From positions 310,001-374,000 of the forward strand of contig BAOK01000001.1 in the NCBI GenBank assembly GCA_000509225.1: 64,000 nucleotides of DNA. The letters are read 5' to 3'. Source of the stretch: Parvibaculaceae bacterium Mf 1.05b.01 (GTDB lineage Bacteria; Pseudomonadota; Alphaproteobacteria; Parvibaculales; Parvibaculaceae). Position numbers and translations under genes: made by a program. Below, piece after piece: positions 1 to 64,000 of the stretch; within the stretch, counting starts at the first letter, position 1, and every line of letters starts with the position of its first letter. The notes under the pieces are model-generated. The model was not told the DNA's origin. It did not search any database and saw only the letters and a list, made by a program, of their open reading frames with translations.

Positions 1-1595
1 CCCTGCTCATGCATATATTCGGTGAGGTCTTCGGCCATGCGCTTGGTGAGCGTGGTGACGAGAATGCGCCCGCCGCGTGCGGCCACCTGTTTGCACTCGT
101 CAATCAGATCATCCACCTGGGTGTCGACGGGGCGGATTTCCGTCGGCGGGTCGATAAGGCCTGTGGGGCGGATCACCTGTTCCACGAAGACGCCGCCGGT
201 GCGCTCCATCTCCCAGGGGCCCGGCGTCGCGGAGACATAGACCGTCTGCGGCCGCATGGCGTTCCATTCCTCAAACTTGAGCGGGCGGTTGTCCACGCAG
301 CTCGGCAGGCGGAAGCCGAATTCCGCCAGGGTCGATTTCCGCCGGTAGTCGCCGCGATACATGCCGCCGATCTGGGGCACGCTCACATGGCTTTCATCGG
401 CAAAGATGAGGGCATTGTCCGGGATATATTCAAAGAGCGTCGGCGGCGGCTCGCCGGGCTTGCGGCCGGTGAGGTAGCGGGAATAGTTCTCAATCCCTGC
501 GCAGCTTCCGGTGGCGAGCATCATCTCAATGTCGAAATTGCAGCGTTGTTCCAGGCGCTGGGCTTCCAGCAGTTTGTTCTGGGCATTGAGTTCATCGAGG
601 CGCTCGCCGAGCTCCTTTTTGATCTGGGTCGCCGCCTGCTGCAGCGTCGGGCCCGGGGTCACGTGGTGGGAGTTGGCGTAAAGCTTGATGAAGGGGCGGC
701 GGTCGGTCTTGTGGCCGGTCAGGGGATCGAACTCGACAATCTCCTCCACCTCGTCGCCAAACATGTTGACGCGCCAGGCCCGGTCTTCCAGATGGGCGGG
801 GAAGATTTCCACCGTGTCGCCGCGCACGCGAAACGTGCCGCGCTGGAAGGCATTGTCGTTGCGCTTATATTGCAGCGCCACGAGGTCGGCGATCAGCTGA
901 TTGCGGTCAAGCTTGTCGCCCACCTTCACCGTGAACGTCATCTCGGAATAGGTTTCCACCGAGCCGATGCCGTAAATGCAGGAAACGGACGCCACGATGA
1001 TGACATCGTCGCGCTCCAGCAGCGCGCGGGTGGCGGCGTGGCGCATGCGGTCGATCTGCTCGTTGATGGAGCTTTCTTTTTCGATATAGGTGTCCGTGCG
1101 GGCGACATAGGCTTCCGGCTGGTAATAGTCGTAATAGGACACGAAATATTCGACCGCATTGTCCGGGAAGAAGTTTTTGAACTCCCCGTAGAGCTGGGCG
1201 GCGAGCGTCTTGTTCGGCGCGAGGATGATGGCCGGGCGCTGGGTCTGTTCAATCACCTTCGCCATGGTGAAGGTTTTGCCGGAGCCGGTGACGCCGAGGA
1301 GAACCTGATCGCGCTCGCCGTCTTTCACCTGGGTCACGAGTTCCTTGATCGCGGCGGGCTGGTCACCCTTCGGCTCAAATTCCGAGACCAGCTTGAAGGC
1401 AATGCCGCCCTCGGATTTCTCCGGCCGCGCGGGTCTGTGAGGGGTGAAGTCTTCCAGCAGGTCGCCATTTGGCGCGCGCTCGGGCTCGCCTTGCCCGCGC
1501 TTCTGCGGCGTGGGGCTGGTGACGGGCTGCGCGGGCACAAAGGACGCGCCCGGTGCTTCGGCAAATCCCGGCTGATCTGATTTCGGTGAGCTCAT
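1..1595 (-). CDS. uvrB: UvrABC excinuclease subunit B (partial, C-terminus outside window)
   Basis: UvrB is the damage-verifying helicase-like subunit of nucleotide excision repair; it is loaded by UvrA and recruits UvrC. The reverse strand encodes a Walker A segment GVTGSGKT near residue 100, the UvrB beta-hairpin region [10 protein letters not shown], and the motif [11 protein letters not shown]. The reading frame stays open to base 1, so only about 531 residues are visible and the C-terminal helicase and UVR domains lie outside. The ATG at 1595 gives a roughly 70-residue proline- and charge-rich N-terminal extension before the conserved [14 protein letters not shown]; its Shine-Dalgarno match is poor, so a later start is possible. 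I saw no alphaproteobacterial LexA box (GTTC-N7-GTTC) immediately upstream. Identity is very secure; the exact start is not. Confidence 0.96.
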
Positions 1596-1877
1596 GGGCC
1601 CAATATGGCGCGGAATCACTCCCATTCAAAGGGGGTGAGAGAGACTTCCTGTCAGGATATGTCAGTAATGACTCGGATGCTGTGCCTCGGGGCTTTCTTC
1701 TAGCGCCCTGAGCTCACTGGCCGCTAGGGGCGCATCATTGTCGGCACCGTCCTCCGGGTTAAAAAAGCATTGAGATGGGTGAGACAAAAAAACGCACATT
1801 TATTTTAAGTGTTAGTTCTTTGGTAGTGTGAATTTGCAATTCTATCATGAAATGGGTGTTTATTAGGGAGAAAGCTG

Positions 1878-3650
1878 ATGACTAGGATCCTTTCCGCTGC
1901 ACAGGAACTGCTGGGGCGCTTCACAATCTCCGTCAAGTTCTACGGCGTCATCTCTTTCCTGATTTTGTGCCTTGTGGCCACGTCGACTGTCACGCTTTGG
2001 CAGATGAGCGCGATCACTGCGGAGATCGAAGAGGTCTCGCAGGAACATATGCCGCTCACCGAGATGGTCACCAAGGTCGCCCTCGCGCAGCTTGAGCAGG
2101 CGATCTATTTCGAGCGGGCGCTGCGTGCTGGTTTCGCCGAAACCGGATCCTCGACCTGGAAAGACCTGACTAAACACATAGAGAAGTTTGAAAAATACAG
2201 CCACCAGGTTGATGTTGATGTGGTCAGGGCGGAAAAAATCGCCGAAGAGGCTATCGCCGTCGCTCACGATGAACATACGCGCGCACGCTATACAGAAATC
2301 CTGGCGTCACTTAAGCATTTTGATGCGGCCCATCTGAAATATGAAGCACATGCCATGGAGGTCAATCAGCTACTTCAGGCCGGACAACTCGCGCTTGCCG
2401 GCGCGATGGTGCCGGAAGTTGTAGCTGAGGAGGAAGCACTCGATCATGAAATCGAGGAGATTCTGTTCGATATCGAAGAGTTGACCGCTCAATCGCTTGA
2501 AACAGTCCTTGCGCACGAAAAAAGTACGGTGATGACGGTGTTCTTTATGACGCTGGCGGCGCTTGTCGCCGGTGGTGCGGTTTCCTTCCTGGTCGTGCGC
2601 GCGGTCGTAAAGCCTCTCCTGCAGGTTGTCGGTGCGCTGACCGTACTTGCTGATGGGGATACCAGCCGGGAAATGGACATTGTTACGCGCGATGAGGTCG
2701 GACAGACGGCCCGTGCCTATGACGCCCTCAGGGCGCGGACAGAAGAAGCCCAGGCGCTTGCCCGGCAGGAGAAGATCAACGAAGAAGAGAAAGAAAAACG
2801 GCGGGTCGTCGTTCAGGAAATGACGCAAAGCTTTGACAGTTCGGTCGCCGCCGTGATGGACGTCATCAGCAAGGCCATGGGCACGCTTGATACAGCCGCC
2901 GGAGACATGGCGAATGTTGCACGCGACGGTCAGACCCAGACGGCGACCGTGGCTGCGTCGTCTGAGGAAGCCAGCACCAACGTACAGGTCGTTGCCTCCG
3001 CTGCGGAGGAGATGTCCAATTCGATCGCGGAAGTATCGAAGAACATCGAAACCACGACTCAGATCACGCAGAAAGCCGTGGCGGATGCCGAGAAAACAAC
3101 ACAATCGGTGAATGGATTGGCCGAAGCAGCGACGCGGATCGGCGATGTCGTGAATCTCATTAATGACATTGCCGAACAGACCAATTTGCTGGCGCTCAAT
3201 GCAACCATTGAGGCGGCGCGCGCAGGCGAGGCCGGGAAGGGATTTGCGGTTGTCGCATCGGAGGTCAAGGAGCTTGCGATGCAGACCGGCAAAGCGACCG
3301 AAGAAATCAGCGATCAGATCACGGCCATTCAGGCAGTGACCAGAGACTCAGTGGCGGCTATTTGTGATATTTCCCGGACGATTGAAGAGATCGACAAATA
3401 TGCGGTGACTGTTGCATCTGCCATTGATCAACAGCGGACCGCCACCCGTGAAATTAGCGACAGTGTTCAACAAGCGGCACAGGGCACTCAGGAGATAGCC
3501 GCGGCGATGACCGGCGTTCAAAAATCCGCTGATCTTTCCGGCGACACCGCACAACGTGTCTCGGAGTCGGTCACGCAGATGAACGAGCAATCCGAGACCC
3601 TGCGCGGCCAGGTCAAAACCTTCCTGTCTGATGTGCGGGCCGTCGGGTAG
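1878..3650 (+). CDS. Methyl-accepting chemotaxis protein
   Basis: A transmembrane chemoreceptor of 590 residues that would signal to CheA/CheW. Order of parts: short cytoplasmic N-terminus, TM1 (about 18-42), a helical periplasmic sensor domain rich in Glu and Ala (about 43-215, compatible with a four-helix bundle), TM2 (about 218-243), a HAMP linker ending with [14 protein letters not shown], and the cytoplasmic hairpin. The universal signalling tip is present ([22 protein letters not shown], split here over residues near 420-445). There is no C-terminal NWETF-like CheR tether. An AGGGAG Shine-Dalgarno at 1866-1871 supports the start. No chemotaxis genes lie beside it, so it is an orphan receptor; ligand unknown. 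Confidence 0.93.
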
Positions 3651-3700
3651 GCCTCTTCGCCCTGCGCTTCAGCAATGCTGTGGTGTGCCTTAGTCGTCTG

Positions 3701-4099
3701 TCAACGCGTGTTGTGGATGCCGCTGTCGGCATAACCTACATGGTTGAAGAAGCGGGCGCCGGAGCTTTCAACTGTCAGCACTTCGTAGGACTCGACATTG
3801 TTCACGTAGAGCGTATCGAGATCGGGCTGGCTTTTCTCCACCACCATGCAGCGGCCGCCAAAACCTGAATATTCGCAGATGTGTACGACGGCACTGCCGG
3901 TGAGCTGAACGGAGCGAAAGCGTTTGCCGAACGGGTGCTCGACCAGTCCTTTGCGGGTGCCCGCAGCGGTGCAATAGGCGGCGCCTTCGAAGTTGGCGCC
4001 ATTGAAGAAGCAGGCGGAAGCGTCAGCGGCCTGCACAGCCGGCGCGGAAAAGGCCAAGGCTGCCCCGACGATAACGGCTCTCTTGATATTCCCTGCCAT
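3701..4099 (-). CDS. Secreted small cysteine-containing protein, beta/gamma-crystallin or peptidase inhibitor I36-like
   Basis: A 132-residue protein with a clear Sec signal peptide (hydrophobic segment ending PAVQA-ADA near residue 24). The mature part has four cysteines and Greek-key style strings: ACFFNGANFEG, YCTAAG, HICEYSGFGGRC and VNNVESYEV. The pattern of an aromatic/Gly strand followed by RF-SVQL and N-V-S-Y resembles bacterial beta/gamma-crystallin-fold proteins including the I36 inhibitor family. The assignment rests on motif resemblance only. It is monocistronic: MCP lies convergent on one side, rubredoxin in tandem 94 bases upstream. Confidence 0.6.
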   Translation of the reverse strand: MAGNIKRAVIVGAALAFSAPAVQAADASACFFNGANFEGAAYCTAAGTRKGLVEHPFGKRFRSVQLTGSAVVHICEYSGFGGRCMVVEKSQPDLDTLYVNNVESYEVLTVESSGARFFNHVGYADSGIHNTR

Positions 4100-4193
4100 G
4101 ACCCAACCCCGACCAGATTGTTCGAAGGGTCTATAGTGGCATGGTTAACCGCGCGCGCCAACTTGGTTAATGGTGGTTTTAGTCAAGCTTGTC

Positions 4194-4373
4194 CTACATC
4201 TCGATCATGTCGAAATCGGACTTGGGCGTGCCGCAAAGCGGGCAGATCCAGGCGTCTGGGATATCTGCCCAGCGGGTGCCGGGCGCCAGGCCCTCACCCT
4301 CATCGCCCTCGGCTTCGTCATAGATATAGCCACAGGTGCGGCACTGCCAGGTTTTGAAGTCGGTCTCGGCCAT
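4194..4373 (-). CDS. Rubredoxin
   Basis: A 59-residue one-iron electron carrier. The two CxxCG knuckles are intact: C11-R-T-C14-G and C44-P-L-C47-G, with the expected YIYDEAEGD, the GLAPGTRWADIPDAW core between them and a FDMIEM tail. It begins only 12 bases after the stop of the P450 gene and on the same strand, with an AGGGCG ribosome site overlapping that stop, so the two are almost surely co-transcribed. Rubredoxins usually feed AlkB-type alkane hydroxylases or rubredoxin-dependent detoxification enzymes; here the only partner in sight is a P450. No rubredoxin reductase is adjacent. Confidence 0.95.
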   Translation of the reverse strand: MAETDFKTWQCRTCGYIYDEAEGDEGEGLAPGTRWADIPDAWICPLCGTPKSDFDMIEM

Positions 4374-4385
4374 GAGCGCTGCGCC

Positions 4386-5660
4386 CTAGTTCATTTTGAA
4401 GGTCACGGGCACTGATTTTGGTCCGCAGACGAAGGAAGATTTCATGCGTTCCGGTGCGCCATTCAATTCAATGCTGTCCAGGCGCGGCAGAAGCTCCTCC
4501 CAGAGGATCCGCATTTCCATGCGCGCCAGATGCTGCCCAAGGCAGACATGGGCGCCATAGCCGAAGGCAACATGTTTGTTCGGGTCACGATCCACACGGT
4601 AGGCGAAGGGATCGTCGAAATGATCTTCATCCCGGTTGCCGGATTGGTAGCAGAGCATCAGCCAGTCGCCCTTGGCGATCTTCTGGCCTGCGACTTCCGT
4701 ATCTTCGGTGGCGGTGCGCATGAAGTGTTTCACCGCGGTGGTCCAGCGGATCGACTCCTCAATATGTCCATTGATGAGAGAGGGATCTGCCTTCAGTTTG
4801 GCGAGCTCCCCGGGATTGTCGCAGAGCGCCCACAGGCCTTCCGCGGTGGTATGGGAGGTGGTGTCGTGGCCCGCGGTGGCGGCGATAATGTAATAGGACA
4901 TGGCCGCGAAGTGATCCAAAGGCTCGCCATTGATCTGGCCGTTGGCGATGACGCTCGACACGTCATCGCGTGGGTTCGCGCGACGGTCTTCGGTGAGGGC
5001 GTTGAAATATTCAATGAACTCTCCGACGGTTTCAGCGATGGCATTGACGCCCGCTTCGGTTCCCTGATCTGTTGTGCCGGTGCGGTTCATTTCCGGGTCG
5101 GCTGCGCCAAAGAGCTCCTGCGTCAGCTTCAGCATTTTGGGCTCATCGCTTTCCGGCACACCGAGAATTTCCATGATGACATGAAGCGGATAGAGGAAGG
5201 CGACATCGCGGGCGAAGTCGCACTCTGTACCGAAGGCTGCCATGCGGTCGATGAAGCTGCGCGCGATCTCGCGAATGCGCGGCTCAAGCTTCTTGATGTT
5301 TTGGTGCAGGAACCAGGCCTGGGTCAGACGCCGGTAGGCCATGTGATCAGGGTTGTCCATCTGTACGAGAGAGCGCACGAGATGGGGAGATCCCCCCATC
5401 ATATCGCGGACCATCTTGTCGGCTTCGATGGTGGTGAGCACGGCTGCACGGTCACCATTGTGGAACAATTCGTTCTGCCGCTCAATCAGCTGAATGTCGT
5501 CAAACTTCGTGACGACCCAGAAGGGGTCAATGCCCTTCGGTTCAGCAATGGCCAAGGGCGCTTCCTTGCGCAATGTCTTGAAGGCATCGTCAATGGGTGT
5601 GCCCGCGGCGTAAGCGTTGGGATCAACAATGGTCTCGGCAATATCCTGATCAATGCGCAT
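4386..5660 (-). CDS. Cytochrome P450 (class I bacterial type)
   Basis: A soluble 424-residue monooxygenase. Visible landmarks: I-helix oxygen-activation motif ATAGHDTTSH, the K-helix ExxR (EESIRW), and the heme-binding loop FGYGAHVCLGQHLAR with the thiolate ligand at C373. Length and lack of a membrane anchor fit bacterial three-component systems. The start at 5660 is chosen because GGAGG sits just upstream; an upstream ATG at 5714 has no such site. The next gene, 12 bases downstream, is a rubredoxin, a possible redox partner. Substrate cannot be read from the sequence; steroid, terpene or alkane hydroxylation are all possible for this size class. Confidence 0.95.
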   Translation of the reverse strand: MRIDQDIAETIVDPNAYAAGTPIDDAFKTLRKEAPLAIAEPKGIDPFWVVTKFDDIQLIERQNELFHNGDRAAVLTTIEADKMVRDMMGGSPHLVRSLVQMDNPDHMAYRRLTQAWFLHQNIKKLEPRIREIARSFIDRMAAFGTECDFARDVAFLYPLHVIMEILGVPESDEPKMLKLTQELFGAADPEMNRTGTTDQGTEAGVNAIAETVGEFIEYFNALTEDRRANPRDDVSSVIANGQINGEPLDHFAAMSYYIIAATAGHDTTSHTTAEGLWALCDNPGELAKLKADPSLINGHIEESIRWTTAVKHFMRTATEDTEVAGQKIAKGDWLMLCYQSGNRDEDHFDDPFAYRVDRDPNKHVAFGYGAHVCLGQHLARMEMRILWEELLPRLDSIELNGAPERMKSSFVCGPKSVPVTFKMN

Positions 5661-5834
5661 GGGGTCCTCCGCGAAATGCTCTTCAGTTTTCAAGAGCTTG
5701 GCACAGAATCTCATTCTCCTCTTGTTTCAAATCAAGGAGATTTCACCGAGTTACAGCGCTGTTTTGAGGCCGCCTGTGGGACGTAGGGGGACGCTGCGTC
5801 ATTGAAAAGGTGGGGTTGCTATGGCGCGCGAAAT

Positions 5835-6845
5835 TTATCCGCCAAAACTTGCGCGATAGGCTTCCGGCGTTGTCGCCATGTGGCGTTTCATGGTGCGGCG
5901 GAGCGTTTCCGCGGTGCCGAACCCAGTTGCGGCAGCGACGGCCTCTATCTTGTCATTATCTTCTTCCAAACGCCTGCGGGCGACATCAAGGCGTGCGCGC
6001 TCAACATATTTGGCGGGTGTTTCGCCGACCTGTTGTCTGAACAGGCGGGCAAAGTTGCGCGGGCTCATGGCAACCTGCTCCGCTAGTGCGGGAACAGTGA
6101 GGTCGTCTTCGGGATGTTCGGCAATGTGGGTGAGCAGGGCGTCGAACTTCTCTGTCTTAGTGCTTTGTGCAGCAAGCTGCGCGGAGAATTGTGACTGTCC
6201 GCCTGGGCGCCTCAGGAAGAGCACGAGGTGACGGGCGACCTGCATCGCGACTTCGCGTCCCAGATCTTCTTCCACCATAGCAAGTGCCAGGTCGATGCCA
6301 GCAGACACACCGGCGGATGTGTAGGTGTCGCCGCTTTTTACATAGATGGCATCGTCCACCACATCGACTTTCGGATGATCCTTCGCAAGTCGTTCGCAGG
6401 CGACCCAGTGGGTGGTCGCGCGATGCCCGTCCAGCAATCCAGTTCGCGACAGAAAGAAAGCTCCGGAGCAGACACTCGCCAAGCGTTTCACCGTGTCAGC
6501 CTTCCGTTTGATCCACGGATGAAGGGCAGGGTCTTGCTCTGCTTCTGCAATCCCTTCTTCAGAGCCACCAGCAAAAATCAGGGTGTCGATGGGTCCTTTC
6601 ACGTCTCGGAAGCTTTTCGCCGCGACGATCTGAACGCCATTCGACATGGTGACGGGACCAGCCTCGTTGGCGACTACCTCAATTGTGTAGGGCGCCGAGG
6701 CTTTTTCTGTGTAGGCGACATATTGCGCGGCCGTTGCAAAGACGTCTGCAGGCCCGACAACGTCCAACATCATGCCGCCCTTATAGGTGTAGAGGACGAT
6801 CTTGCGGACGGGGGCCGGGTTACGAGAAGTCAGGGCAGGGCTCAT
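5835..6845 (-). CDS. GlxA-family transcriptional regulator (DJ-1/PfpI domain plus AraC HTH)
   Basis: A 336-residue regulator. Residues about 14-185 form a DJ-1/PfpI class I amidotransferase-like domain with a nucleophile-elbow cysteine (ASVCSGAF, C126) followed by TGLLDGHRATTHW, typical of GlxA regulators. Residues about 235-335 carry two AraC-type helix-turn-helices (LTVPALAEQVAMSPRNFARLF and a second ending FGTAETLRRTMKRH). The start at 6845 is preferred over 6917 because GGAG lies eight bases upstream. It is divergent from an exported protein with the same DJ-1 fold, which it may control. The effector is unknown; relatives sense quaternary amines or similar metabolites. Confidence 0.9.
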   Translation of the reverse strand: MSPALTSRNPAPVRKIVLYTYKGGMMLDVVGPADVFATAAQYVAYTEKASAPYTIEVVANEAGPVTMSNGVQIVAAKSFRDVKGPIDTLIFAGGSEEGIAEAEQDPALHPWIKRKADTVKRLASVCSGAFFLSRTGLLDGHRATTHWVACERLAKDHPKVDVVDDAIYVKSGDTYTSAGVSAGIDLALAMVEEDLGREVAMQVARHLVLFLRRPGGQSQFSAQLAAQSTKTEKFDALLTHIAEHPEDDLTVPALAEQVAMSPRNFARLFRQQVGETPAKYVERARLDVARRRLEEDNDKIEAVAAATGFGTAETLRRTMKRHMATTPEAYRASFGG

Positions 6846-6952
6846 GGGGGACTCCAAACTCAGATTGGCAGAATATGCTTTTATCGTGTCATTGCTGCCA
6901 TTTGATTGCAAGGGCATTTTGATCCGGTGAATGATCCATAAAAGGAAAAGCC

Positions 6953-8029
6953 ATGTTCAGGTTTCATCTGCCGTCCGGCCCTGCTGGGACGGCCTTGTTC
7001 CTCACGCTCATTCTGATGGCTCTCGTGACCTTGGTTGCGATTGGCGAGGCGCGGGCTGATGACCGGACCATTGTCGTGGTTGCGCAAAATGGTGGCACTG
7101 AGGTCACGGACTTTCTTGTGCCCTATGGTGTTCTGTCCCGAGCGGAGATTGGCGATGTTCGCGCTGTGTCGACCGAAAGTGGCCCTGTTTACCTATGGCC
7201 GGGACTGACAATTGAAGCGGATGAAACCGTTAATGAGTTTGACGCGCGCAAGCCCGGTGGGGCGGATCTCGTCATCATTCCTGCCGTCCTTGATCATGAC
7301 GATCAGGTGCTCATTGAATGGCTGCGTGCGCAATCAGCGAAGGGTGCGATGCTGGTGTCGATTTGCGACGGGGCGCTTGTGCTTGCACGCACGGGGCTTC
7401 TCGATGGACGCAGAGCAACGGGACACTGGTATACGCGGGACGTTCGACAGGAAGATTTTCCAGAAGTCCTTTGGCAGGAGAACACACGCTATGTGCGCGA
7501 TGGTAATGTCGCGACCTCTGCAGGGGTGAGTGCATCTCTACCTATCTCGCTTCATCTTGTTGAGATGTTGGAGGGGAAGGCCCGTGCGGAGACGCTTGCT
7601 GCAGAGCTCTCCCTAGAAGGATTTGGCGCTGAGCATAATTCGGAAGAATTTGTGTTGGGGGCTGGGCGGATCTGGGTCGCCGCACGCAACTTTCTCTTTG
7701 GGTGGCCCCGGGATGATTACGCGCTTGTTCTCTCCGACGGCATGGATGAGATCGCTTTGGCGTTTGCTGTGGACATGTTCGCCAGGACCTATCGTTCCCA
7801 GGCTGTGCCCGTGGCCCGCGATGCAGTGCGCACATTGAGTGGACTTACGGTGTTGCCAGATCAGCCTGAGCTTGTCGATGCCACAGCTTCAGTGGGTTTT
7901 GGTCCCGGTGGAGACCTTCAATTGGAGCCAGGCGCGCTTGCGCCGGAACAGATACTCGCCTTTCTGACGGCGCAATATGGACGGGACAGTGCTGAATTCG
8001 TCGCGCTTCAGTTGGAGTATCCTTACTAG
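6953..8029 (+). CDS. Exported DJ-1/PfpI (ThiJ-like) family protein with a second partial domain
   Basis: A 358-residue protein with an N-terminal signal peptide or anchor (hydrophobic 13-30, then GEARA-DD). Residues 37-200 are a DJ-1/PfpI domain that retains the nucleophile cysteine (VSICDGALVLARTG, C138) and the LLDGRRATGHW string shared with GlxA regulators. After a linker, residues about 240-345 (YALVLSDGMDEIALAFAVDMF onward) look like half of another DJ-1 domain without the cysteine elbow. It lacks a DNA-binding domain, so it is probably a periplasmic sensor or enzyme rather than a regulator. It is transcribed divergently from the GlxA-type gene, 107 bases apart. Function unknown. Confidence 0.8.
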   Translation: MFRFHLPSGPAGTALFLTLILMALVTLVAIGEARADDRTIVVVAQNGGTEVTDFLVPYGVLSRAEIGDVRAVSTESGPVYLWPGLTIEADETVNEFDARKPGGADLVIIPAVLDHDDQVLIEWLRAQSAKGAMLVSICDGALVLARTGLLDGRRATGHWYTRDVRQEDFPEVLWQENTRYVRDGNVATSAGVSASLPISLHLVEMLEGKARAETLAAELSLEGFGAEHNSEEFVLGAGRIWVAARNFLFGWPRDDYALVLSDGMDEIALAFAVDMFARTYRSQAVPVARDAVRTLSGLTVLPDQPELVDATASVGFGPGGDLQLEPGALAPEQILAFLTAQYGRDSAEFVALQLEYPY

Positions 8030-8038
8030 TTCGTGTGT

Positions 8039-8917
8039 TCAGGCCAGGGTGCGCTGTCTCCAGAGCGGGGCGAGTTGCACCCCGATGACGGCAGCCAGAA
8101 TGCAGCTGCAACCGATCCATCCGAGCAGCGGTAGCCGCTCACCGAGCAGTAGCGCGCCGAAGAGGGCGGCAAAAAGAGCTTCTGATGACATGATGATCGC
8201 AGCGTCTGACGCTGGCGTGTAGCGCTGTCCGACAGCTTGCAGTGTGAAGCCCAGTCCGCCGGAAATGATGCCTGTGAAAAGGAGTTCTTTCCACGCAGCA
8301 GCCATGTTTGCGAACGATATGGGTTCAAACACAGCGCCCAAAATCAGGCACAGCACTGCCGTCACGCCAAACTGCAAGGCCGCGAGCGTGATGGGGCGTC
8401 CGGAACGGCTTGCAAGTGACCCTACCAGCAGGACCTGCAGCGCCCAGAAGACGGCGCTGAAGATCATGATGCCGTCTCCCCAGTTCAAGCCGGCGAGCCC
8501 GCCTCCCAGCAGCCAGGTCCCGGTCAGGGAGAGTGCAGCTGCTGGCCAGACAACCCAGGGAAGCTTTTGCCGTAAGGCCATGAAGGCGATGACCGGTACA
8601 AGCACGACATAGAGTGCAGTCAGGAAACCAGCATTGGTCACCGTCGTGGCGAGCAACCCTGCCTGCTGGGTCATGCTTGCGATGAAAAAAACGAGCCCGG
8701 CTAAGCCCATGAGTGATAGGTGGTCGCGCCGGAGGGGTGGGCCTTGCGTGCTTTCTGCCCATACGAAGGGTAGGACGACGAGGGTCGCCAGCAGGAAACG
8801 TGTGCCCGTGAAAAGAAATGGACCGAGATGGTCCATCGCGGTCGATTGTCCAACGAAGGCTGCGCCCCAGATGAGCGCCGTTAAAAGCAGAAGCAGATCA
8901 GCGCGCAAACGGGTCAT
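8039..8917 (-). CDS. DMT-superfamily transporter (EamA domains)
   Basis: A 292-residue inner membrane protein with about ten hydrophobic helices and the two EamA repeats of drug/metabolite transporters (first repeat starts LLLLTALIWGAAFVGQSTAMDHLGPFLFTGTRFLLA; given here as residues 7-42 rather than a motif). The second repeat begins near ALQFGVTAVL. Such proteins export amino acids, nucleobases or small drugs; specificity cannot be read. It is convergent with the DJ-1 gene (9-base gap) and stands alone. Confidence 0.88.
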   Translation of the reverse strand: MTRLRADLLLLLTALIWGAAFVGQSTAMDHLGPFLFTGTRFLLATLVVLPFVWAESTQGPPLRRDHLSLMGLAGLVFFIASMTQQAGLLATTVTNAGFLTALYVVLVPVIAFMALRQKLPWVVWPAAALSLTGTWLLGGGLAGLNWGDGIMIFSAVFWALQVLLVGSLASRSGRPITLAALQFGVTAVLCLILGAVFEPISFANMAAAWKELLFTGIISGGLGFTLQAVGQRYTPASDAAIIMSSEALFAALFGALLLGERLPLLGWIGCSCILAAVIGVQLAPLWRQRTLA

Positions 8918-9050
8918 GGATCCGGTTTATCTGATTGTTGACAGGGCAGCAATCAGCCAATTCGGCGGAGAAGGCTTAACAATGGCGCGCGCATCTGGGA
9001 CACTCCTGCTGGTGATGACAAACGTCAGTGTTGAAAGGTGAAGCTTCGTG

Positions 9051-9497
9051 ATGCGGTCTGAACGACATTGGTCAATCTACCTACCTGCGCTTAGCATCTC
9101 TATTTTGTGGGCGGGTGTTCTCTTTTGGGCAGACGGACGTGAGCCGCCTCTCGAAACGCTGAAACTCCTGGCGCTTGCGGTGGAGGCGATCGCTGTGCCG
9201 TCGCTCTACCTCTGGGCGTTTTTTCGGGCGCGGGGGGCGGAGGTCGTGGTGACGTCAGATGATATTGCGATCTCAACAGGTGGACGTCAGCCCGAAAAGG
9301 CGCGTGTCGATCTCGCGTCAGTCCAGAATGTACAAATTGCGCAGTCCTACTTGCAGAAGCTGGTTGGCGCCGGTCAGATCAGAGTGGATCTTGCGGATGG
9401 GCGACAATTTATTCTTGATGATATGGGTGCGCCGGAGCGCATTGTTGAGGCGATAAGCCGCGATCAGGCACGAGTAGACAAGGTGAGTGTGGCATGA
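9051..9497 (+). CDS. Small membrane protein with a bacterial PH-like domain
   Basis: 148 residues. Two hydrophobic helices near residues 9-26 and 38-60 are followed by a soluble beta-rich segment (EVVVTSDDIAIS, RVDLASVQNV, GQIRVDLADGRQFILDDM) that looks like the bPH2/DUF304 domain often found after paired helices in bacterial membrane proteins. ATG at 9051 and GTG at 9048 are both possible starts behind AAAGGTGAAG. It overlaps the following methyltransferase start by four bases (ATGA), so the pair is translationally coupled. Role unknown. Confidence 0.65.
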   Translation: MRSERHWSIYLPALSISILWAGVLFWADGREPPLETLKLLALAVEAIAVPSLYLWAFFRARGAEVVVTSDDIAISTGGRQPEKARVDLASVQNVQIAQSYLQKLVGAGQIRVDLADGRQFILDDMGAPERIVEAISRDQARVDKVSVA

Positions 9498-10285
9498 GTG
9501 GGAAGATCGATTTTGATGCGAAAGCCGCCAAGGCGGTTGAGGCCATGTATCAAACGCCAGATGTTGTGGGACAGCGTATCGCGGTTCTGGAAGCGCTCGG
9601 CCTTGCTGCCTATGAGCGTGTATTAGACATCGGGTCTGGTCCCGGTCTGTTGGCCGAAGATGCAGCCAAGATGGTGGGTCCCGAAGGGCGCGTGCTGGGT
9701 GTGGATGTCAGCGATGCGATGGTCACCATGGCGCGGACCCGCTGTGCGGCGCTGCCGCAAGCTGAGTTCATTACGTGTGATGCCACGAAACTTGAGGCAG
9801 CTGATGGAAGCTTTGACGCGGCTGTTTCCACCCAGGTCTACGAATATGTGGATGATGTAGACAAGGCGCTGACAGAGTTGCATCGCGTCCTGAAACCCCA
9901 TGGACGGGCCGTTATCCTGGATACAGACTGGGACTCGATTGTCTGGCATGCCAGTGATGCAGAGCTGATGAAGCGGGTGCTTGCCTGCTGGGATGATCAT
10001 CTGGCAGACCCGCATTTGCCGTCTACGCTGGCGCGGCGGCTTAAGCGCGCTGGTTTTCAGGTGTCGCGCGTTGAGATTGTCCCAATGTTAAGTGTTGGCT
10101 TTCAGCCGCACTCATATGCGGCGGGTATCATGCGGGGCATACGGTCATTTGTGCGCGGGAATGCGGACAAGCATGGTCTCACTCAGGAAGATATTCAGCG
10201 CTGGTATGACGACCAGCTCCGTCTGGCAGAGCTGGGCGCCTTCTTTTTCAGCGTCAATCGCTACATGTTTGTGGCGATGAAGTAA
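9494..10285 (+). CDS. Class I SAM-dependent methyltransferase (UbiE/type 11)
   Basis: 263 residues. The SAM-binding Rossmann fold is evident: motif I VLDIGSGPGLLAEDAA, the acidic end of strand two (GVDVSDAMV), motif II around FDAAVSTQVYEYVDD, and the post-motif LHRVLKPHGRAVILDTDWDS. The C-terminal part (residues 165-263) likely binds substrate. The gene overlaps the PH-like protein gene by four bases, suggesting a membrane-linked substrate such as a lipid or quinone, but that is inference only. Confidence 0.9.
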   Translation: MSGKIDFDAKAAKAVEAMYQTPDVVGQRIAVLEALGLAAYERVLDIGSGPGLLAEDAAKMVGPEGRVLGVDVSDAMVTMARTRCAALPQAEFITCDATKLEAADGSFDAAVSTQVYEYVDDVDKALTELHRVLKPHGRAVILDTDWDSIVWHASDAELMKRVLACWDDHLADPHLPSTLARRLKRAGFQVSRVEIVPMLSVGFQPHSYAAGIMRGIRSFVRGNADKHGLTQEDIQRWYDDQLRLAELGAFFFSVNRYMFVAMK

Positions 10286-10292
10286 GGGTAGT

Positions 10293-10907
10293 TCACGCGC
10301 CGTAGCGGGCGAGGAAAGTCTCAACGGCGTTTTCAATAATGGCATCCTTGTTGGATGGCATTTTGAAGCTGGGATCAAACATAGCAGGCCAAACAAAGCT
10401 TTCCTTGACCATGCCACCGAACTGCATCGCTGATATTTTTGTATCGTGCGGTTTCAGAAATTTTCTCTCGACCAATTGGTCCAGATAGGCAACCAGATCC
10501 TTCGTGCGTTGATGTACGCCGCGTTTCAGAAAGTCTTTGCCAACTTCCGGAACGCCTGATGTTTCAGAAATTACCGCACGCATCAAAGCATTGATGCCAG
10601 ATCCAAATTGCTGATTCAGGTAATCGTTGGCAGCAATCGTCAGCGCTTCTTTTGCGCTGTTTGCTTCAGTGGCTGAGCTTTGCGGGATCCCGATGCCAGC
10701 ATATGAGGCTTCAATAATTGAGCTGAACAGCTCTTCTTTCGATCCGAAATGCTTGTAGAGGGTCGCGGTTGAAACGTCGGCTTTACGAGCTATCTCGGCC
10801 ATAGCCGCATGGGTAAAACCGTTGTCTTGAAATTCCGCACCTGCCGCTGCCATGATCGATTTTCTTTTCGATTCACTGACCCGACGTCGATAACCTTCCA
10901 GTCCCAT
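10293..10907 (-). CDS. TetR/AcrR-family regulator
   Basis: 204 residues. N-terminal helix-turn-helix is typical (IMAAAGAEFQDNGFTHAAMAEIARKADVSTATLYKHFGSKEELF, residues about 18-61). The C-terminal ligand domain (NDYLNQQFGSGINALMRAVISET) resembles the AcrR C-terminal type. It is convergent with the methyltransferase (7 bases) and upstream of it is a 393-base gap before the sortase gene, so its target is not obvious. The gene and its upstream region are visibly more AT-rich than neighbours, a weak hint of separate origin. Confidence 0.92.
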   Translation of the reverse strand: MGLEGYRRRVSESKRKSIMAAAGAEFQDNGFTHAAMAEIARKADVSTATLYKHFGSKEELFSSIIEASYAGIGIPQSSATEANSAKEALTIAANDYLNQQFGSGINALMRAVISETSGVPEVGKDFLKRGVHQRTKDLVAYLDQLVERKFLKPHDTKISAMQFGGMVKESFVWPAMFDPSFKMPSNKDAIIENAVETFLARYGA

Positions 10908-11300
10908 ATTAAGAACTCCTCACAAAAACTCGTGTCCCCCTTGGGCAAAACCGGCCTTCTGGAATGCCCCATTTTTACACCATCTTTTTGTCATGGAAAT
11001 CGCGTTCAATGCAAGCATGAACTGTTTGCGATGTGAATAATACTGGTGGTTTCTTTCATAAGTCTTTGAGGTAATTGATGATTTCTGGATAAAATGTCCT
11101 ATCAATGAAAGGGGATTTCACTTATCTCGAAGCCATCGGACCGCATCCGGCCACCTTTTATATTTAGGAGTTTTGTTAAATGTTGTTCGCGGTGTCGGTC
11201 ATTGGGAGACGTTGACGCAGGGAAAACCGGCACTAAGTATCTAGTTCTAAAGTTTTGTCTTTCCAAAATGGAAAATTGAGCTGATTCGGCGCCGCTGGTC
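10908..11300. other. 393-base intergenic region, AT-rich
   Basis: Promoter region of the TetR gene on its left and the 3-prime flank of the sortase gene on its right. An AGGAG followed by ATG near 11179 opens only an 11-codon frame. I see no convincing gene, tRNA or strong terminator. Confidence 0.5.
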
Positions 11301-11885
11301 CTAAATGAGGTCTTCCTCAGCCGTGGCAAAGACCACATATCTGAGCGGCCCTTGTTCGGTTGTGTTGAAGGGAAAGCAGGTGACAAGGGCTAGGCGTTTT
11401 CCGGGTTCACGCGGGTCAATGCCCGAGGCGTCGGCACGGACGATTTTTACGTCGTCGACAATATAGGTATGGCTTTCACCATCCTGTGCTTCCAGTTCCA
11501 CTGCATCACCGATCTGCATGTCCTTCAGGAACTCAAAATGTGTGTCGCGGTGGGCGGCGATGACGCTGGTGCCCTGTGTGCCTGGTTCCGCACTGTTTGA
11601 GAGATGTCCGGGGCCAAAGGCCAAAGCCTCGCCGCTCGCACCGGCCAGCACGATGGCTGTTCCTTTGACGCGGGGCGCTGTCACCCGTGCGACTGGCCAC
11701 GTGTCCGCCCATTCCCAGGCCTTTACGGGTTTGCCTGATTGTTTGGTTTCGTCCCAGGCATTTTCCAGCAGGGTCTGGGCGAGTTCGGCTTTGGCGTCCA
11801 TGTAAAGACCTTGGCCCAGCTGCCAACCGCCAAGAGCGGTGAGGCCCAAGGCGGCGGCAAGCAGGAAGAACGGCGTGGTACGCAT
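11301..11885 (-). CDS. Class GN sortase (transpeptidase)
   Basis: A 194-residue sortase anchored by an N-terminal helix (FFLLAAALGLTALGGWQLG). The catalytic triad is in place: His in AAHRDTHF (about H112), Cys in LVTCFPFN (about C170), and Arg in GPLRYVVF (about R182). Class GN sortases of Gram-negative bacteria act on one neighbouring substrate with a vWA domain, and that substrate gene lies directly upstream. The chosen ATG overlaps its stop codon (TGATG), with GGAG six bases before; an in-frame ATG at 11897 is the alternative. The enzyme would cleave the LPQTA site and link the protein to a still uncertain envelope acceptor. Confidence 0.93.
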   Translation of the reverse strand: MRTTPFFLLAAALGLTALGGWQLGQGLYMDAKAELAQTLLENAWDETKQSGKPVKAWEWADTWPVARVTAPRVKGTAIVLAGASGEALAFGPGHLSNSAEPGTQGTSVIAAHRDTHFEFLKDMQIGDAVELEAQDGESHTYIVDDVKIVRADASGIDPREPGKRLALVTCFPFNTTEQGPLRYVVFATAEEDLI

Positions 11886-14158
11886 CACCATCTCCACTTG
11901 AAAGAGGGGCTCCGCTCAAATGGAGAGCCATTATTGGTCTGCTTCATCCACAAGAACCAACCCGCGAGCAGGGAGAGTGCCAGAAGAAGCATCATGATCC
12001 CCTGTGCAATAAGGGCTGGTGCCTCACTCGCCGTTTGGGGGAGGGCGATGCCTTGAGTCTGACTGGCGTCAGCCATCATCATGGGCGCGGGTGCTGCGGC
12101 CAGCATGGAGCGCATGGCTCCTGCCCGCGCACGTTGCATGACGGGCGCAGCGGCATCAGGCTCGCCGAAGACCTTCTCAAACTCCCAGCCTGCCGGCAGG
12201 TTGAGCGGCACTTCTGTTTCTGTGAGCTCTTCGTCTGCGGGCCGAGCCGGCGTTTTGTCCACTGCGACCAGGCTTGTGAGACGGCTCACCAGATGATGGG
12301 CGAGAGCAACCTCTGTGATTTCCTTGTCAAACGCATCCCAATCGCCGCCCATGGTGCGGGCCGCCTCCAGGGAAGCGATTTTACGTCTTGCCCAAAGCTG
12401 GGAGACGCCAGCGCGGTTTGGCGCTTCGTCCGAAATTTCCATATCGATGGCCCAGACATCGTCGCCGGTTTTGCCCGTGAGCCGCAGTGTACCTTCGGTC
12501 CCATCAGTGACTTTTGCGGAGAGCACGATGGGCTCACCGCGATAAAGGTCAGGCAGCGGTGTCGGCCAGGCTTCCGCCTCAACACCATCCGGCCAAACAA
12601 GTCGTAGATCTGTCATGGCAGGGTTTTCTAGCTTCAGGAACAGTTCCTTCATGCGCTCGGCAATTTGCGTTTCCGACCCGATATGGGTGAATGCGCCCCG
12701 GCCCATTTCTGCGGCCCGTGTCATGAAGTAGCTGTTGGGGGCTGAGCCGATGCCCACAGGGAAGAGGCGGGAGCGACCTGCCTGGTCGACAATGGCCTCG
12801 AACAATTGTTGTTCGTTGCCGATGGCGCCGTCGGTCAGGAAGATGACCTGACGCAACCGGGACGTATCGTTTAGTGGATCGTTGAGCGCGGCCTGAAGGG
12901 CAGGCAGCATTTCCGTGCCGCCGTCAGCTTCCAGAGAGCGGACAAAGCGTCGTGCAACGTTGAGGTTCTCTCTATCGGCGCGGATGGATTGGTCGAACAG
13001 AACTTCGTGGGTGTCGTCAAAGCGCACCACGTTGAACGTGTCGGTTGGCTTCAGACGGTCGAGGGCTTTCAAGAGACTCTCTTTTGCCTGGGGCATGCTC
13101 TCTCCTGCCATAGAGCCTGAATTGTCGATGACAAAGATGACTTCGCGGGCAGGGGCTGTCTCGACTTCTTCACCGTAAGGAGGGGTCACCATCAGGAGCA
13201 GGTAATCTTCGCCCTTCCAGCTTTCTCGAAAGAGTGCAGCGGTGGGCTCAGAGCCTTCTTCTGGTGTCCAGGTGAGTTCGAAGTCACGATCAGCGGGCAC
13301 GTTGCCCTCTTTGAGAGTGAGCGTGGCATTGCGCTCTCCGCGTTCAATACGGACTTCATGATGGTGGCTGACAATCCGGTCGATGGGGAAGCCTGCGTCG
13401 AGGGACAGTGTCAGTGTGACCGGGTTGATCGGTCCTTCGTCGGGATGCTGAACCGGTGGCTCGATACGGTCGCGATCTGGTACAGGATCAATCACACCCC
13501 ACCCATTGCGATTGTCGATGTCGACGGTATGCACGATTGTCGGCTGCGGGTTGTAACGGGGCGCGACGACCATTGGAAAGCGCAGAGAGAATGTGTTGTT
13601 CGATTGGCGGATGGTCTCCTGATATTCGATCTGGATGATGACCGTTTCGCCAGGACCAATATTTGCGACTGAATTGGTAAAAAGGTTGGGGCGTTCTTGT
13701 TCGACCAGGCTCGCACGTTGGCCCGCATCTCGCGCTTCTTCATAAATACGACGCGCTTCGACCTTCTCTTTGATCTCGCCTTCAATGACTTTGTCGCCGA
13801 TCACCATCTTAAGCGTGTCGACGGCGGCATCTTCAGGGAGTGGAAAGACGTAGATGCCTTCTACCCATCCCTCACCTGGGTTTTCAAACCTTTGGGTGAC
13901 ACGGGTGCGCCCTGTGGGACCAGTAACCTGGATGTCGACGTCTGTCGCGAGAATGGGGGCTTCAATGAATTTGCCGGGCTCTTTGCCTTTCAGCAGAAGT
14001 GCGCCTCGCTGCATGTCATTCGGGCTCACATACGAAATGTCGCCCCCGCTGTTGGCTTGGGCGCCAACAATACTCAATACCAGACAGACAAGGATGAGAG
14101 GGAGGAGGGAGAAGAGCCGGACGAGTTGTCGGTCGGTGCTGAGTGTGTGAGTGGCCAT
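11885..14158 (-). CDS. Marine proteobacterial sortase target protein (VIT and vWA domains, LPQTA sorting signal)
   Basis: 757 residues. Signal peptide (hydrophobic 15-35 ending AQA-NS), a VIT domain (about 60-200, with TQRFENPGEGWVEGIYVFPLPEDAAVD), then a von Willebrand A domain with an intact MIDAS (VIFVIDNSGSMAGES, DxSxS). Near the C-terminus LPQTA (706-710) precedes a hydrophobic helix and a short basic tail, a textbook sorting signal. The basic tail is followed by unusually aromatic FKWRW. The gene is coupled to the sortase by a TGATG junction. Family members are the sole substrates of class GN sortases; their physiological role is not established. Confidence 0.95.
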   Translation of the reverse strand: MATHTLSTDRQLVRLFSLLPLILVCLVLSIVGAQANSGGDISYVSPNDMQRGALLLKGKEPGKFIEAPILATDVDIQVTGPTGRTRVTQRFENPGEGWVEGIYVFPLPEDAAVDTLKMVIGDKVIEGEIKEKVEARRIYEEARDAGQRASLVEQERPNLFTNSVANIGPGETVIIQIEYQETIRQSNNTFSLRFPMVVAPRYNPQPTIVHTVDIDNRNGWGVIDPVPDRDRIEPPVQHPDEGPINPVTLTLSLDAGFPIDRIVSHHHEVRIERGERNATLTLKEGNVPADRDFELTWTPEEGSEPTAALFRESWKGEDYLLLMVTPPYGEEVETAPAREVIFVIDNSGSMAGESMPQAKESLLKALDRLKPTDTFNVVRFDDTHEVLFDQSIRADRENLNVARRFVRSLEADGGTEMLPALQAALNDPLNDTSRLRQVIFLTDGAIGNEQQLFEAIVDQAGRSRLFPVGIGSAPNSYFMTRAAEMGRGAFTHIGSETQIAERMKELFLKLENPAMTDLRLVWPDGVEAEAWPTPLPDLYRGEPIVLSAKVTDGTEGTLRLTGKTGDDVWAIDMEISDEAPNRAGVSQLWARRKIASLEAARTMGGDWDAFDKEITEVALAHHLVSRLTSLVAVDKTPARPADEELTETEVPLNLPAGWEFEKVFGEPDAAAPVMQRARAGAMRSMLAAAPAPMMMADASQTQGIALPQTASEAPALIAQGIMMLLLALSLLAGWFLWMKQTNNGSPFERSPSFKWRW

Positions 14159-14190
14159 GTTGATCCCCTAATGGCAGCGTTTTTGTTGGC

Positions 14191-14269
14191 GCGTTTCCGG
14201 ACGGAAAAGTAGAGCCACGTTCGGTCTTGCCTTGAACCTGTGGCGGCTGCGACCTCACCCTGGAAACGC
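14191..14269. repeat. Imperfect palindromic repeat element
   Basis: Outer arms GCGTTTCC (14191-14198) and GGAAACGC (14262-14269) pair perfectly, and inner GCCAC/GTGGC arms also pair. The ends resemble those of the element at 19456-19498 (GCGTTTTC/GAAAACGC), suggesting one family of dispersed hairpin repeats. It sits upstream of the sortase-target gene and could fold in its leader. Confidence 0.5.
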
Positions 14270-14383
14270 TCTAGTCGGTAGACTGACGTTTTAGGGGTGC
14301 AATGGGGCGACATGTCAGTCGCTTTGTGCCGGGGCAAGGGTTATTTTAAGGCGAGAATGTGATCGCCCAATGAGTGTCCCGCC

Positions 14384-15256
14384 TTAGTTGCGAACCGCGG
14401 CTACGATCGCAGCGCCGATCTCTGCAATGGCTTCATTTCTCTCCGCAAAATTCGCCTCACTCTCAGCCATGTAGATGCTGATCACAATGGGCTTCTCTGC
14501 TGTGGGCCATATGATGGCGATAATGGAGCGGGCGCCATGGCCTCCAGCACCTGTCTTGTCCGCAATGCGCCAGCCTTCTGGGAGGGCTGAGCGCAAGAGC
14601 GCGTCAGCGACCTTGTCGTTTTCCATCCAGGTGGTGAGCTGTTCGCGGGAGCTGTTAGAGAGGGTGGGTCCCAAGAGGAGGTGGCTGAGCGATGTTGTAG
14701 CAGCGCTGGGTGTTGTGGTGTCGCGCCTGTCGCCAGGTGTGCCTTCGTTCAGGTCAGTCTCCCAGCGATCGAGACGCGTGGTGTCATCCCCTATGGAGCG
14801 CATATAGTCGGTGAATGCCTTGGGGCCGCCGAGGCTCTCAAGAATGAGATTGCCCGCTGTGTTGTCGCTTAGGGTAATGGTGGCTTCGCAAAGTTCAGCG
14901 ATGGTCATGCCAACGGTGTTCACCCGAGTCTCAGTGACGGGTGAATAGGTAACGAGATCTTCTTCCGTAATATCGATGACACGGTGGAGCCGCTCTGATC
15001 CGTTTTCAATGCGGGAAAGGATGGCTGCGCAAGCAAAGGGCTTGAAGGTACTGGATATGGGGAAACGCTCGTCACTGCGATATACCCAGCGCTGGTCTGA
15101 GCCCGTGTCATGAACAGAGATGCCGACACGACCGCCCAATCTGCTTTCAATGGTGCGGACGGTTTCGAGAATGGTGTCATCCATCGCCAGTGCAGGCATC
15201 GTGACCCCTGTCAGGTTGATTACGAGTGCGCCAAGAAATTTTGAGATCGAATGCAA
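14384..15256 (-). CDS. Class A serine beta-lactamase
   Basis: 290 residues with an N-terminal signal peptide (cleavage likely after PALA, residue 24). All class A motifs are present: S69-T-F-K72 (SxxK), S130-D-N132, a WETDLNEG omega-loop glutamate, and KTGAGG after ADK. It would hydrolyse beta-lactams in the periplasm; substrate range cannot be deduced. There is no adjacent AmpR-like regulator, and flanking genes (sortase system, GST) are unrelated, so it looks like a chromosomal, independently transcribed resistance determinant. No mobile element is visible nearby. Confidence 0.95.
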   Translation of the reverse strand: MHSISKFLGALVINLTGVTMPALAMDDTILETVRTIESRLGGRVGISVHDTGSDQRWVYRSDERFPISSTFKPFACAAILSRIENGSERLHRVIDITEEDLVTYSPVTETRVNTVGMTIAELCEATITLSDNTAGNLILESLGGPKAFTDYMRSIGDDTTRLDRWETDLNEGTPGDRRDTTTPSAATTSLSHLLLGPTLSNSSREQLTTWMENDKVADALLRSALPEGWRIADKTGAGGHGARSIIAIIWPTAEKPIVISIYMAESEANFAERNEAIAEIGAAIVAAVRN

Positions 15257-15287
15257 TCTGATGTCCCCTTTGCGTCAGAAGGGGCTG

Positions 15288-15887
15288 TTACATCATTGGA
15301 ATATGGCCTGATTGCGATGAAACTTTGTCAATCCAGGTGCGCACATGAGGATAAGCATCGAGCGAAAAACCACCTTGGTCTGACACGTGGGTATAGGCAT
15401 AGAGGGCGATGTCAGCGATGGAGTAGGCCTTGCCTGCAAAGAACTCATTTTCTGATAAATGACGCTCCATGACACCGAGCGCCTGATAGCCACGATCATG
15501 CCATTCCGGGAACATGTGTCTTTTTTCTTTTTCGCCACCGGGCTGGATCGACTTCCAGAAGCGCGCGACGGCGATATAGGGCTCGTGGCTATATTGTTCG
15601 AAGAACATCCATTGCAGGGTCTGCGCGCGGATCAATCGATCCTCTGAGAGCAGCGGGGAGCCTTCTGCCAGGTAGAACATGGCTGCATTGGACTCGGGAA
15701 GACAGGTGCCGTCGTCCAGTTCCAGCGTGGGGACACGGCCGTTCGGGTTCTTTTTAAGAAACTCTTCTGTCCGGCTCTCACCTTTCAGAATGTCGACCGG
15801 AACGAGTTCCAGTTCTTGACCGACCTGCGCTGCGCAGAGTCTGATTTTGTAACAATTGCCGCTGTCGGCCATGTTGTAGAGACGCAT
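15288..15887 (-). CDS. Glutathione S-transferase family protein
   Basis: 199 residues. N-terminal thioredoxin-fold part (MRLYNMADSGNCYKIRL; NPNGRVPTLELDDGTCLPESNAAMFYLA) gives the cis-proline and the glutathione gamma-glutamyl-binding ES motif. The C-terminal helical domain ends with FAGKAYSIADIALYAY and YPHVRTWIDK, classic for bacterial GSTs. The start at 15887 is chosen because AGGAGA lies ten bases upstream; a longer frame would run into the MocR gene. Both are on the same strand, 16 bases apart, so they may form an operon. Confidence 0.92.
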   Translation of the reverse strand: MRLYNMADSGNCYKIRLCAAQVGQELELVPVDILKGESRTEEFLKKNPNGRVPTLELDDGTCLPESNAAMFYLAEGSPLLSEDRLIRAQTLQWMFFEQYSHEPYIAVARFWKSIQPGGEKEKRHMFPEWHDRGYQALGVMERHLSENEFFAGKAYSIADIALYAYTHVSDQGGFSLDAYPHVRTWIDKVSSQSGHIPMM

Positions 15888-15903
15888 ATATTTACTCTTC
15901 TCC

Positions 15904-17394
15904 TTAGAAACCGGCATCGGACATGGCGCGGCCGAGTTTCTTGGCAGCGCGGTCAATGTCGCTTTCCAGCACACCCGCATAGCCCAGATAGAGGCCGCGT
16001 TTCGGCGCATCTTTCAGGTAGTAGCCCGACAGCGGTGTTGTGAAGACACGCGCGGCGTTCACCGCTTCTGCCGCTTTCACGTCATCTGCATCATTGCTGA
16101 GATAGGCTGCGAGCTGCATGCCGCCTTCAAGTTTGGGCACGATAAACATATCACCCGTCTCGCGCTTCAGAGCGTTGATCAGATGTTGCTGACGTCCGGC
16201 ATAGAGCGTGCGCATGCGGCGAATGTGGGCGGTGAAGTGGCCATCATCCATAAAGTCGGCGAGCGCTGCCTGAATGGCAGGTGCCGGGCTTTGGCCGGTC
16301 ATGCGAATGGCGTTGGTGAAGGCGTCGATCAGGCTGTCAGGTACCACGAGATAGCCGACACGAAGTGCCGGGAACAGGGTCTTTGCGAAGGTGCCCATAT
16401 AGATGACACCGCCAGTACCATCGAGCCCCTGAAGCGCGGCCAATGGTCGGCCTGTGTAGCGATACTCGCTGTCATAGTCATCTTCGAGGATCCAGGCGCC
16501 GGTCTCCTTCGCCCGTTCCAGTAGTGCCAGGCGGCGGTTGAGGCTCATGGTGACGCCAAGCGGGAACTGGTAGGAGGGCGACACATAAATGAGTTTCGGA
16601 TCTTTTGTGCCATCGGGCAGGGCGTCCGGGTTCATGCCTTCTTTGTCGACCGGCACGGGGATGAGATTGGCCCCAGCACTTTGCAACGCGCCGCGCGCGC
16701 CGAGATAGCCCGGGTCTTCAATCCAGACAGGGTCGCCCGGGTCCAGCGTCATGCGTGCGGCAAGGTCGAGGGCGGCTTGCGCACCAGCGGTGACGATCAC
16801 ATTGTCCGGTCCGCACACGACACCCCGCGCGGCACCCAGATAGGCAGCAATGGCTTCGCGCAGAGCCGGGAAGCCAGGGCCGAACTGATAATCATAGAGG
16901 CGGGACTGGGGTTGGCGGGCGCGCCGGGCGAGCAATCGGGCCCAGGTGTCACGGGGAAAGGAGTCCATGGCCGGCAGACCGTGCTGAAAGGGGAGGGCGG
17001 CGAGTTTTTCGTAGCGGGGACTGGCGCGCTTGATGGCGATGGTGGCTTCACCGCGATTGGAGAGATGGCGCCGTGGGTCTTGCTGGCGGTTTTGTGTTTC
17101 GCCACGACCAACTTCCAACACTGTCTCGGGGGGCAAGGCCGCCACTTCGGTTCCTGCCCCGGTCCGTGAGAGCACGTAGCCTTCCGCCGCCAATTGTTCG
17201 TAGGCGGCGACAACAGTGTTTCTGCCGAGTGCCAGATCGTTCGCAAGCGCGCGGCTCGATGGCAGGCGTTGGCCTGCGGTCAGGCGCCCGTCCAGGATCG
17301 CCAGGCGCAGGCTTTCATAGAGCTGCCATTGCAGCGGTCGGTCGCCATTGCGGTCGAGATTGATCGGTTCAACCAGTGCGATGGATTGCCCCAT
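15904..17394 (-). CDS. MocR/PdxR-type regulator (GntR HTH fused to aminotransferase fold)
   Basis: 496 residues. Residues about 15-85 form a winged helix of the GntR type (LRLAILDGRLTAGQRLPSSRALANDLALGRNTVVAAYEQLAAEGYV). The rest is a fold-type I aminotransferase domain that retains the PLP lysine context (GTFAKTLFPALRVGYLVVP) and the WIEDPGY/DDYDSEYR signatures. Such regulators sense PLP or an amino compound Schiff base. GAGGAGAGGACAA precedes the start at 17394. It is divergent from the DUF1272/split-barrel operon; TTGG-NN-CTGA direct repeats lie between them. Confidence 0.94.
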   Translation of the reverse strand: MGQSIALVEPINLDRNGDRPLQWQLYESLRLAILDGRLTAGQRLPSSRALANDLALGRNTVVAAYEQLAAEGYVLSRTGAGTEVAALPPETVLEVGRGETQNRQQDPRRHLSNRGEATIAIKRASPRYEKLAALPFQHGLPAMDSFPRDTWARLLARRARQPQSRLYDYQFGPGFPALREAIAAYLGAARGVVCGPDNVIVTAGAQAALDLAARMTLDPGDPVWIEDPGYLGARGALQSAGANLIPVPVDKEGMNPDALPDGTKDPKLIYVSPSYQFPLGVTMSLNRRLALLERAKETGAWILEDDYDSEYRYTGRPLAALQGLDGTGGVIYMGTFAKTLFPALRVGYLVVPDSLIDAFTNAIRMTGQSPAPAIQAALADFMDDGHFTAHIRRMRTLYAGRQQHLINALKRETGDMFIVPKLEGGMQLAAYLSNDADDVKAAEAVNAARVFTTPLSGYYLKDAPKRGLYLGYAGVLESDIDRAAKKLGRAMSDAGF

Positions 17395-17419
17395 TTGTCC
17401 TCTCCTCAGGTCCAAATCG

Positions 17420-17458
17420 ATTGGTCCTGAATATAATCACAAATTGGGTCTGATTTAG
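17420..17458. promoter_or_regulatory. Candidate MocR operator: two direct repeats
   Basis: ATTGGTCCTGAATATA (17420-17435) and ATTGGGTCTGATTTAG (17443-17458) are direct repeats with a 23-base period, roughly two helical turns. Direct repeats so spaced are typical of MocR/PdxR/TauR binding regions. They lie between the divergent regulator and the DUF1272 gene. Assignment is inference from position and pattern. Confidence 0.45.
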
Positions 17459-17517
17459 GAGCCAATGTTTCGGCATGGTGGGGCCAATTCGCCAGACACG
17501 AGGAAGGACCATTCATA

Positions 17518-17694
17518 TTGGATATGAAGGAAAACTGCGAAAAATGTGAGGCGCCAACGCCAAAATCAGGTGAGGCCTGCATTTGCAGCTTCGAATGCAC
17601 CTTCTGTGTGCCCTGTTCAGACGACATGGACCGGGTCTGCCCCAATTGCGGCGGGGAACTCACGCCCCGGCCGAAAAGGACGCTCGATGTCTGA
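17518..17694 (+). CDS. DUF1272 small zinc-ribbon-like protein
   Basis: A 56-58 residue cysteine-rich protein. It reads MKENCEKCEAPTP, then ACICSFECTFCVPCSDD, then VCPNCGGELTPRPKR: four cysteine pairs in the order characteristic of DUF1272, likely binding zinc. Either TTG at 17518 (AGGAAGG ten bases upstream) or ATG at 17524 is the start; the TTG fits spacing better. Its end overlaps the start of the next gene (ATGTCTGA), showing coupling with the split-barrel protein. No function is known for the family. Confidence 0.88.
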   Translation: MDMKENCEKCEAPTPKSGEACICSFECTFCVPCSDDMDRVCPNCGGELTPRPKRTLDV

Positions 17695-18346
17695 GGTTTA
17701 CCCAACAGAGAAGCCTTATCGGGTACGGCGGACACCGGACCGGGCGCATTATGACAAAGAGACCGTGCACGGAATTCTCGATGAGGGTCTTGTCGCCCAT
17801 GTTGGCTATGTCGGTGACAAAGGCGAGCCGCATGTGATCCCGATTTTCTATGCGCGGCGCGGCGACGAGCTCTTGTTCCATGCGTCGTCCAAAAGCGGGT
17901 TGGGGCTTGCCGCAAAGAAGGGCGTGAGCATGTGCGCGACGGTCACGCTCATCGACTCAATCGTCTATGCGCGCTCTGGCTTTCATCACTCCATGAAGTT
18001 CCGCTCTGTTGCCGCACATGGTCCCACGGAGCTTCTGACCGGCGATGACAAGCTTTCGGCGCTTGATTTTATGGTCGACCGGTTGGAGCCGGGACGGGCG
18101 GCGCATTTGCGGCCGATGAATATCCAAGAGATCAAGGCGACCCATGTGGTGCGGCTGATGCTGGATCAGGTGACTGCCAAGGTGAGTGTCGGCGATGCGC
18201 CCAATGAAGAACCAGAAGATCTCAGCTGGCCAGTCTGGGCAGGCATTGTTCCCGTCGACACGGTTTATGGCGTGCCGCGGCAGCATGATCCGTCGGTCAG
18301 CGATGCCGGACGGCCAGCCCTTGCGGGCCCCATGTTCAGGAAATAG
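17687..18346 (+). CDS. Pyridoxamine 5-prime-phosphate oxidase-related (split beta-barrel) protein
   Basis: 219 residues. The flavin-binding split-barrel core is visible from about residue 30 (HGILDEGLVAHVGYV, PHVIPIFYARRGDELLFHASSKSG, SVAAHGPTELLTGDDK) and is followed by a substrate-side region with a WAGIVPVDTVYG string common in this family of FMN-binding PNPOx-like proteins. The gene overlaps the DUF1272 stop by eight bases and is followed by a small membrane protein and a PaiB homologue. It is probably a flavin-dependent reductase or nitroreductase-like enzyme; the direct substrate is unknown. Confidence 0.85.
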   Translation: MSEVYPTEKPYRVRRTPDRAHYDKETVHGILDEGLVAHVGYVGDKGEPHVIPIFYARRGDELLFHASSKSGLGLAAKKGVSMCATVTLIDSIVYARSGFHHSMKFRSVAAHGPTELLTGDDKLSALDFMVDRLEPGRAAHLRPMNIQEIKATHVVRLMLDQVTAKVSVGDAPNEEPEDLSWPVWAGIVPVDTVYGVPRQHDPSVSDAGRPALAGPMFRK

Positions 18347-18355
18347 GAGAGAGAC

Positions 18356-18730
18356 ATGCAGATCCTTATCGTCGGTGGTTTTCTTGTGGCTGCGATCATT
18401 AATCTCCTGCCGGTTATGGGGGTGATCGGCGCACCGCAGCTGGAGCGCATGTATGGCGTTGCACTTGAGGGGCCCGACATTGCTGTATTGATGCGCCACC
18501 GCGCCATTTTGTTCGGCATTGTTGGTGCACTGCTGGCGGCGGCGGCCTTCGTGCCCTCGTTTCGTTGGGCCGCGTTCTTCGCAGGTATGCTGAGCATGGT
18601 GAGCTTCCTGGTGTTCCAGGCACTGGAAGGCGAGACCAATGTGGAGCTCGGCAGGGTGGCGCTGGTGGACTATGTTGGCATTGCTGCGCTGGCTGTCGCA
18701 GGCGTCGCAGTCTGGATGCAAACGGATTAG
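18356..18730 (+). CDS. Small four-helix membrane protein of unknown function
   Basis: 124 residues with four predicted helices (about 4-20, 45-63, 68-86, 102-120). There is no catalytic motif. Related short membrane proteins have sometimes been labelled phosphopantetheine adenylyltransferase, which this clearly is not, as the HxGH nucleotidyltransferase motif is absent. It lies nine bases after the split-barrel gene and eleven before paiB, in the same operon. GGAGAGAG precedes the start. Confidence 0.7.
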   Translation: MQILIVGGFLVAAIINLLPVMGVIGAPQLERMYGVALEGPDIAVLMRHRAILFGIVGALLAAAAFVPSFRWAAFFAGMLSMVSFLVFQALEGETNVELGRVALVDYVGIAALAVAGVAVWMQTD

Positions 18731-18741
18731 GAGCAGAGCCC

Positions 18742-19338
18742 ATGTATGTGCCGGAGTTTTTCAGGCCACCGGATGGGGCGGCGCTTGTTGAGCTTGTCCG
18801 TTCTTACCCATTCGGCACGCTCGTGACAGACGATCTGCAGGCCAGCCACATTCCCTTTCTGCTGCAGGAGGGTGACGATGGTCTGATGCTTCACGGTCAT
18901 GTGGCCAAAGCCAATCCCCATTGGCAGGCCTTTGACGGGGCGACCCGGGCGCTTGCGATGTTTCACGGGCCGGAGGGCTATATCTCTCCTAGCTGGGGCG
19001 ATTGCGCCAAGCTCGTGCCCACCTGGAACTATATGGTGGTGCATGCGCGCGGTGTTCCCCAATTGGTGGAGGGGCGGGCGGACAAAGTCCGGCTTTTGCA
19101 CCAAATGACGGAGGTGCATGAAGAGACCCAAGCCGCGCCCTGGGCGATTGGTGATCTCGACGTAGAAAAGCTTGAGCAACTGCTCGCCGCGCTGGTTGCT
19201 TTCCGGATGCCAGTGACGTCTCTTGAGGGCAAATGGAAGCTCAGCCAGAACCGGGAGCCCCAGGACAAGGCAGCCTTTATTGAGGCGCTTGAGGCTCGGG
19301 GTGACGCCGCGCTCGCGGAAGCCATGAAACAAGCGTGA
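18742..19338 (+). CDS. PaiB-family FMN-binding negative regulator
   Basis: 198 residues starting MYVPEFFRPPD, as in the PaiB family. Diagnostic segments are FGTLVTDD, ASHIPFLL, GHVAKANPHW, GPEGYISPSWG, VPTWNYMVVHARG and KLSQNR. PaiB proteins bind FMN in a split barrel and were described as repressors of sporulation/protease genes in Bacillus; in proteobacteria the role is not clear. The family position after YISPSW is usually Tyr but is Gly-Asp here. It closes the operon led by DUF1272. Confidence 0.9.
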   Translation: MYVPEFFRPPDGAALVELVRSYPFGTLVTDDLQASHIPFLLQEGDDGLMLHGHVAKANPHWQAFDGATRALAMFHGPEGYISPSWGDCAKLVPTWNYMVVHARGVPQLVEGRADKVRLLHQMTEVHEETQAAPWAIGDLDVEKLEQLLAALVAFRMPVTSLEGKWKLSQNREPQDKAAFIEALEARGDAALAEAMKQA

Positions 19339-19455
19339 CTGACTGATCTCAGGTTGCGTGAGCGGCTTCAGAGGCTTAGAACGACCATGCATTTTTTCCT
19401 CTTGGAGCCATTTTGGTTTTGATGGGATCAAAACCCGGCTCAAGATATTTTTATC

Positions 19456-20718
<1,263 letters not shown>

Positions 20719-20766
20719 CTCACGGAAGTCTGTTTTCGCTCACGGCGAGTTCGCTCCGCTCACCGC

Positions 20767-20812
20767 CTCCGCGGGCGCGGCCTGACCGGCCGGGCCACGG
20801 TCGTGGCCTTGA
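20767..20812. repeat. GC-rich double-hairpin repeat, copy 1
   Basis: Pattern GGCCtgacCGGCC-like hairpin followed by GCCACggtcGTGGC. The same design (a GxxTGACCGxC hairpin followed by a second hairpin around GGTC/AGTC) recurs at 24720-24766 and 24930-24973. All are preceded by a CGCTC(C)GCT string. Confidence 0.5.
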
Positions 20813-20830
20813 GTCACTTCACATACCTAC

Positions 20831-20910
20831 TGTCACCCTCGGGCTTGACCCGAGGGTCCATACCGCTTCTCGATTCATCCTGGATGCTCGGGTCAAGCCC
20901 GAGCATGACA
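20831..20910. repeat. Compound palindromic repeat (BIME-like), copy 1
   Basis: Two units face each other: 20831-20860 with the hairpin CCCTCGGG...CCGAGGG, and 20881-20910 with GCTCGGG...CCCGAGC. Outer ends TGTCA and TGACA pair. The core GGGCTTGACCCGAG is familiar from alphaproteobacterial intergenic repeats. Confidence 0.75.
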
Positions 20911-20941
20911 GTCTTGGGGACCCAACCGCTCCTTCAAACTC

Positions 20942-21035
20942 CATGTCATTGCCCGATTTATTCCGGCAATCCAGGGTTTGGGACCTCCACCGAGCAATAC
21001 GCCCCTGGACCCCCGGAACAAGTCCGGGGGTGACG
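20942..21035. repeat. Compound palindromic repeat (BIME-like), copy 2
   Basis: Left unit TTGCCCG...CGGCAA followed by TCCAGGG; right unit CCTGGACCCCCGGAACAAG then TCCGGGGGTGACG. The two face each other around about 25 unrelated bases, as in copy 4 at 23506-23598. Confidence 0.7.
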
Positions 21036-21049
21036 TCTTCTGTTCGGTA

Positions 21050-22486
21050 CTACTGCATCCGGAAACGTCGGCGCACTGCGAGGATGAAGAGGGCGACGAG
21101 CGTGAGGCTGATTGCGCTGTCTAACGTTGCTAGAAGCTTTGTTGGTACGGAGATGGAGTTATCACCCCAGATGAAGAAGGGCCGTGCCGATTGGGCAACC
21201 GAAAAGCCAAAAGCCTTTTCGCAGGACTCCCAAATTTTTGGTACGAGAGTTTTACCCGGTGTGATAAGCCAGTGGTCAGTGAGACCTAGTGTTTCACCGC
21301 AGACCAGCTTCTCATCGATTTCGTCGTAGATGAATAAGGCGAAGAACGCGATCCAACACATTAGCCAGCCCAGGGGCCGAGTTGCGTTTAAGCCGTACTC
21401 AGAGAGAAGATCGTAACTCCATGAGAGTGCCCACGGAAGACAGTTTTTTGGTTCCGACAGGCCAAGACTGCTCCTCTTCGATTTTTGTTCCAGGGCCCAG
21501 AACATCGCCTCTTCTTCGTGCGCTTCTTGTTGTTTCATGGAGAGACGAAGTGTGCGATAGGCGTGAGCTGCACGATCGCTCTTTGTATCTTTGAAGCCCC
21601 CCCATTGACGGAAAGGTTGTGTCCTGATGCAAAATGCAGCCATGAAACTCTGGTGCTAGTTTGAACGTCGTGCCGTTGAAATCGGTTCGGTTCAAGAAAT
21701 TGCGATTGTTGAAGATAGCTCTGGACGAAAATACAGCTTTGTCAAAGGCAATCCTTCCGGTGTTTGCGCTGGAGGGTGTGTCGTCTTTTGGTGAAGCAAA
21801 AACACTGAAATCCGCGAGGCCGTCGAACTGAGTGCTTCTGAAGTCTACGCTGCTGGAGAACTGCGCGTCGCCGAAGTCAGCAAATCCATGAAAAAACTTT
21901 GCTCCTGTGAAGAAAACGTGTGTACTCAGGAACTCAGCACCGCGGAAACTAGCGGATCCATGGAACTGGACGCCATTGAAAAAAACGTTTCCGGTGGAAA
22001 ATTGCGCTCGTGTAAAATCTGCGTATCCACCGGAGAACTGTACGTGGCTGAAGCTCGCGTCTCCAGAGAATTGCGCTGCCTCAAAAAAGGCGCTTCCACC
22101 TGCAAACTGGCTATGTCTAAAATCGACCTCGGGTATTTTTTTCCGTGGAAGCTAATCTGATCGGGAAAAACAGTTCCGGTCAGGTCACATTGCTGACCCG
22201 TCTTACGCGCGGTCGATAGTCGATCAAGGATGTCTTTGTTAAATGCCTCTATTTTGTCTCGCGGCCAGTTCTGTTTTAGTTGGCCGTGGTTGGCATTTTC
22301 ATTGCCGTCGTAGTCCCGCTTAAGCGTTTCGTTGGAATAGGGGAGGTGATAGCGGCAGAAAGTTAGACCCGCCAGCTCAACAAACTGGTTTCTTGTTTCT
22401 TCTTCGTAGGTGAATTGGCAGGATTCTTGGTAGCTGCGTGGATATGCAGGTGTCTTGTAGCAGCAGCTTCTTTGGTTATTGCTCAT
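21050..22486 (-). pseudogene. Pentapeptide-repeat membrane protein, split in three frames at two homopolymer runs
   Basis: Read on the minus strand, three overlapping frames join into one protein. Segment 1 (from about 22486) is a cysteine-containing N-terminus ending QISFHGK at an A7 run (plus-strand T7 at 22136-22142). Segment 2 is a run of pentapeptide repeats (QFAGGSAFFEAAQFSGD, ADFTRAQFSTG, ASFRGAEFLS, ADFGDAQFSSS and more) ending DTTFPSMG at a G7 run (plus-strand C7 at 21597-21603). Segment 3 continues GGFKDTKSDRAAHAYRTLRL, MFWALEQKSKR, SEYGLNATRPLGW with two membrane helices and a final RRRFRMQ. One extra A (or a -1 shift) and one fewer G restore a single product of about 480 residues. 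It may be a pseudogene, a phase-variable gene or a sequencing artefact. The region is less GC-rich than its neighbours. Confidence 0.75.
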
Positions 22487-22527
22487 TGGCCAATGAAAAC
22501 GCGATTCCACTTATGAGTCCAGAAATA

Positions 22528-22563
22528 CGGTCCTGGACCCTCGGAACAAGTCCGGGGGTGACG
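22528..22563. repeat. Palindromic repeat, copy 3 (single unit)
   Basis: CCTGGACCCTCGGAACAAG followed by TCCGGGGGTGACGG, nearly identical to the right unit of copy 2 but without its partner unit. It lies between the pentapeptide gene and the DUF169 gene. Confidence 0.65.
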
Positions 22564-22609
22564 GCTTTTGATTGGATTACGCTTGTGCGTGACGTGGTGT
22601 TGAAGGGAG

Positions 22610-23407
22610 TCACCCATAGCTCTGGTTGATGCTGGCCATCGGGGACTTGTCGATCCCGTGATTGGGGATGGGGTAGCGCAGCCCGTTCTTGGAGAGGGCG
22701 GCGAGGCCGTCGACAATCTGCGGCAGGTATTTAGGCGGCAGAGCGATCAGCATTTCATCATCCTGCACGCCGCCGAACTTGCGCTCCGCATAGCAGGGGA
22801 TGGACATGGAGGGCTCGCCGGTTTTCAGCGCATTGCCCCAGCTGTCTGAGCAGGAACTCTCACCGACACAGGTGAAGGTGTATTTTTTGTAGTTCCTATA
22901 TTGCAGGCCATTCATCAACGTAATCATCTGACCGGGCGTACCATAGATGAGGCAGATGTCCGGATTGTCGATGCGCCCGGAAATAAGCGGTGAGGTGACG
23001 AGCGCTTCATAATCGCCATGTGGGGCGCAGGACATTTCCCGCTGATGTTCCGCACTTCCTTCCAGGTCGCCATACCAGACACCGTGGAAGCGTTTGCCAT
23101 CGAGAAATTCTTCATCCCGCGCTGTGAGGCCCACCACGGCGCCGCATTGCTGGCCCATCAGGTTTTTCATGGTGACGCCAATTGTGTAGCCGATCCAGCG
23201 GGACTGACCGACAATTTGGTCTGTCGCCATCAGTTCGCCCTCGCGCGGGCGGCGCAGTTTTGGAATGGCGTCAAGGTCTGCTTCGGTGGAGAAGCGTTTC
23301 ATGGCGACCGGATTGGTGCGCAACCGCAAGTACTGGTTGAGCTTCGCCGTGAGGTCGTTGAAATCATATTCCGTTTCATCGCCCCAACAGTTTGCATTCG
23401 TTGCCAT
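22610..23407 (-). CDS. DUF169 domain protein
   Basis: 265 residues, soluble, no signal peptide. N-terminal YDFNDLTAKLNQYLRLRTNPVAMKRF (residues 14-39) is the typical opening of DUF169 proteins, in which a Pro-Val-A/G string precedes a conserved region; later LIYGTPGQMITLMNGLQYRN and SIPCYAERKFGGVQDDEMLIALPP complete the match. Several cysteines (CGAVVG, CAPHGD, CVGESSCSDSWG, IPCYAERK) suggest a redox or metal role, but the family has no proven function. GGAGG precedes the start at 23407. It is monocistronic and flanked by repeat elements. Confidence 0.82.
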   Translation of the reverse strand: MATNANCWGDETEYDFNDLTAKLNQYLRLRTNPVAMKRFSTEADLDAIPKLRRPREGELMATDQIVGQSRWIGYTIGVTMKNLMGQQCGAVVGLTARDEEFLDGKRFHGVWYGDLEGSAEHQREMSCAPHGDYEALVTSPLISGRIDNPDICLIYGTPGQMITLMNGLQYRNYKKYTFTCVGESSCSDSWGNALKTGEPSMSIPCYAERKFGGVQDDEMLIALPPKYLPQIVDGLAALSKNGLRYPIPNHGIDKSPMASINQSYG

Positions 23408-23505
23408 GTTTGTTCCCTCCGCTTCGTGTTTGTTTCTTTGAGAAGAGCGTGATCGGTAGGGAAGAGTGTTGCAAGGGGATTTTGGGTGGAAGTGCTTACC
23501 TCTGT

Positions 23506-23598
23506 TGTCATTGCCCGATTCATTCGGGCAATCCAGGGTTCCATATACGAGCATCAGCTACGTCGCCCTGGATCACCCGAACAAGTCGGGTGATGACA
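23506..23598. repeat. Compound palindromic repeat (BIME-like), copy 4
   Basis: Left unit TGTCATTGCCCGATTCATTC then GGGCAATCCAGGG; right unit CCCTGGATCACCCGAACAAG then TCGGGTGATGACA. Ends TGTCAT/ATGACA and CCAGGG/CCCTGG pair across an unrelated centre of about 27 bases, giving a long cruciform-capable structure upstream of the DUF169 gene. Confidence 0.75.
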
Positions 23599-23794
23599 TC
23601 TTCTATCAATGTCGCGAGCTTGGGTGCCCTACTCAATGTGTCTTGTATGACGTGTCGTCTTCAGTCTCTCTTCACACTCTGTGACTCTTGCATCACACAT
23701 TGCGCTCAAGTTTGTCTTGGAGCGGATGAAACAAAAAAACATGCAGAAGTGTTGTTGACGTTGCGTGAGTGCGGGTGTACTCAAGCGCCCATGA

Positions 23795-23930
23795 CAGTGA
23801 CCACAAAATATCGGCGCCCATTTATGGGCTGGCAATCGGAGCCCTGGGGCGGGCTCCTTTGCGACTAAGCGTACCTACGCTTATCCGAAGTCACTTTCAA
23901 AGCCCCACCAGATCCTGTTGGGGCTTTTTG
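23795..23930 (+). ncRNA. Candidate small RNA: four consecutive hairpins ending in an intrinsic terminator
   Basis: Within 115 bases there are four perfect or near-perfect stem-loops in a row: GCCCA/TGGGC (23816-23829), GGAGCCC/GGGCTCC (23838-23857), TAAGCGT/ACGCTTA (23866-23883), and the terminator AAAGCCCCA...TGGGGCTTT (23899-23927) with a TTTTT tail. The tail puts the transcript on the plus strand. A TTGACG at 23755-23760 may be the -35 box, though the -10 is weak, so the 5-prime end is uncertain. It does not match tmRNA, SRP RNA, RNase P RNA or 6S RNA as I know them. No open frame explains the stems. Confidence 0.55.
23899..23930 (+). terminator. Strong intrinsic terminator of the RNA candidate
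   Basis: Nine-base-pair stem AAAGCCCCA/TGGGGCTTT extended by an inner CAG/CTG pairing across one mismatch, loop ATC, followed by T5. Confidence 0.85.
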
Positions 23931-24260
23931 TATGTATGGCCCCAAAAGGTGACCCGATAACAATCGAAGGATAGTCAGATGGTTTGTTTTCAATCCCAAA
24001 CGCTGAAAAACCCTGCGATTCACGTGTCTGTCGGTTCGTACGCTTAACGTCCTGCCTCACGTTTTCCGCTTCGGCTTTTCAGTGATGTAACGCGCGAGTT
24101 TCGCGCACCGGCTCTGCGACCTGTTCGTCGCGGTGAGGGGTTTCGCTCATCTTTCAGGTGAGGCGCTGTCGGTCGGCTCGATCAATAAATCTGTACAAGG
24201 AGTTTCCGTGTGTCGGGAGCGATCAATTTCGCTCGCCCTCGCGTACGGAGCATAAAGAAA

Positions 24261-24629
24261 ATGAATATCGAACTAGAGAGAGAAACTTTGTTCAATCTGA
24301 CGCACGCGCGGACTATTGCCGTGGGTGCGGCATTGTTCCTGTTCCTCGTCCACCGGTTGGGGCTCGATCCCGCGGAGGATTTGTTTGAATGGTTGCTGGT
24401 GGTGGTTCCGGCTCTCGAAATCTCCGGTGTTGCCTGGTTGTTTGCGGCACTCGGCGATCATGACAATCCGGCTGATCCCGTGAATGGTAATTGGACCGGC
24501 CTTGCATCAGCGCTTCGGTGGTTTGGCTGTGTCGTGGCGCTCAACTGGGCAGCTGCGCTCTTCATTGCCTCTACCATTGAGGCTTACGTCACGCTTGGTG
24601 GACCGACTGTCTATATGCCGGTGATGTAA
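24261..24629 (+). CDS. Small membrane protein of unknown function
   Basis: 122 residues from ATG 24261 (GGAG ten bases upstream), or 139 from GTG 24210, which has the stronger AAGGAG seven bases before it. Three hydrophobic helices are visible (about residues 18-36, 43-64, 86-106), with a conserved-looking NHDNPADPVNG-like loop (GDHDNPADPVNGNW). I do not recognise a family. It is isolated between gene-free stretches, so context gives no clue. Confidence 0.55.
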   Translation: MNIELERETLFNLTHARTIAVGAALFLFLVHRLGLDPAEDLFEWLLVVVPALEISGVAWLFAALGDHDNPADPVNGNWTGLASALRWFGCVVALNWAAALFIASTIEAYVTLGGPTVYMPVM

Positions 24630-24719
24630 GGGGGAAGGTGTTGCGTTCGCGGCGAGTACGCTGTGGTCCGTTCTCGCTCACGGCCAGACGCAATCGCGTC
24701 GGCCTCCCATTTTGGGTTT

Positions 24720-24766
24720 TGGGCGGGGCGGGCTGACCGCCCTGCTTGCGGTCGCAAGCTTAGGCG
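24720..24766. repeat. GC-rich double-hairpin repeat, copy 2
   Basis: GGGCGGgctgaCCGCCC followed by GCTTGCggtcGCAAGC and TTAGGCG. Compare 24930-24973, which differs at only a few positions. Confidence 0.65.
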
Positions 24767-24929
24767 TTCCCTCGCTGCTCTTTTGAATCCTCAGCTACCC
24801 CCACCGGTGCATGTGTCCCCCCGCATCCCCCCATGCGCCGGACCTTCCTTCTCCCCTCCAGTTTAGGGGAGGGGGAAGGGTGGGGGCTCCTCCTGCTCAC
24901 GCGCAAATGCTTTCAGCATTGCGCTCCGC

Positions 24930-24973
24930 TGGGGCGGGCTGACCGCCCGGCTCGCAGTCGCGAGCTTGGGCGT
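24930..24973. repeat. GC-rich double-hairpin repeat, copy 3
   Basis: GGGGCGGGCTGACCGCCC followed by GGCTCGCagtCGCGAGC and TTGGGCG; a near copy of 24720-24766, in the same orientation, 210 bases away. Confidence 0.65.
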
Positions 24974-24996
24974 ATCCTCCCTATTTGTTGAGAACC

Positions 24997-25797
24997 TTAG
25001 GCGATGCCTAGGCGCTGCAGTTCCTGACGGATTGCATTTTTGCGGGTTGCGTCTGACGGATGGGTCGACATGAACTCCGGCGGTGACGAGCCTGTTCGCT
25101 GCGATGACATGTTGTCCCAGAAAGCGACGGCCTGGCGAGCGTCATATCCCGCGCGGTGCATATAGTTCACGCCCAGCCGGTCTGCTTCCAGCTCGTGCCG
25201 GCGGGAATAGGGTAGCAGGATGCCGAATTGGACCCCGAGGCCCAGAATGCCCGCAATCTGTGCGCCACCCCTTACATCGCCGGCTTCCAGAGCGACGGCC
25301 GCAGCCGTGGTCACCACACCAGCGGCCACCTGCTGGCTATAGCGTTCTGCGGCGTGCTTGCCGGTCACGTGGCCCACTTCATGGCCCATAACGGTTGCCA
25401 GATGGTGGTCATTTTTCATGCGTTTGAAGATGCCCTTGTAGAAACCAACCTTTCCGCCGGGCAGAACAAAGGCGTTTGCCTGGTCGTCATCAAAGACGGT
25501 GAATTCCCATGGCTGGTTTTGCAGGCCCGCTGTCTGCACGATCCTGTTGCCGACGGTGTTGAGGCGACGGTTCAGCGTGCGGTCTTTGGAGATTTTTGTT
25601 TGCCGCTTCAATTGTGTCCAGGAAGATGCTGCCATCTGGGCAATCTGTCCTTCAGAAACCAGCAGCAGCTGGTCGCGGCCAATCGCCTGATTGCGCGCAC
25701 AGCCTGCAACGGCCACGATGGAGCCAGCAGCCAGGCCCTGAACCAACTTACGTCGGCTGATGACGATCGGGTCCTGATCAAGAAACTTAATGGTCAT
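24997..25797 (-). CDS. M48-family zinc metalloprotease, putative Tat lipoprotein
   Basis: 266 residues. The N-terminus has a twin-arginine string (SRRKLVQG, R15-R16) followed by a hydrophobic stretch and a lipobox AVAG-C33, implying a Tat-exported lipoprotein. The catalytic HEVGH (H139-H143) and a downstream glutamate (SRRHELEADRLG) complete the M48 zinc site; ANAFVLPGGKVGFYKG is the family edge strand. Proteins of this type (YcaL/LoiP-like) degrade misfolded outer membrane assembly proteins. Helices of membrane M48 enzymes are absent. Confidence 0.93.
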   Translation of the reverse strand: MTIKFLDQDPIVISRRKLVQGLAAGSIVAVAGCARNQAIGRDQLLLVSEGQIAQMAASSWTQLKRQTKISKDRTLNRRLNTVGNRIVQTAGLQNQPWEFTVFDDDQANAFVLPGGKVGFYKGIFKRMKNDHHLATVMGHEVGHVTGKHAAERYSQQVAAGVVTTAAAVALEAGDVRGGAQIAGILGLGVQFGILLPYSRRHELEADRLGVNYMHRAGYDARQAVAFWDNMSSQRTGSSPPEFMSTHPSDATRKNAIRQELQRLGIA

Positions 25798-25962
25798 TCT
25801 ACTTCCCCTATGTGACGCACCCCTAGAAGCTTCTGTTTACTCTACCCAAAGCCCCCTGCAAGCCCAAGTGGGCTGTCACATTTTCTTCTTTAAAATAATT
25901 CTAAACTACCTTGTATGACGATGTGAGATAGCCTATATTTGGATCAATCAAGGAGGTTTCTC

Positions 25963-26433
25963 ATGCAGATTGATATTGGAATTCCCGAAGCGGAGCGCGC
26001 GAAGATCGCTGAAGGCCTGACCCGTGTTTTGGCAGACACCTACACACTTTACCTGAAGACCCATAACTACCACTGGAATATGACGGGTCCGATGTTCAAT
26101 ACGCTCCACACCATGTTTGAGGTTCAATATAATGAGCTCTGGATGGCTGTTGATGAGATCGCAGAACGCATCCGGTCACTGGGTGAATATGCGCCCGGCA
26201 GCTATGCGGCTTATGCCGACCTCACCTCGATTGAAGAAGATGCTGGTGTGCCAAAGGCAGAGGCGATGCTGGCCAATCTTGTAAAGGGTCATGAGGCGGT
26301 TGCCCGCACAGCACGCGCCGTGTTCCCACTGGCGGAAGAGGCGAGCGACGAACCCACTGCGGACCTTCTGACCCAGCGGATGCAGGCATCTGAAAAGACT
26401 GCTTGGATGCTGCGCTCAATGCTAGAGACCTAA
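25963..26433 (+). CDS. dps: Dps/ferritin-like starvation protein
   Basis: 156 residues forming a four-helix ferritin-like protomer that assembles into iron-storing, DNA-protecting dodecamers. The ferroxidase-site signature is clear: [20 protein letters not shown] (residues 35-54) and [25 protein letters not shown] seven bases upstream fixes the start at 25963. There is no lysine-rich DNA-binding N-tail, so it may act mainly as a ferroxidase. It is followed by a hairpin terminator. Context: oxidative stress genes msrP and a Usp protein follow. Confidence 0.92.
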
Positions 26434-26479
26434 TCGGGTTAGTGGACCAAAGACGTTCACGAAAACGCGAGCAGAATTG

Positions 26480-26509
26480 GGGGCAGGTCGCTTTAAGGTG
26501 ACTTGCCCC
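26480..26509 (+). terminator. Probable terminator after dps
   Basis: GGGGCAGGTC (26480-26489) pairs with GACTTGCCCC (26500-26509) with one G-U pair; a T-rich tract (TGTTGCATTTT) follows. The tail is imperfect. Confidence 0.6.
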
Positions 26510-26556
26510 TGTTGCATTTTGTGTCAATTCTATTGGTGCACGAATAGGAGAAAGAG

Positions 26557-27543
26557 ATGCTCGTCAAGAAGACCCGCCCTTGGGAATTATCTGAAAACCA
26601 GGCCACGTCTGAGCATATTTTCTTCAATCGACGGAAGTTTCTGAAAACCAGCGGGCTCCTCGCTGCAGGTGTCGGTTCCGGGCTTCTCGCGGCCTGCGAG
26701 GATGGGGCAGAGGCAGATACGGGACGTGCACTTTCCCTTGATCCCAATGCGTCCAAATATCCCGCCGCCCGGAATCCCAACTTCACACTGACGCGAGAGA
26801 TCACCCGGGAAGACGTGTCGTCGCGCTATAATAATTTCTACGAGTTTGGCAGCCACAAACGCATTTCGAGCGCTGCGCAGGACCTGGAGATCCGCCCCTG
26901 GCAGGTGGTGATCGATGGCGATGTTGCAGAGCCTTTGACGCTCGACTGTGATGAGCTGATCAAAGCCATGCCGCTGGAAGAACGGCTTTATCGGCACAGG
27001 TGCGTGGAAGCCTGGGCGATGGCAGTTCCCTGGACCGGCTTTCCTTTCTCTGAACTTGTGAAACTCGCCAACATTAAATCTGGTGTGCGCTATGTGCGGA
27101 TGGAAACCTTCATGAACCCGGACGTTGCCAGCGGGCAGAACCAGTTCTGGTATCCCTGGCCCTATGTGGAAGGGCTGACGCTTGATGAGGCCACAAATGA
27201 TCTCGCCTTCCTTGTGACGGGTGTTTACGGCAAACCGCTGCCAAAGCAGTTTGGCGCGCCCCTGCGTCTGGCGGTGCCGTGGAAATATGGCTTCAAGTCC
27301 ATTAAGTCGATTGTGCGCTTTACATTCACGGCTAAGCGCCCTGTCAGTTTCTGGGAAGAGATCAACGCGGCGGAATATGGCTTCTGGGCGAATGTGAACC
27401 CGGACGTGGCGCATCCCCGCTGGAGCCAGGCGACTGAGGAGTTGCTTGGAACCGGAACGCGGGTGCCAACGCAGCTTTTCAATGGATATGCAGAGCAGGT
27501 CGCCCACCTCTATGCGGGCAATAACCAACCTCTCTATCGCTAG
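26557..27543 (+). CDS. msrP: Protein-methionine-sulfoxide reductase catalytic subunit MsrP
   Basis: A 328-residue periplasmic molybdopterin enzyme (YedY family) that repairs methionine sulfoxide in envelope proteins. A Tat signal is obvious (NRRKFLKTSGLLAAG, R25-R26). The molybdenum-ligand cysteine is in RHRCVEAWAMAVPWTGFP, and KYGFKSIKSIVRF and the C-terminal NGY segment match the family. The membrane heme partner MsrQ, normally encoded next door, is absent: the next gene is an oppositely oriented Usp protein. The electron donor is therefore either elsewhere or different. AGGAG(AAAG) precedes the start. Confidence 0.96.
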   Translation: MLVKKTRPWELSENQATSEHIFFNRRKFLKTSGLLAAGVGSGLLAACEDGAEADTGRALSLDPNASKYPAARNPNFTLTREITREDVSSRYNNFYEFGSHKRISSAAQDLEIRPWQVVIDGDVAEPLTLDCDELIKAMPLEERLYRHRCVEAWAMAVPWTGFPFSELVKLANIKSGVRYVRMETFMNPDVASGQNQFWYPWPYVEGLTLDEATNDLAFLVTGVYGKPLPKQFGAPLRLAVPWKYGFKSIKSIVRFTFTAKRPVSFWEEINAAEYGFWANVNPDVAHPRWSQATEELLGTGTRVPTQLFNGYAEQVAHLYAGNNQPLYR

Positions 27544-27558
27544 CTGCTGCCTGTTCCT

Positions 27559-28479
27559 TTACCAGGCTTTCACCACCAGGACGTCACAGGGTGGGTTGTT
27601 GAGAAAGCTCTCGGCAATGCTGCCTAGCAGCGCATGGGTGAGTCCCACGCGGCCATGGGTGCCGAGCACCAGGAGATCAGGCTGCAGCCTCTCTACCTCC
27701 GATCTAATGACGGATTGGGTTTCTCCCTGCTTGACGATTTTGTGGAAGGGAATGTCTGGCCGCGCGCTGGTTGTCGCTGAGCCGATGAGGGTTTCCATCT
27801 CGTCCTCAATCATCTGGGTTAGAGTCCGTTCGTGTTCTTCCTTATAGGCATTTCGGGTTTCGCGACCCCGCTGGAAGCCGCCGAAGGGCACGTGGTAAGA
27901 ATGGATGGCATTGAACTCAGCGTCAGGTGCAAGCGAGAGCGCCTGACGAATGGCGATGCGGGAGAAGGCTGAAAAGTCGACCGCAATGGCGACTTTTTTG
28001 TAGGTGCTATCTGTTCTGTTGGGAACCACCAGGACAGGTTGCTGTCCTTTGCGAATGACACGCTCCATTGTGGTGCCTGCAATCGGTTTGTTGCCGGCTT
28101 CATTTCTATGAATGCCCATGACAATCAGATCGGCGGCAATCTTGTCCGCATGATCCAGAATATCGCGATAGTCTTTACCGGCAATGGCATCAATGGCTGG
28201 CTCCAGCGCCTTTGCTCCGTCGACCCTGTCGAGGCTGCTCTGGATTTCTTTAAGTGTGGCGTCTCGCACTCGATCCTGCACCGACGAGGGCAGGTCTTCG
28301 TCGATTATGTTGAGGATCACCAAGCGCGCCTCGTGCTGGTTCGCGAGGTTCACTGCGCGTTCAAGGGCTCTGTCGGACCGCGCCGATAGATCAGTCGCCA
28401 TCAATATGGTCTTGGGGGCTTTGAACGCCGCCGCAGCGGTGTCGGCGGGACTGTCGTCTGTTCGGGCGCTTGGGGGCAT
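27559..28479 (-). CDS. Universal stress protein, two tandem UspA domains
   Basis: 306 residues with two UspA folds. Domain 1 (about 23-165) starts KTILMATDLSARSDRALERAVNLA and ends GTTMERVIRKGQQPVLVVPN; domain 2 (about 172-306) starts KVAIAVDFSAFSRIAIRQAL and ends LVLGTHGRVGLTHALLGSIAESFLNNPPCDVLVVKAW-like (residues 270-306). The G-x2-G-x9-G ATP-binding signature is seen in the second domain (GTHGRVG...GSIAE) and partly in the first. Likely a cytosolic stress-response protein. It is convergent with msrP. Confidence 0.93.
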   Translation of the reverse strand: MPPSARTDDSPADTAAAAFKAPKTILMATDLSARSDRALERAVNLANQHEARLVILNIIDEDLPSSVQDRVRDATLKEIQSSLDRVDGAKALEPAIDAIAGKDYRDILDHADKIAADLIVMGIHRNEAGNKPIAGTTMERVIRKGQQPVLVVPNRTDSTYKKVAIAVDFSAFSRIAIRQALSLAPDAEFNAIHSYHVPFGGFQRGRETRNAYKEEHERTLTQMIEDEMETLIGSATTSARPDIPFHKIVKQGETQSVIRSEVERLQPDLLVLGTHGRVGLTHALLGSIAESFLNNPPCDVLVVKAW

Positions 28480-28572
28480 TTGCTACCTGTCTGTTCAATG
28501 CTGAAGGGACGCGTTGTCTCCTGTCCTACAGATAAGTGCCAACACATGTCTTTTCAACGATTCTGAGAGGGG

Positions 28573-28600
28573 TTGACGTATGTTGATTATTGTTTAGATA
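28573..28600 (+). promoter_or_regulatory. Candidate sigma-70 promoter
   Basis: TTGACG at 28573-28578 and TAGATA at 28595-28600, 16-base spacer, 36 bases before the excisionase-like gene start. Confidence 0.45.
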
Positions 28601-28635
28601 CTTTGGTGTGCATGGCAGTAGCGGGCGAGGGGATA

Positions 28636-28830
28636 ATGTTGAGCAAGCCATTTATGACAACGCAGGACGTAGCAGAACTGCTGAAGGTTCGTGAGCCGAC
28701 GGTGCGGTCTTGGATTCGACAGGAGGAGCTGCGGGCGGTGAAGATCGGTCGGGAGTTTCGGGTGGCGGTGAAAGATCTGGAAGCTTTTGTCAATGAACAT
28801 GCGACCCGTGCGCCCAGCTGGCAGGCCTGA
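28636..28830 (+). CDS. Excisionase-family helix-turn-helix DNA-binding protein
   Basis: A 64-residue MerR-like wHTH protein: FMTTQDVAELLKVREPTVRSWIRQEELRAVKIGREFRV (residues 6-43), then a helix KDLEAFVNEHA. This is the HTH_17/excisionase fold common in phage excisionases but also in free regulators. GAGGGG before ATG 28636 sets the start; an upstream in-frame start at 28612 is possible. No integrase or phage gene is near, so a stand-alone regulator is more likely than an excisionase. Confidence 0.85.
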   Translation: MLSKPFMTTQDVAELLKVREPTVRSWIRQEELRAVKIGREFRVAVKDLEAFVNEHATRAPSWQA

Positions 28831-28897
28831 TTTGTCGGTAAAGGTTCGTCACAGAAAGTGACTGGTCGACCGAGCGCGCATGCCTATGCTGCGGCCC

Positions 28898-29557
28898 ATG
28901 AAAAAATCTTCTCTTGTTATATTCGATTGCGATGGCGTGCTGGTGGATACGGAACAGGCCGCCAATAAGTCTCTCACTGAGCGGCTGAACCTTTTGGGAT
29001 GGGACATTTCCTATGAGGCTTGCCGTCGACGGTTTGTCGGCAAATCTCTGAAGAGTGTGCAGGCTGAAGTTGAGGTGGAGCTGGGCAGAAATCTGGCGGC
29101 TGATTGGGATGTGACAATCGAGCGTGAAGAAATCGAAGTGTTTCGCCATACTACTGAGGCAATTGTCGGTGTTGAAGCACAGGTAATGAGGCTTCGCGAC
29201 CTAGGCATTCCATATTGTGTTGCGTCTTCAGGTCGGATTGAAAAAATGCACGCAACGCTTGGGTCGGCGGGACTATTGCCGGTGCTGAAGGATGTGCTTT
29301 TTAGTGCAACGATGGTGAAAAACGGAAAGCCCGCGCCTGACCTCTTCCTTCATGCGGCGAGTGCTATGGGGTACGCCCCGGAAACCTGCATCGTGATTGA
29401 GGACAGTCGTCCAGGTGTTGAAGCTGGTGTTGCTGCAGGCATGCGGGTGCTTGGCTATGCGGGCGACCCGCTGACAGACAGAGCTGCCCTTGAGACAGCT
29501 GGTGCAACCGTTTTTGAGAATATGCGACACCTTCCTAAACTTCTCGATTTGTCATAG
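28898..29557 (+). CDS. HAD-superfamily hydrolase, subfamily IA
   Basis: 219 residues (six more if the upstream ATG at 28880 is used). HAD motif I is FDCDGVLVDTE, motif II CVASSGR, motif III KNGKPAPDLFLHAA, motif IV VIEDSRPGVEAG, all in order. The cap domain resembles that of beta-phosphoglucomutase and phosphoglycolate phosphatase-like enzymes. The substrate is probably a small phosphorylated sugar or acid. No ribosome site is clear. It is in tandem with the NTF2-like gene 49 bases downstream. Confidence 0.92.
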   Translation: MKKSSLVIFDCDGVLVDTEQAANKSLTERLNLLGWDISYEACRRRFVGKSLKSVQAEVEVELGRNLAADWDVTIEREEIEVFRHTTEAIVGVEAQVMRLRDLGIPYCVASSGRIEKMHATLGSAGLLPVLKDVLFSATMVKNGKPAPDLFLHAASAMGYAPETCIVIEDSRPGVEAGVAAGMRVLGYAGDPLTDRAALETAGATVFENMRHLPKLLDLS

Positions 29558-29606
29558 TCCCGGCGTTACTCTTTACCGGTGATGGCAGCGAAAGGAACTT
29601 GGAGGT

Positions 29607-30047
29607 ATGAGTCAACAAGAACGTAATAAGGCACTTGTCCGACAGTTGACTGAATATATCTGGAACCAAGCCGACCTTGCGAAAATCCCTGACTACTATG
29701 CTGACGACTATGAAGCCGACTATCGACCCTATGCGCCGGTTCGCCGTGGCCATGAGGCGATGCAGGGAATGGTGGAGAGGGCGCATGCTGCCTTCTCCAA
29801 TTATCGTGAAGAGTTGAAGGATGTGCTCGCAGACGGCGACAAGGTGGTCGCACGGTTTACAGTGAGCGGAGAGCAAACTGGAAAATGGGGAGCCATCCCT
29901 CCAACGGGAAAATCCGTCGCTTTTGACGAAATCGTGGTGCTTACCCTCAAGGATGGGAAAGTTACGCACCAATCCGGTGTGGCTGACAATGTGGCGGCAT
30001 TGCATCAACTTGGTTTGATCCCCATGCCAGGTGATGCGAAGACCTGA
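29607..30047 (+). CDS. SnoaL/NTF2-like ester cyclase family protein
   Basis: 146 residues forming a cone-shaped alpha+beta barrel by sequence pattern: RQLTEYIWNQADLAKIPDYYADDY, RGHEAMQGMVERAHAAFSNY, ELKDVLADGDKVVARFTVSGEQTG, PPTGKSVAFDEIVVLTLKDGKV and a final LHQLGLIP, all characteristic of SnoaL-like ester cyclases. Whether it is catalytic is unknown. GGAGG precedes the start. It converges on an MBL-fold gene with only two bases between stops. Confidence 0.85.
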   Translation: MSQQERNKALVRQLTEYIWNQADLAKIPDYYADDYEADYRPYAPVRRGHEAMQGMVERAHAAFSNYREELKDVLADGDKVVARFTVSGEQTGKWGAIPPTGKSVAFDEIVVLTLKDGKVTHQSGVADNVAALHQLGLIPMPGDAKT

Positions 30048-30049
30048 TG

Positions 30050-30991
30050 CTACCAGTCCTGATACCAGGGAATGTCTGCGTCCAGGTCGATCCGTTCATT
30101 CACTGGATAGCGCGTTGGGAAAAAACCTGTGCCTGAGATGTCGCCGTCGCGCACTGCTTCCAGCGTGTCACGGAGCGCCACTATGTCTCTCATTTCCAAC
30201 ACGGGTGTGCCTGTGATGTTCATGCGGTGTGCTGTGTAAAGCTTGGTCTCGCGGGGCAGGGTGAGGAGAAGGTTTTCTGCAACCTTCAGATAATCGCTCA
30301 GAGATGAGTTTGGGAGGAACGCGTAGAGCGGCCCCTCATAGATATAGTCGCCTGTGAAGAATTGGTTGTTTGCTTCATCCCAGATCGAAATGGACTCGTC
30401 TGTATGGCCCGGTGTGAAGACGACCCTTATGGTTCTGTCGCCAAGGTCAATTGTCTCGCCGTCTGAGAGCCATTTAGTGATTTTCCAACTTGGAATGTCG
30501 TGCCCTTCAGCAGACCCCAGATATTGCGTGTGCGTCGGCGAGAAAATGTCGCCGTACATCTGCGCCCGTCTTTGGGGCGTATCTAGAAGCGCGATCTGGT
30601 CAAAACGTTCCAGATTGCCAACATGGTCATAGTGAAGGTGCGAGGGAACAGCGAGGACAGGCTTATCGGTGAGACTTTCGACGACGGGCAGAATGTTCGC
30701 AGATGGATATCCAATATCAAAGAGGATGGCGCGGTCTCGTCCTTCAATGAGATAGGAAAAGACGGGGCCACTGGCTCTGGGCTCTCCGATTACATGGGTA
30801 CGCTCATCGATGGTGTCGATCGTATAATAGTCGTCAAACCATCGTTCAGAGGCTGATAGTTCTCTTTTCTCGAGCAGGGGTGGTGGACTGTCCGCGGATA
30901 GAGCGGCAACAGCGAGATCAAATCGAAAGTGGAGCAGGCCTGCGCCGATAGCGATAAGTCCAATGGCTGAAATGAGCAAAATACGTAGCAT
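30050..30991 (-). CDS. MBL-fold metallohydrolase, membrane-anchored
   Basis: 313 residues with an N-terminal hydrophobic anchor (LRILLISAIGLIAIGAGLL), placing the enzyme in the periplasm. The metal motif HLHYDHVGN, the later TPGHTDES and FFTGDYIYEGP aspartate, and a terminal TAHRM histidine fit a dinuclear MBL hydrolase. It closely resembles the protein at 31605-32579 (shared YAFLPNSSL and SISIWD strings, and GDIS/GRLAGSGF-type ends), so the two are paralogues flanking an AhpD-like gene. Lactonase-like activity is possible but unproven. The start at 30991 gives the anchor; longer starts lack a ribosome site. Confidence 0.88.
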   Translation of the reverse strand: MLRILLISAIGLIAIGAGLLHFRFDLAVAALSADSPPPLLEKRELSASERWFDDYYTIDTIDERTHVIGEPRASGPVFSYLIEGRDRAILFDIGYPSANILPVVESLTDKPVLAVPSHLHYDHVGNLERFDQIALLDTPQRRAQMYGDIFSPTHTQYLGSAEGHDIPSWKITKWLSDGETIDLGDRTIRVVFTPGHTDESISIWDEANNQFFTGDYIYEGPLYAFLPNSSLSDYLKVAENLLLTLPRETKLYTAHRMNITGTPVLEMRDIVALRDTLEAVRDGDISGTGFFPTRYPVNERIDLDADIPWYQDW

Positions 30992-31142
30992 GGCTGTGTC
31001 CCCCGACCTTTGGCCCACGACATCCTATCACTATGGGCGTTTGCCTTCCACGCGCTGAAACAAATTGGGTCCTGGCTGTCACAAAGCGCTGGTCTCTCTC
31101 GTCTAAGCAGCAACAACCTGTTGTGTAAGATGGAGAAAACAC

Positions 31143-31586
31143 ATGTCTGGAGCAAATCGAGTTACGCTTGTGAAAACGGTTCCTGATGCGCTTGGCGCTT
31201 TTGGCAGCGTTGAAACCATGTTTGAGAACTGTCCTGTTGACCCCCTGTTGCGACATCTTGTGAAGCTTCGTATCTCGCAGATTAATGGCTGTGCCTATTG
31301 TGTGAACATGCATACAGGCGAAGCGCGGGAAGATAATGAGACAGAAGCGCGGCTGGATCATCTGGTGGTTTGGCGTAACACGGATCTGTTTACGGCGGCA
31401 GAAAAAGCAGCGCTTGCATGGGGCGAGGCGCTCACCGTTCAGGGCAGCGGCGCGGATCTCGCGCAGTTGCACGCCGGTCTGCTTGACCATTTTTCGCAAG
31501 AGCAGATTGACTATCTGACGCTTATCATTGTGATGATCAACACCTGGAACCGGCTGCAGGTGTCTAACCATAATGCGTCATTCTAA
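31143..31586 (+). CDS. Carboxymuconolactone decarboxylase/AhpD-like protein
   Basis: 147 residues. The AhpD-type redox motif is present: RISQINGCAYCVNMHTGEAR, a CxxC with an adjacent His. These proteins are alkylhydroperoxidases or decarboxylases of the AhpD fold. It is followed after 18 bases by a paralogue of the divergent MBL enzyme, so it may form an operon with it. Its physiological oxidant/substrate is unknown; ahpC itself lies 3.5 kb away. Confidence 0.92.
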   Translation: MSGANRVTLVKTVPDALGAFGSVETMFENCPVDPLLRHLVKLRISQINGCAYCVNMHTGEAREDNETEARLDHLVVWRNTDLFTAAEKAALAWGEALTVQGSGADLAQLHAGLLDHFSQEQIDYLTLIIVMINTWNRLQVSNHNASF

Positions 31587-31604
31587 TTGACTGGAGCAGG
31601 GGCG

Positions 31605-32579
31605 ATGCGACGCACATTACGGGCTGCAATGGTGACGGGTGCTGTTCTCGTGGCGCTGGTGGGTGCGTTCTATGTGTTTCGAACGCCCCTGCTCCTTAAA
31701 GCCATTGAGCTCGTTGGTGCGCCGCCGCTTGCCGCGCAAGAGGCGGTGGTGCTTGGCGAAGAAGAGATCTGGGCGGACGATTTTTATACCGTCGAACGGT
31801 TGGACGCCCAGACATATGCGATCAGCGAACCGCGCTATTTTCGTGACGTCTATTCCTACCTGATTGTCGGTGACCGGGAAGCCTTGCTTATCGATAGTGG
31901 GTCACCGCTCCGGGACATCAGCACCATCGTTGCGCAGCTTACAGAGAAGCCGGTCAGTGTGATCGCCACGCATCTTCATTTCGATCATGTCGGTAACCAC
32001 ACGCGGTTTGAGAAAGTTCTAATGCCTGATCTTGCAGATTTGCGTGCGCGGACGCGTGACAGCAAATTTGTGCCTGAGACCCTGGAGCATCTGGGCAAGG
32101 TGGAGGGATATGCCGTCCCTGGTTGGGATGTGGGCGGCTGGTGGTCTGTGGACAGGGAGCTTGATCTGGGCGGGCGGGTGTTGACACTGCTTGCCACGCC
32201 CGGTCACACGCCCGACTCGATTTCGATATGGGATCGGTCCAGACATCGCCTCTTCATGGGGGATTATGCGGGGGACGGGGAGATTTATGCTTTCCTGCCA
32301 AATTCCAGTCTGGGCGCCTATCTCGAAACAACAGAACGTCTGTTGTCGGACCTGCCGCCTGAAACATTTTTGTTTGCTGCCCATGGCGGCGCCGACAGCA
32401 AAGCAGCGCCCGGTGTGGGTGTGCAGAATCTCGTGGATCTCCGCGATGGTCTTCGCGCCATGCGCGACGGGCGTCTTGCTGGATCAGGATTCTGGCCGCG
32501 TGCCTATCCGCTCAATGGCAATACCCACGTGCTGGCGGATTGGGCTGGACCAGGTGGCTCCAGCTGGGACTTCGACTAG
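31605..32579 (+). CDS. MBL-fold metallohydrolase, membrane-anchored (paralogue)
   Basis: 324 residues with an N-terminal anchor (MVTGAVLVALVGAFYVF). Metal-binding HLHFDHVGN, ATPGHTPDSISIWD, FMGDYAGDGE and AAHGG motifs are all seen. GGAGCAGGGG precedes the ATG at 31605, which is 18 bases after the AhpD-like stop. It is a paralogue of 30050-30991 and the two genes are divergent around the AhpD-like gene, consistent with an old duplication. Substrate unknown. Confidence 0.88.
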   Translation: MRRTLRAAMVTGAVLVALVGAFYVFRTPLLLKAIELVGAPPLAAQEAVVLGEEEIWADDFYTVERLDAQTYAISEPRYFRDVYSYLIVGDREALLIDSGSPLRDISTIVAQLTEKPVSVIATHLHFDHVGNHTRFEKVLMPDLADLRARTRDSKFVPETLEHLGKVEGYAVPGWDVGGWWSVDRELDLGGRVLTLLATPGHTPDSISIWDRSRHRLFMGDYAGDGEIYAFLPNSSLGAYLETTERLLSDLPPETFLFAAHGGADSKAAPGVGVQNLVDLRDGLRAMRDGRLAGSGFWPRAYPLNGNTHVLADWAGPGGSSWDFD

Positions 32580-32670
32580 TCCGAAAAGGACCGGCAGCTT
32601 GCGCTGCAGAGCAACTTGACCATTGTCGTCATCGTCCTTTCGCCCTACCTTCTGGGGAAAGGTAGTGTGT

Positions 32671-33630
32671 ATGGATATTTTCCTTCTTGGTCTCGGTCTA
32701 GTGCTGTTGTTTTTGGGTGGTGAAGCAATCCTTCGCGGGAGTATTGCTGTTGCCCACAGATTTCATCTTTCAACCTTGTTTGTCAGCATGGTGATTGTCG
32801 GGTTTGGGACATCGCTTCCTGAACTGATGGTCTCTTTGACGGCGGCGATGGGCGGTGTGCCCGACATCGCGCTTGGCAATGTTGTTGGGTCCAACATCGC
32901 TAATATTCTTCTTATTCTGGGTTTTGCCGCGATCCTGGCTCCTGTCGCCTGCAGCGGGCCTGAGGTTAAGCGAGACGCTTTGGCGGTGCTGATCGCGAGC
33001 ATTGTGCTGGTTGGTCTGTCGTTCAGCGGTGTTGTAGATCGTTCCGCCGGGGCCGTCATGGTGGCGGCCCTTGTCACCTATCTCACGTTTGCCTTCCTTG
33101 TTGAGCGTCGCAACAGCAAAAACGGGAAGGAGATCTTGCAGCGGGTTGAACGTGATATCAGCGCGTCACGGATTGCTCTTTCAACGGCCATTCTGTTCTG
33201 CCTGGCCGGCCTCCTGTTTCTGGCTGGCGGTGCCTATGCCCTTGTTGAGGGGGCAACCTCGCTTGCGAGACTGCTTGGCGTGTCGGACGCCATCATCGGG
33301 CTGACGCTTGTGGCGATTGGGACATCATTGCCGGAGCTTGCCACTGTCATTGTTGCGGCCTATCGGCGCCATGCGGACGTGGTGATGGGCAATGTTCTGG
33401 GCAGCAACCTGTTTAATGTGCTCGGCATTCTGGGCACAACTGCCATCGTGACACCTATGCCCATTGCTGGTCGCATTGCAGACATTGACGTTTGGATTGT
33501 TCTCGGTGTTGCACTTTTGCTGGCACCGCTGGTGTGGCGGCGTCCCTCCATCGGGCGGGCAGAGGGTTTTGTCTTTCTCTCGCTCTATGTGCTCTACACC
33601 GCCTGGGTCTATTCCGTCGACATCATCTGA
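32671..33630 (+). CDS. Calcium/sodium antiporter family protein (CaCA)
   Basis: 319 residues, about ten membrane helices in two inverted repeats. Each repeat has the family signature: GFGTSLPELMVSLTAAMGG with NVVGSNIANILLILG in the first, and AIGTSLPELATVIVAAYRRH with NVLGSNLFNVLGILG in the second. It matches the YrbG-type exchanger that moves Ca2+ or another cation against Na+ or H+ across the inner membrane. ATG 32671 follows AAAGG. It stands alone, convergent with trxB. Confidence 0.94.
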   Translation: MDIFLLGLGLVLLFLGGEAILRGSIAVAHRFHLSTLFVSMVIVGFGTSLPELMVSLTAAMGGVPDIALGNVVGSNIANILLILGFAAILAPVACSGPEVKRDALAVLIASIVLVGLSFSGVVDRSAGAVMVAALVTYLTFAFLVERRNSKNGKEILQRVERDISASRIALSTAILFCLAGLLFLAGGAYALVEGATSLARLLGVSDAIIGLTLVAIGTSLPELATVIVAAYRRHADVVMGNVLGSNLFNVLGILGTTAIVTPMPIAGRIADIDVWIVLGVALLLAPLVWRRPSIGRAEGFVFLSLYVLYTAWVYSVDII

Positions 33631-33654
33631 GGCAGGCGCGCTGAAATTGGTAGC

Positions 33655-34620
33655 CTATTCAGCCGCCTCAGCGATGGACTCCTTTGCCGCAAGGTATTTT
33701 TCCGCCTCAAGAGCAGCCATGCAGCCCATGCCTGCGGCTGTCACAGCCTGGCGATAAATATCGTCTGTCACGTCACCGGCGGCATAGACACCCGGAATGG
33801 AGGTCGCGGTGCTGTCTGGTGCTGTGATCAGGTATCCGCCTTGTTTGGTGTCCAGCTGATCAACGAACAATTCAGTTGATGGCGCATGACCAATCGCGAT
33901 GAAGACACCGTCCGCATTGATTGTGCTCTCTTCGCCGGTTTTGATGTTGCGCACTTTCGCGCCTGTGACGCCAAGCGGGTCAGTGTCGCCGACGATTTCG
34001 TCAACAACCGTATCCCAGACGACTTCAATCTTGTCGTTCTTTGACAGGCGATCAGCCAGGATTTTTTCGCAGCGGAATTCGTTCCGGCGATGGACGACGG
34101 TTACTTTGCTTGCGAAATTGGTGAGGAAGAGGGCTTCTTCCACGGCTGTGTTGCCGCCACCGACCACGATCACTTCTTTGCCGCGATAGAAAAAGCCATC
34201 GCAGGTGGCACACGCCGAAACGCCAAAGCCCTGGAACTTTTCTTCTGACGGCAGACCCAGCCATTTGGCCTGCGCGCCGGTCGAGATGATGAGGGCGTCG
34301 GTTGTGTAAATGTCGCCGCTGTCGCCGACCATACGGATGGGGGTGGCCTTCAGGTCGACCTCAGTGATGGTGTCGGACACGATACTGGTGCCGACATTGC
34401 GGGCCTGACCTTCCATCTGTTCCATCAACCAGGGGCCCTGAATTTCTTCAGCGAAACCTGGATAGTTTTCCACTTCCGTGGTGATGGTGAGCTGACCACC
34501 GGGCTGGATGCCCTGAATGATTGTCGGTTCCAGCATCGCGCGCGCGGCATAGATGGCGGCTGTGTAGCCTGCAGGGCCTGAGCCGATAATGGTCACTTTG
34601 GAATGATGCTGGTTTGACAT
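33655..34620 (-). CDS. trxB: Thioredoxin reductase
   Basis: 321-residue NADPH-dependent flavoprotein. FAD-binding GSGPAGYTAAIYAARA (residues 13-28), the redox CATC (C137-A-T-C140) in GVSACATCDGFFYRG, NADPH-binding GGGNTAVEEALFL and VHRRNEFR, and the C-terminal VYAAGDVTDDIYRQAVTAAGMGC-type FAD motif are all present. It reduces thioredoxin in the cytosol. It lies immediately downstream (168 bases) of ahpC on the same strand, but a strong terminator after ahpC makes separate transcripts likely. Confidence 0.97.
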   Translation of the reverse strand: MSNQHHSKVTIIGSGPAGYTAAIYAARAMLEPTIIQGIQPGGQLTITTEVENYPGFAEEIQGPWLMEQMEGQARNVGTSIVSDTITEVDLKATPIRMVGDSGDIYTTDALIISTGAQAKWLGLPSEEKFQGFGVSACATCDGFFYRGKEVIVVGGGNTAVEEALFLTNFASKVTVVHRRNEFRCEKILADRLSKNDKIEVVWDTVVDEIVGDTDPLGVTGAKVRNIKTGEESTINADGVFIAIGHAPSTELFVDQLDTKQGGYLITAPDSTATSIPGVYAAGDVTDDIYRQAVTAAGMGCMAALEAEKYLAAKESIAEAAE

Positions 34621-34739
34621 GGGTATGTACTCGGTTGATTTTTTTCGTCTGAGAATCGGCGTTTGAGGCAGTTTACTACCTGGGCAGGGCCTCAATATAG
34701 GGACTCCTGACGTTGACCAAAAGGGGGCCAAAAGGGGTC

Positions 34740-34776
34740 AAAAAGGCCTATCGCGAAGGTGTGATCGCGATAGGCC
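34740..34776 (-). terminator. Intrinsic terminator after ahpC
   Basis: On the minus strand GGCCTATCGCG pairs with CGCGATAGGCC (11 bp, 10-base loop) and is followed by TTTTT. It separates ahpC from trxB. Confidence 0.9.
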
Positions 34777-34788
34777 GGAGCGTAGCGA

Positions 34789-35394
34789 TTAAAGCGCTTC
34801 TGCGTGCTCACCCAGATATTTCGCGACGCCGTCTGCGTCCGCCTTCATGCCTTCATCGCCTTTGTTCCAGCCTGCCGGGCAGACATCGCCATGCTCTTCG
34901 TGGAACTGGAGAGCGTCAAGGGTGCGGATTGCTTCGTCCACGTTCCGGCCGATGGGCAGGTCATTGACTAGCTGATGGCGGACAACGCCTTCCTTGTCGA
35001 TGAGGAAAGTGCCGCGGAGTGCCACACCATCTTCCTGGATCAGGACGTCATAATCCCGCGCAATCTGCTTGGTGATGTCGGCCACCATAGGAAACTGGAC
35101 CGGGCCGAGGCCCCCCTCGTTTGGCGAGGTATTCCGCCAGGCAAAGTGGCTGTATTGGCTGTCGACTGAAACAGCGATCACCTTGGTGTTGCGCTCTTCA
35201 AAAGCAGGAACCCGGTTTGAGAAAGCTAGGATTTCCGAGGGGCAGACAAAGGTGAAGTCGAGCGGATAGAAGAAGATCACGCCATAATGGCCCTTCAGGT
35301 GCTCAGTGAGGTTGAAGTCATCAACGATGTCGCCGTCGGCGAGAACAGCAGCTGCAGTAAAATCGGGGGCGGGTTTGCCGACCAATACGCTCAT
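34789..35394 (-). CDS. ahpC: Typical 2-Cys peroxiredoxin (AhpC/Prx1 type)
   Basis: 201 residues. The peroxidatic cysteine is C51 in FYPLDFTFVCPSE and the resolving cysteine C172 in EEHGDVCPAGW, so this is a typical 2-Cys peroxiredoxin of the Prx1/AhpC branch, not AhpE. It reduces peroxides, probably with thioredoxin from the neighbouring trxB; no AhpF is encoded here. AGGAG precedes the ATG at 35394. A long inverted repeat sits 16 bases upstream. Confidence 0.96.
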   Translation of the reverse strand: MSVLVGKPAPDFTAAAVLADGDIVDDFNLTEHLKGHYGVIFFYPLDFTFVCPSEILAFSNRVPAFEERNTKVIAVSVDSQYSHFAWRNTSPNEGGLGPVQFPMVADITKQIARDYDVLIQEDGVALRGTFLIDKEGVVRHQLVNDLPIGRNVDEAIRTLDALQFHEEHGDVCPAGWNKGDEGMKADADGVAKYLGEHAEAL

Positions 35395-35409
35395 AAAGGG
35401 AACTCCTAG

Positions 35410-35456
35410 TTTGGAATTAATCTAACTTCTGGTGTGCTAGTTAGACTTATTCCAAA
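35410..35456. promoter_or_regulatory. Long inverted repeat upstream of ahpC
   Basis: Arms TTTGGAATTAATCTAAC (35410-35426) and GTTAGACTTATTCCAAA (35440-35456) pair at 15 of 17 positions, with a 13-base centre. Located between the ahpC start (35394) and its likely promoter, it may be an operator for a peroxide-sensing regulator, or an mRNA leader hairpin. It does not fit a standard OxyR consensus. Confidence 0.55.
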
Positions 35457-35506
35457 CTGATTTCAAGGCGAGTCGGGCGGAATTCCTCCCTTTTTTCAAG
35501 GCCGTG

Positions 35507-36121
35507 TCACTTTGTCCCGATTTTTTGGGTCCCGGTATTTTGGGTCCCGGTATTTTGGGTCCCGGTATTTTGGGTCCCGGTATTTTGGGTCCCGATTATC
35601 TCGCTTTCGACTTTGTTGCCGCAGGTTTTGCAAATGAGGTCGGCGATATCGGTCAGATCCTCCCTCGCAAGGATGGGGCAGAGGCAATCGGGAATGGGCG
35701 TTCCCGATGGAGCAATCACGGCGATGATGGTCGGATCGCTCAGCGCCAGAAGCTCTGTTTCCGTGTCACGCCAGACTTCGATCTTCGGGTGGTGACCCGA
35801 TTTGAAGCCTTCTGCCAGAATGATGTCGGCGTTGGCCATCCGCGCCACCAGGTCGGGTAGCAACGGCTGCGTCTCGTTTTTCAGCTCGCGCATGAGCGCC
35901 CACCGCGTGTCCGAGGCGACCATCACTTCTCTGGCGCCAGCTTCTCGATGTTTGAAACTGTCTTTGCCGGGCTTGTCTATGTCGAAGGCGTGATGGGCGT
36001 GTTTCACGGTGGAGACGGTCAGTCCCTTCGCCGTCAAATGTGTCACCAGCTCCACCACCAGCGTGGTCTTGCCGCTGTTCTGCCAGCCGATGATCCCGAC
36101 CACTTTGTTCATGTCAGCCAT
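35507..36121 (-). CDS. mobB: Molybdopterin-guanine dinucleotide biosynthesis protein MobB, with C-terminal minisatellite tail
   Basis: 204 residues. The Walker A GWQNSGKTTL follows MADMNKVVGII, and KHAHHAFDIDKPGKDSFKHREAGA and LAEGFKSGHHPKIEVWR are diagnostic. MobB is a GTP-binding partner of MobA. The C-terminus is odd: residues from about 178 are five repeats of GTQNT, encoded by a 15-base tandem unit (35527-35586). The start at 36121 (or 36112) overlaps the mobA stop, giving a coupled mobA-mobB pair. Confidence 0.93.
   Translation of the reverse strand: MADMNKVVGIIGWQNSGKTTLVVELVTHLTAKGLTVSTVKHAHHAFDIDKPGKDSFKHREAGAREVMVASDTRWALMRELKNETQPLLPDLVARMANADIILAEGFKSGHHPKIEVWRDTETELLALSDPTIIAVIAPSGTPIPDCLCPILAREDLTDIADLICKTCGNKVESEIIGTQNTGTQNTGTQNTGTQNTGTQKIGTK
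35527..35594. repeat. 15-base tandem repeat, about 4.5 copies
   Basis: Unit GGGTCCCGGTATTTT repeated four times in full (35527, 35542, 35557, 35572) plus GGGTCCCG. It lies inside the mobB reading frame and encodes GTQNT per unit; 15 is a multiple of three, so copy-number changes keep the frame. Confidence 0.95.
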
Positions 36122-36704
36122 TGGCGTGCCGCAGCCTTTGTTCAAGTTGGGTCAGATCATCTTGAGTATTGATATTGACGAATGAGCCTTCAAGCACGTC
36201 TGCTCTGGCTTCGATTATATCCGCCTGCAGTTGTTTTAGTGCCGCGTGGAGGGATAGATCTTCTTCCTTGATAAGTATCTCTTCGATGGCGGCACGTACG
36301 CTTGTCGGCCAAAGCGCGCAGCCGGTTTGCCAGCGCCCGTCAACGGTCAGCACCATGGGTATGTTGTTGGTGTTGTGCGTAAGAAGGGCGACGAGGTTTT
36401 TCGGCAAGAGAGGGACATCACACGGCGCGGTGACAAGCCAGGTGACATCAGGAAGATTTGCGGCCCATGTGAGGCCAGCGAACAGCCCGGCCAACGGGCC
36501 CTTGCCTGAATGCGCACCATCATCGAGGCAGGCGGCGTCATTCAGGGTTACTGGCCCTGCGACGGCAAGTGCGCAGACCTGCGGTTCAAGTCTTGCGTTG
36601 ACATGATCTATGAGGCGTTGGCCCTGGAGCAGGGCTGTTGCCTTGTCGGCCCCAAAGCGGCTGCTTTCACCGCCTGCATAGACAAGCCCGGCGACTGATT
36701 TCAT
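36114..36704 (-). CDS. mobA: Molybdenum cofactor guanylyltransferase MobA
   Basis: 196 residues. The nucleotidyltransferase signature YAGGESSRFGADKA (usually LAGGxSxRMGxDKA) opens the protein, and LVTAPCDVPLLPKNLV, SGKGPLAGLFAGL and GRWQTGCALWP follow in order, all MobA hallmarks. It joins GMP to molybdopterin to make the MGD cofactor. The gene overlaps the upstream TetR stop by four bases (ATGA) and the downstream mobB start by eight, so tetR-mobA-mobB is one operon, opposite a molybdopterin oxidoreductase that needs the product. Confidence 0.93.
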   Translation of the reverse strand: MKSVAGLVYAGGESSRFGADKATALLQGQRLIDHVNARLEPQVCALAVAGPVTLNDAACLDDGAHSGKGPLAGLFAGLTWAANLPDVTWLVTAPCDVPLLPKNLVALLTHNTNNIPMVLTVDGRWQTGCALWPTSVRAAIEEILIKEEDLSLHAALKQLQADIIEARADVLEGSFVNINTQDDLTQLEQRLRHANG

Positions 36705-37306
36705 TTTTGATCGACCTCACGGGCATAGGCCCGCAGCTGATCAAGGACGATCTCTTCATGATCAAGCGCTGCCCCATCCGGGTTGGTGGCACGCCCAAGA
36801 GCTAAGCCAAACATGGTCTCAACTGCCAGTCGATAGAAGGCGCCTGCTTTCCTGTCCGAGCCAAATCGCTTAAAGAGCCGGTTGTTCTTCGATGGCGTGA
36901 ATATTTCCTTGTAGCGTTCAATGGCTGGTTGGATGTCGGCTGTCGATTCCGGGTCATTGCGAGAGGCAAGCCAGATTTCGATGACGGCCTTGAATTCACG
37001 CTGGCTGACACGGGACCAGGCCCAGGTAATCCATTGTTCAATGGTTGTGTCTGTCTCACTTGGGTGCGACTCGAGGAGCAGTCGGTCATATGTGTCGCTC
37101 AGCGCTTCGGCAATCAGCGCGGGTAGGCTCTCAAAATGATGGAAGAGGGCGCCTCTGGTGACGCCAGCCCTTGCGCATACTTCAACAGCTGTCGTGCGGG
37201 CATATCCTTTGTCGATCAGGGACTGGATGGTCGCTGCGATCAGCTTTTTCCGCATTTCAGTCGTGCGGTCTGATTGGGTGCGGGCTGGTGCGGATGTTGT
37301 GGCCAT
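36701..37306 (-). CDS. TetR-family regulator of the mob/oxidoreductase module
   Basis: 201 residues. HTH region LIAATIQSLIDKGYARTTAVEVCARAGVTRGALFHHFESLPALIAEAL (residues about 21-68) is clear. The C-terminal domain contains IEIWLASRNDPEST, resembling AcrR-like C-terminal domains. It leads the operon with mobA and mobB and faces the molybdopterin oxidoreductase across an AcrR-like palindrome (37346-37371), so it probably represses both sides until a ligand appears. Confidence 0.92.
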   Translation of the reverse strand: MATTSAPARTQSDRTTEMRKKLIAATIQSLIDKGYARTTAVEVCARAGVTRGALFHHFESLPALIAEALSDTYDRLLLESHPSETDTTIEQWITWAWSRVSQREFKAVIEIWLASRNDPESTADIQPAIERYKEIFTPSKNNRLFKRFGSDRKAGAFYRLAVETMFGLALGRATNPDGAALDHEEIVLDQLRAYAREVDQK

Positions 37307-37345
37307 TTCGGTCTTGAACTCTGTGTCGTGGTTCTTTATCGTATC

Positions 37346-37371
37346 TTACATACATTCACGTATGTATGTAA
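37346..37371. promoter_or_regulatory. TetR-type operator palindrome
   Basis: Perfect 10-base arms TTACATACAT (37346-37355) and ATGTATGTAA (37362-37371) with a six-base centre TCACGT. The arms match the AcrR operator known from Escherichia coli (TACATACAT...ATGTATGTA) closely. It lies between the divergent TetR gene and the oxidoreductase and should overlap at least one promoter. Confidence 0.85.
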
Positions 37372-37399
37372 ATGGCGTTTCCGAACCAGGGAGGAAAAA

Positions 37400-39688
37400 A
37401 TGCCAGCACCTGTTCCCTTCGACCCCCAAGAGATTGTCGATGCGAAGTATGAAGAGCGTCCAACCCGGGAAGGCGTGACGACCAAGCGGTTGATTTGCGC
37501 CGCATGCGACATCGCCTGCAGCGTTGTAGGAGAGGTTCAAAAGGGACGAGTGACGAAAGTCCGTTCATCGGACAATCCCATCTTCAAAGATAATATCTGC
37601 ATGAAGGGCATTGTGGCCCCCAAGGGTCTCGCACACCCGAACCGTATCCTTCATCCGCTGAAGCGGGTTGGCGAGCGCGGCTCTGGCAAGTTCGAGCAGG
37701 TCACGTGGGAGGAGGCGATGAGCGATATTGGCTCCCGCCTTAAAAAAGTCATTGCGGAGCACGGGCCTGAAGCCTGGGCTGTGGCGACCAGCCAATGGAA
37801 CACCTCGACTGATCACGGGCTCGGCCGGCGCGTGATGAACCACGTGGGATCGCCCAACTGGATCAGTGGTGTGGCTTTGTGCGCGGGGAATACAGCGGCG
37901 GTTAATCGCTTTACCTATGGCTGGTTCCCGTTTGGAGATTTCAGTAACACGAACTGCATCGTGCTTATGGGGCACAATCCACGGCGCCATAGCTGGACGC
38001 CGCTTTATAACAGCATCCGCTCAGCGCAGGCGCGGGGCGCGAAGCTTATCGTCATGGATCCACGGCGCAGTTCGAGCGCCGAGCGGGCCGACATCTGGTT
38101 GCCGCTGAAAGCAGGCAGTGACGCAGCGATGATGTTTGGCTGGCTCAAAGTCATCATTGATGAAGAGCTATATGACAAAGAGTTTGTCGACAACTGGACC
38201 CTTGGGTTTGAAGAACTCAAAGAGCGGGTGAACGAATACCCGCTGGACCGGGTTGCTGAGCTTACCGGTTGTGATCCTGAAATGATCGCGGAAGCCGCGC
38301 GCGTCTATGCGACCAGCGGCCCCTCCATCATACCGTGGACACCCATCACAGACATGCAGCGGAACAGCACATCGGGCATTCGTCTTCAGACGATCCTGCG
38401 CTCCATCTGCGGCTATGTGGATGTTCCCGGTGGTGAATTGCTGCAGGGTTTTAATCCGGACATTGTGAATGAGTCGACCATTGAGATGCACCATGTGCTC
38501 TCTGACGAACAGAAGATGAAACAGCTGGGATCGAAAGATCATCCGGCCTTTACCTATCGTGGTCAGCTGGCGTTTCGCGAACCTACCAAGCGTGTTTATG
38601 GTCAGGAATATGCAAACCTCGTGACGGGCTGTCATATGGCAACGCCGTCAGAGACCTTCCGCGCCATGGCCGGAGAGGGGGAGTATCCTGTTAAAGCGTT
38701 CTTCTTCCTGGGCAATAATCCGTTGATGAGCTACGCCAACATGCCGCTCATTCACAAGGCGATGATGAACCAGGACCTGATCGTGTCGCACGAACAGTTC
38801 ATGACGCCGTCCGCGCAACTGGCGGACTACATCCTGCCCGCAGATAGCTGGCTCGAACGGCCCTGGATCCACGATATGTTCGGATGGATGTCCACCATCC
38901 GGTTCTCTGAAAAGGCGATGGATCCTCCAGGCGAATGCAAGAGCACTTTTGAGTTCTGGAAGCAGGTTGCCGGTGCGCTAGACATGCCAGAGGTTGTTCC
39001 GTGGGACACAATTGAAGACTTTTACGATTACCGGGTTGCGGCAACGGGGAAGAGTTTTGCCGACCTGATTTCAGACACGGAAGTCTATTTCAAAAAGCCC
39101 GCCTTCAAGACCTATGAGAAGACCGGGTTTGCGACGCCAAGCGGGAAAGTAGAGCTTAAATCGTCTCTGCTTGAGGAGCTTGGGTTTGATCCGCTGCCTT
39201 ATTTCCGGGAAGACCCGCCGCATGACGAAAACTTTCCGCTGAAGATGTTCACAGGCGTGCGCGAAGATCCGTTCTTCCAAACAGGGCATCGTCATATCCC
39301 TGAAATGCGCGCGCGATGTCCTGAACCACAGATTTATCTGAATGAGAAAACAGCGAAAGCTGCAGGTGTGTCTGAAGGCGACTGGGTGACCGTTGAAAAT
39401 CAATTAGGCAGCATCAAAGCCCTTCTCGCCATTAAAGACGCAATGCCGGATGATCTGGTGCGCGTGCCCCATGGCTGGTGGAAACCGGAAATGGAACAGG
39501 GCAATGGGTCCTTGAGCGGTGCCTGGGACTATAGCGACGCACAGCTTTGCCGTGATGATCCCGACTATCTAGATCTCGAGCAGGGTATTCCCCACCTCAA
39601 GGGCATTCCTTGTCGGGTCGTGCCATTTAGATCTGACGCATCTGTTGAGGCCGACGTCAAAGCTCAACATATGGAGCCAGCGGAATGA
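37400..39688 (+). CDS. Molybdopterin-dependent oxidoreductase (DMSO reductase superfamily, cytosolic)
   Basis: 762 residues. An N-terminal [4Fe-4S] motif is intact: C33-x2-C36-x3-C40-x26-C67. The molybdopterin domain follows with GVALCAGNTAAVNRFTYGW (C161 is a candidate Mo ligand), LMGHNPRRHSW, VMDPRRSSSAERADIWLPLKAGSD and FFFLGNNPLMSYANMP, and the C-terminal MopB domain contains TGHRHIPEMRARCPEPQIYLNEKTAKAAGVSEGDWVTVENQLGSIKA (residues about 650-695). There is no Tat signal, so it works in the cytoplasm. GGGAGG sets the start at 37400. Substrate is unknown; it ends in an ATGA overlap with an 82-residue protein. Confidence 0.93.
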   Translation: MPAPVPFDPQEIVDAKYEERPTREGVTTKRLICAACDIACSVVGEVQKGRVTKVRSSDNPIFKDNICMKGIVAPKGLAHPNRILHPLKRVGERGSGKFEQVTWEEAMSDIGSRLKKVIAEHGPEAWAVATSQWNTSTDHGLGRRVMNHVGSPNWISGVALCAGNTAAVNRFTYGWFPFGDFSNTNCIVLMGHNPRRHSWTPLYNSIRSAQARGAKLIVMDPRRSSSAERADIWLPLKAGSDAAMMFGWLKVIIDEELYDKEFVDNWTLGFEELKERVNEYPLDRVAELTGCDPEMIAEAARVYATSGPSIIPWTPITDMQRNSTSGIRLQTILRSICGYVDVPGGELLQGFNPDIVNESTIEMHHVLSDEQKMKQLGSKDHPAFTYRGQLAFREPTKRVYGQEYANLVTGCHMATPSETFRAMAGEGEYPVKAFFFLGNNPLMSYANMPLIHKAMMNQDLIVSHEQFMTPSAQLADYILPADSWLERPWIHDMFGWMSTIRFSEKAMDPPGECKSTFEFWKQVAGALDMPEVVPWDTIEDFYDYRVAATGKSFADLISDTEVYFKKPAFKTYEKTGFATPSGKVELKSSLLEELGFDPLPYFREDPPHDENFPLKMFTGVREDPFFQTGHRHIPEMRARCPEPQIYLNEKTAKAAGVSEGDWVTVENQLGSIKALLAIKDAMPDDLVRVPHGWWKPEMEQGNGSLSGAWDYSDAQLCRDDPDYLDLEQGIPHLKGIPCRVVPFRSDASVEADVKAQHMEPAE

Positions 39689-39933
39689 GCGACGCGCAGA
39701 AGAGTATTCGCAAGAAGGAGCGGTCTACGCGTCTCGCCATCTGGATGGCGGCGCGGAGCTCGCGCAACAGGACGTTCCTCGACAGGATGTGCCGGAAGAT
39801 GATCGTGAAGGCCACCGCCGTCGATCCCGCGAAGGATTTTATGCGGGATGAGTTTGTCGATAATGATCAGGGATTTGATCCCGACGAGCTTGATCGCTAC
39901 CAGCGGGGCGAGAAGGTGATTGCCAGCCAATAG
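39685..39933 (+). CDS. Small basic protein co-translated with the oxidoreductase
   Basis: 82 residues (MSDAQKSIRKKERSTRLAI...). The N-terminal half is strongly basic and the C-terminal half is acidic with a DEFVDNDQGFDPDELDRY string. I do not recognise a family. Its ATG overlaps the oxidoreductase stop (ATGA), so it is made with it and may be a small partner, chaperone or subunit. No cysteines suitable for an FeS cluster are seen (one Cys only). Confidence 0.65.
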   Translation: MSDAQKSIRKKERSTRLAIWMAARSSRNRTFLDRMCRKMIVKATAVDPAKDFMRDEFVDNDQGFDPDELDRYQRGEKVIASQ

Positions 39934-39963
39934 CTGTGCTGACCTTGCCCTGATTACTGGTGC

Positions 39964-40866
39964 TTATTGTCCGAAGCTAGGCATGCCTGTTGCCAGCAAG
40001 GCTTCCAGATCGTGGGAGACAACAACGTCGATATCGTCGTGGGTGTCGAGCCCAGTGAGCCACAGCCGCAGATCCTCCGTGCGTCCTGTATTTTCCGGCA
40101 CGAAGATACCGGAATAGAGGAAGCCTTTGCCTTTATTGTTCACCAGGTCGGCTTTTGTGTTGGTTGTGTCGCCAGAGAAGAGCCACAGATGACCTTTGAG
40201 CCCAACTGCGAAGAGCGTGGATCCAGGTGTATGTCCGCCGAGTGCTATGAGCCCCAGACCTGGGAAGGCGTCATTTGTCAGAACCTCTCTACCGTCCAGC
40301 GTGCCTCGTGATAGGCAGGACTTTTCCACGATCTCGGCTCCTTCGACCGTGTTGAAATTATGTGCGTCGCGCTGATCGTTGGTTTGCAGAAGATCGGTGC
40401 CCGTACCCCTGGCGTCGCAGAAGGATGTCGTGCCTTGGGTATGGTCAATGTGGAGATGGGTGAAGCCGATGCCTTTTACCCGCTCGAGCTCGCTTCCCAA
40501 CTGTTCGCCCAGGGTCCCGAAGAATTGCGCTTCGCCGCCGCCGCTGATGCCAGCCATCAGTTCTGCAAAGTCGGCAGCACCTGCTTCATCCATGCCGACG
40601 TCAATGGCGAACAGATTGCCATTGGCCCATTCGACCAGAAAGGTGGTGTGGGCCAGTTGGCGCCCGCGCACATCCTGGCTTGCGGTCAGAAGGTAGTGCA
40701 CGGCGATTGGGCCGTCCTGCGCCGTCATCAGATCACGTAGGGCCTGTTCGTTCGGGAGATCGGGCTCGATACCCTGAGTCTGTAGATGAGGTGGCACAAG
40801 GAATATCGCGAGGCCGAGTAGGACGAGGACGAAAATTCCGAGGATAATTTGAACAAAAAGGCGCAT
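39964..40866 (-). CDS. MBL-fold metallohydrolase, membrane-anchored
   Basis: 300 residues with an N-terminal anchor (FVQIILGIFVLVLLGLAIFL). Metal motif THLHIDHTQG, then LGGHTPGSTLFAV, LFSGDTTNTKAD and VVVSHDLEALL fit an MBL hydrolase. It is a third anchored MBL protein in the window but is not a close match to the paralogous pair at 30-32.6 kb. GGGAG precedes ATG 40866. It follows the 659-residue gene by 88 bases on the same strand and could be the last gene of that operon. Confidence 0.87.
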   Translation of the reverse strand: MRLFVQIILGIFVLVLLGLAIFLVPPHLQTQGIEPDLPNEQALRDLMTAQDGPIAVHYLLTASQDVRGRQLAHTTFLVEWANGNLFAIDVGMDEAGAADFAELMAGISGGGEAQFFGTLGEQLGSELERVKGIGFTHLHIDHTQGTTSFCDARGTGTDLLQTNDQRDAHNFNTVEGAEIVEKSCLSRGTLDGREVLTNDAFPGLGLIALGGHTPGSTLFAVGLKGHLWLFSGDTTNTKADLVNNKGKGFLYSGIFVPENTGRTEDLRLWLTGLDTHDDIDVVVSHDLEALLATGMPSFGQ

Positions 40867-40954
40867 GACTGACTCCCGACCAACTTTGAGAGCGGTACCC
40901 TCGCCAGAAGCATCGGTTGAGTCAATCGATCAGATGTTGGCAGATGTTCAGTTT

Positions 40955-42934
40955 CTAGAACCCGAACATGTGGTCCAGGCAGAAGCTGGTATCCCCATTT
41001 ATCAGTCCGTGGAAACCGAAGAGGCGGCACGTGGTGTCGCGCACGATAATGTAGCCAAGATCGTTGCCCTTTACGGACACGCGAGACCGCTCTTCCGCAT
41101 CAAAGAGTTCATGATAGCGCCAGAAACGCGAGCCACCACAATTGATCTGAATGCGCTTTTCAGCCACCGGTTCGCCTTCTGCATTATGCAGGATAAGGCG
41201 TGTGTCTGACTTTTCATGCCAGGGTGTGGAGGCTGGGTAGACCAGGTGACACAGCGTGTCCTTTGGATCATCGCCCAGGCGTAGAAACAACCGGGTCGTC
41301 AGGCCAGGCGGCTTGCCAATGTAGGATTGCGGCTCGTCTTTATAGATGATTGCCGTGTTGTAAATATGCGCACCGAAGATCGTCTCCGCGCGGTGGCCAG
41401 ATGACTTTTGCTCATAGCGGCCGAGTGCATGAAGCCAGCCATTTGCCTCCCCACCTTCACGGAAATCATAGAGGAATTCGGCATGGCCGTGGCCTGACGG
41501 TAGCTTCGCGCTTTCCTCTTTGAGCCAGGCATCAATATCGATCGCCATGTGATCGCGGCGTTGGATACGGCCCAGATATTTTGAGGCAATAGTTGAACCA
41601 TCTGCGTCCATCAATTCGATCCGCAGCGGCATCTCCTGCTCTGAGCGCGCCATCGGCGTGGGCAATAGTGTGGAGTTGAACCGGTCGGTCGGTAGTACGG
41701 GCAAGGGCATGATGTAGCCTTTGCCCATTGTTGCCTCGAGACCTGGAATTTCCGGATTTGGTTCGAGGTCTGTGCGTTCGACATTTGCGTGCGCAATGCG
41801 TCGTTGACCGGTCTTGGTGCGCACCACTTCATAGCGGGGGCGCACAAAATAGCGCCCGGCTACTGTTTCAATCTGATCAGGAAATTTTGCCTGTGGCAGC
41901 ATCTCGCTCACGTTCAGAACTTTTGTTCCGAAGGGAGGGATGTCCTCTTCGTGCCAGGCAATGTCTTGAGCGCCGACGATGTTGAAGCCAACTGACTTTG
42001 GCGGGATCGGCATGGGATGCGAGTTCTGCACGATCAGTGTGAGTTCTTCGTCTTCTTCACCGGCAGGCATGCCAGCATAGAAGTCTGCAGGCCATGCATT
42101 GGCGTCGTGGCTGCAGGTCAGGCTCTTGCCATTGTCACCATAGACGTCCATGGCATATTTGACCACATCATGTCCGGCTATGCGGATGGCGTGAATGAAG
42201 AGAGAGCCCTGAAAGTCATCCAAGTTGAATTTTTTGCGGACCGTTTCGCTATTGATTGCGTAGGGACATCCGGCTGCAGGCAGATCTTCTTCCCATGAGA
42301 CGAGCACATCGCCTGCTTCATCGAACAGGCAGAGCCAGAGCTTTGGATCTGTCGCGCCATGGGTCGCCCAATAATTGGCGCTGGCAATGGTTGTGTGAAG
42401 TCCGTCCGATCCGTTCGCGCCTTTTCGGTCACGCAAGAAAGCAAAGTTGGTCGCGAAATTCATCGGATCGAGATAGTTGCGCTGGTTGGTCAACATCTCA
42501 TCAGGAATGCGCATGTCATCGAGGGTAACGATGGTCGCGTCTTTGGGAAAACAATGCGCGATCGGCCCAATCACTTTCTGCGCGTCAAAGAGGAGCACCA
42601 GAACTGCACGGGCTTCTGATTTTGCACAGGCTGAAACTGATTGCGCGTCGTGACCCAGAAACGGCTGCCCCAGATCTTCGACCCGCTGAACGTAATAGCC
42701 TTCAATGTCGACCTTGGAGAGATCGTAGTAGGAATGAAAGTTTCCAATCGTGCCCGTTGGATCGTAAATCGCGATCGGCCCCAGACCCTGCAAGCGTTCT
42801 ATGATTGCATGCCCCTTGGGAGCTGCCAACGGATGGCCCAATGCTTTAAAGAGCGACGCGCCACCGGCATTGTTGCCAGGGCGCCATCCTTGTGAAAGAT
42901 CCGCGTTCGTGAAGGTCTCGATATTGAGGGTCAT
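40955..42934 (-). CDS. Large conserved-looking protein of unknown function
   Basis: 659 residues, soluble, no signal peptide and no membrane helix. It is rich in beta-type patterns and aromatic/acidic strings (YDPTGTIGNFHSYYDLSKV, SLFIHAIRIAGHDVVKYAMDVYGDNG, NAWPADFYAGMPAGEEDEELTLIVQNSHPMPIPP, FLYDFREGGEANGWLHAL). I recognise no catalytic motif. It ends with a cysteine-containing GFHGLINGDTSFCLDHMFGF segment. It follows a 2-oxoglutarate oxygenase gene by 76 bases and may be its partner or substrate. The start at 42934 gives an MTLNIETFTNADLS N-terminus. Confidence 0.8.
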   Translation of the reverse strand: MTLNIETFTNADLSQGWRPGNNAGGASLFKALGHPLAAPKGHAIIERLQGLGPIAIYDPTGTIGNFHSYYDLSKVDIEGYYVQRVEDLGQPFLGHDAQSVSACAKSEARAVLVLLFDAQKVIGPIAHCFPKDATIVTLDDMRIPDEMLTNQRNYLDPMNFATNFAFLRDRKGANGSDGLHTTIASANYWATHGATDPKLWLCLFDEAGDVLVSWEEDLPAAGCPYAINSETVRKKFNLDDFQGSLFIHAIRIAGHDVVKYAMDVYGDNGKSLTCSHDANAWPADFYAGMPAGEEDEELTLIVQNSHPMPIPPKSVGFNIVGAQDIAWHEEDIPPFGTKVLNVSEMLPQAKFPDQIETVAGRYFVRPRYEVVRTKTGQRRIAHANVERTDLEPNPEIPGLEATMGKGYIMPLPVLPTDRFNSTLLPTPMARSEQEMPLRIELMDADGSTIASKYLGRIQRRDHMAIDIDAWLKEESAKLPSGHGHAEFLYDFREGGEANGWLHALGRYEQKSSGHRAETIFGAHIYNTAIIYKDEPQSYIGKPPGLTTRLFLRLGDDPKDTLCHLVYPASTPWHEKSDTRLILHNAEGEPVAEKRIQINCGGSRFWRYHELFDAEERSRVSVKGNDLGYIIVRDTTCRLFGFHGLINGDTSFCLDHMFGF

Positions 42935-43010
42935 GAAAGTCTTTCGATCTTGTCTGCGTGTCGTTGGTTGGTGATGTAGCGGTTCGCAGGGGCCGCTGCT
43001 TTGATCTGGT

Positions 43011-43646
43011 TCAAGCTGAAGAGAATGGGTTCAGCTTTTTTACAGTGGAAGACAGTTTATGTCGGCGCTGTTCTGCCATGACCACACGCTGGTCTGTCAC
43101 CCAATTCATCTGCACCGCTCGGCGGGGTCCTTTGAAGGGCTCATGTCCATGCCAGGAATGATCTGCCCGGCGGAAAACAAGCAGTGTGCCCCCATAAGGA
43201 GGGACCTCATCAACATAGTCTTCCAGATCTGTGGCGCTGCGGAGGATACGTAGTTTGCCACCTTCATGTCCCCACTCGTCCGGCTTGTTCAGATAAAGCA
43301 GGACCGTGATGATCTTGGTCTCACTGTCAGGATGGATTTTGCCATCTGTCTCGCGGCAATGGCCTCGCACGGTGAACATGGTAGGACGGTCGGACAGGTC
43401 CAGATCGAACTTCTCTTCGATGATCGCTTCAAACTCGGGACCGTTCATTTCTTTCATCAACGCGTCGAAATCACCGCTGATATCCAGCTCAGATGGGGGA
43501 ACGGAGCCGGGCGTCGTCACCTTCGGATAATCGCGGATGACACGATCAAGGTTATCGCCTGTTACGAAATTCGGAACGACAAGAAAGTCGTAAGGGTCGG
43601 TATTCAGAGGTGTCGCGCGGAGCGCTTCAAGATCGATCAAGCTCAT
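43011..43646 (-). CDS. 2-oxoglutarate/Fe(II)-dependent dioxygenase
   Basis: 211 residues. A facial-triad pattern is visible: HCRETDGKIHPDSETK gives H-x-D, and DHSWHGHEPFKGPRRAVQMNW supplies the distal histidine and the 2OG-binding arginine. The middle FFYLN-type strand reads ITVLLYLNKPDEWGHEGGKLRIL. It is a prolyl-4-hydroxylase-like 2OG oxygenase. The start at 43646 lies four bases after the upstream ELM1-type stop, so it is coupled to it. Substrate unknown; a protein or sugar acceptor is possible. Confidence 0.88.
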   Translation of the reverse strand: MSLIDLEALRATPLNTDPYDFLVVPNFVTGDNLDRVIRDYPKVTTPGSVPPSELDISGDFDALMKEMNGPEFEAIIEEKFDLDLSDRPTMFTVRGHCRETDGKIHPDSETKIITVLLYLNKPDEWGHEGGKLRILRSATDLEDYVDEVPPYGGTLLVFRRADHSWHGHEPFKGPRRAVQMNWVTDQRVVMAEQRRHKLSSTVKKLNPFSSA

Positions 43647-43650
43647 GGCA

Positions 43651-44646
43651 TTAATGACTTTTGTTTTTGCAACTATACGCTGCGGCAATGGCTGCCGCTA
43701 TTTCCTGCGTAGCATTTAAGGGTGCGTAGGACCATGTTTCAAGCAAGCCGTCAAATTGTCGCGCGACATTGTTAACGTAGAGAGCATCCAAAAAACGGCG
43801 GAACTTGGGCGATCCACCTTCAAGCTCCACAACATATACCGGCTTGCCGGTGACGGTTGCTTCTCCCACCATATTGTGGCTGTCGCAGGTGACAATGACG
43901 GCGTCTGCCAATGCCAACATTCCGGGGTAAGGGTTGTCTTCAGGGGGGTCAGACAGCGCATCGTAAATATCGTGCGGCACGCTCTTCAACTCATCTTTCA
44001 ATACTGCTGTTGCCTCTGGGCTGGTCCGTCGCGAAGTGGTGACGATGAGAGCAACATTTGCTTCATATGCTAGGGCTCTTAAAGTTTTGGCAAGACTGCG
44101 CATGTCGTCTGCTGAAAAGTCATAGACCTTGTTGGGGCCACCCAAAACAACAGCGATCTTGCTGTACGGTAATGATGAATATCGTTGGCGCAGGCGATCA
44201 GCGCTCTCTACCAGTCTTTGCGGGGTAATACGATGGGGGGCAGTGAGGGTGCTGATCACATTGGGTCCGCTTAACTGATCGTGTTCAGGCGCCCAGACAA
44301 GATCAAATTTGGCGGGATCCACCTTGGGGTTTTGCAAGATGGCGACGAAGGTCTTGTCCCTAGACGCTTTTTTGATTTTCCGGGCGTAGGGAATCGATTG
44401 GCGACCGCTGGCGATCACAATGTTCGGCCAGGGTGCTGCGATGCTGTCATTGGCAGCGGCCGGTCCCCAGGGTGCCATCCATTTGTGAGGAGCGGGGGGG
44501 CTCACCCGTTTTAATTCTGGTTTGAGACCCAGCGCTTCAGCCACGCCGACTGCCTGCATTTCGAAGCCCGCCATGCCGTTGGTCACGATCCAGCATGTGG
44601 TGCCGGAGGGCAGGTGCTGGGATGATGCGGGCTTGGCTTCGGTCAT
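43651..44646 (-). CDS. ELM1/GtrOC1-family protein (DUF1022)
   Basis: 331 residues resembling the mitochondrial fission ELM1-like family. Evidence: CWIVTNGMAGFEMQAVGVAEALG at the N-terminus (residues 18-40), NIVIASGRQSIPYARKIKK, VAILQNPKVDPAKFDLVWAPEHDQL, VVLGGPNKVYDFSADDM and a late VIVTCDSHNMVGEATVTGKPVYVVELEGGSPKFRRFL. These look like a nucleotide-sugar-binding GT-B-like glycosyltransferase, an idea proposed for the family but not proven. It is the first gene of a three- or four-gene operon and is divergent from an Lrp regulator. Confidence 0.87.
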   Translation of the reverse strand: MTEAKPASSQHLPSGTTCWIVTNGMAGFEMQAVGVAEALGLKPELKRVSPPAPHKWMAPWGPAAANDSIAAPWPNIVIASGRQSIPYARKIKKASRDKTFVAILQNPKVDPAKFDLVWAPEHDQLSGPNVISTLTAPHRITPQRLVESADRLRQRYSSLPYSKIAVVLGGPNKVYDFSADDMRSLAKTLRALAYEANVALIVTTSRRTSPEATAVLKDELKSVPHDIYDALSDPPEDNPYPGMLALADAVIVTCDSHNMVGEATVTGKPVYVVELEGGSPKFRRFLDALYVNNVARQFDGLLETWSYAPLNATQEIAAAIAAAYSCKNKSH

Positions 44647-44797
44647 GATCGTGCGCGTTTGGGTAATTTTGTTACTGAAAAGCGTCTCCAAAAGGAGTAA
44701 TAGAACATGTTCAGCCAGCTGTCTTGCTGCAATTCTGCCAGTGGTCCGTGGGATTCTGATGGGTTGGCACTAACTGAGTTCTGACGACGGAGCGGTT

Positions 44798-45292
44798 ATG
44801 AAGCGCGCAAAGCTTGACGATATCGACCTGCAGATCCTGAACGAGCTTCAGGAGAACGGTCGGATCACCAATGTTGAGCTGGCCAAAAGGGTCGGGATCT
44901 CCCCGCCGCCCTGCTTGCGTCGGGTGCGCGCGCTGGAAAAGGCTGGATATATTGCCGGCTATCACGCAGAGCTGGACGGTCCGGGGCTCGGGTTCGACGT
45001 CACGGTTTTTGCTATGGTGGGGCTCCATTCTCAGGCCGAAGCCGACCTACAGGCGTTTGAGCAATTGGTGGGGGCATGGCCGCAGGTGCGTGAGTGCCAC
45101 ATGCTTAATGGTGAGATCGACTTCATCCTGAAATGTGTCGCGCCGGACCTTGCAAGCTTTCAGAGCTTCCTCACAGAAAAGCTGACGCCCGCCCCGAATG
45201 TGGCGAGCGTCCGCACCTCTCTTACGATTCGACGTTCCAAGCACGCGCCAGGCGTGCCATTGGATGAGCTCATGGACGACGCTGCGCCTTAA
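44798..45292 (+). CDS. Lrp/AsnC-family transcriptional regulator
   Basis: 164 residues. HTH LDDIDLQILNELQENGRITNVELAKRVGISPPPCLRRVRALEKAGYIAGY (residues 5-54) is typical; the RAM ligand domain follows (VFAMVGLHSQAEADLQAFEQLV, VRECHMLNGEIDFILKCVAPDL). It likely forms octamers and senses an amino acid. GGAG precedes the start. It is divergent from the ELM1-type gene, 151 bases apart, and overlaps the tail of the next minus-strand gene by four bases. Confidence 0.93.
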   Translation: MKRAKLDDIDLQILNELQENGRITNVELAKRVGISPPPCLRRVRALEKAGYIAGYHAELDGPGLGFDVTVFAMVGLHSQAEADLQAFEQLVGAWPQVRECHMLNGEIDFILKCVAPDLASFQSFLTEKLTPAPNVASVRTSLTIRRSKHAPGVPLDELMDDAAP

Positions 45293-45633
45293 GAGTTCGC
45301 TCTGCCAGGTCCCAAAAGCAGCGTTTTCATGTCGCCGTTTGCCTGGCTGGTTGCGTAGAGCAGATAAGCCGCCAGAAAGACAACCCCGCCAAAGAAAGCC
45401 ACGACAGACAGCGCGAGGCCGCCTGGTGTGTATTCATGGCGCCAGGAAACCCAAAGGGCGGAAAGGCAGAGAAAGCCCATGAAGTCGAGATTGAACTGGC
45501 CCGCCCAATTCATTGCCATCATATCGCCAAAGAACACTGGAAGTAGGTTCCAGCCGTGGTTCATGCCCACAACTAATGTGTAGGCCACCAGGATGATGAA
45601 GTAAGCGCCTAGGAATATGCGAAATGCAGTCAT
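45289..45633 (-). CDS. Small three-helix membrane protein
   Basis: 114 residues with three hydrophobic helices (about 4-22, 50-64, 72-94) and a conserved-looking NHGWNLLPVFFGDMMAMNWAGQFNLDF loop (residues 25-51). I do not recognise a family. It is the last gene of a three-gene minus-strand operon of small membrane proteins whose upstream control region carries two TetR operators. Confidence 0.7.
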   Translation of the reverse strand: MTAFRIFLGAYFIILVAYTLVVGMNHGWNLLPVFFGDMMAMNWAGQFNLDFMGFLCLSALWVSWRHEYTPGGLALSVVAFFGGVVFLAAYLLYATSQANGDMKTLLLGPGRANS

Positions 45634-45677
45634 ATCAATTTGTCCTTGATGTGAGGTTGGTGTTCAGATGGGTACGC

Positions 45678-46109
45678 TTACAAGACAGAAGGTTTGGTGT
45701 TTTGCGGGTCTGTGATGAAGAGCCCGACCAGTTGGAATATGCCGACGCCGCCTAAGATCATAGCAGCGTAGAGGCGATCGTCTGCGCCTCCGCCGTTCGG
45801 GAACCAGCTCTCAAAGAATGTGACGGTGAACACATCGCAACAGAGGGCAGGCGCTGTGAGGGCAAGGGCAGCGGTGGCCCTCAGCGCAGGCGGTGTTTTG
45901 AATAGTCGGTAGCAGACGAACGTGAGCGCGACGAAGGCGGCAGCGCCCAAAACAAACCAGGTCCCAAAAAGCGTGAGATTGGCACCGGGTGCAGAGCCGC
46001 CCGGCCAAAAGGTTCTGAAGAAGAGAGCGAACGCGACCCAGGCAATGACTGAAATGAGCATCATCAGGACTGTCTGTTGTCTAAACGTTTGGATGTTGAG
46101 AGAGGACAT
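45678..46109 (-). CDS. Small four-helix membrane protein (DUF5367-like)
   Basis: 143 residues with four hydrophobic helices. The arrangement VAFALFFRTFWPGG, TWFVLGAAAFVALTFVCYRLF, ALALTAPALCCDVFTVTFFESWFPN, YAAMILGGVGIFQLVGLFITDP recalls DUF5367 proteins of unknown function. GGAAG before ATG 46109 sets the start. It lies 38 bases after the upstream gene and 44 before the downstream one. Confidence 0.65.
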   Translation of the reverse strand: MSSLNIQTFRQQTVLMMLISVIAWVAFALFFRTFWPGGSAPGANLTLFGTWFVLGAAAFVALTFVCYRLFKTPPALRATAALALTAPALCCDVFTVTFFESWFPNGGGADDRLYAAMILGGVGIFQLVGLFITDPQNTKPSVL

Positions 46110-46147
46110 GTGACTTCCTTTCAAAAACCTAGTTTCTTGTGATTGGG

Positions 46148-46573
46148 CTATGCGGGTTTCAGGACACCCGCGCGGAAGATTGGATAGACAAGGGAGGCGA
46201 AAAACAGGGTGTTGACGGCGGCGTTTGGCCAGAAACCTGTGGCAACGGACAAACTGCTGTCGACGATGTACCAGGCCGTCAGACCGAGGAGGGTCAGGCG
46301 CCAAACCTTAGCGGCGGCCTCTCCATGAAGGGCATGGGCTGCCTGGAAGGTGGCAAAAAATGTGATGCTCCAACCAATGCATACGCCGCCCAGGACGCCG
46401 AGTGTGACTTGCATATGGGGATTGAGGTCGAGCTGTTCCGGGCTTCCAATCATCTGGAAATAAAGTCTTGCTGGCCCGGCCGTCGCGTCGATGGCGCCGC
46501 CTGCTAGAATGAGACCCAATAGTCCCAGTGTGAGGCAGGTTGCTTTTATCCAATATTGCCAAAAAGGGGTCAT
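46148..46573 (-). CDS. Small membrane protein, first gene of the TetR-controlled operon
   Basis: 141 residues with four hydrophobic helices (about 13-33, 55-75, 85-105, 110-130). No known motif is seen. Its promoter region holds two palindromes recognised by, presumably, the divergent TetR at 46673-47221. It may act with the next two small membrane proteins as a complex or as an exporter module; this is inference from clustering. Confidence 0.65.
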   Translation of the reverse strand: MTPFWQYWIKATCLTLGLLGLILAGGAIDATAGPARLYFQMIGSPEQLDLNPHMQVTLGVLGGVCIGWSITFFATFQAAHALHGEAAAKVWRLTLLGLTAWYIVDSSLSVATGFWPNAAVNTLFFASLVYPIFRAGVLKPA

Positions 46574-46606
46574 CTGTTCTCTCGGGTGTTTCAGGTAATG
46601 TTAAAA

Positions 46607-46653
46607 ATGTAGCACATGCTACATAGCAAGATTTTGTAGTAAGTGCTACAAAA
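46607..46653. promoter_or_regulatory. Two TetR operators between divergent genes
   Basis: ATGTAGCACATGCTACAT (46607-46624) is a perfect palindrome, and TTTTGTAG...CTACAAAA (46632-46653) contains TGTAGTAAGTGCTACA. Both share the 16-mer pattern TGTAG-Y-A-NN-TGCTACA, 25 bases apart (about 2.4 turns). Confidence 0.8.
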
Positions 46654-46672
46654 AAGTTCGGAGGCCAGCGGC

Positions 46673-47221
46673 TTGAGTAAAAGAGATGCAAAACGCGCAG
46701 AAATCGTCGGGAAACTCGCGGCTCACTTCATAGAAGTAGGGCTTGGCGATACCGGCGTGCGGCGTTTGGCAGAGGTCGCTGGCACCAGTGACCGGATGCT
46801 TCTCTATTATTTTGACAATAAGGAAGAGATCCTGGCCGCAGTTCTCGGCGAGATTGGCGGTGGCTTTACCGATGTCCTGGATGCGGTCTTCGGAACTAAA
46901 CCCTTGAAGCCCGCTGATGCTGTGAAAAAGATCTGGGAAATGGTGCGGGACGAGGCGACAGCGGGACAGCTGCGCCTCTGGCTGGATCTTTCCAGCCGTG
47001 CCAGCCGCGGTGACCCTTTCTTCGGCGCGATTGTTGAGCAGATGGCGGAAGGGTGGATCATCTGGCTGACGGGCATGCTGGATGTGTCTGACAGAGAGAA
47101 GCGCCCGCTTGCGGAGCTTATCATGAGTGCGATTGACGGGCAGATGGTGCTGTTCCCCACTGATCTGACGAAGGGTGATGCAGCGGTTGCTAAGCTGCAG
47201 CAATTGCTTGACGACCTTTAG
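46673..47221 (+). CDS. TetR-family regulator (TTG start)
   Basis: 182 residues. HTH IVGKLAAHFIEVGLGDTGVRRLAEVAGTSDRMLLYYFDNKEEILAAVL (residues about 11-58) is typical. A TTG start at 46673 is chosen since CGGAGG lies eight bases upstream and no in-frame ATG is near. The C-terminal domain contains WLDLSSRASRGDPFFGAIVEQMAEGW. It probably autoregulates and controls the three divergent membrane genes through the two operators. The stop is 15 bases from the convergent hydrolase. Confidence 0.9.
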   Translation: MSKRDAKRAEIVGKLAAHFIEVGLGDTGVRRLAEVAGTSDRMLLYYFDNKEEILAAVLGEIGGGFTDVLDAVFGTKPLKPADAVKKIWEMVRDEATAGQLRLWLDLSSRASRGDPFFGAIVEQMAEGWIIWLTGMLDVSDREKRPLAELIMSAIDGQMVLFPTDLTKGDAAVAKLQQLLDDL

Positions 47222-47236
47222 TTCCTGATCAGAGAC

Positions 47237-47938
47237 TCACGCAGTGCTATCGATCACATCCAGGAGAATTTCCCGAAGGGCCTCCGGCTGTTCCAGCGAG
47301 ACATAGTGGCCACAGGAAGGGATGACGCGAAGGCTGCCTTGTTTGGCGGACGCTGCCACTTGCCCGCTAAGCTTGATGCCCGGTGCGACATCATCCTCTC
47401 CGGTCACAACCGTGGTGGGAATGTTGCATTCCGAGACAAACAGATCGCTGCTCTTCCGGCTATGGAAGACAGCAACACCCGTCGCTATGTCAGATGCATG
47501 TTGTCGAAGCGTCGTCGCTTTTGCGGCGTCTATGATGGTCCTGTCCGTGCTGCGAGAAAACAGTGGTTCCCAATATTCATCCCATGCGGCAGTGAGACCT
47601 TTAGTGGCGATTATCTCAAGAGCCTTGTCGCGAAGGGCGGGTTCGGGCCGGTGTTTGGGTTTCGTGCCGATAAGGACCAAAGCGGCAACCCTGTCAGGCG
47701 CCAACTTTGCTACTTCGAGCGCACAAGATCCCCCGACAGAGCAGCCGACAAGGATCAATCGATCGTGGCGGGCTTCTGCAAGTGCCTTGGCTGCCCATTC
47801 CGTGAGTGTTGTGCCAAAGGAATAGAGCGTCGGCGCATGGGTGCGACCGGGCAGAATGGCCATCTGGCTTGCCCACATGGATCCGTCCAGCGGCAATGCG
47901 TGGAGAAAGAGAATTCCTAGGTCGGAGGCATTGGACAT
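47237..47938 (-). CDS. Alpha/beta hydrolase
   Basis: 233 residues. Nucleophile elbow GCSVGGS (VGCSVGGSCALEVAKLAP), catalytic aspartate region VVTGEDDVAPGI and histidine PSCGHYVSLEQPEAL are in the right order. N-terminal LFLHALPLDGSMWASQ provides the oxyanion-hole region. The lid is small. Substrate unknown; it may be an esterase or lactonase. It is convergent with the TetR gene and precedes nothing related. Confidence 0.9.
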   Translation of the reverse strand: MSNASDLGILFLHALPLDGSMWASQMAILPGRTHAPTLYSFGTTLTEWAAKALAEARHDRLILVGCSVGGSCALEVAKLAPDRVAALVLIGTKPKHRPEPALRDKALEIIATKGLTAAWDEYWEPLFSRSTDRTIIDAAKATTLRQHASDIATGVAVFHSRKSSDLFVSECNIPTTVVTGEDDVAPGIKLSGQVAASAKQGSLRVIPSCGHYVSLEQPEALREILLDVIDSTA

Positions 47939-48007
47939 AAGAGAGCATGCCGCGCTGGCATGACTGATTTCAACCGGAGATGTCCGTCAATGAAGAGCCT
48001 TTTGATT

Positions 48008-48451
48008 TTATCGCTGCGGCATGGGAATGAGACGCACGGTTGAAGTGGCGCGTGCCACCAGCTCGCCGGTTGCGTCAAACAGTTCGCCCTCGACGAAGGA
48101 AATGGATTTTCCCTGCCGGATGATGCGCGCCTCACAGGTAAACTTCCCATGTTGGCCGGCCGCCATGTAGCTCACATTGAGATCAAGGGTCAGCGGTACT
48201 TTCGTACGGCCCGATGCCAGAATACACATGGGCCCAAAGGCATCGTCAATCATGGCAGCGATGATGCCGCCCTGGATGATGCCTGCGGGATTGCGGAACT
48301 CCTTGCGTGTCTCAAATCCGACTTTGATTTTCTGTGCTTCCGGGTTCCATTCCAGTAGCTGCCATCCAAGCATGCGCAGCGAGTTTGGCTCTTCTGGACT
48401 GCCCGGTATGGGGAAAGTTTCTTCCAAAGTAGGTGCGCTTGTGTCGGACAT
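48008..48451 (-). CDS. PaaI-family hotdog-fold thioesterase
   Basis: 147 residues. Hotdog-fold marks: the ETRKEFRNPAGIIQGGIIAAMIDDAFGP helix (NPAGIIQGGII is the PaaI-type HGG/GG motif, though with Gln in place of the usual His) and the following LTLDLNVSYMAAG strand. It probably hydrolyses an acyl-CoA thioester. The start at 48451 is preferred (GGAG eight bases upstream) over 48463. A strong terminator separates it from greA, so it is its own transcript. Confidence 0.86.
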   Translation of the reverse strand: MSDTSAPTLEETFPIPGSPEEPNSLRMLGWQLLEWNPEAQKIKVGFETRKEFRNPAGIIQGGIIAAMIDDAFGPMCILASGRTKVPLTLDLNVSYMAAGQHGKFTCEARIIRQGKSISFVEGELFDATGELVARATSTVRLIPMPQR

Positions 48452-48467
48452 TTGAAACTCCATAAGG

Positions 48468-48495
48468 AAAGAGCCGCGGGGGGTCCCACGGCTCT
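48468..48495 (-). terminator. Terminator after greA
   Basis: On the minus strand AGAGCCG and CGGCTCT pair around a C-rich loop, followed by TTTCCTT. Confidence 0.75.
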
Positions 48496-48520
48496 GACCA
48501 GTAGATAGGTGTAAAAAGAA

Positions 48521-48994
48521 TTATTTGTAGGCGATCGCCAGAATTTCGTAGGACTTGCCGCCGCCAGGCGTGTTGACCTCAACGCTGTCGCCGACTTCCT
48601 TGCTGATCATTGCGCGGGCAATGGGAGAAGAGATCGAGATTTTCCCGAGCGATACATCAGCTTCGTCATCGCCGACGATCTGATAGGTTTTTTCGGCATC
48701 TGTGTCTTCGTCCACCACGGTAACCGTGGCACCAAACTTGACCGTATCCCCGGAAAGACTTGAAGGGTCGATTACCTCTGCGCGGGCGAGCTTGTCTTCC
48801 AACTCGTGAATGCGGGCTTCGTTGTGGCCCTGCGCCTCTTTCGCCGCGTGATATTCCGCGTTCTCTGAAAGGTCGCCATGGGCACGCGCCTCAGCGATCG
48901 CCGCGATAATGCTCAGGCGATCCGTGTTTTTCCGTTTTTTAAGCTCAGCTTCCAGAACCTCATGGCTGCCGGAAGTCATCGGCACTTTTTCCAT
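48521..48994 (-). CDS. greA: Transcription elongation factor GreA
   Basis: 157 residues. The N-terminal coiled coil ([45 protein letters not shown]) has the conserved DLSENAEY loop, whose acidic residues coordinate the catalytic Mg2+ of RNA polymerase when it backtracks. The C-terminal FKBP-like domain has [27 protein letters not shown]. It rescues stalled RNA polymerase. A sigma-70-like promoter is seen between it and carB. Confidence 0.97.
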
Positions 48995-49055
48995 CTTACA
49001 GATAATCTTTCTTATCGGGGGGCCGCCGCGCCAGAACGGGGGCAGGCCATGTCAC

Positions 49056-49085
49056 ATATTCGGATGAGCGAGCCGCTCACGTCAA
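49056..49085 (-). promoter_or_regulatory. Candidate greA promoter
   Basis: On the minus strand TTGACG (49085-49080) and GAATAT (49061-49056), 18-base spacer; greA starts 62 bases downstream. Confidence 0.45.
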
Positions 49086-49117
49086 TTGCGAATTCTGCAC
49101 TCTATTCTGCGGCCCTA

Positions 49118-52100
49118 TTATATACCGGGAGGGCTCTCCTGATAGGATTGGAGAGGGGCCACCTCCAGTTGACCGCTGCGGATGGCTTCAATGCCTTCTG
49201 CTGCAGCACGGGCACCGGCGACAGTGGTGTAGTAAGGCACCTTGCCCATCAAGGCAGTCTGGCGGATCGACTTGCTGTCCTCAAGGGCCTGAGCTCCTGC
49301 AGTCGTGTTGAACACGATGTCGACATTTCCGTTTTTCAGAGCGTCCACAATGTGTGGTCGGCCTTCCAGGACCTTGTTTACCATTTCGACGTCAAGGCCG
49401 GCGGCGGACAAGACCCGGGCCGTTCCGCTGGTGGCGATGATTTTGAAGCCCATGGATGCCATTTTCCGGGCTGCATCGACAATTTTGTCTTTGTCTGATT
49501 CTTTCACCGAGATGAAGACCGTACCCTCGGTGGGGACAGATGTTCCGCCGCCGATCTGGCTTTTGGCAAAGGCGACGCCGAAGCTTTTGTCGAGGCCAAT
49601 GACTTCGCCGGTTGAGCGCATTTCAGGCCCAAGCACTGTGTCCACGCCCGGGAAGCGGGCGAAGGGGAAGACGGCTTCTTTCACCGCGATATGGTCAAAA
49701 CTGTTTGGCTGAAGATTGAAAGAGGCAAGACTTTCGCCGGCCATTAGTCGCACTGCGATTTTTGCGATTGGCTTGCCGACGACTTTGGCCACGAAGGGCA
49801 CGGTCCGTGAGGCACGCGGGTTCACTTCCAGCACAAAGATGGTGCCGTCCTGAATCGCATATTGCACATTCATGAGCCCGCCGACATTCAGCGCCAAGGC
49901 CATGGCTTTGGTCTGGCGCTCGATCTCAGCAATTGTTTCTGCTGGCAGCGAGTAAGGTGGCAGCGAGCAGGCGCTGTCACCTGAGTGTACACCCGCTTCT
50001 TCAATATGTTCCATGATGCCGCAGACGAAAACGTCTTTGCCGTCGCAGAGCGCATCCACGTCCACTTCGATGGCATCTTTCAGATACCAGTCAATGAGGA
50101 CCGGGCTGTCACCAGAAACGACCACGGCTTCCTTGATGTAGCGGTTGAGGTGAGCTGTATCACGCACGATCTCCATGCCGCGGCCACCCAGCACATAAGA
50201 CGGGCGAATGACGACCGGGTAGCCAATGCGTTCGGCAATCTCTTGTGCTTCTTCCGCTGTGCGGGCAATGCCGTTCGGCGGTTGCTTCAGGCCCAGCTCA
50301 TCAAGTAGGGCTTTAAAGCGGTCACGGTCTTCGGCCAGGTCAATCGCGTCAGGCGATGTGCCGAGGATCGGAATGCCTGCTTCTTCCAGATCGTTGGCGA
50401 GTTTCAGCGGTGTCTGCCCGCCGAATTGCACAATCACGCCCAGAAGCTCACCGTCTTCCTGCTCTTTTTCGATGATGGTGAGTACATCTTCTTTGGTGAG
50501 CGGTTCGAAATAGAGCCGGTCAGACGTGTCCGGGTCGGTGGAGACCGTTTCCGGGTTGCAGTTCACCATGATGCTTTCAATGCCAGCATCGCTGAGTGCG
50601 AATGCGGCGTGACAGCAGCAATAGTCAAACTCAATGCCCTGGCCGATGCGGTTTGGCCCGCCACCGAGGATGATGGCTTTCCTGGCGCTGGAGACTTCCG
50701 CTTCGCACGCTGCATTGCCGGCAAAGTCGGTCTCATAGGTTGAGTACATGTAGGGCGTTTGCGACTTGAACTCGGCAGCACATGTGTCGATGCGCTTGAA
50801 GACAGGTTTTACGCCGAGGCTAGACCGTGTCTTGCGAATGTCTGCCTCGGTAGTGCCGGTGAGTTCTGCGAGGCGGGTATCAGAGAAGCCCAGCGCTTTC
50901 AGATCGCGGAGATCATGCGGGTCGGTTGGGAGCCCGTTTGCTTCGACCTGTTTCTCTGCATCAACGATCATCTGCAACTGTTCCAGGAACCAGGGGTCGA
51001 ACGAACAGGCCGCCTGGATCTGATCATGGTCCATGCCCAGCCGCATCGCTTGTGCAATGTAGAGAATACGGAAGGGTGTTGGCGTGCCGAGTGCCTTGCG
51101 GATGGCGTTTTTATCATCGCCTTCGCCGAGACCGTCAAACTCAACGGGATCGAGGCCGTTGAGGCCTGTCTCCATGGAGCGCAATGCCTTTTGCAGGCTT
51201 TCGGCGAAGGTCCGGCCAATGGACATGGCTTCGCCGACGGACTTCATGGCGGTGGTGAGCAGGGGTTCGGCGCCCGGGAATTTCTCAAACGTAAAACGCG
51301 GGATCTTGGTGACGACATAGTCGATGGTGGGCTCGAACGCGGCGGGGGTGACGCCGGTAATGTCGTTCATCAGCTCATCAAGCGTGTAGCCGACGGCCAG
51401 GCGCGCGGCGACCTTGGCAATCGGGAAGCCGGTTGCTTTTGACGCCAGCGCAGACGAGCGCGACACGCGGGGGTTCATCTCAATGACAACGAGGCGCCCG
51501 TCAGCCGGGTTCACGGCGAACTGGACATTGGAACCGCCGGTCTCGACGCCGATCTCCCGCAGCACAGCGATGCTCGCGTTCCGCATCACCTGATATTCTT
51601 TGTCGGTCAGCGTCAGCGCCGGGGCGACGGTCATGCTATCGCCGGTGTGGATGCCCATCGGGTCTACGTTTTCGATGGAACAGATGATGATGCAATTGTC
51701 TGCGGTGTCGCGCACCACTTCCATCTCATATTCTTTCCAGCCGAGCAGGCTTTCATCCACCAGCACCTGCGCCACAGGGGACGCATCAAGGCCGGTGCGG
51801 ATGATGTGCTCATATTCTTCGCGGTTATACGCGACGCCGCCGCCGGTACCGCCAAGGGTAAAGGCCGGGCGGATGATGGCGGGCAGGCCGATCTCGTCCA
51901 GCACCTTCATGGCCTGGGCCACGCCCATGGCCCGGTCATAGCCGGTGATCTCGCCCTTGTCGTTCTTGATCTCCGGCGCTGCGACGATGGTCGCGCGGGG
52001 ATTTTCAAGGCCGATCCGGTCCATGGCTTCGCGGAAGAGTTTGCGGTCTTCGGCTTTGGAGATGGCTTCGCGGTTCGCGCCAATGAGCTCCACGCCATAT

Positions 52101-52429
52101 TTGTTGAGCGTGCCATTGTCTGCGAGTGAGAGCGCCGTGTTGAGCGCTGTCTGCCCGCCCATGGTGGGCAGGAGGGCATCCGGCCGCTCTTTCTCGATGA
52201 TCTTGGCGACCACTTCCGGGGTGATGGGCTCCACGTAAGTGGCGTCCGCCAGATCCGGGTCGGTCATGATGGTCGCCGGGTTCGAGTTTACCAGAATGAT
52301 CCGGTAGCCCTCGTCCTTCAGCGCCTTACAGGCTTGGGTGCCGGAATAGTCAAACTCGCAGGCCTGACCGATCACGATGGGACCGGCGCCGATGATCAGG
52401 ATGGACTCAATGTCAGTACGTTTGGGCAT
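49118..52429 (-). CDS. carB: Carbamoyl-phosphate synthase large subunit
   Basis: 1103 residues. It makes carbamoyl phosphate from ammonia, bicarbonate and ATP. The two ATP-grasp halves are visible: residues about 1-400 ([45 protein letters not shown]) and about 550-935 ([41 protein letters not shown]), then the allosteric MGS-like domain at the end ([16 protein letters not shown]). The start codon overlaps the carA stop (TAATG), so synthesis is coupled to the small subunit. GreA follows 123 bases downstream on the same strand. Confidence 0.98.
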
Positions 52430-53589
52430 TATCGTTTCGCCTCGGCGATGAGCGTTACAAAGCGGTCGAAGAGATAGTGGCTGTCCTGGGGCCCGGGGCT
52501 TGCTTCCGGGTGATACTGGACAGAGAAGACGGGCTTGCCTTTGAGGCGGATGCCGCAATTGGTGCCGTCAAAGAGGGAGACATGGGTCTCTTCCACTTCT
52601 GGAGGCAGGCTGTCGCGGTCCACGGTGAAGCCATGGTTCATGCTCGTGATTTCCACCTTGTCGGTGGTGTGATCTTTCACCGGGTGGTTGGCGCCATGAT
52701 GGCCCTGCAGCATTTTTTCTGTTTTGGCACCAAGCGCGATGGCGAGCATCTGGTGGCCCAAGCAAATGCCAAAGAGCGGCTTGCCGCTTTCGACAAGCTT
52801 TTTGATCTCTGGCACGGCGTAGGTGCCGGTGGCGGCCGGGTCGCCTGGGCCGTTCGAAAGGAAGACCCCATCGGGGTTCATGGCGAGCACTTCTTCCGCG
52901 GAGGTGGAGGCCGGCACGACAGTCACCTTGCAGTCTGAGCTTGCCAGGCAGCGCAGAATGTTGCGTTTCACGCCAAAATCAAGGGCGACGACGTGATGCT
53001 TCGGCTTGTCGTTGGTGCCGAAACCTTCGCCCCATTCCCAGCGGGTTTCATCCCAGGTGTAGGTCTGGCCGGTGGTGACTTCTTTCGCAAGGTCCGCGCC
53101 TTCCAGGCCCGGAAAAGCCTTTGCCTTGGCGAGCAGGGCGTCGCGGTCAAACTCGCCGTCGGGATTGTGCACGATGGTAGCGTCAATCATGCCTTCGTCG
53201 CGAATGCGGGCTGTCAGTGCCCGTGTGTCGATGCCGCCAATGGCGATGATGCCGCGGGCTTTCAACCAGGCGTCGAAATGCTGGGCTGAGCGATAGTTGG
53301 ACGGGCTCGTGATATTGGCCCGGAGTATTGCCCCGCGCACGCCGGACGTGGCCGCGAGGTTGGTGGTTTCCATGTCCTCATCGTTCGCGCCCACATTCCC
53401 GATATGGGGAAAGGTGAAGGTGATGATCTGGCCCGCGTAGGACGGATCGGTCAGGATTTCCTGATATCCGGTGATCGATGTGTTGAAACAGACCTCGCCC
53501 TGGGCTTCGCCGGTGGCACCTATGCCAATACCTTCCAGCACGGTGCCGTCTTTCAAGACGAGAAGGGCTGTGGGGGTGCGCGCACTCAT
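52429..53589 (-). CDS. carA: Carbamoyl-phosphate synthase small subunit (glutamine amidotransferase)
   Basis: 386 residues. The N-terminal CarA domain starts [58 protein letters not shown] (residues 8-65). The class I amidotransferase has its nucleophile in [16 protein letters not shown] and HPEASPGP histidine/glutamate near the end. It supplies ammonia to carB. The carA stop TAA shares bases with the carB start. No leader peptide is evident in the 442-base upstream region. Confidence 0.98.
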
Positions 53590-54031
53590 GAGGCTAATCC
53601 TGGTGTCTTAAGAACAAGGGGTGGCAGATGTCTACCGGTCCGATTTATAGGGGACTTTACTTGCAGCTTTTGGGTGCGCCAGAACGGGGCCGACTCCCTC
53701 CCGGAACCAGACAAGCTTGGTTCCGTGGCGGACAGTGTCGACACACTCATTTCTTCACTCCTTGGGGAGGGCGCAGGGCCGCAGAGACCCGCTAAATTGC
53801 GCGGAAACTAAGGGAAGGGCTGCTTCACGTCAAGCGAGTCGCTTAGAAGTCACACATAAAAAAGTCCATTCAAAAACAATGGCTTATGGCACAGCTGACG
53901 GCGTTGCGCCGGACAAGTGTTTGGAGTAGCGTTCTCGCTTCCCGCTGGCTTGGAGGCTTAGGGCTGGCCTGAGGGGGTGCCCCGTGTTACCTCCCCGCGT
54001 CCCAATCACATGTCGATGAGGCAGAAGACAG
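53590..54031. other. 442-base divergent region between carA and yqeY
   Basis: It must hold both promoters. I see no gene, no strong terminator and no clear riboswitch. A moderately AT-rich patch around 53840-53880 is the best promoter-like part. Confidence 0.45.
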
Positions 54032-54487
54032 ATGCGCGAAGAAATCAAAGCCGCTTTAAAAGAGGCTCTGAAAGCCCAGGATAAGCGTCGCATGGGCACC
54101 ATTCGTCTGATGCAGGCCGCGATTAAGGACCGTGACATTGCCGCGCGGACCGAAGGCGCCGACACGCTGGTCTCCGACGACGATATCCTCGCGATCCTCG
54201 CCAAAATGATCAAACAGCGCGAAGAATCAGCGGTAACCTACGAAAATGCGGGCCGGGCCGAGCTTGCAACCCAGGAACGGGAAGAGATTGAAGTCATCAA
54301 GAGCTTCATGCCGACCCAGCTGACGGACGAAGAGGTGGAAGCCGCCGCCGCTGAGGTTGTGGCGGAACTCGGCGCTGAGAGCCTGAAAGACATGGGCCGC
54401 TGCATGGGCGAGCTTAAAAAGCGCTATGCGGGCCGCATGGATTTCGGCAAAGCCGGTGCTGTCATCAAGGGCAAGCTTGGAGCCTAA
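54032..54487 (+). CDS. GatB/YqeY-domain protein
   Basis: 151 residues matching the YqeY family: MREEIKAALKEALKAQDKRRMGTIRLMQAAIKDRDIAAR, DDDILAILAKMIKQREESAVTYENAGR, EEIEVIKSFMPTQLTDEEVE and GRCMGELKKRYAGRMDFGKAGAVIKGKLG span its full length. The domain is shared with GatB, and the stand-alone protein is thought to assist tRNA-linked amidation, though no role is proven. It stands opposite carA, an arrangement common in Alphaproteobacteria where it is usually followed by dnaG; here it is followed by an accessory block. Confidence 0.93.
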   Translation: MREEIKAALKEALKAQDKRRMGTIRLMQAAIKDRDIAARTEGADTLVSDDDILAILAKMIKQREESAVTYENAGRAELATQEREEIEVIKSFMPTQLTDEEVEAAAAEVVAELGAESLKDMGRCMGELKKRYAGRMDFGKAGAVIKGKLGA

Positions 54488-54516
54488 ACCAAACTGTCTT
54501 TGCCGCGACGTTTGGC

Positions 54517-55494
54517 TCACTCCTCTCCCAATTCACCCTGATAGGTCCCGTAGGTTCGGGTAACGACTGGATATCCGAGTGCTTGCGCCGCTTCTTCCAG
54601 TGTTTCCGGGCAGGCGCAATAGTCCCAGATATGGGCGATCTTCCCGTCTTCTTCTCGGAACCGCCAAAATTCTTCCATGTTCTCTGGGGCATCGCCAAAG
54701 CGCCGCCATAGGATGACAATGGGCACACCCTCGAAGATTGCGGATTCGGCGCGTTGCTGGCGTGTCGGGTCCGGCGAATGGCCGTTAAGACACGCGCCAA
54801 TCCAGCGGTCGGGCTTGTCGATATTGTCGAGACCGCGGCCTGTGCCCAGCGCAAAGACTTCCGCCGTCACTGTTTCCAACATGGTTTCGCGCATGGCATC
54901 CACGTCCGCGGCATTGAAGGCATCAACAAAACGTTGCATCAGGGCCTCGGATGGTGCCGGGCGCGTGCTGGGTGTTGGGTCGGCGAGTTTTTCCCGGCCG
55001 CGATGGAGTGCTGCCTTTATGGCCCCTTCTGTGGTTTCAAGGAGATGGGCGGTTTCGGCGAGCGTGTATTCAAACACTTCTTTCATCACGATGGCGCAGC
55101 GTTCCTGAGGAGAGAGCAGGGTCATGAGCTTGCGTCCCCCATCCCGTATAGCGGCCGTCTGCTCTGCTTGCGGTGGCGCAGAGGGTTCCTCTGCTTCCTC
55201 CATCGGCGCATGTCGCGCTCTGCGAGTCTGGTCGATGAAGAGATTGCTCGCGGTGCGGGCGAGATAGGCGCCCCAGGCAATGTCTCGATTGTCCTCCAGG
55301 GCCAGGTTGCTGAAGCCCCGGAGCAGGGTGTCCTGAACAAGGTCTTCGGCGTCCCAGACATTGCCGGTGAGCTTGCGGCAGTATCGAAAGAGGCGTGGTC
55401 GCGTGGGTTCAATATCGTTCAGATATAGGAACCAGGCCTTGCGCATATGGGCCTGGCCTTCCGCGCGTCGTTCTTCTTCGGTCTTGCTCGACAT
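54517..55494 (-). CDS. ECF-type sigma factor with C-terminal SnoaL-like domain
   Basis: 325 residues. Region 2 (about 30-100) reads LFRYCRKLTGNVWDAEDLVQDTLLRGFSNLA and region 4 (about 120-175) LLSPQERCAIVMKEVFEYTLAETAHLLETTEGAIKAALHRGREKL. A C-terminal extension (about 190-325) starts QRFVDAFNAADVDAMRETM, typical of SnoaL/NTF2-like folds, with EFWRFREEDGKIAHIWDY. Such extended ECF sigma factors often need no separate anti-sigma, and none is adjacent. GGAGG precedes the start. Targets are unknown. Confidence 0.9.
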   Translation of the reverse strand: MSSKTEEERRAEGQAHMRKAWFLYLNDIEPTRPRLFRYCRKLTGNVWDAEDLVQDTLLRGFSNLALEDNRDIAWGAYLARTASNLFIDQTRRARHAPMEEAEEPSAPPQAEQTAAIRDGGRKLMTLLSPQERCAIVMKEVFEYTLAETAHLLETTEGAIKAALHRGREKLADPTPSTRPAPSEALMQRFVDAFNAADVDAMRETMLETVTAEVFALGTGRGLDNIDKPDRWIGACLNGHSPDPTRQQRAESAIFEGVPIVILWRRFGDAPENMEEFWRFREEDGKIAHIWDYCACPETLEEAAQALGYPVVTRTYGTYQGELGEE

Positions 55495-55572
55495 GGTGTC
55501 CTCCCCGTCCTTGTCTAGCTTAAACGGATCAGAGACCTAAAAAGATACGGGGGCTGATCGATTTCTTTCAAA

Positions 55573-56643
55573 TCAGGCCAAAAACTCGTCCGACCCCAGA
55601 TCCAGCGCGTGTCTTGCGTGGCGCCTGGCCATGGTGAGAAACATTTCATCGCCCCGTTCGGTGCGTTCCACGATCATGGAGGCGATGACGGTCACGAAAA
55701 AGCCCGCGAACACGCCTTTGCGATAGTCGGTCCAGCATGAGTCCCATCCATAATCTTTGATGCCCGTTTCGAGCAGCGCGGCGTGATACGCGCGGACAAT
55801 CTCTTCTTCTGCCTGTCTGCGGGTTTCTGATCGGAGCCCAGCCCCCAGGAAGTAAGCGACGTCGGCGAGAGGGCTGTCAAGCGAGATGCTCTGCCAGTCC
55901 ACCGCTGTGATTTTTGGTGGTGACAGGGTCTCGTTGATGAGCAGATTGTCGAGACGGTAGTCGATATGCACGAGCGCAAATGGGTCAGGCAGTGTTTCAC
56001 CGCTTGGCGGTGCCGCGCCTGCAACTTTCCGAATGATCTCCAATTCGTCCGCTTTGAGCTTTGGTCCGTAACGCTCGGCGAAGCCGTCTATGTTGCCCTG
56101 GTAGAGCGTGCGGTTGAGCTCGGTGCTCTCAGCATCGGGTTCCCCCAGCCAGTCCTTGCCGCGGAGCGTTTCGTCGTTCCAGCTTGGCGCATGGAGCCCG
56201 ACAAGTTCCAACACGGCGGCGCGGGCGACATCCACAGAGCATCCGGCGAGTTGGTCGCCTTGAACGGCAGGGCTCAGGTCTTCGAGCAGGAGAGCGAAGT
56301 CTGGTCCTTCGCCATCAATGGACGCGAAGTAGCATTTGGGGGTGGCGATGGTGAGGCGCTTTTGCAGCTCCTGGTAAAAGGAGACTTCCTTGATGAAGTT
56401 CTTCAGCATGACGCCGGTGGCGCGGCTTGTTTCATCATCAGAGGGGAACTTGCCTACCAGGCTGGTGGGGGCATTGTCGGTCTTGCCGGTCAGTTGCAGT
56501 TCGTAGCGAATGCATTTGCCGATCTGCCCGGTGCCGATGCGTTTTGCTGTAAAGCCGGTCACTTCGACATTATGTCCGGCTTTGTTGAGCTGCTCGGTCA
56601 GCCAAGCATTGTTGATGGTGGCTTCGGTCGGTATCGATGTCAT
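55573..56643 (-). CDS. Aminoglycoside phosphotransferase-family (EcKinase-like) protein
   Basis: 356 residues. Brenner motif VHIDYRLDNLLINE (HxDxRxxN, a kinase-like catalytic loop) and the following DWQSISLDSPLADVAYFLG DFG-equivalent show a phosphotransferase fold. The N-lobe has FTAKRIGTGQIGKCIRYELQ in place of a glycine loop. These kinases phosphorylate small molecules; in bacteria with ring-hydroxylating genes they may act on sterol- or CoA-linked substrates, which is inference. GGGAG precedes ATG 56643. It is divergent from the next gene. Confidence 0.87.
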   Translation of the reverse strand: MTSIPTEATINNAWLTEQLNKAGHNVEVTGFTAKRIGTGQIGKCIRYELQLTGKTDNAPTSLVGKFPSDDETSRATGVMLKNFIKEVSFYQELQKRLTIATPKCYFASIDGEGPDFALLLEDLSPAVQGDQLAGCSVDVARAAVLELVGLHAPSWNDETLRGKDWLGEPDAESTELNRTLYQGNIDGFAERYGPKLKADELEIIRKVAGAAPPSGETLPDPFALVHIDYRLDNLLINETLSPPKITAVDWQSISLDSPLADVAYFLGAGLRSETRRQAEEEIVRAYHAALLETGIKDYGWDSCWTDYRKGVFAGFFVTVIASMIVERTERGDEMFLTMARRHARHALDLGSDEFLA

Positions 56644-56752
56644 GTGTGTCTCCCCGACATCCAGCCTAGCGAGACTTGCGTATAGTGAGCAACGGGTTTG
56701 ACCTTGCCGCAGGGGCAGACAACAATCTGGGACGATAAAAGGGGAGGCGGCT

Positions 56753-57892
56753 TTGGCATTACAGGATCCATCGCTCAAACGCGATCAGCTTTATGCCTGG
56801 GATCAGTGGCTTGTCTGGCGACTGGGCGGGCGGCCGTGGCCAGCTTCCTTCCTGATTGCAGGCATCCTTTGGGTCAGCTACTGGGTGTTTGCCTGGGCTG
56901 TTGGTGTCTATTCTGAGATCGGGCTAGACCAGATACCAGGAGGTCCTGGTCCTGACGATGGTGCTGATGCTCCCGCACTCCTGTTCGGCCTTGGCCCTTA
57001 TGGTTGGGCCGCTACGATCTTTTCTTTGCTGGGCGGATATGCTGCCACAGTCGTTTCTTACAATTTGGTTGCGCAGCGGAATGAGAGTGCTGAAGCGGCA
57101 AGGATGCTTGGGCTTGAGCGCGAAGAACTTCTAGCGACATGGGATGAGCATCTGCGCGCCGGACGTTCGGCGGCGCGCCTAGTGGGCGTTGCCGGTTATT
57201 TGTTCGGGGTTGCTGCGTTGTTTCCAGCCTTGCCTGGCATGCTGGAGTTGCTGGGATACCAGGGTCGCTATGAGTTTCTTCCACCTGCCTCTATGCAGAT
57301 GGCGGCTGTGTGGTTTTTTGCTGTGACACCCTTTGCCTTTTCGCTCATTGCTAAATATTTCTATCTGACGATTGATGAAGGGCGCCTTTGGTCCCGTTTG
57401 CGCAGAGATGTTGACGCGCCTGACATTTTTGATGCCACTAAACTCAGACCTGTCACGAAAGCGGCAATGCGGGGCTCCTTTACCTGGGTGATTGGCGCCA
57501 CGATTGGGTCACTGTTCTTTTTGAGTAGCGGAATCGATCGCAGTGTCCTGCTTCCATTTTTTATCGGCATTGGCATTGTGGCCATTGCCAATCTGTTTGT
57601 CCCGCTTGTCGGGTGGCACCGGAAAATCATTGCCGAGAAAGAGCGTCAATTGAAGGACGTGCGGCGCGTTATCGATCGTTGCTGGACGCGTCTTAAGTCT
57701 GCTGAGGATGATGATGTGGCACTTGCAAAGATTGGCGGCTTGCTCGCATTGGAAGCGCGTATTCAGGCGGCGCGCGAATGGCCGATTGACTTTTCTACCA
57801 TTGGGCGGCTGGCGTTTTATCTCGCCATCCCGTTGATTTCCTGGATTGGCGGCGCGTTGATGGAACGGGCTGTCGATGCAGCGATTGGTTAG
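56753..57892 (+). CDS. Six-helix membrane protein of unknown function (TTG start)
   Basis: 379 residues. Helices lie near residues 31-50, 78-97, 138-158, 176-196, 248-266 and 355-372, with a cytosolic acidic-basic stretch (IDRCWTRLKSAEDDD near 310-325) between the last two. No known motif is seen. A TTG start at 56753 is chosen because GGGGAGG lies just upstream and no ATG fits. It is divergent from the kinase-like gene and convergent with a TetR gene, whose stop it overlaps by four bases. Confidence 0.72.
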   Translation: MALQDPSLKRDQLYAWDQWLVWRLGGRPWPASFLIAGILWVSYWVFAWAVGVYSEIGLDQIPGGPGPDDGADAPALLFGLGPYGWAATIFSLLGGYAATVVSYNLVAQRNESAEAARMLGLEREELLATWDEHLRAGRSAARLVGVAGYLFGVAALFPALPGMLELLGYQGRYEFLPPASMQMAAVWFFAVTPFAFSLIAKYFYLTIDEGRLWSRLRRDVDAPDIFDATKLRPVTKAAMRGSFTWVIGATIGSLFFLSSGIDRSVLLPFFIGIGIVAIANLFVPLVGWHRKIIAEKERQLKDVRRVIDRCWTRLKSAEDDDVALAKIGGLLALEARIQAAREWPIDFSTIGRLAFYLAIPLISWIGGALMERAVDAAIG

Positions 57893-58461
57893 TGCCTTAG
57901 GCTGTCGATCAGTTTGACGAGATTGCCGATGAGTTTTGCTTCGCTTGCATGACTTGCTTTGGCTGACCCATCTGCGATGGCGTCAGACACCCGCTCCATT
58001 GTGAGTAAGAGGAACACGGGGTCAGACCAATCATCATCTATGGGCGCGAGGTCCGGCGCCAGTTCTGCCAGCCGTTTTACTTGCTCTCTACGCAGCTTGT
58101 TTTGATAGCGCTTCACCTCCGGTTCTGTCGCCGCGAGGGCACGAAGATCAGTTCTAAAGAGCAGGTGCCTTTTATGATGTGCCACCACAGTGCGGATGAG
58201 GGCTTCTGCATCTTCGTCAGCTGACTCCAGCGCCCGCCATTCTTCTGCAACCCAGGCCTCATACGCCGCCAGGAAGACGCCCAGCTTGTTCTTGAAATGT
58301 TTGTAGAAAGTGGCAGGGGCGTAGCCTGCGCGCACGGCGATTTTGTTCGTGTCGGTGTTGAAGTAACCGACAGTGCGAAATTCTGCTGCCGCTGCTGCGA
58401 TCAGTTTTTCTCGCGTAGCCAGGGATTTTGCGCGTTGTTTAGTGGCCGGGACAGCGGGCAT
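57889..58461 (-). CDS. TetR-family regulator
   Basis: 190 residues from ATG 58461. HTH LIAAAAAEFRTVGYFNTDTNKIAVRAGYAPATFYKHFKNKLGVFLAAYE (residues about 17-65) is typical. Other in-frame ATGs at 58473 and 58500 are possible; 58461 has GAGAG five bases upstream. It faces an alpha/beta hydrolase across a 28-base palindrome at 58504-58531, its probable operator. Confidence 0.9.
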   Translation of the reverse strand: MPAVPATKQRAKSLATREKLIAAAAAEFRTVGYFNTDTNKIAVRAGYAPATFYKHFKNKLGVFLAAYEAWVAEEWRALESADEDAEALIRTVVAHHKRHLLFRTDLRALAATEPEVKRYQNKLRREQVKRLAELAPDLAPIDDDWSDPVFLLLTMERVSDAIADGSAKASHASEAKLIGNLVKLIDSLRH

Positions 58462-58503
58462 GGGAACTCTCATGTTGAATCGCAGGTTCAAGTGTCCCAT
58501 ATT

Positions 58504-58531
58504 CTAAAAGTGATATAAATATCTCTTTTAG
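58504..58531. promoter_or_regulatory. TetR operator palindrome overlapping the hydrolase ribosome site
   Basis: Arms CTAAAAGTGATAT (58504-58516) and ATATCTCTTTTAG (58519-58531) pair with a single mismatch around AA. The AGGA ribosome site of the hydrolase begins at the right edge, so bound repressor could also block translation-linked transcription. Confidence 0.8.
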
Positions 58532-58540
58532 GAAATGTGC

Positions 58541-59377
58541 ATGAAAAGATATGAAATTGGTGCTGAGGAAGGGTCGCTGCTGATTGATGTCGGCGGGGTC
58601 GATCTTGCTTATCAGCGATGGGGGACCGGGCCCGTCATCCTCTGTCTCCATGCTATTGGGCACGGCGCGCGGGACTTCGAAAACATGGCAGACCTGATGG
58701 GAGGCCAGTTTGAGACTATTGCACTCGATTGGCCAGGGCAGGGACGCTCTGCCTCTGACACGGAACCAGCTTCTGCTGAGCGCTATGCCGCTCTGCTTGA
58801 TGGGTTCGTGGACGCGTTGAAGCTTGAGCGATTTGTGCTGTATGGCAATTCGATTGGGGGGGCAGCGGCCATTCTTTACGCGGAGCGCCATCCGGAAAAG
58901 GTGCGCGGATTGGTCCTGTCTAACCCTGGAGGCCTTGCGCCGGTAGATAGATTTTCCCACTTTGCCATTGGCCGGATGGTGGCTTTCTTTCAGGCGGGGG
59001 TGGACCAGAAGCGATGGTTCTCGCCAGCCTTCAAACTTTACTATGGTCGGGTGCTGCCGAGAGGTGCGGCAAGAGCCCAACGGCGACGGATCATTGATGC
59101 CCGTTTTGAAATTGCGCAACCGTTGGTGGACGCTTGGAGCAGCTTTGCTACGCCGGAGGCTGATATCCGCGATGTAGCAGCAAGGCTCAAGATGCCAGTG
59201 CTCTATGCCTGGGCAAACAAGGATCAGATCGTGCCATTGAAGAAAAGCCGAGCGGCGGTTGATGCGACGCCTGATCATGAATTGGTGACGTTTAGAGCTG
59301 GGCATATGCCAGCGCTTGAAACGCCTAAAGCTTTTATGAAGGTGCTGCGGCGTTTCCTAAATAAGCTGCCTTCCTAG
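58541..59377 (+). CDS. Alpha/beta hydrolase
   Basis: 278 residues. Nucleophile elbow GNSIGGA (YGNSIGGAAAILYAERHPEKV), acid region YAWANKDQIVPL, and histidine FRAGHMPALETPKAF, in order. The oxyanion region is LCLHAIGHGARDFENMADLM and DWPGQGRSA is typical of epoxide-hydrolase/haloalkane-like family members. ATG 58541 has AGGA seven bases upstream. It faces a TetR gene and may be induced by its own substrate. The block nearby (GST, Rieske oxygenase) suggests catabolism of a hydrophobic compound. Confidence 0.9.
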   Translation: MKRYEIGAEEGSLLIDVGGVDLAYQRWGTGPVILCLHAIGHGARDFENMADLMGGQFETIALDWPGQGRSASDTEPASAERYAALLDGFVDALKLERFVLYGNSIGGAAAILYAERHPEKVRGLVLSNPGGLAPVDRFSHFAIGRMVAFFQAGVDQKRWFSPAFKLYYGRVLPRGAARAQRRRIIDARFEIAQPLVDAWSSFATPEADIRDVAARLKMPVLYAWANKDQIVPLKKSRAAVDATPDHELVTFRAGHMPALETPKAFMKVLRRFLNKLPS

Positions 59378-59387
59378 GCGCTTCTGG

Positions 59388-60215
59388 TCATCCCATGCGG
59401 TTGCGAACAGAGAGGAAGATGATCAGCGGCACTGTTATAGGGAAGGCTGCGAGCATGAGGGCCGCGCCAATCCAGAATACGAGGCGTTCGGAGCCGGTCG
59501 CTATTTTGGGACGCAGAGTGTGCGGCGGGAAATAGACGCCTGAATAGAGGCGGTCATAGCCCTCGAACCTTTTTTGCATGGTGGCGAGCCACTTGCGGAG
59601 ACGTTCCAGGCGTTCATCTGTCTGCAGGGCATGAACCGGCGGCACATAGGTGGTGCAATGGGACTGCACCATGCCGAAAAGAAGAAAGTCCAGTGAGTTC
59701 GGTTCAGAGCTACACAAGTAGCGGGTGCCGGAGGTTTTCAGCATGTCCTCAAAGGGCACAAACTGATCACCGAAATTTTTGGGGTTTGAGGACCGCCCTG
59801 TCAGGCGCAGGAAATGGATCAGTAGGAAAAAGGTTAGCGGCATGAAGGGTCGCAACAGGTTGTTGATCTGGCGGCGTAGGTAGGACGGGCTTGTATCCCC
59901 GGCCAGGCTGAAATTGCTCCAGAACAGGGCAGAGCTGTCTACTCGGTGGGTAAGACCGCGCCAGCTGCGCATGATCAACCTTTGATGTTCTTTGGGTACC
60001 GCCTTAAAGCCCAGACTTTGGAGAATGTCGGCGGACTCTAATTGCCATTCGCCGTCGTCGATCCTTGCGGCCGGCATCATGATCCCGGCCTTCTTGAACG
60101 TTTGAAGCGGTGGAAGTGATCTCAGGTGATGATCAATCTTTGCGTCGTAGAGCCCGAGCAGCACTGCCTGCACCCAGGGCGAATGGTCTGTGCCGTAAAC
60201 TTCAACATGCTGCAT
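59388..60215 (-). CDS. Glutathione S-transferase-like protein with C-terminal membrane helix
   Basis: 275 residues. The N-terminus VEVYGTDHSPWVQAVLLGLYDAKIDHHLRSLPP fits the thioredoxin fold of GSTs (SP in place of the usual S/C catalytic site). The helical domain is less typical, and a hydrophobic helix ends the protein (ERLVFWIGAALMLAAFPITVPLIIFLSV, about 240-267), which is unusual for a GST. GGGAG precedes ATG 60215. It is 65 bases downstream of the Rieske gene on the same strand and may detoxify that enzyme's product. Confidence 0.78.
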   Translation of the reverse strand: MQHVEVYGTDHSPWVQAVLLGLYDAKIDHHLRSLPPLQTFKKAGIMMPAARIDDGEWQLESADILQSLGFKAVPKEHQRLIMRSWRGLTHRVDSSALFWSNFSLAGDTSPSYLRRQINNLLRPFMPLTFFLLIHFLRLTGRSSNPKNFGDQFVPFEDMLKTSGTRYLCSSEPNSLDFLLFGMVQSHCTTYVPPVHALQTDERLERLRKWLATMQKRFEGYDRLYSGVYFPPHTLRPKIATGSERLVFWIGAALMLAAFPITVPLIIFLSVRNRMG

Positions 60216-60280
60216 TGAGTAGCTCCCGGTTCTTCAGAGGCCTCAGCTCTGTGCAAATAGAGGCCTCTGCAAGACCAGGC

Positions 60281-61498
60281 CTATTCAGCGGCTGAGCTAA
60301 TAGGTGACTCTAACGTTTCGAGTGGCTCCTGTCCGAGTGCTTTGCGGAAGGTTGAGTGATAGTGGTGGAGTGCGGGTTCGTTTCGCCCGAAAGTGACAAA
60401 ATCCTGCGCACCGCTGAGGGCACCTACCTGGCTGCTTGCCGCCACGACGTAATCTTCCGCTTCGATGATGGCCGCGAACCCTTCCATGCGATCAGTGATA
60501 GATAGGCGGCCTTCATCTTGTTCCTCAGGAATACCAAAGCTTCTCCGTACCTCTTCCGGAAAGGTGTACCAGGTGATCTCCGAGCGTGAGTTGGAAGGAT
60601 CTCCTGCATCCGGGTAGATGCGCACGAGGATCGGACCGCCTCCTGTCATGACCAACTGGATGTTGGGGAAGAGATAATAGACTGGTGCTGTGCCACGCAG
60701 GATGTGCCAGCTGTCTGTCGGTGTGCCCCTCATTGAATCGATGGAGCGCAAGCAGAGCGCCATGCGGTGGTTGCGCTTGTAAGTGTCGTACATTTGAACG
60801 TTGCCATAGAAGCTCGGCGACAGGGTGTCTCTGTGCAGTGTTTCAAAGTGATAGGTCTCGCCAAAGGTGTCATTTGCGAGCTTCCAATTGCAGGCGTGCT
60901 TGTAGGTGGTCGCATCGTGGCGTGCGCAAGCTTCCATATTCCAGTGCCCAAGTTCGTCGCCCAGATCACCCAACAAATCATCAATGTCAAAAGAATGCTC
61001 TGGGTTGGGGGAGACCCAGAGCAGCCCGTGACGCTCCACAGCGGGGAGGGCCACAAGCGAATGGCAGGACTTATCGACAGCGCCGAAATGATCTTCCTTG
61101 GGCACGGCAACCAGGTCGCCGGTTGTGCTGTATGTCCAGGCATGGAAAGGGCAGGAGAAGAGTTTTTTGCGCCCACGTTCTGCTGTCTCCACCACGACGC
61201 CGCGGTGTCGGCAAACGTTCAGGAACGCATGGAACGTCCCATCCATATCGCGCGTGCACAGAATGGGTTTGCCGAGGTCTGTACTGGTGAAGAAGGAGCC
61301 CGGCTCCGGAAGCTCGCCACTCAAACCAAGAAGGTGCGGATAGTCCTGAAAGAAAGACTCCCATTCCTGGGCTGCGATTTCCGGCGACGTGTAAGACGCG
61401 GTCGGATTCTTAACCTGATAGCCGACATCGACATTCGTACCGCGATCTAAGTGATCCATCAGTCCTTTTAGAACCCGGACTTGCTCTTCGTGTTGCAT
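60281..61498 (-). CDS. Aromatic ring-hydroxylating (Rieske) oxygenase, alpha subunit
   Basis: 405 residues. Rieske [2Fe-2S] ligands: C96-x-H98 (NVCRHRGVVVE) and C116-x2-H119 (SCPFHAWTYS). The catalytic iron site follows, with the Asp bridge in LANDTFGETYHFETLH giving H217 and H222. It would hydroxylate or dihydroxylate an aromatic or related ring using electrons from a reductase and ferredoxin that are not encoded here. No beta subunit is adjacent, so it is likely an alpha-only enzyme. GGAGG sets the start at 61498. Divergent from a TetR. Confidence 0.94.
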   Translation of the reverse strand: MQHEEQVRVLKGLMDHLDRGTNVDVGYQVKNPTASYTSPEIAAQEWESFFQDYPHLLGLSGELPEPGSFFTSTDLGKPILCTRDMDGTFHAFLNVCRHRGVVVETAERGRKKLFSCPFHAWTYSTTGDLVAVPKEDHFGAVDKSCHSLVALPAVERHGLLWVSPNPEHSFDIDDLLGDLGDELGHWNMEACARHDATTYKHACNWKLANDTFGETYHFETLHRDTLSPSFYGNVQMYDTYKRNHRMALCLRSIDSMRGTPTDSWHILRGTAPVYYLFPNIQLVMTGGGPILVRIYPDAGDPSNSRSEITWYTFPEEVRRSFGIPEEQDEGRLSITDRMEGFAAIIEAEDYVVAASSQVGALSGAQDFVTFGRNEPALHHYHSTFRKALGQEPLETLESPISSAAE

Positions 61499-61516
61499 GA
61501 GTGTTCCTCCGACCAT

Positions 61517-61575
61517 TTTTAACAGCGTTAAAATAGGGTGGTGCTTTGAGTTTGTACAGTGTTAAAATTTAAAAA
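61517..61575. promoter_or_regulatory. Candidate TetR operator pair
   Basis: TTTTAACAGCGTTAAAA (61517-61533) is a near-perfect palindrome; a related TTGTACAGTGTTAAAA lies about 35 bases further (61553-61568). Both sit between the divergent Rieske and TetR genes. Confidence 0.65.
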
Positions 61576-61605
61576 GGGTATGATGCCCGAATCGTAGGAG
61601 TGCCC

Positions 61606-62268
61606 GTGACCGTCATTGCGTTTGAAAAGCCCCGACCTTTGCAAAAGTCAGATCGTCGGACCCGGATTATTGCCGAGGCTCGTCGGCTTATTGGTGAGCA
61701 TGGCTATGACGGGCTGAGCCTAAGGAAGCTCGCGGCGGCGGCGGAAGTCACGGTGCCGACCATCTACAATCTCATTGGCGGGAAAGAGAAAATCCTGAAC
61801 GAGCTGTTTGCCGATTGGGTTGGCATGATTGAGCAGGAACTCACGAAGATCGATGAGGACCACCCGCTCGACAAAGCCGAAGCCGTGGTGGTTGAAGCAA
61901 CCCGGATGATTGGTGAGAACAAAGAGTATTTTCGCTCCGCCCAAATTGCTGCGGATCATTTGCAGCGGACAGGCGTGGAGTCGGGCGAATGGCGACAGCT
62001 GGGATCGCGGTCAGCCTCCATGCAGGAAAACGCGGCGCGTCTTGCCCAAGAACAGGGATTGCTGCGTGGCGATGTACCAGCGCGGGTTCTTGGTGAGCAG
62101 ATTTTCGCCAACTACAGAGTCGCCTCAAGTGCGTGGACCTATCGGCGGATCAGTCTAGAGCGGTTCCGCCATGATGGGCTTCTGGGCGTCTATCTCTATT
62201 TCCTGTCTGATGCGACAGAGGCCTTTCGACCGGTGCTGCTGCAGAAGCTGCAGGAGCTAGAGGTTTAG
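61606..62268 (+). CDS. TetR-family regulator of the Rieske gene
   Basis: 220 residues from a GTG at 61606 (TAGGAG five bases upstream). HTH IIAEARRLIGEHGYDGLSLRKLAAAAEVTVPTIYNLIGGKEKILNELF (residues about 21-68) is typical. The C-terminal domain includes YFRSAQIAADHLQRTGVESGEWRQLG. It faces the Rieske oxygenase across a TTTTAAC...GTTAAAA palindrome, so it likely represses it until an aromatic effector binds. Its stop overlaps the tail of a convergent membrane gene by 12 bases. Confidence 0.9.
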   Translation: MTVIAFEKPRPLQKSDRRTRIIAEARRLIGEHGYDGLSLRKLAAAAEVTVPTIYNLIGGKEKILNELFADWVGMIEQELTKIDEDHPLDKAEAVVVEATRMIGENKEYFRSAQIAADHLQRTGVESGEWRQLGSRSASMQENAARLAQEQGLLRGDVPARVLGEQIFANYRVASSAWTYRRISLERFRHDGLLGVYLYFLSDATEAFRPVLLQKLQELEV

Positions 62269-62649
62269 GCCGTAGGCTGCGACCAGCAGACCGAAAACCA
62301 ATGCCACCAATCCCAGTCCACGAAGCACGCCGGTGCTGAAGCTGCCCCATGTTGTTGTGGCGAGCCGCCTCGCCTGGCCGGGCAAGAGGATGAAGAAGGT
62401 GGCGATGGCGAGCATGAGCAGCCCAAGCCAATAAACAATAGCAGCCACAGCTGTTGTTTCGGGGGCTGATGCCCAGATCATCACCGCGCCGAGAAGCATG
62501 ATGAAGACCGCGAGGCCGCGCATGCGCCCGTCCGTTTCCATTAGCTTCAGGTAGAGAGACCGGGTGCCTTCTGGCGCAACAATGAGAGGGGCGCGGCTCG
62601 CGGCGATCAGCAGGCCGATGACAATCAGAACAAGGGCGAGAGGGCTCAT
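62257..62649 (-). CDS. Small four-helix membrane protein of unknown function
   Basis: 130 residues with four hydrophobic helices (about 3-16, 46-62, 69-91, 107-127). There is a short polar stretch PEGTRSLYLKLMETDGRMRG after the first. AAGGAAGGA precedes ATG 62649. I do not recognise a family. It is convergent with TetR and divergent from dnaG, 194 bases away. Confidence 0.65.
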   Translation of the reverse strand: MSPLALVLIVIGLLIAASRAPLIVAPEGTRSLYLKLMETDGRMRGLAVFIMLLGAVMIWASAPETTAVAAIVYWLGLLMLAIATFFILLPGQARRLATTTWGSFSTGVLRGLGLVALVFGLLVAAYGLNL

Positions 62650-62843
62650 GGGGCGTCCTTCCTTGCAATATGGGCCACCCGTTGTAAGTCCTGGGTGGTT
62701 CTGATGCCCAGAATACCGTTTTTTGCCCGCACTGTGTTGAGCTTGGTCAAATTGGCCTCTTTGAGGCATTTTCTGCTGGATGCGGCGGCGGCGGCGATGG
62801 GATAAGCTGTCTCAGATGAATTTGTGCGTCCTTTGGAGCCCTG

Positions 62844-64000
62844 ATGAGTTTTCCGAAATCTTTCCTGGAAGAGCTGAAAAACCGCACCCGTGTGTCGGAT
62901 GTGGTCGGCCGGAAAGTGAAACTCACCCGGCGAGGCCGGGAATTCGTGGGCCTGTCCCCTTTCAATAATGAAAAGACGCCGAGCTTCACGGTGAATGACG
63001 ACAAGCAATTCTATCATTGCTTCTCAACCGGGGAGCATGGGGATGCGATCAAGTTCCTCGAGAAAACGGAAAACCTGTCCTTTCTGGAAGCGGTGGAGAG
63101 GCTCGCGGGGGAGGCCGGCATGGAGATGCCGCGCCGGGACCCGCAAGAAGCAGAACGTGAGCAAAAACGAACTGGCCTCATTGATGTGATGTCGGCCGCT
63201 CAGGACTATTTCCGGGAAAGCCTTGCACGAGGCAAGGGGGCGGAGGCGCGCGCCTATCTCTCGCGGCGTGGCTTGTCAGACGCGACGATTGAGAATTTTG
63301 GGATTGGTTTTGCGCCGGAAGATCGTTCGGGCCTCAAGTCCTACATGATGGGGCGTGGCTTCAAAATCCCGCAAATGGTTGAAGGGGGGCTTCTGATCTC
63401 AGGCGAAGACATCAGAGAGCCTTATGACCGGTTTCGGAACCGGGTCATGTTCCCGATTGAAGATGCGCGGGGGCGGGTGATCGCCTTTGGTGGAAGAGCG
63501 CTCGATCCCAATGCCAAGGCGAAATATATGAACTCGCCGGAGACACCACTCTTTCACAAAGGCCGCCTTCTCTACAATCTCGCACGGGCCCGCAAACCTT
63601 CCTATGACCAGGGCTCCGTGGTTGTGGTGGAAGGCTATATGGATGTGGTGGCGCTGGGTCAGGCAGGTATTGCCAATGCGGTGGCGCCCCTTGGTACGGC
63701 ACTTACCGAGGATCAGATCGGGCTTCTCTGGCGGTTGGCCCCTGAGCCGGTTCTTTGCTTTGATGGTGATAAAGCGGGACTGCGTGCGGCTTACCGGGCT
63801 GTAGAGCGGGTTCTGCCGCTCCTGAAACCGGGGCATTCCCTGCGATTTGCTCTGCTACCGGAGGGCCAGGACCCGGATGATCTGGTGAAATCGGGCGGTG
63901 TTGAGGCCATGGAAGCGGTGCTTCAGGCAGCCCGCCCCCTTTCAGAGATTGTCTGGGACAAAGAGGTCGAGGCCGGATCCTGGGACACTCCAGAGCGCAA
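62844..64000 (+). CDS. dnaG: DNA primase (partial, N-terminal part)
   Basis: The primase makes RNA primers at replication forks. Only the first 385 residues lie in the window. The primase core is typical: RFRNRVMFPIEDARGRVIAFGGRAL, KGRLLYNLARARK, VVVEGYMDVVALGQAGIANAVAPLGTALTEDQ and the TOPRIM acidic LCFDGDKAGLRAA. The N-terminal zinc-binding domain has lost three ligands: the usual C-P-F-H reads S38-P-F-N41 and the second C-x2-C reads C59-F-S-T62, leaving only C59. GGAG precedes ATG 62844. Reading of the core makes the identity certain. Confidence 0.97.
   Translation, partial: MSFPKSFLEELKNRTRVSDVVGRKVKLTRRGREFVGLSPFNNEKTPSFTVNDDKQFYHCFSTGEHGDAIKFLEKTENLSFLEAVERLAGEAGMEMPRRDPQEAEREQKRTGLIDVMSAAQDYFRESLARGKGAEARAYLSRRGLSDATIENFGIGFAPEDRSGLKSYMMGRGFKIPQMVEGGLLISGEDIREPYDRFRNRVMFPIEDARGRVIAFGGRALDPNAKAKYMNSPETPLFHKGRLLYNLARARKPSYDQGSVVVVEGYMDVVALGQAGIANAVAPLGTALTEDQIGLLWRLAPEPVLCFDGDKAGLRAAYRAVERVLPLLKPGHSLRFALLPEGQDPDDLVKSGGVEAMEAVLQAARPLSEIVWDKEVEAGSWDTPER

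Follow-up and report, generated by a model that had tools for sequence, protein, structure and literature searches.

The window, i.e. the whole 64,000-nucleotide stretch of DNA analyzed, carries on its + strand, between a DUF169 gene and a gene for a small membrane protein, a compact element composed of a promoter, a short reading frame (mini-ORF1), an array of hairpins and an intrinsic terminator, followed by a second short frame (mini-ORF2). The promoter (23755-23783) has the -35 hexamer TTGACG (23755-23760), which the original prediction had placed upstream of the stems and which is indeed located there, a 17-nt spacer and the -10 hexamer TACTCA (23778-23783); the latter is weak by the sigma-70 consensus and was not picked up in one scan. 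Mini-ORF1 (23791-23868) encodes the predicted 25-residue leader peptide MTVTTKYRRPFMGWQSEPWGGLLCD, and its TAA stop codon (23866-23868) lies at the foot of hairpin P4. Because its ATG lies exactly 7 nt past the -10 hexamer, itself exactly 17 nt past TTGACG, a leaderless mRNA is predicted, with transcription presumably starting at or next to the ATG. Such mRNAs are common in Alphaproteobacteria, with 375 of them in Caulobacter (PMC4117421). The locus thus presents a short leader ORF between a promoter and a terminator, as in ribosome-mediated attenuators.

The hairpins P2 (23816-23820/23825-23829, 5 bp), P3 (23838-23844/23851-23857, 7 bp, on a 4-bp base at 23832-23835/23859-23862) and P4 (23866-23872/23877-23883, 7 bp) are contained, together with P1b, in a four-way-junction RNA (23792-23899). 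This junction is closed by helix P1 (23792-23801 with 23890-23899), whose 5' arm begins inside the mini-ORF1 start codon. The terminator P5, the putative attenuator, follows directly: its stem (23900-23926) pairs 23900-23907 and 23909-23911 with 23915-23917 and 23919-23926, and it ends in T5 at 23925-23929. The four tandem stems originally described therefore exist, spanning about 111 bases with T5 after the last; the 23786-23933 segment folds at -61.7 kcal/mol (z = -4.83; equally stable shuffles, 0/200), and the 23755-23935 segment gives z-scores of -3.9 (+ strand) and -4.6 (- strand). The accompanying statement that coding does not explain them was wrong, three of the stems lying in or at the end of the 25-codon ORF at 23791-23868. 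The RNA is unassigned, as had been proposed: comparison with the Rfam families gave no match to the element at gathering or permissive thresholds. No tRNA or tmRNA was found at the element, a DNA search for further copies in its own genome returned short chance matches only, and no copy was found on plasmids. Just 3' of the terminator, GCCCCAAAAGG (23939-23949) can pair with the terminator 3' arm, and this pairing seems to be kept via G-U pairs in two genomes of the genus (G005 and G006).

Mini-ORF2 (23979-24047, encoding MVCFQSQTLKNPAIHVSVGSYA), of 20-22 codons, lies 3' of the terminator, has an RBS-like GAAGGA and is preserved in each of the seven genomes of the window's genus, where its AIDVSVGS core changes mostly synonymously (pS 0.22, pN 0.085). 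The membrane-protein gene (24261-24629), the proposed target of the leader, encodes 122 residues with three long predicted helices. The protein belongs to no Pfam or NCBIfam family, and its AF2 model (pLDDT 81) has no significant PDB match; of 40 genomes from the order, 30 carry a homologue. On the DUF169 side, a 33-nt inverted repeat, 79% complementary and resembling an interspersed repeat, lies between DUF169 and the leader (23506-23598). Upstream of the promoter (23679-23699), the motif CTGTGAC, followed in most cases by CACA, is kept in 7/7 genomes of the genus and might serve as a site for a regulator of DUF169 or of the leader.

Conservation of the leader and its linkage to the membrane-protein gene

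DNA searches located the element in 7/7 genomes of the genus, always between the DUF169 and membrane-protein genes. Mini-ORF1 is open in all seven, including G005, with a 12-nt in-frame insertion, and G006, in which the P3 arms are wholly changed; its peptide is poorly conserved (pN 0.15, pS 0.21). Among these genomes, P2, P3 and P4 stay paired although the sequences of their arms have been exchanged. The covariance check named in the original prediction indeed finds compensatory changes in homologous stems, such as G-C to A-U in P1 of G006, and the covariation score and number of double-changed cells of the junction in the genus alignment are matched by 0/500 shuffles; as the sequences number six or seven, of which five are closely similar, this covariation rests mainly on G004, G005 and G006.

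A covariance model built from the window's genus (R1) gave weak matches in other genera, which fall just upstream of homologues of the 122-residue membrane protein. The resulting set comprises 30 leaders of the order, the window's genus included, and 28 of them share the same layout: a -35 hexamer, 17 nt, a -10 hexamer of the form TA...., 7 nt, the ATG, a mini-ORF and a terminator. In one exception (L078) the 7-nt gap is shortened to 6 nt, and another (L083) does not fit. A second model (R2), built from other-genus leaders only, has the window element as its best match in its own genome (G000:C2:333791-333933, E 0.004) and also matches in G005, G001 and G006 with E-values from 3.7e-8 (G005) to 4e-4. 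As R2 was constructed without the window's genus, these matches are independent evidence of homology. The match in the window begins at 333791, i.e. window position 23791, exactly at the mini-ORF1 ATG, which places the functional 5' end there.

The leaders of the other genera differ in what they conserve. The P1-closed junction is not kept in those that are clearly homologous, P1 being absent, and their terminator covaries, with 8 double-changed cells, a number equaled by 0/500 shuffles. In the large sister genus g5, the last residues of mini-ORF1 before the stop codon are P[ST]GPGRxRxR. Pairwise comparison of the seven fixed codons of this motif gives 24 synonymous differences and not one nonsynonymous, while the other two frames have 36 and 102 nonsynonymous differences (two leaders with a shifted stop were left out); judged by this codon pattern, the motif is under amino-acid selection in the relatives. 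A class-wide DNA-pattern search for the ORF1 motif found one genome of the order and five further matches, which are probably due to chance. Confident homologues were found only in the window's own order, a narrower range than the wide distribution that had been considered possible.

The leader and the membrane-protein gene occur together in several neighborhoods: between DUF169 and M48 in the window's genus, between tpiA and ppiD in most of g5, between murJ and glnD in the genus g3, and beside hfaB, with differing upstream genes, in four further leaders (L078, L082, L083 and L121); tpiA, ppiD, hfaB, murJ and glnD were named from translations, DUF169 and M48 otherwise. All strong R2 matches precede the membrane-protein gene, none was found in genomes without it, and in G034 (a short contig) both leader and gene look damaged. 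In g3, only about 36 nt separate the terminator end from the ATG of the gene, which leaves no room for a promoter; the g3 gene is thus almost certainly transcribed by read-through of the terminator.

Terminator, antiterminator and ribosome position

The P3 loop UGGGGC (23845-23850), which complements the GCCCCA of the terminator, is a candidate for the antiterminator strand; the two sequences read GGGGC/GCCCC in most genomes of the genus and GGGAC/GTCCC in G005. In this genus the antiterminator is weak, with 5-6 bp formed from a hairpin loop, and the complementarity in the window's own genome (G000) is not above that of shuffles (P = 0.21). In most single leaders the complementarity between the terminator arm and ORF1 is not significant, because both are GC-rich, and we therefore relied on covariation, on folds with the terminator 3' arm withheld and on stall simulation. 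When the 3' arm is withheld, the ORF1 GGGGC segment folds onto the terminator arm in most relatives. Their antiterminator contains three double-changed pairs, a number reached by 1/500 shuffles, with slid structures performing equally well on some covariation measures and with the invariant GGGGC/GCCCC core uninformative for covariation.

In the stall simulation, a ribosome footprint was blocked at each ORF1 codon and the RNA was then folded. In most relatives, early stalls up to a Tyr codon lead to antitermination and stalls at the conserved C-terminus to little or none; the turning point lies right at the Tyr before SPSGPGR, and in leaders of asd used as controls at the Thr/Lys run. Shuffled leaders rarely reproduce this early-late pattern. 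According to these models, the terminator and antiterminator pairings are mutually exclusive in the relatives. For G000, antitermination is predicted at Tyr7 and Trp14, and the early-late difference exceeds that of shuffles (3/60); since the early-stall level does not (19/60), we infer the switch of the window's own leader from homology. The leaders of G006 and L071 display no early-late difference.

Taken with the linkage, these data make the element probably the 5' leader of the gene at 24261, acting as a ribosome-controlled transcription attenuator. We infer its switching, and what holds the ribosome, as follows. A ribosome would load on the leaderless mini-ORF1 start and trail the RNA polymerase. 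On reaching the stop codon, it would cover the ORF1 GGGGC and its neighbors, so that the terminator forms and only an RNA of about 140 nt is made. A ribosome held early in ORF1 would instead leave GGGGC free to bind the GCCCC arm; the terminator would then fail, and mini-ORF2 and the membrane-protein gene would be transcribed. The terminated RNA of about 140 nt should exist as an attenuated by-product and, by analogy, could act in trans.

ORF1 contains no run of a single amino acid such as marks the classical trpL, thrL and asd leaders, and attenuators that respond to drugs or rely on arrest peptides can do without such codon runs. Compared with shuffled codons, those of ORF1 specify Tyr, Phe and Trp about twice as often, although the probabilities of this excess come from dependent tests, the lineages being related. 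A Tyr is situated near the turning point in nearly every leader, and Tyr7 is retained across the window's genus through synonymous TAT/TAC change. Aromatic codons, Tyr above all, are therefore the best lead to the signal; that the signal is the supply of aromatic amino acids is a tentative proposal, with the odds rather against it.

Alternative readings

The original prediction was of a new small RNA. Its RNA part is well founded, the element being structured, terminated, outside Rfam, under its own promoter and marked by compensatory changes; its independence is not, given the leaderless mini-ORF inside and the homologues before the same membrane gene. A small RNA that has a dual function or acts in trans (a short leaderless mRNA/sRNA), the pairing or peptide of which mainly serves elsewhere while the membrane gene is a mere neighbor, is nonetheless a reading to be weighed, as the promoter, the terminator and the stable conserved structure would suit it, conservation in the window's genus is stronger for the RNA structure than for the peptide, and rnTrpL/peTrpL of Sinorhizobium meliloti act in trans (PMC7298713). 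We consider it unlikely: occurrence without a fixed downstream gene, typical of a trans-acting small RNA, was not seen among the strong R2 matches, the leader instead accompanies the membrane gene from one neighborhood to another, and g3 has no space for a second promoter. Far less probable still is a ligand-binding riboswitch with the P1-closed junction as aptamer and the terminator as expression platform. Although in the window's genus the junction immediately precedes the terminator, it is missing along with P1 from the clearly homologous leaders of other genera, ORF1 begins at the predicted 5' end of the transcript, and no Rfam family matched.

ORF1 or ORF2 might also be a regulatory arrest peptide, its nascent chain stalling on a small molecule or on protein export and not through scarcity of an aminoacyl-tRNA. 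In many relatives (L071-L090, L121), mini-ORF2 ends in RAPP/RGPP-like motifs (IRAPP, IRGPP), as in MPLEYLNRFAGPALDIRAPPR. Motifs of this type arrest translation (PMC12992588, PMC10951233); RAPP and RGPP act as strong arrest signals, which proteomes avoid and upstream ORFs exploit (PMC12992588). The relatives' mini-ORF2 resembles ApdP, CruR and their relatives in preceding a membrane-protein gene and in having such a motif close to its stop, but is much shorter, with no signal or membrane segment seen. The ORF1 C-terminus P[ST]GPGRxRxR, kept in the relatives through synonymous change, also fits an arrest peptide. Both this motif and RAPP/RGPP near the mini-ORF2 C-terminus are, however, absent from the window's genus, and most simulated leaders terminate when the ribosome is arrested within the ORF1 C-terminus, so that such an arrest would switch the gene off; we therefore hold this reading to be doubtful. 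The RAPP/RGPP-like ends suggest a second control step via mini-ORF2 in the relatives. A two-stage leader, in which the junction-coded leaderless ORF1 would set termination and mini-ORF2 the expression of the same gene, the two peptides sensing two signals in series, appears improbable.

Relation to known attenuators

The attenuator reading finds its closest layout in trpLE(G) of S. meliloti (rnTrpL/peTrpL), with which the window leader shares a leaderless ORF at the transcript 5' end, an intrinsic terminator, a small terminated RNA and occurrence in Alphaproteobacteria (PMC7298713). It differs by the lack of a Trp run, by its target gene and by the second mini-ORF past the terminator; the likeness seen is one of layout. 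Further R2 matches include leaderless-looking Thr/Lys leaders of asd with terminators, encoding peptides such as MTQMLKKQKATTTAPGASKARV, from the window's order and another alphaproteobacterium (L149, L159-L163 and L167), and a similar Thr leader with TTT before thrS, the threonyl-tRNA synthetase gene (L150); both genes were named by NCBIfam. These leaders bear the hallmarks of Thr/Lys amino-acid attenuators. They share with the window leader the promoter-ATG layout, the leaderless-looking mini-ORF and a GGGGC-type segment opposite a GCCCC terminator arm, and differ by the Thr/Lys runs of their peptides and by their targets, a biosynthetic or a tRNA-charging enzyme. The asd gene of the window's own genome has no such leader.

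The leaderless attenuator is thus a kind already known; what is new is this leader and its uncharacterized membrane-protein target. An orphan structured RNA becomes a gene switch that can be put to the test, its start, ORF, terminator and target being defined, and the case illustrates that a covarying hairpin array can conceal a reading frame. The leaders form an order-wide family of probable leaderless attenuators, of which the member in the window is matched by no Rfam model, and the regulation of the small uncharacterized membrane protein may reveal its function.
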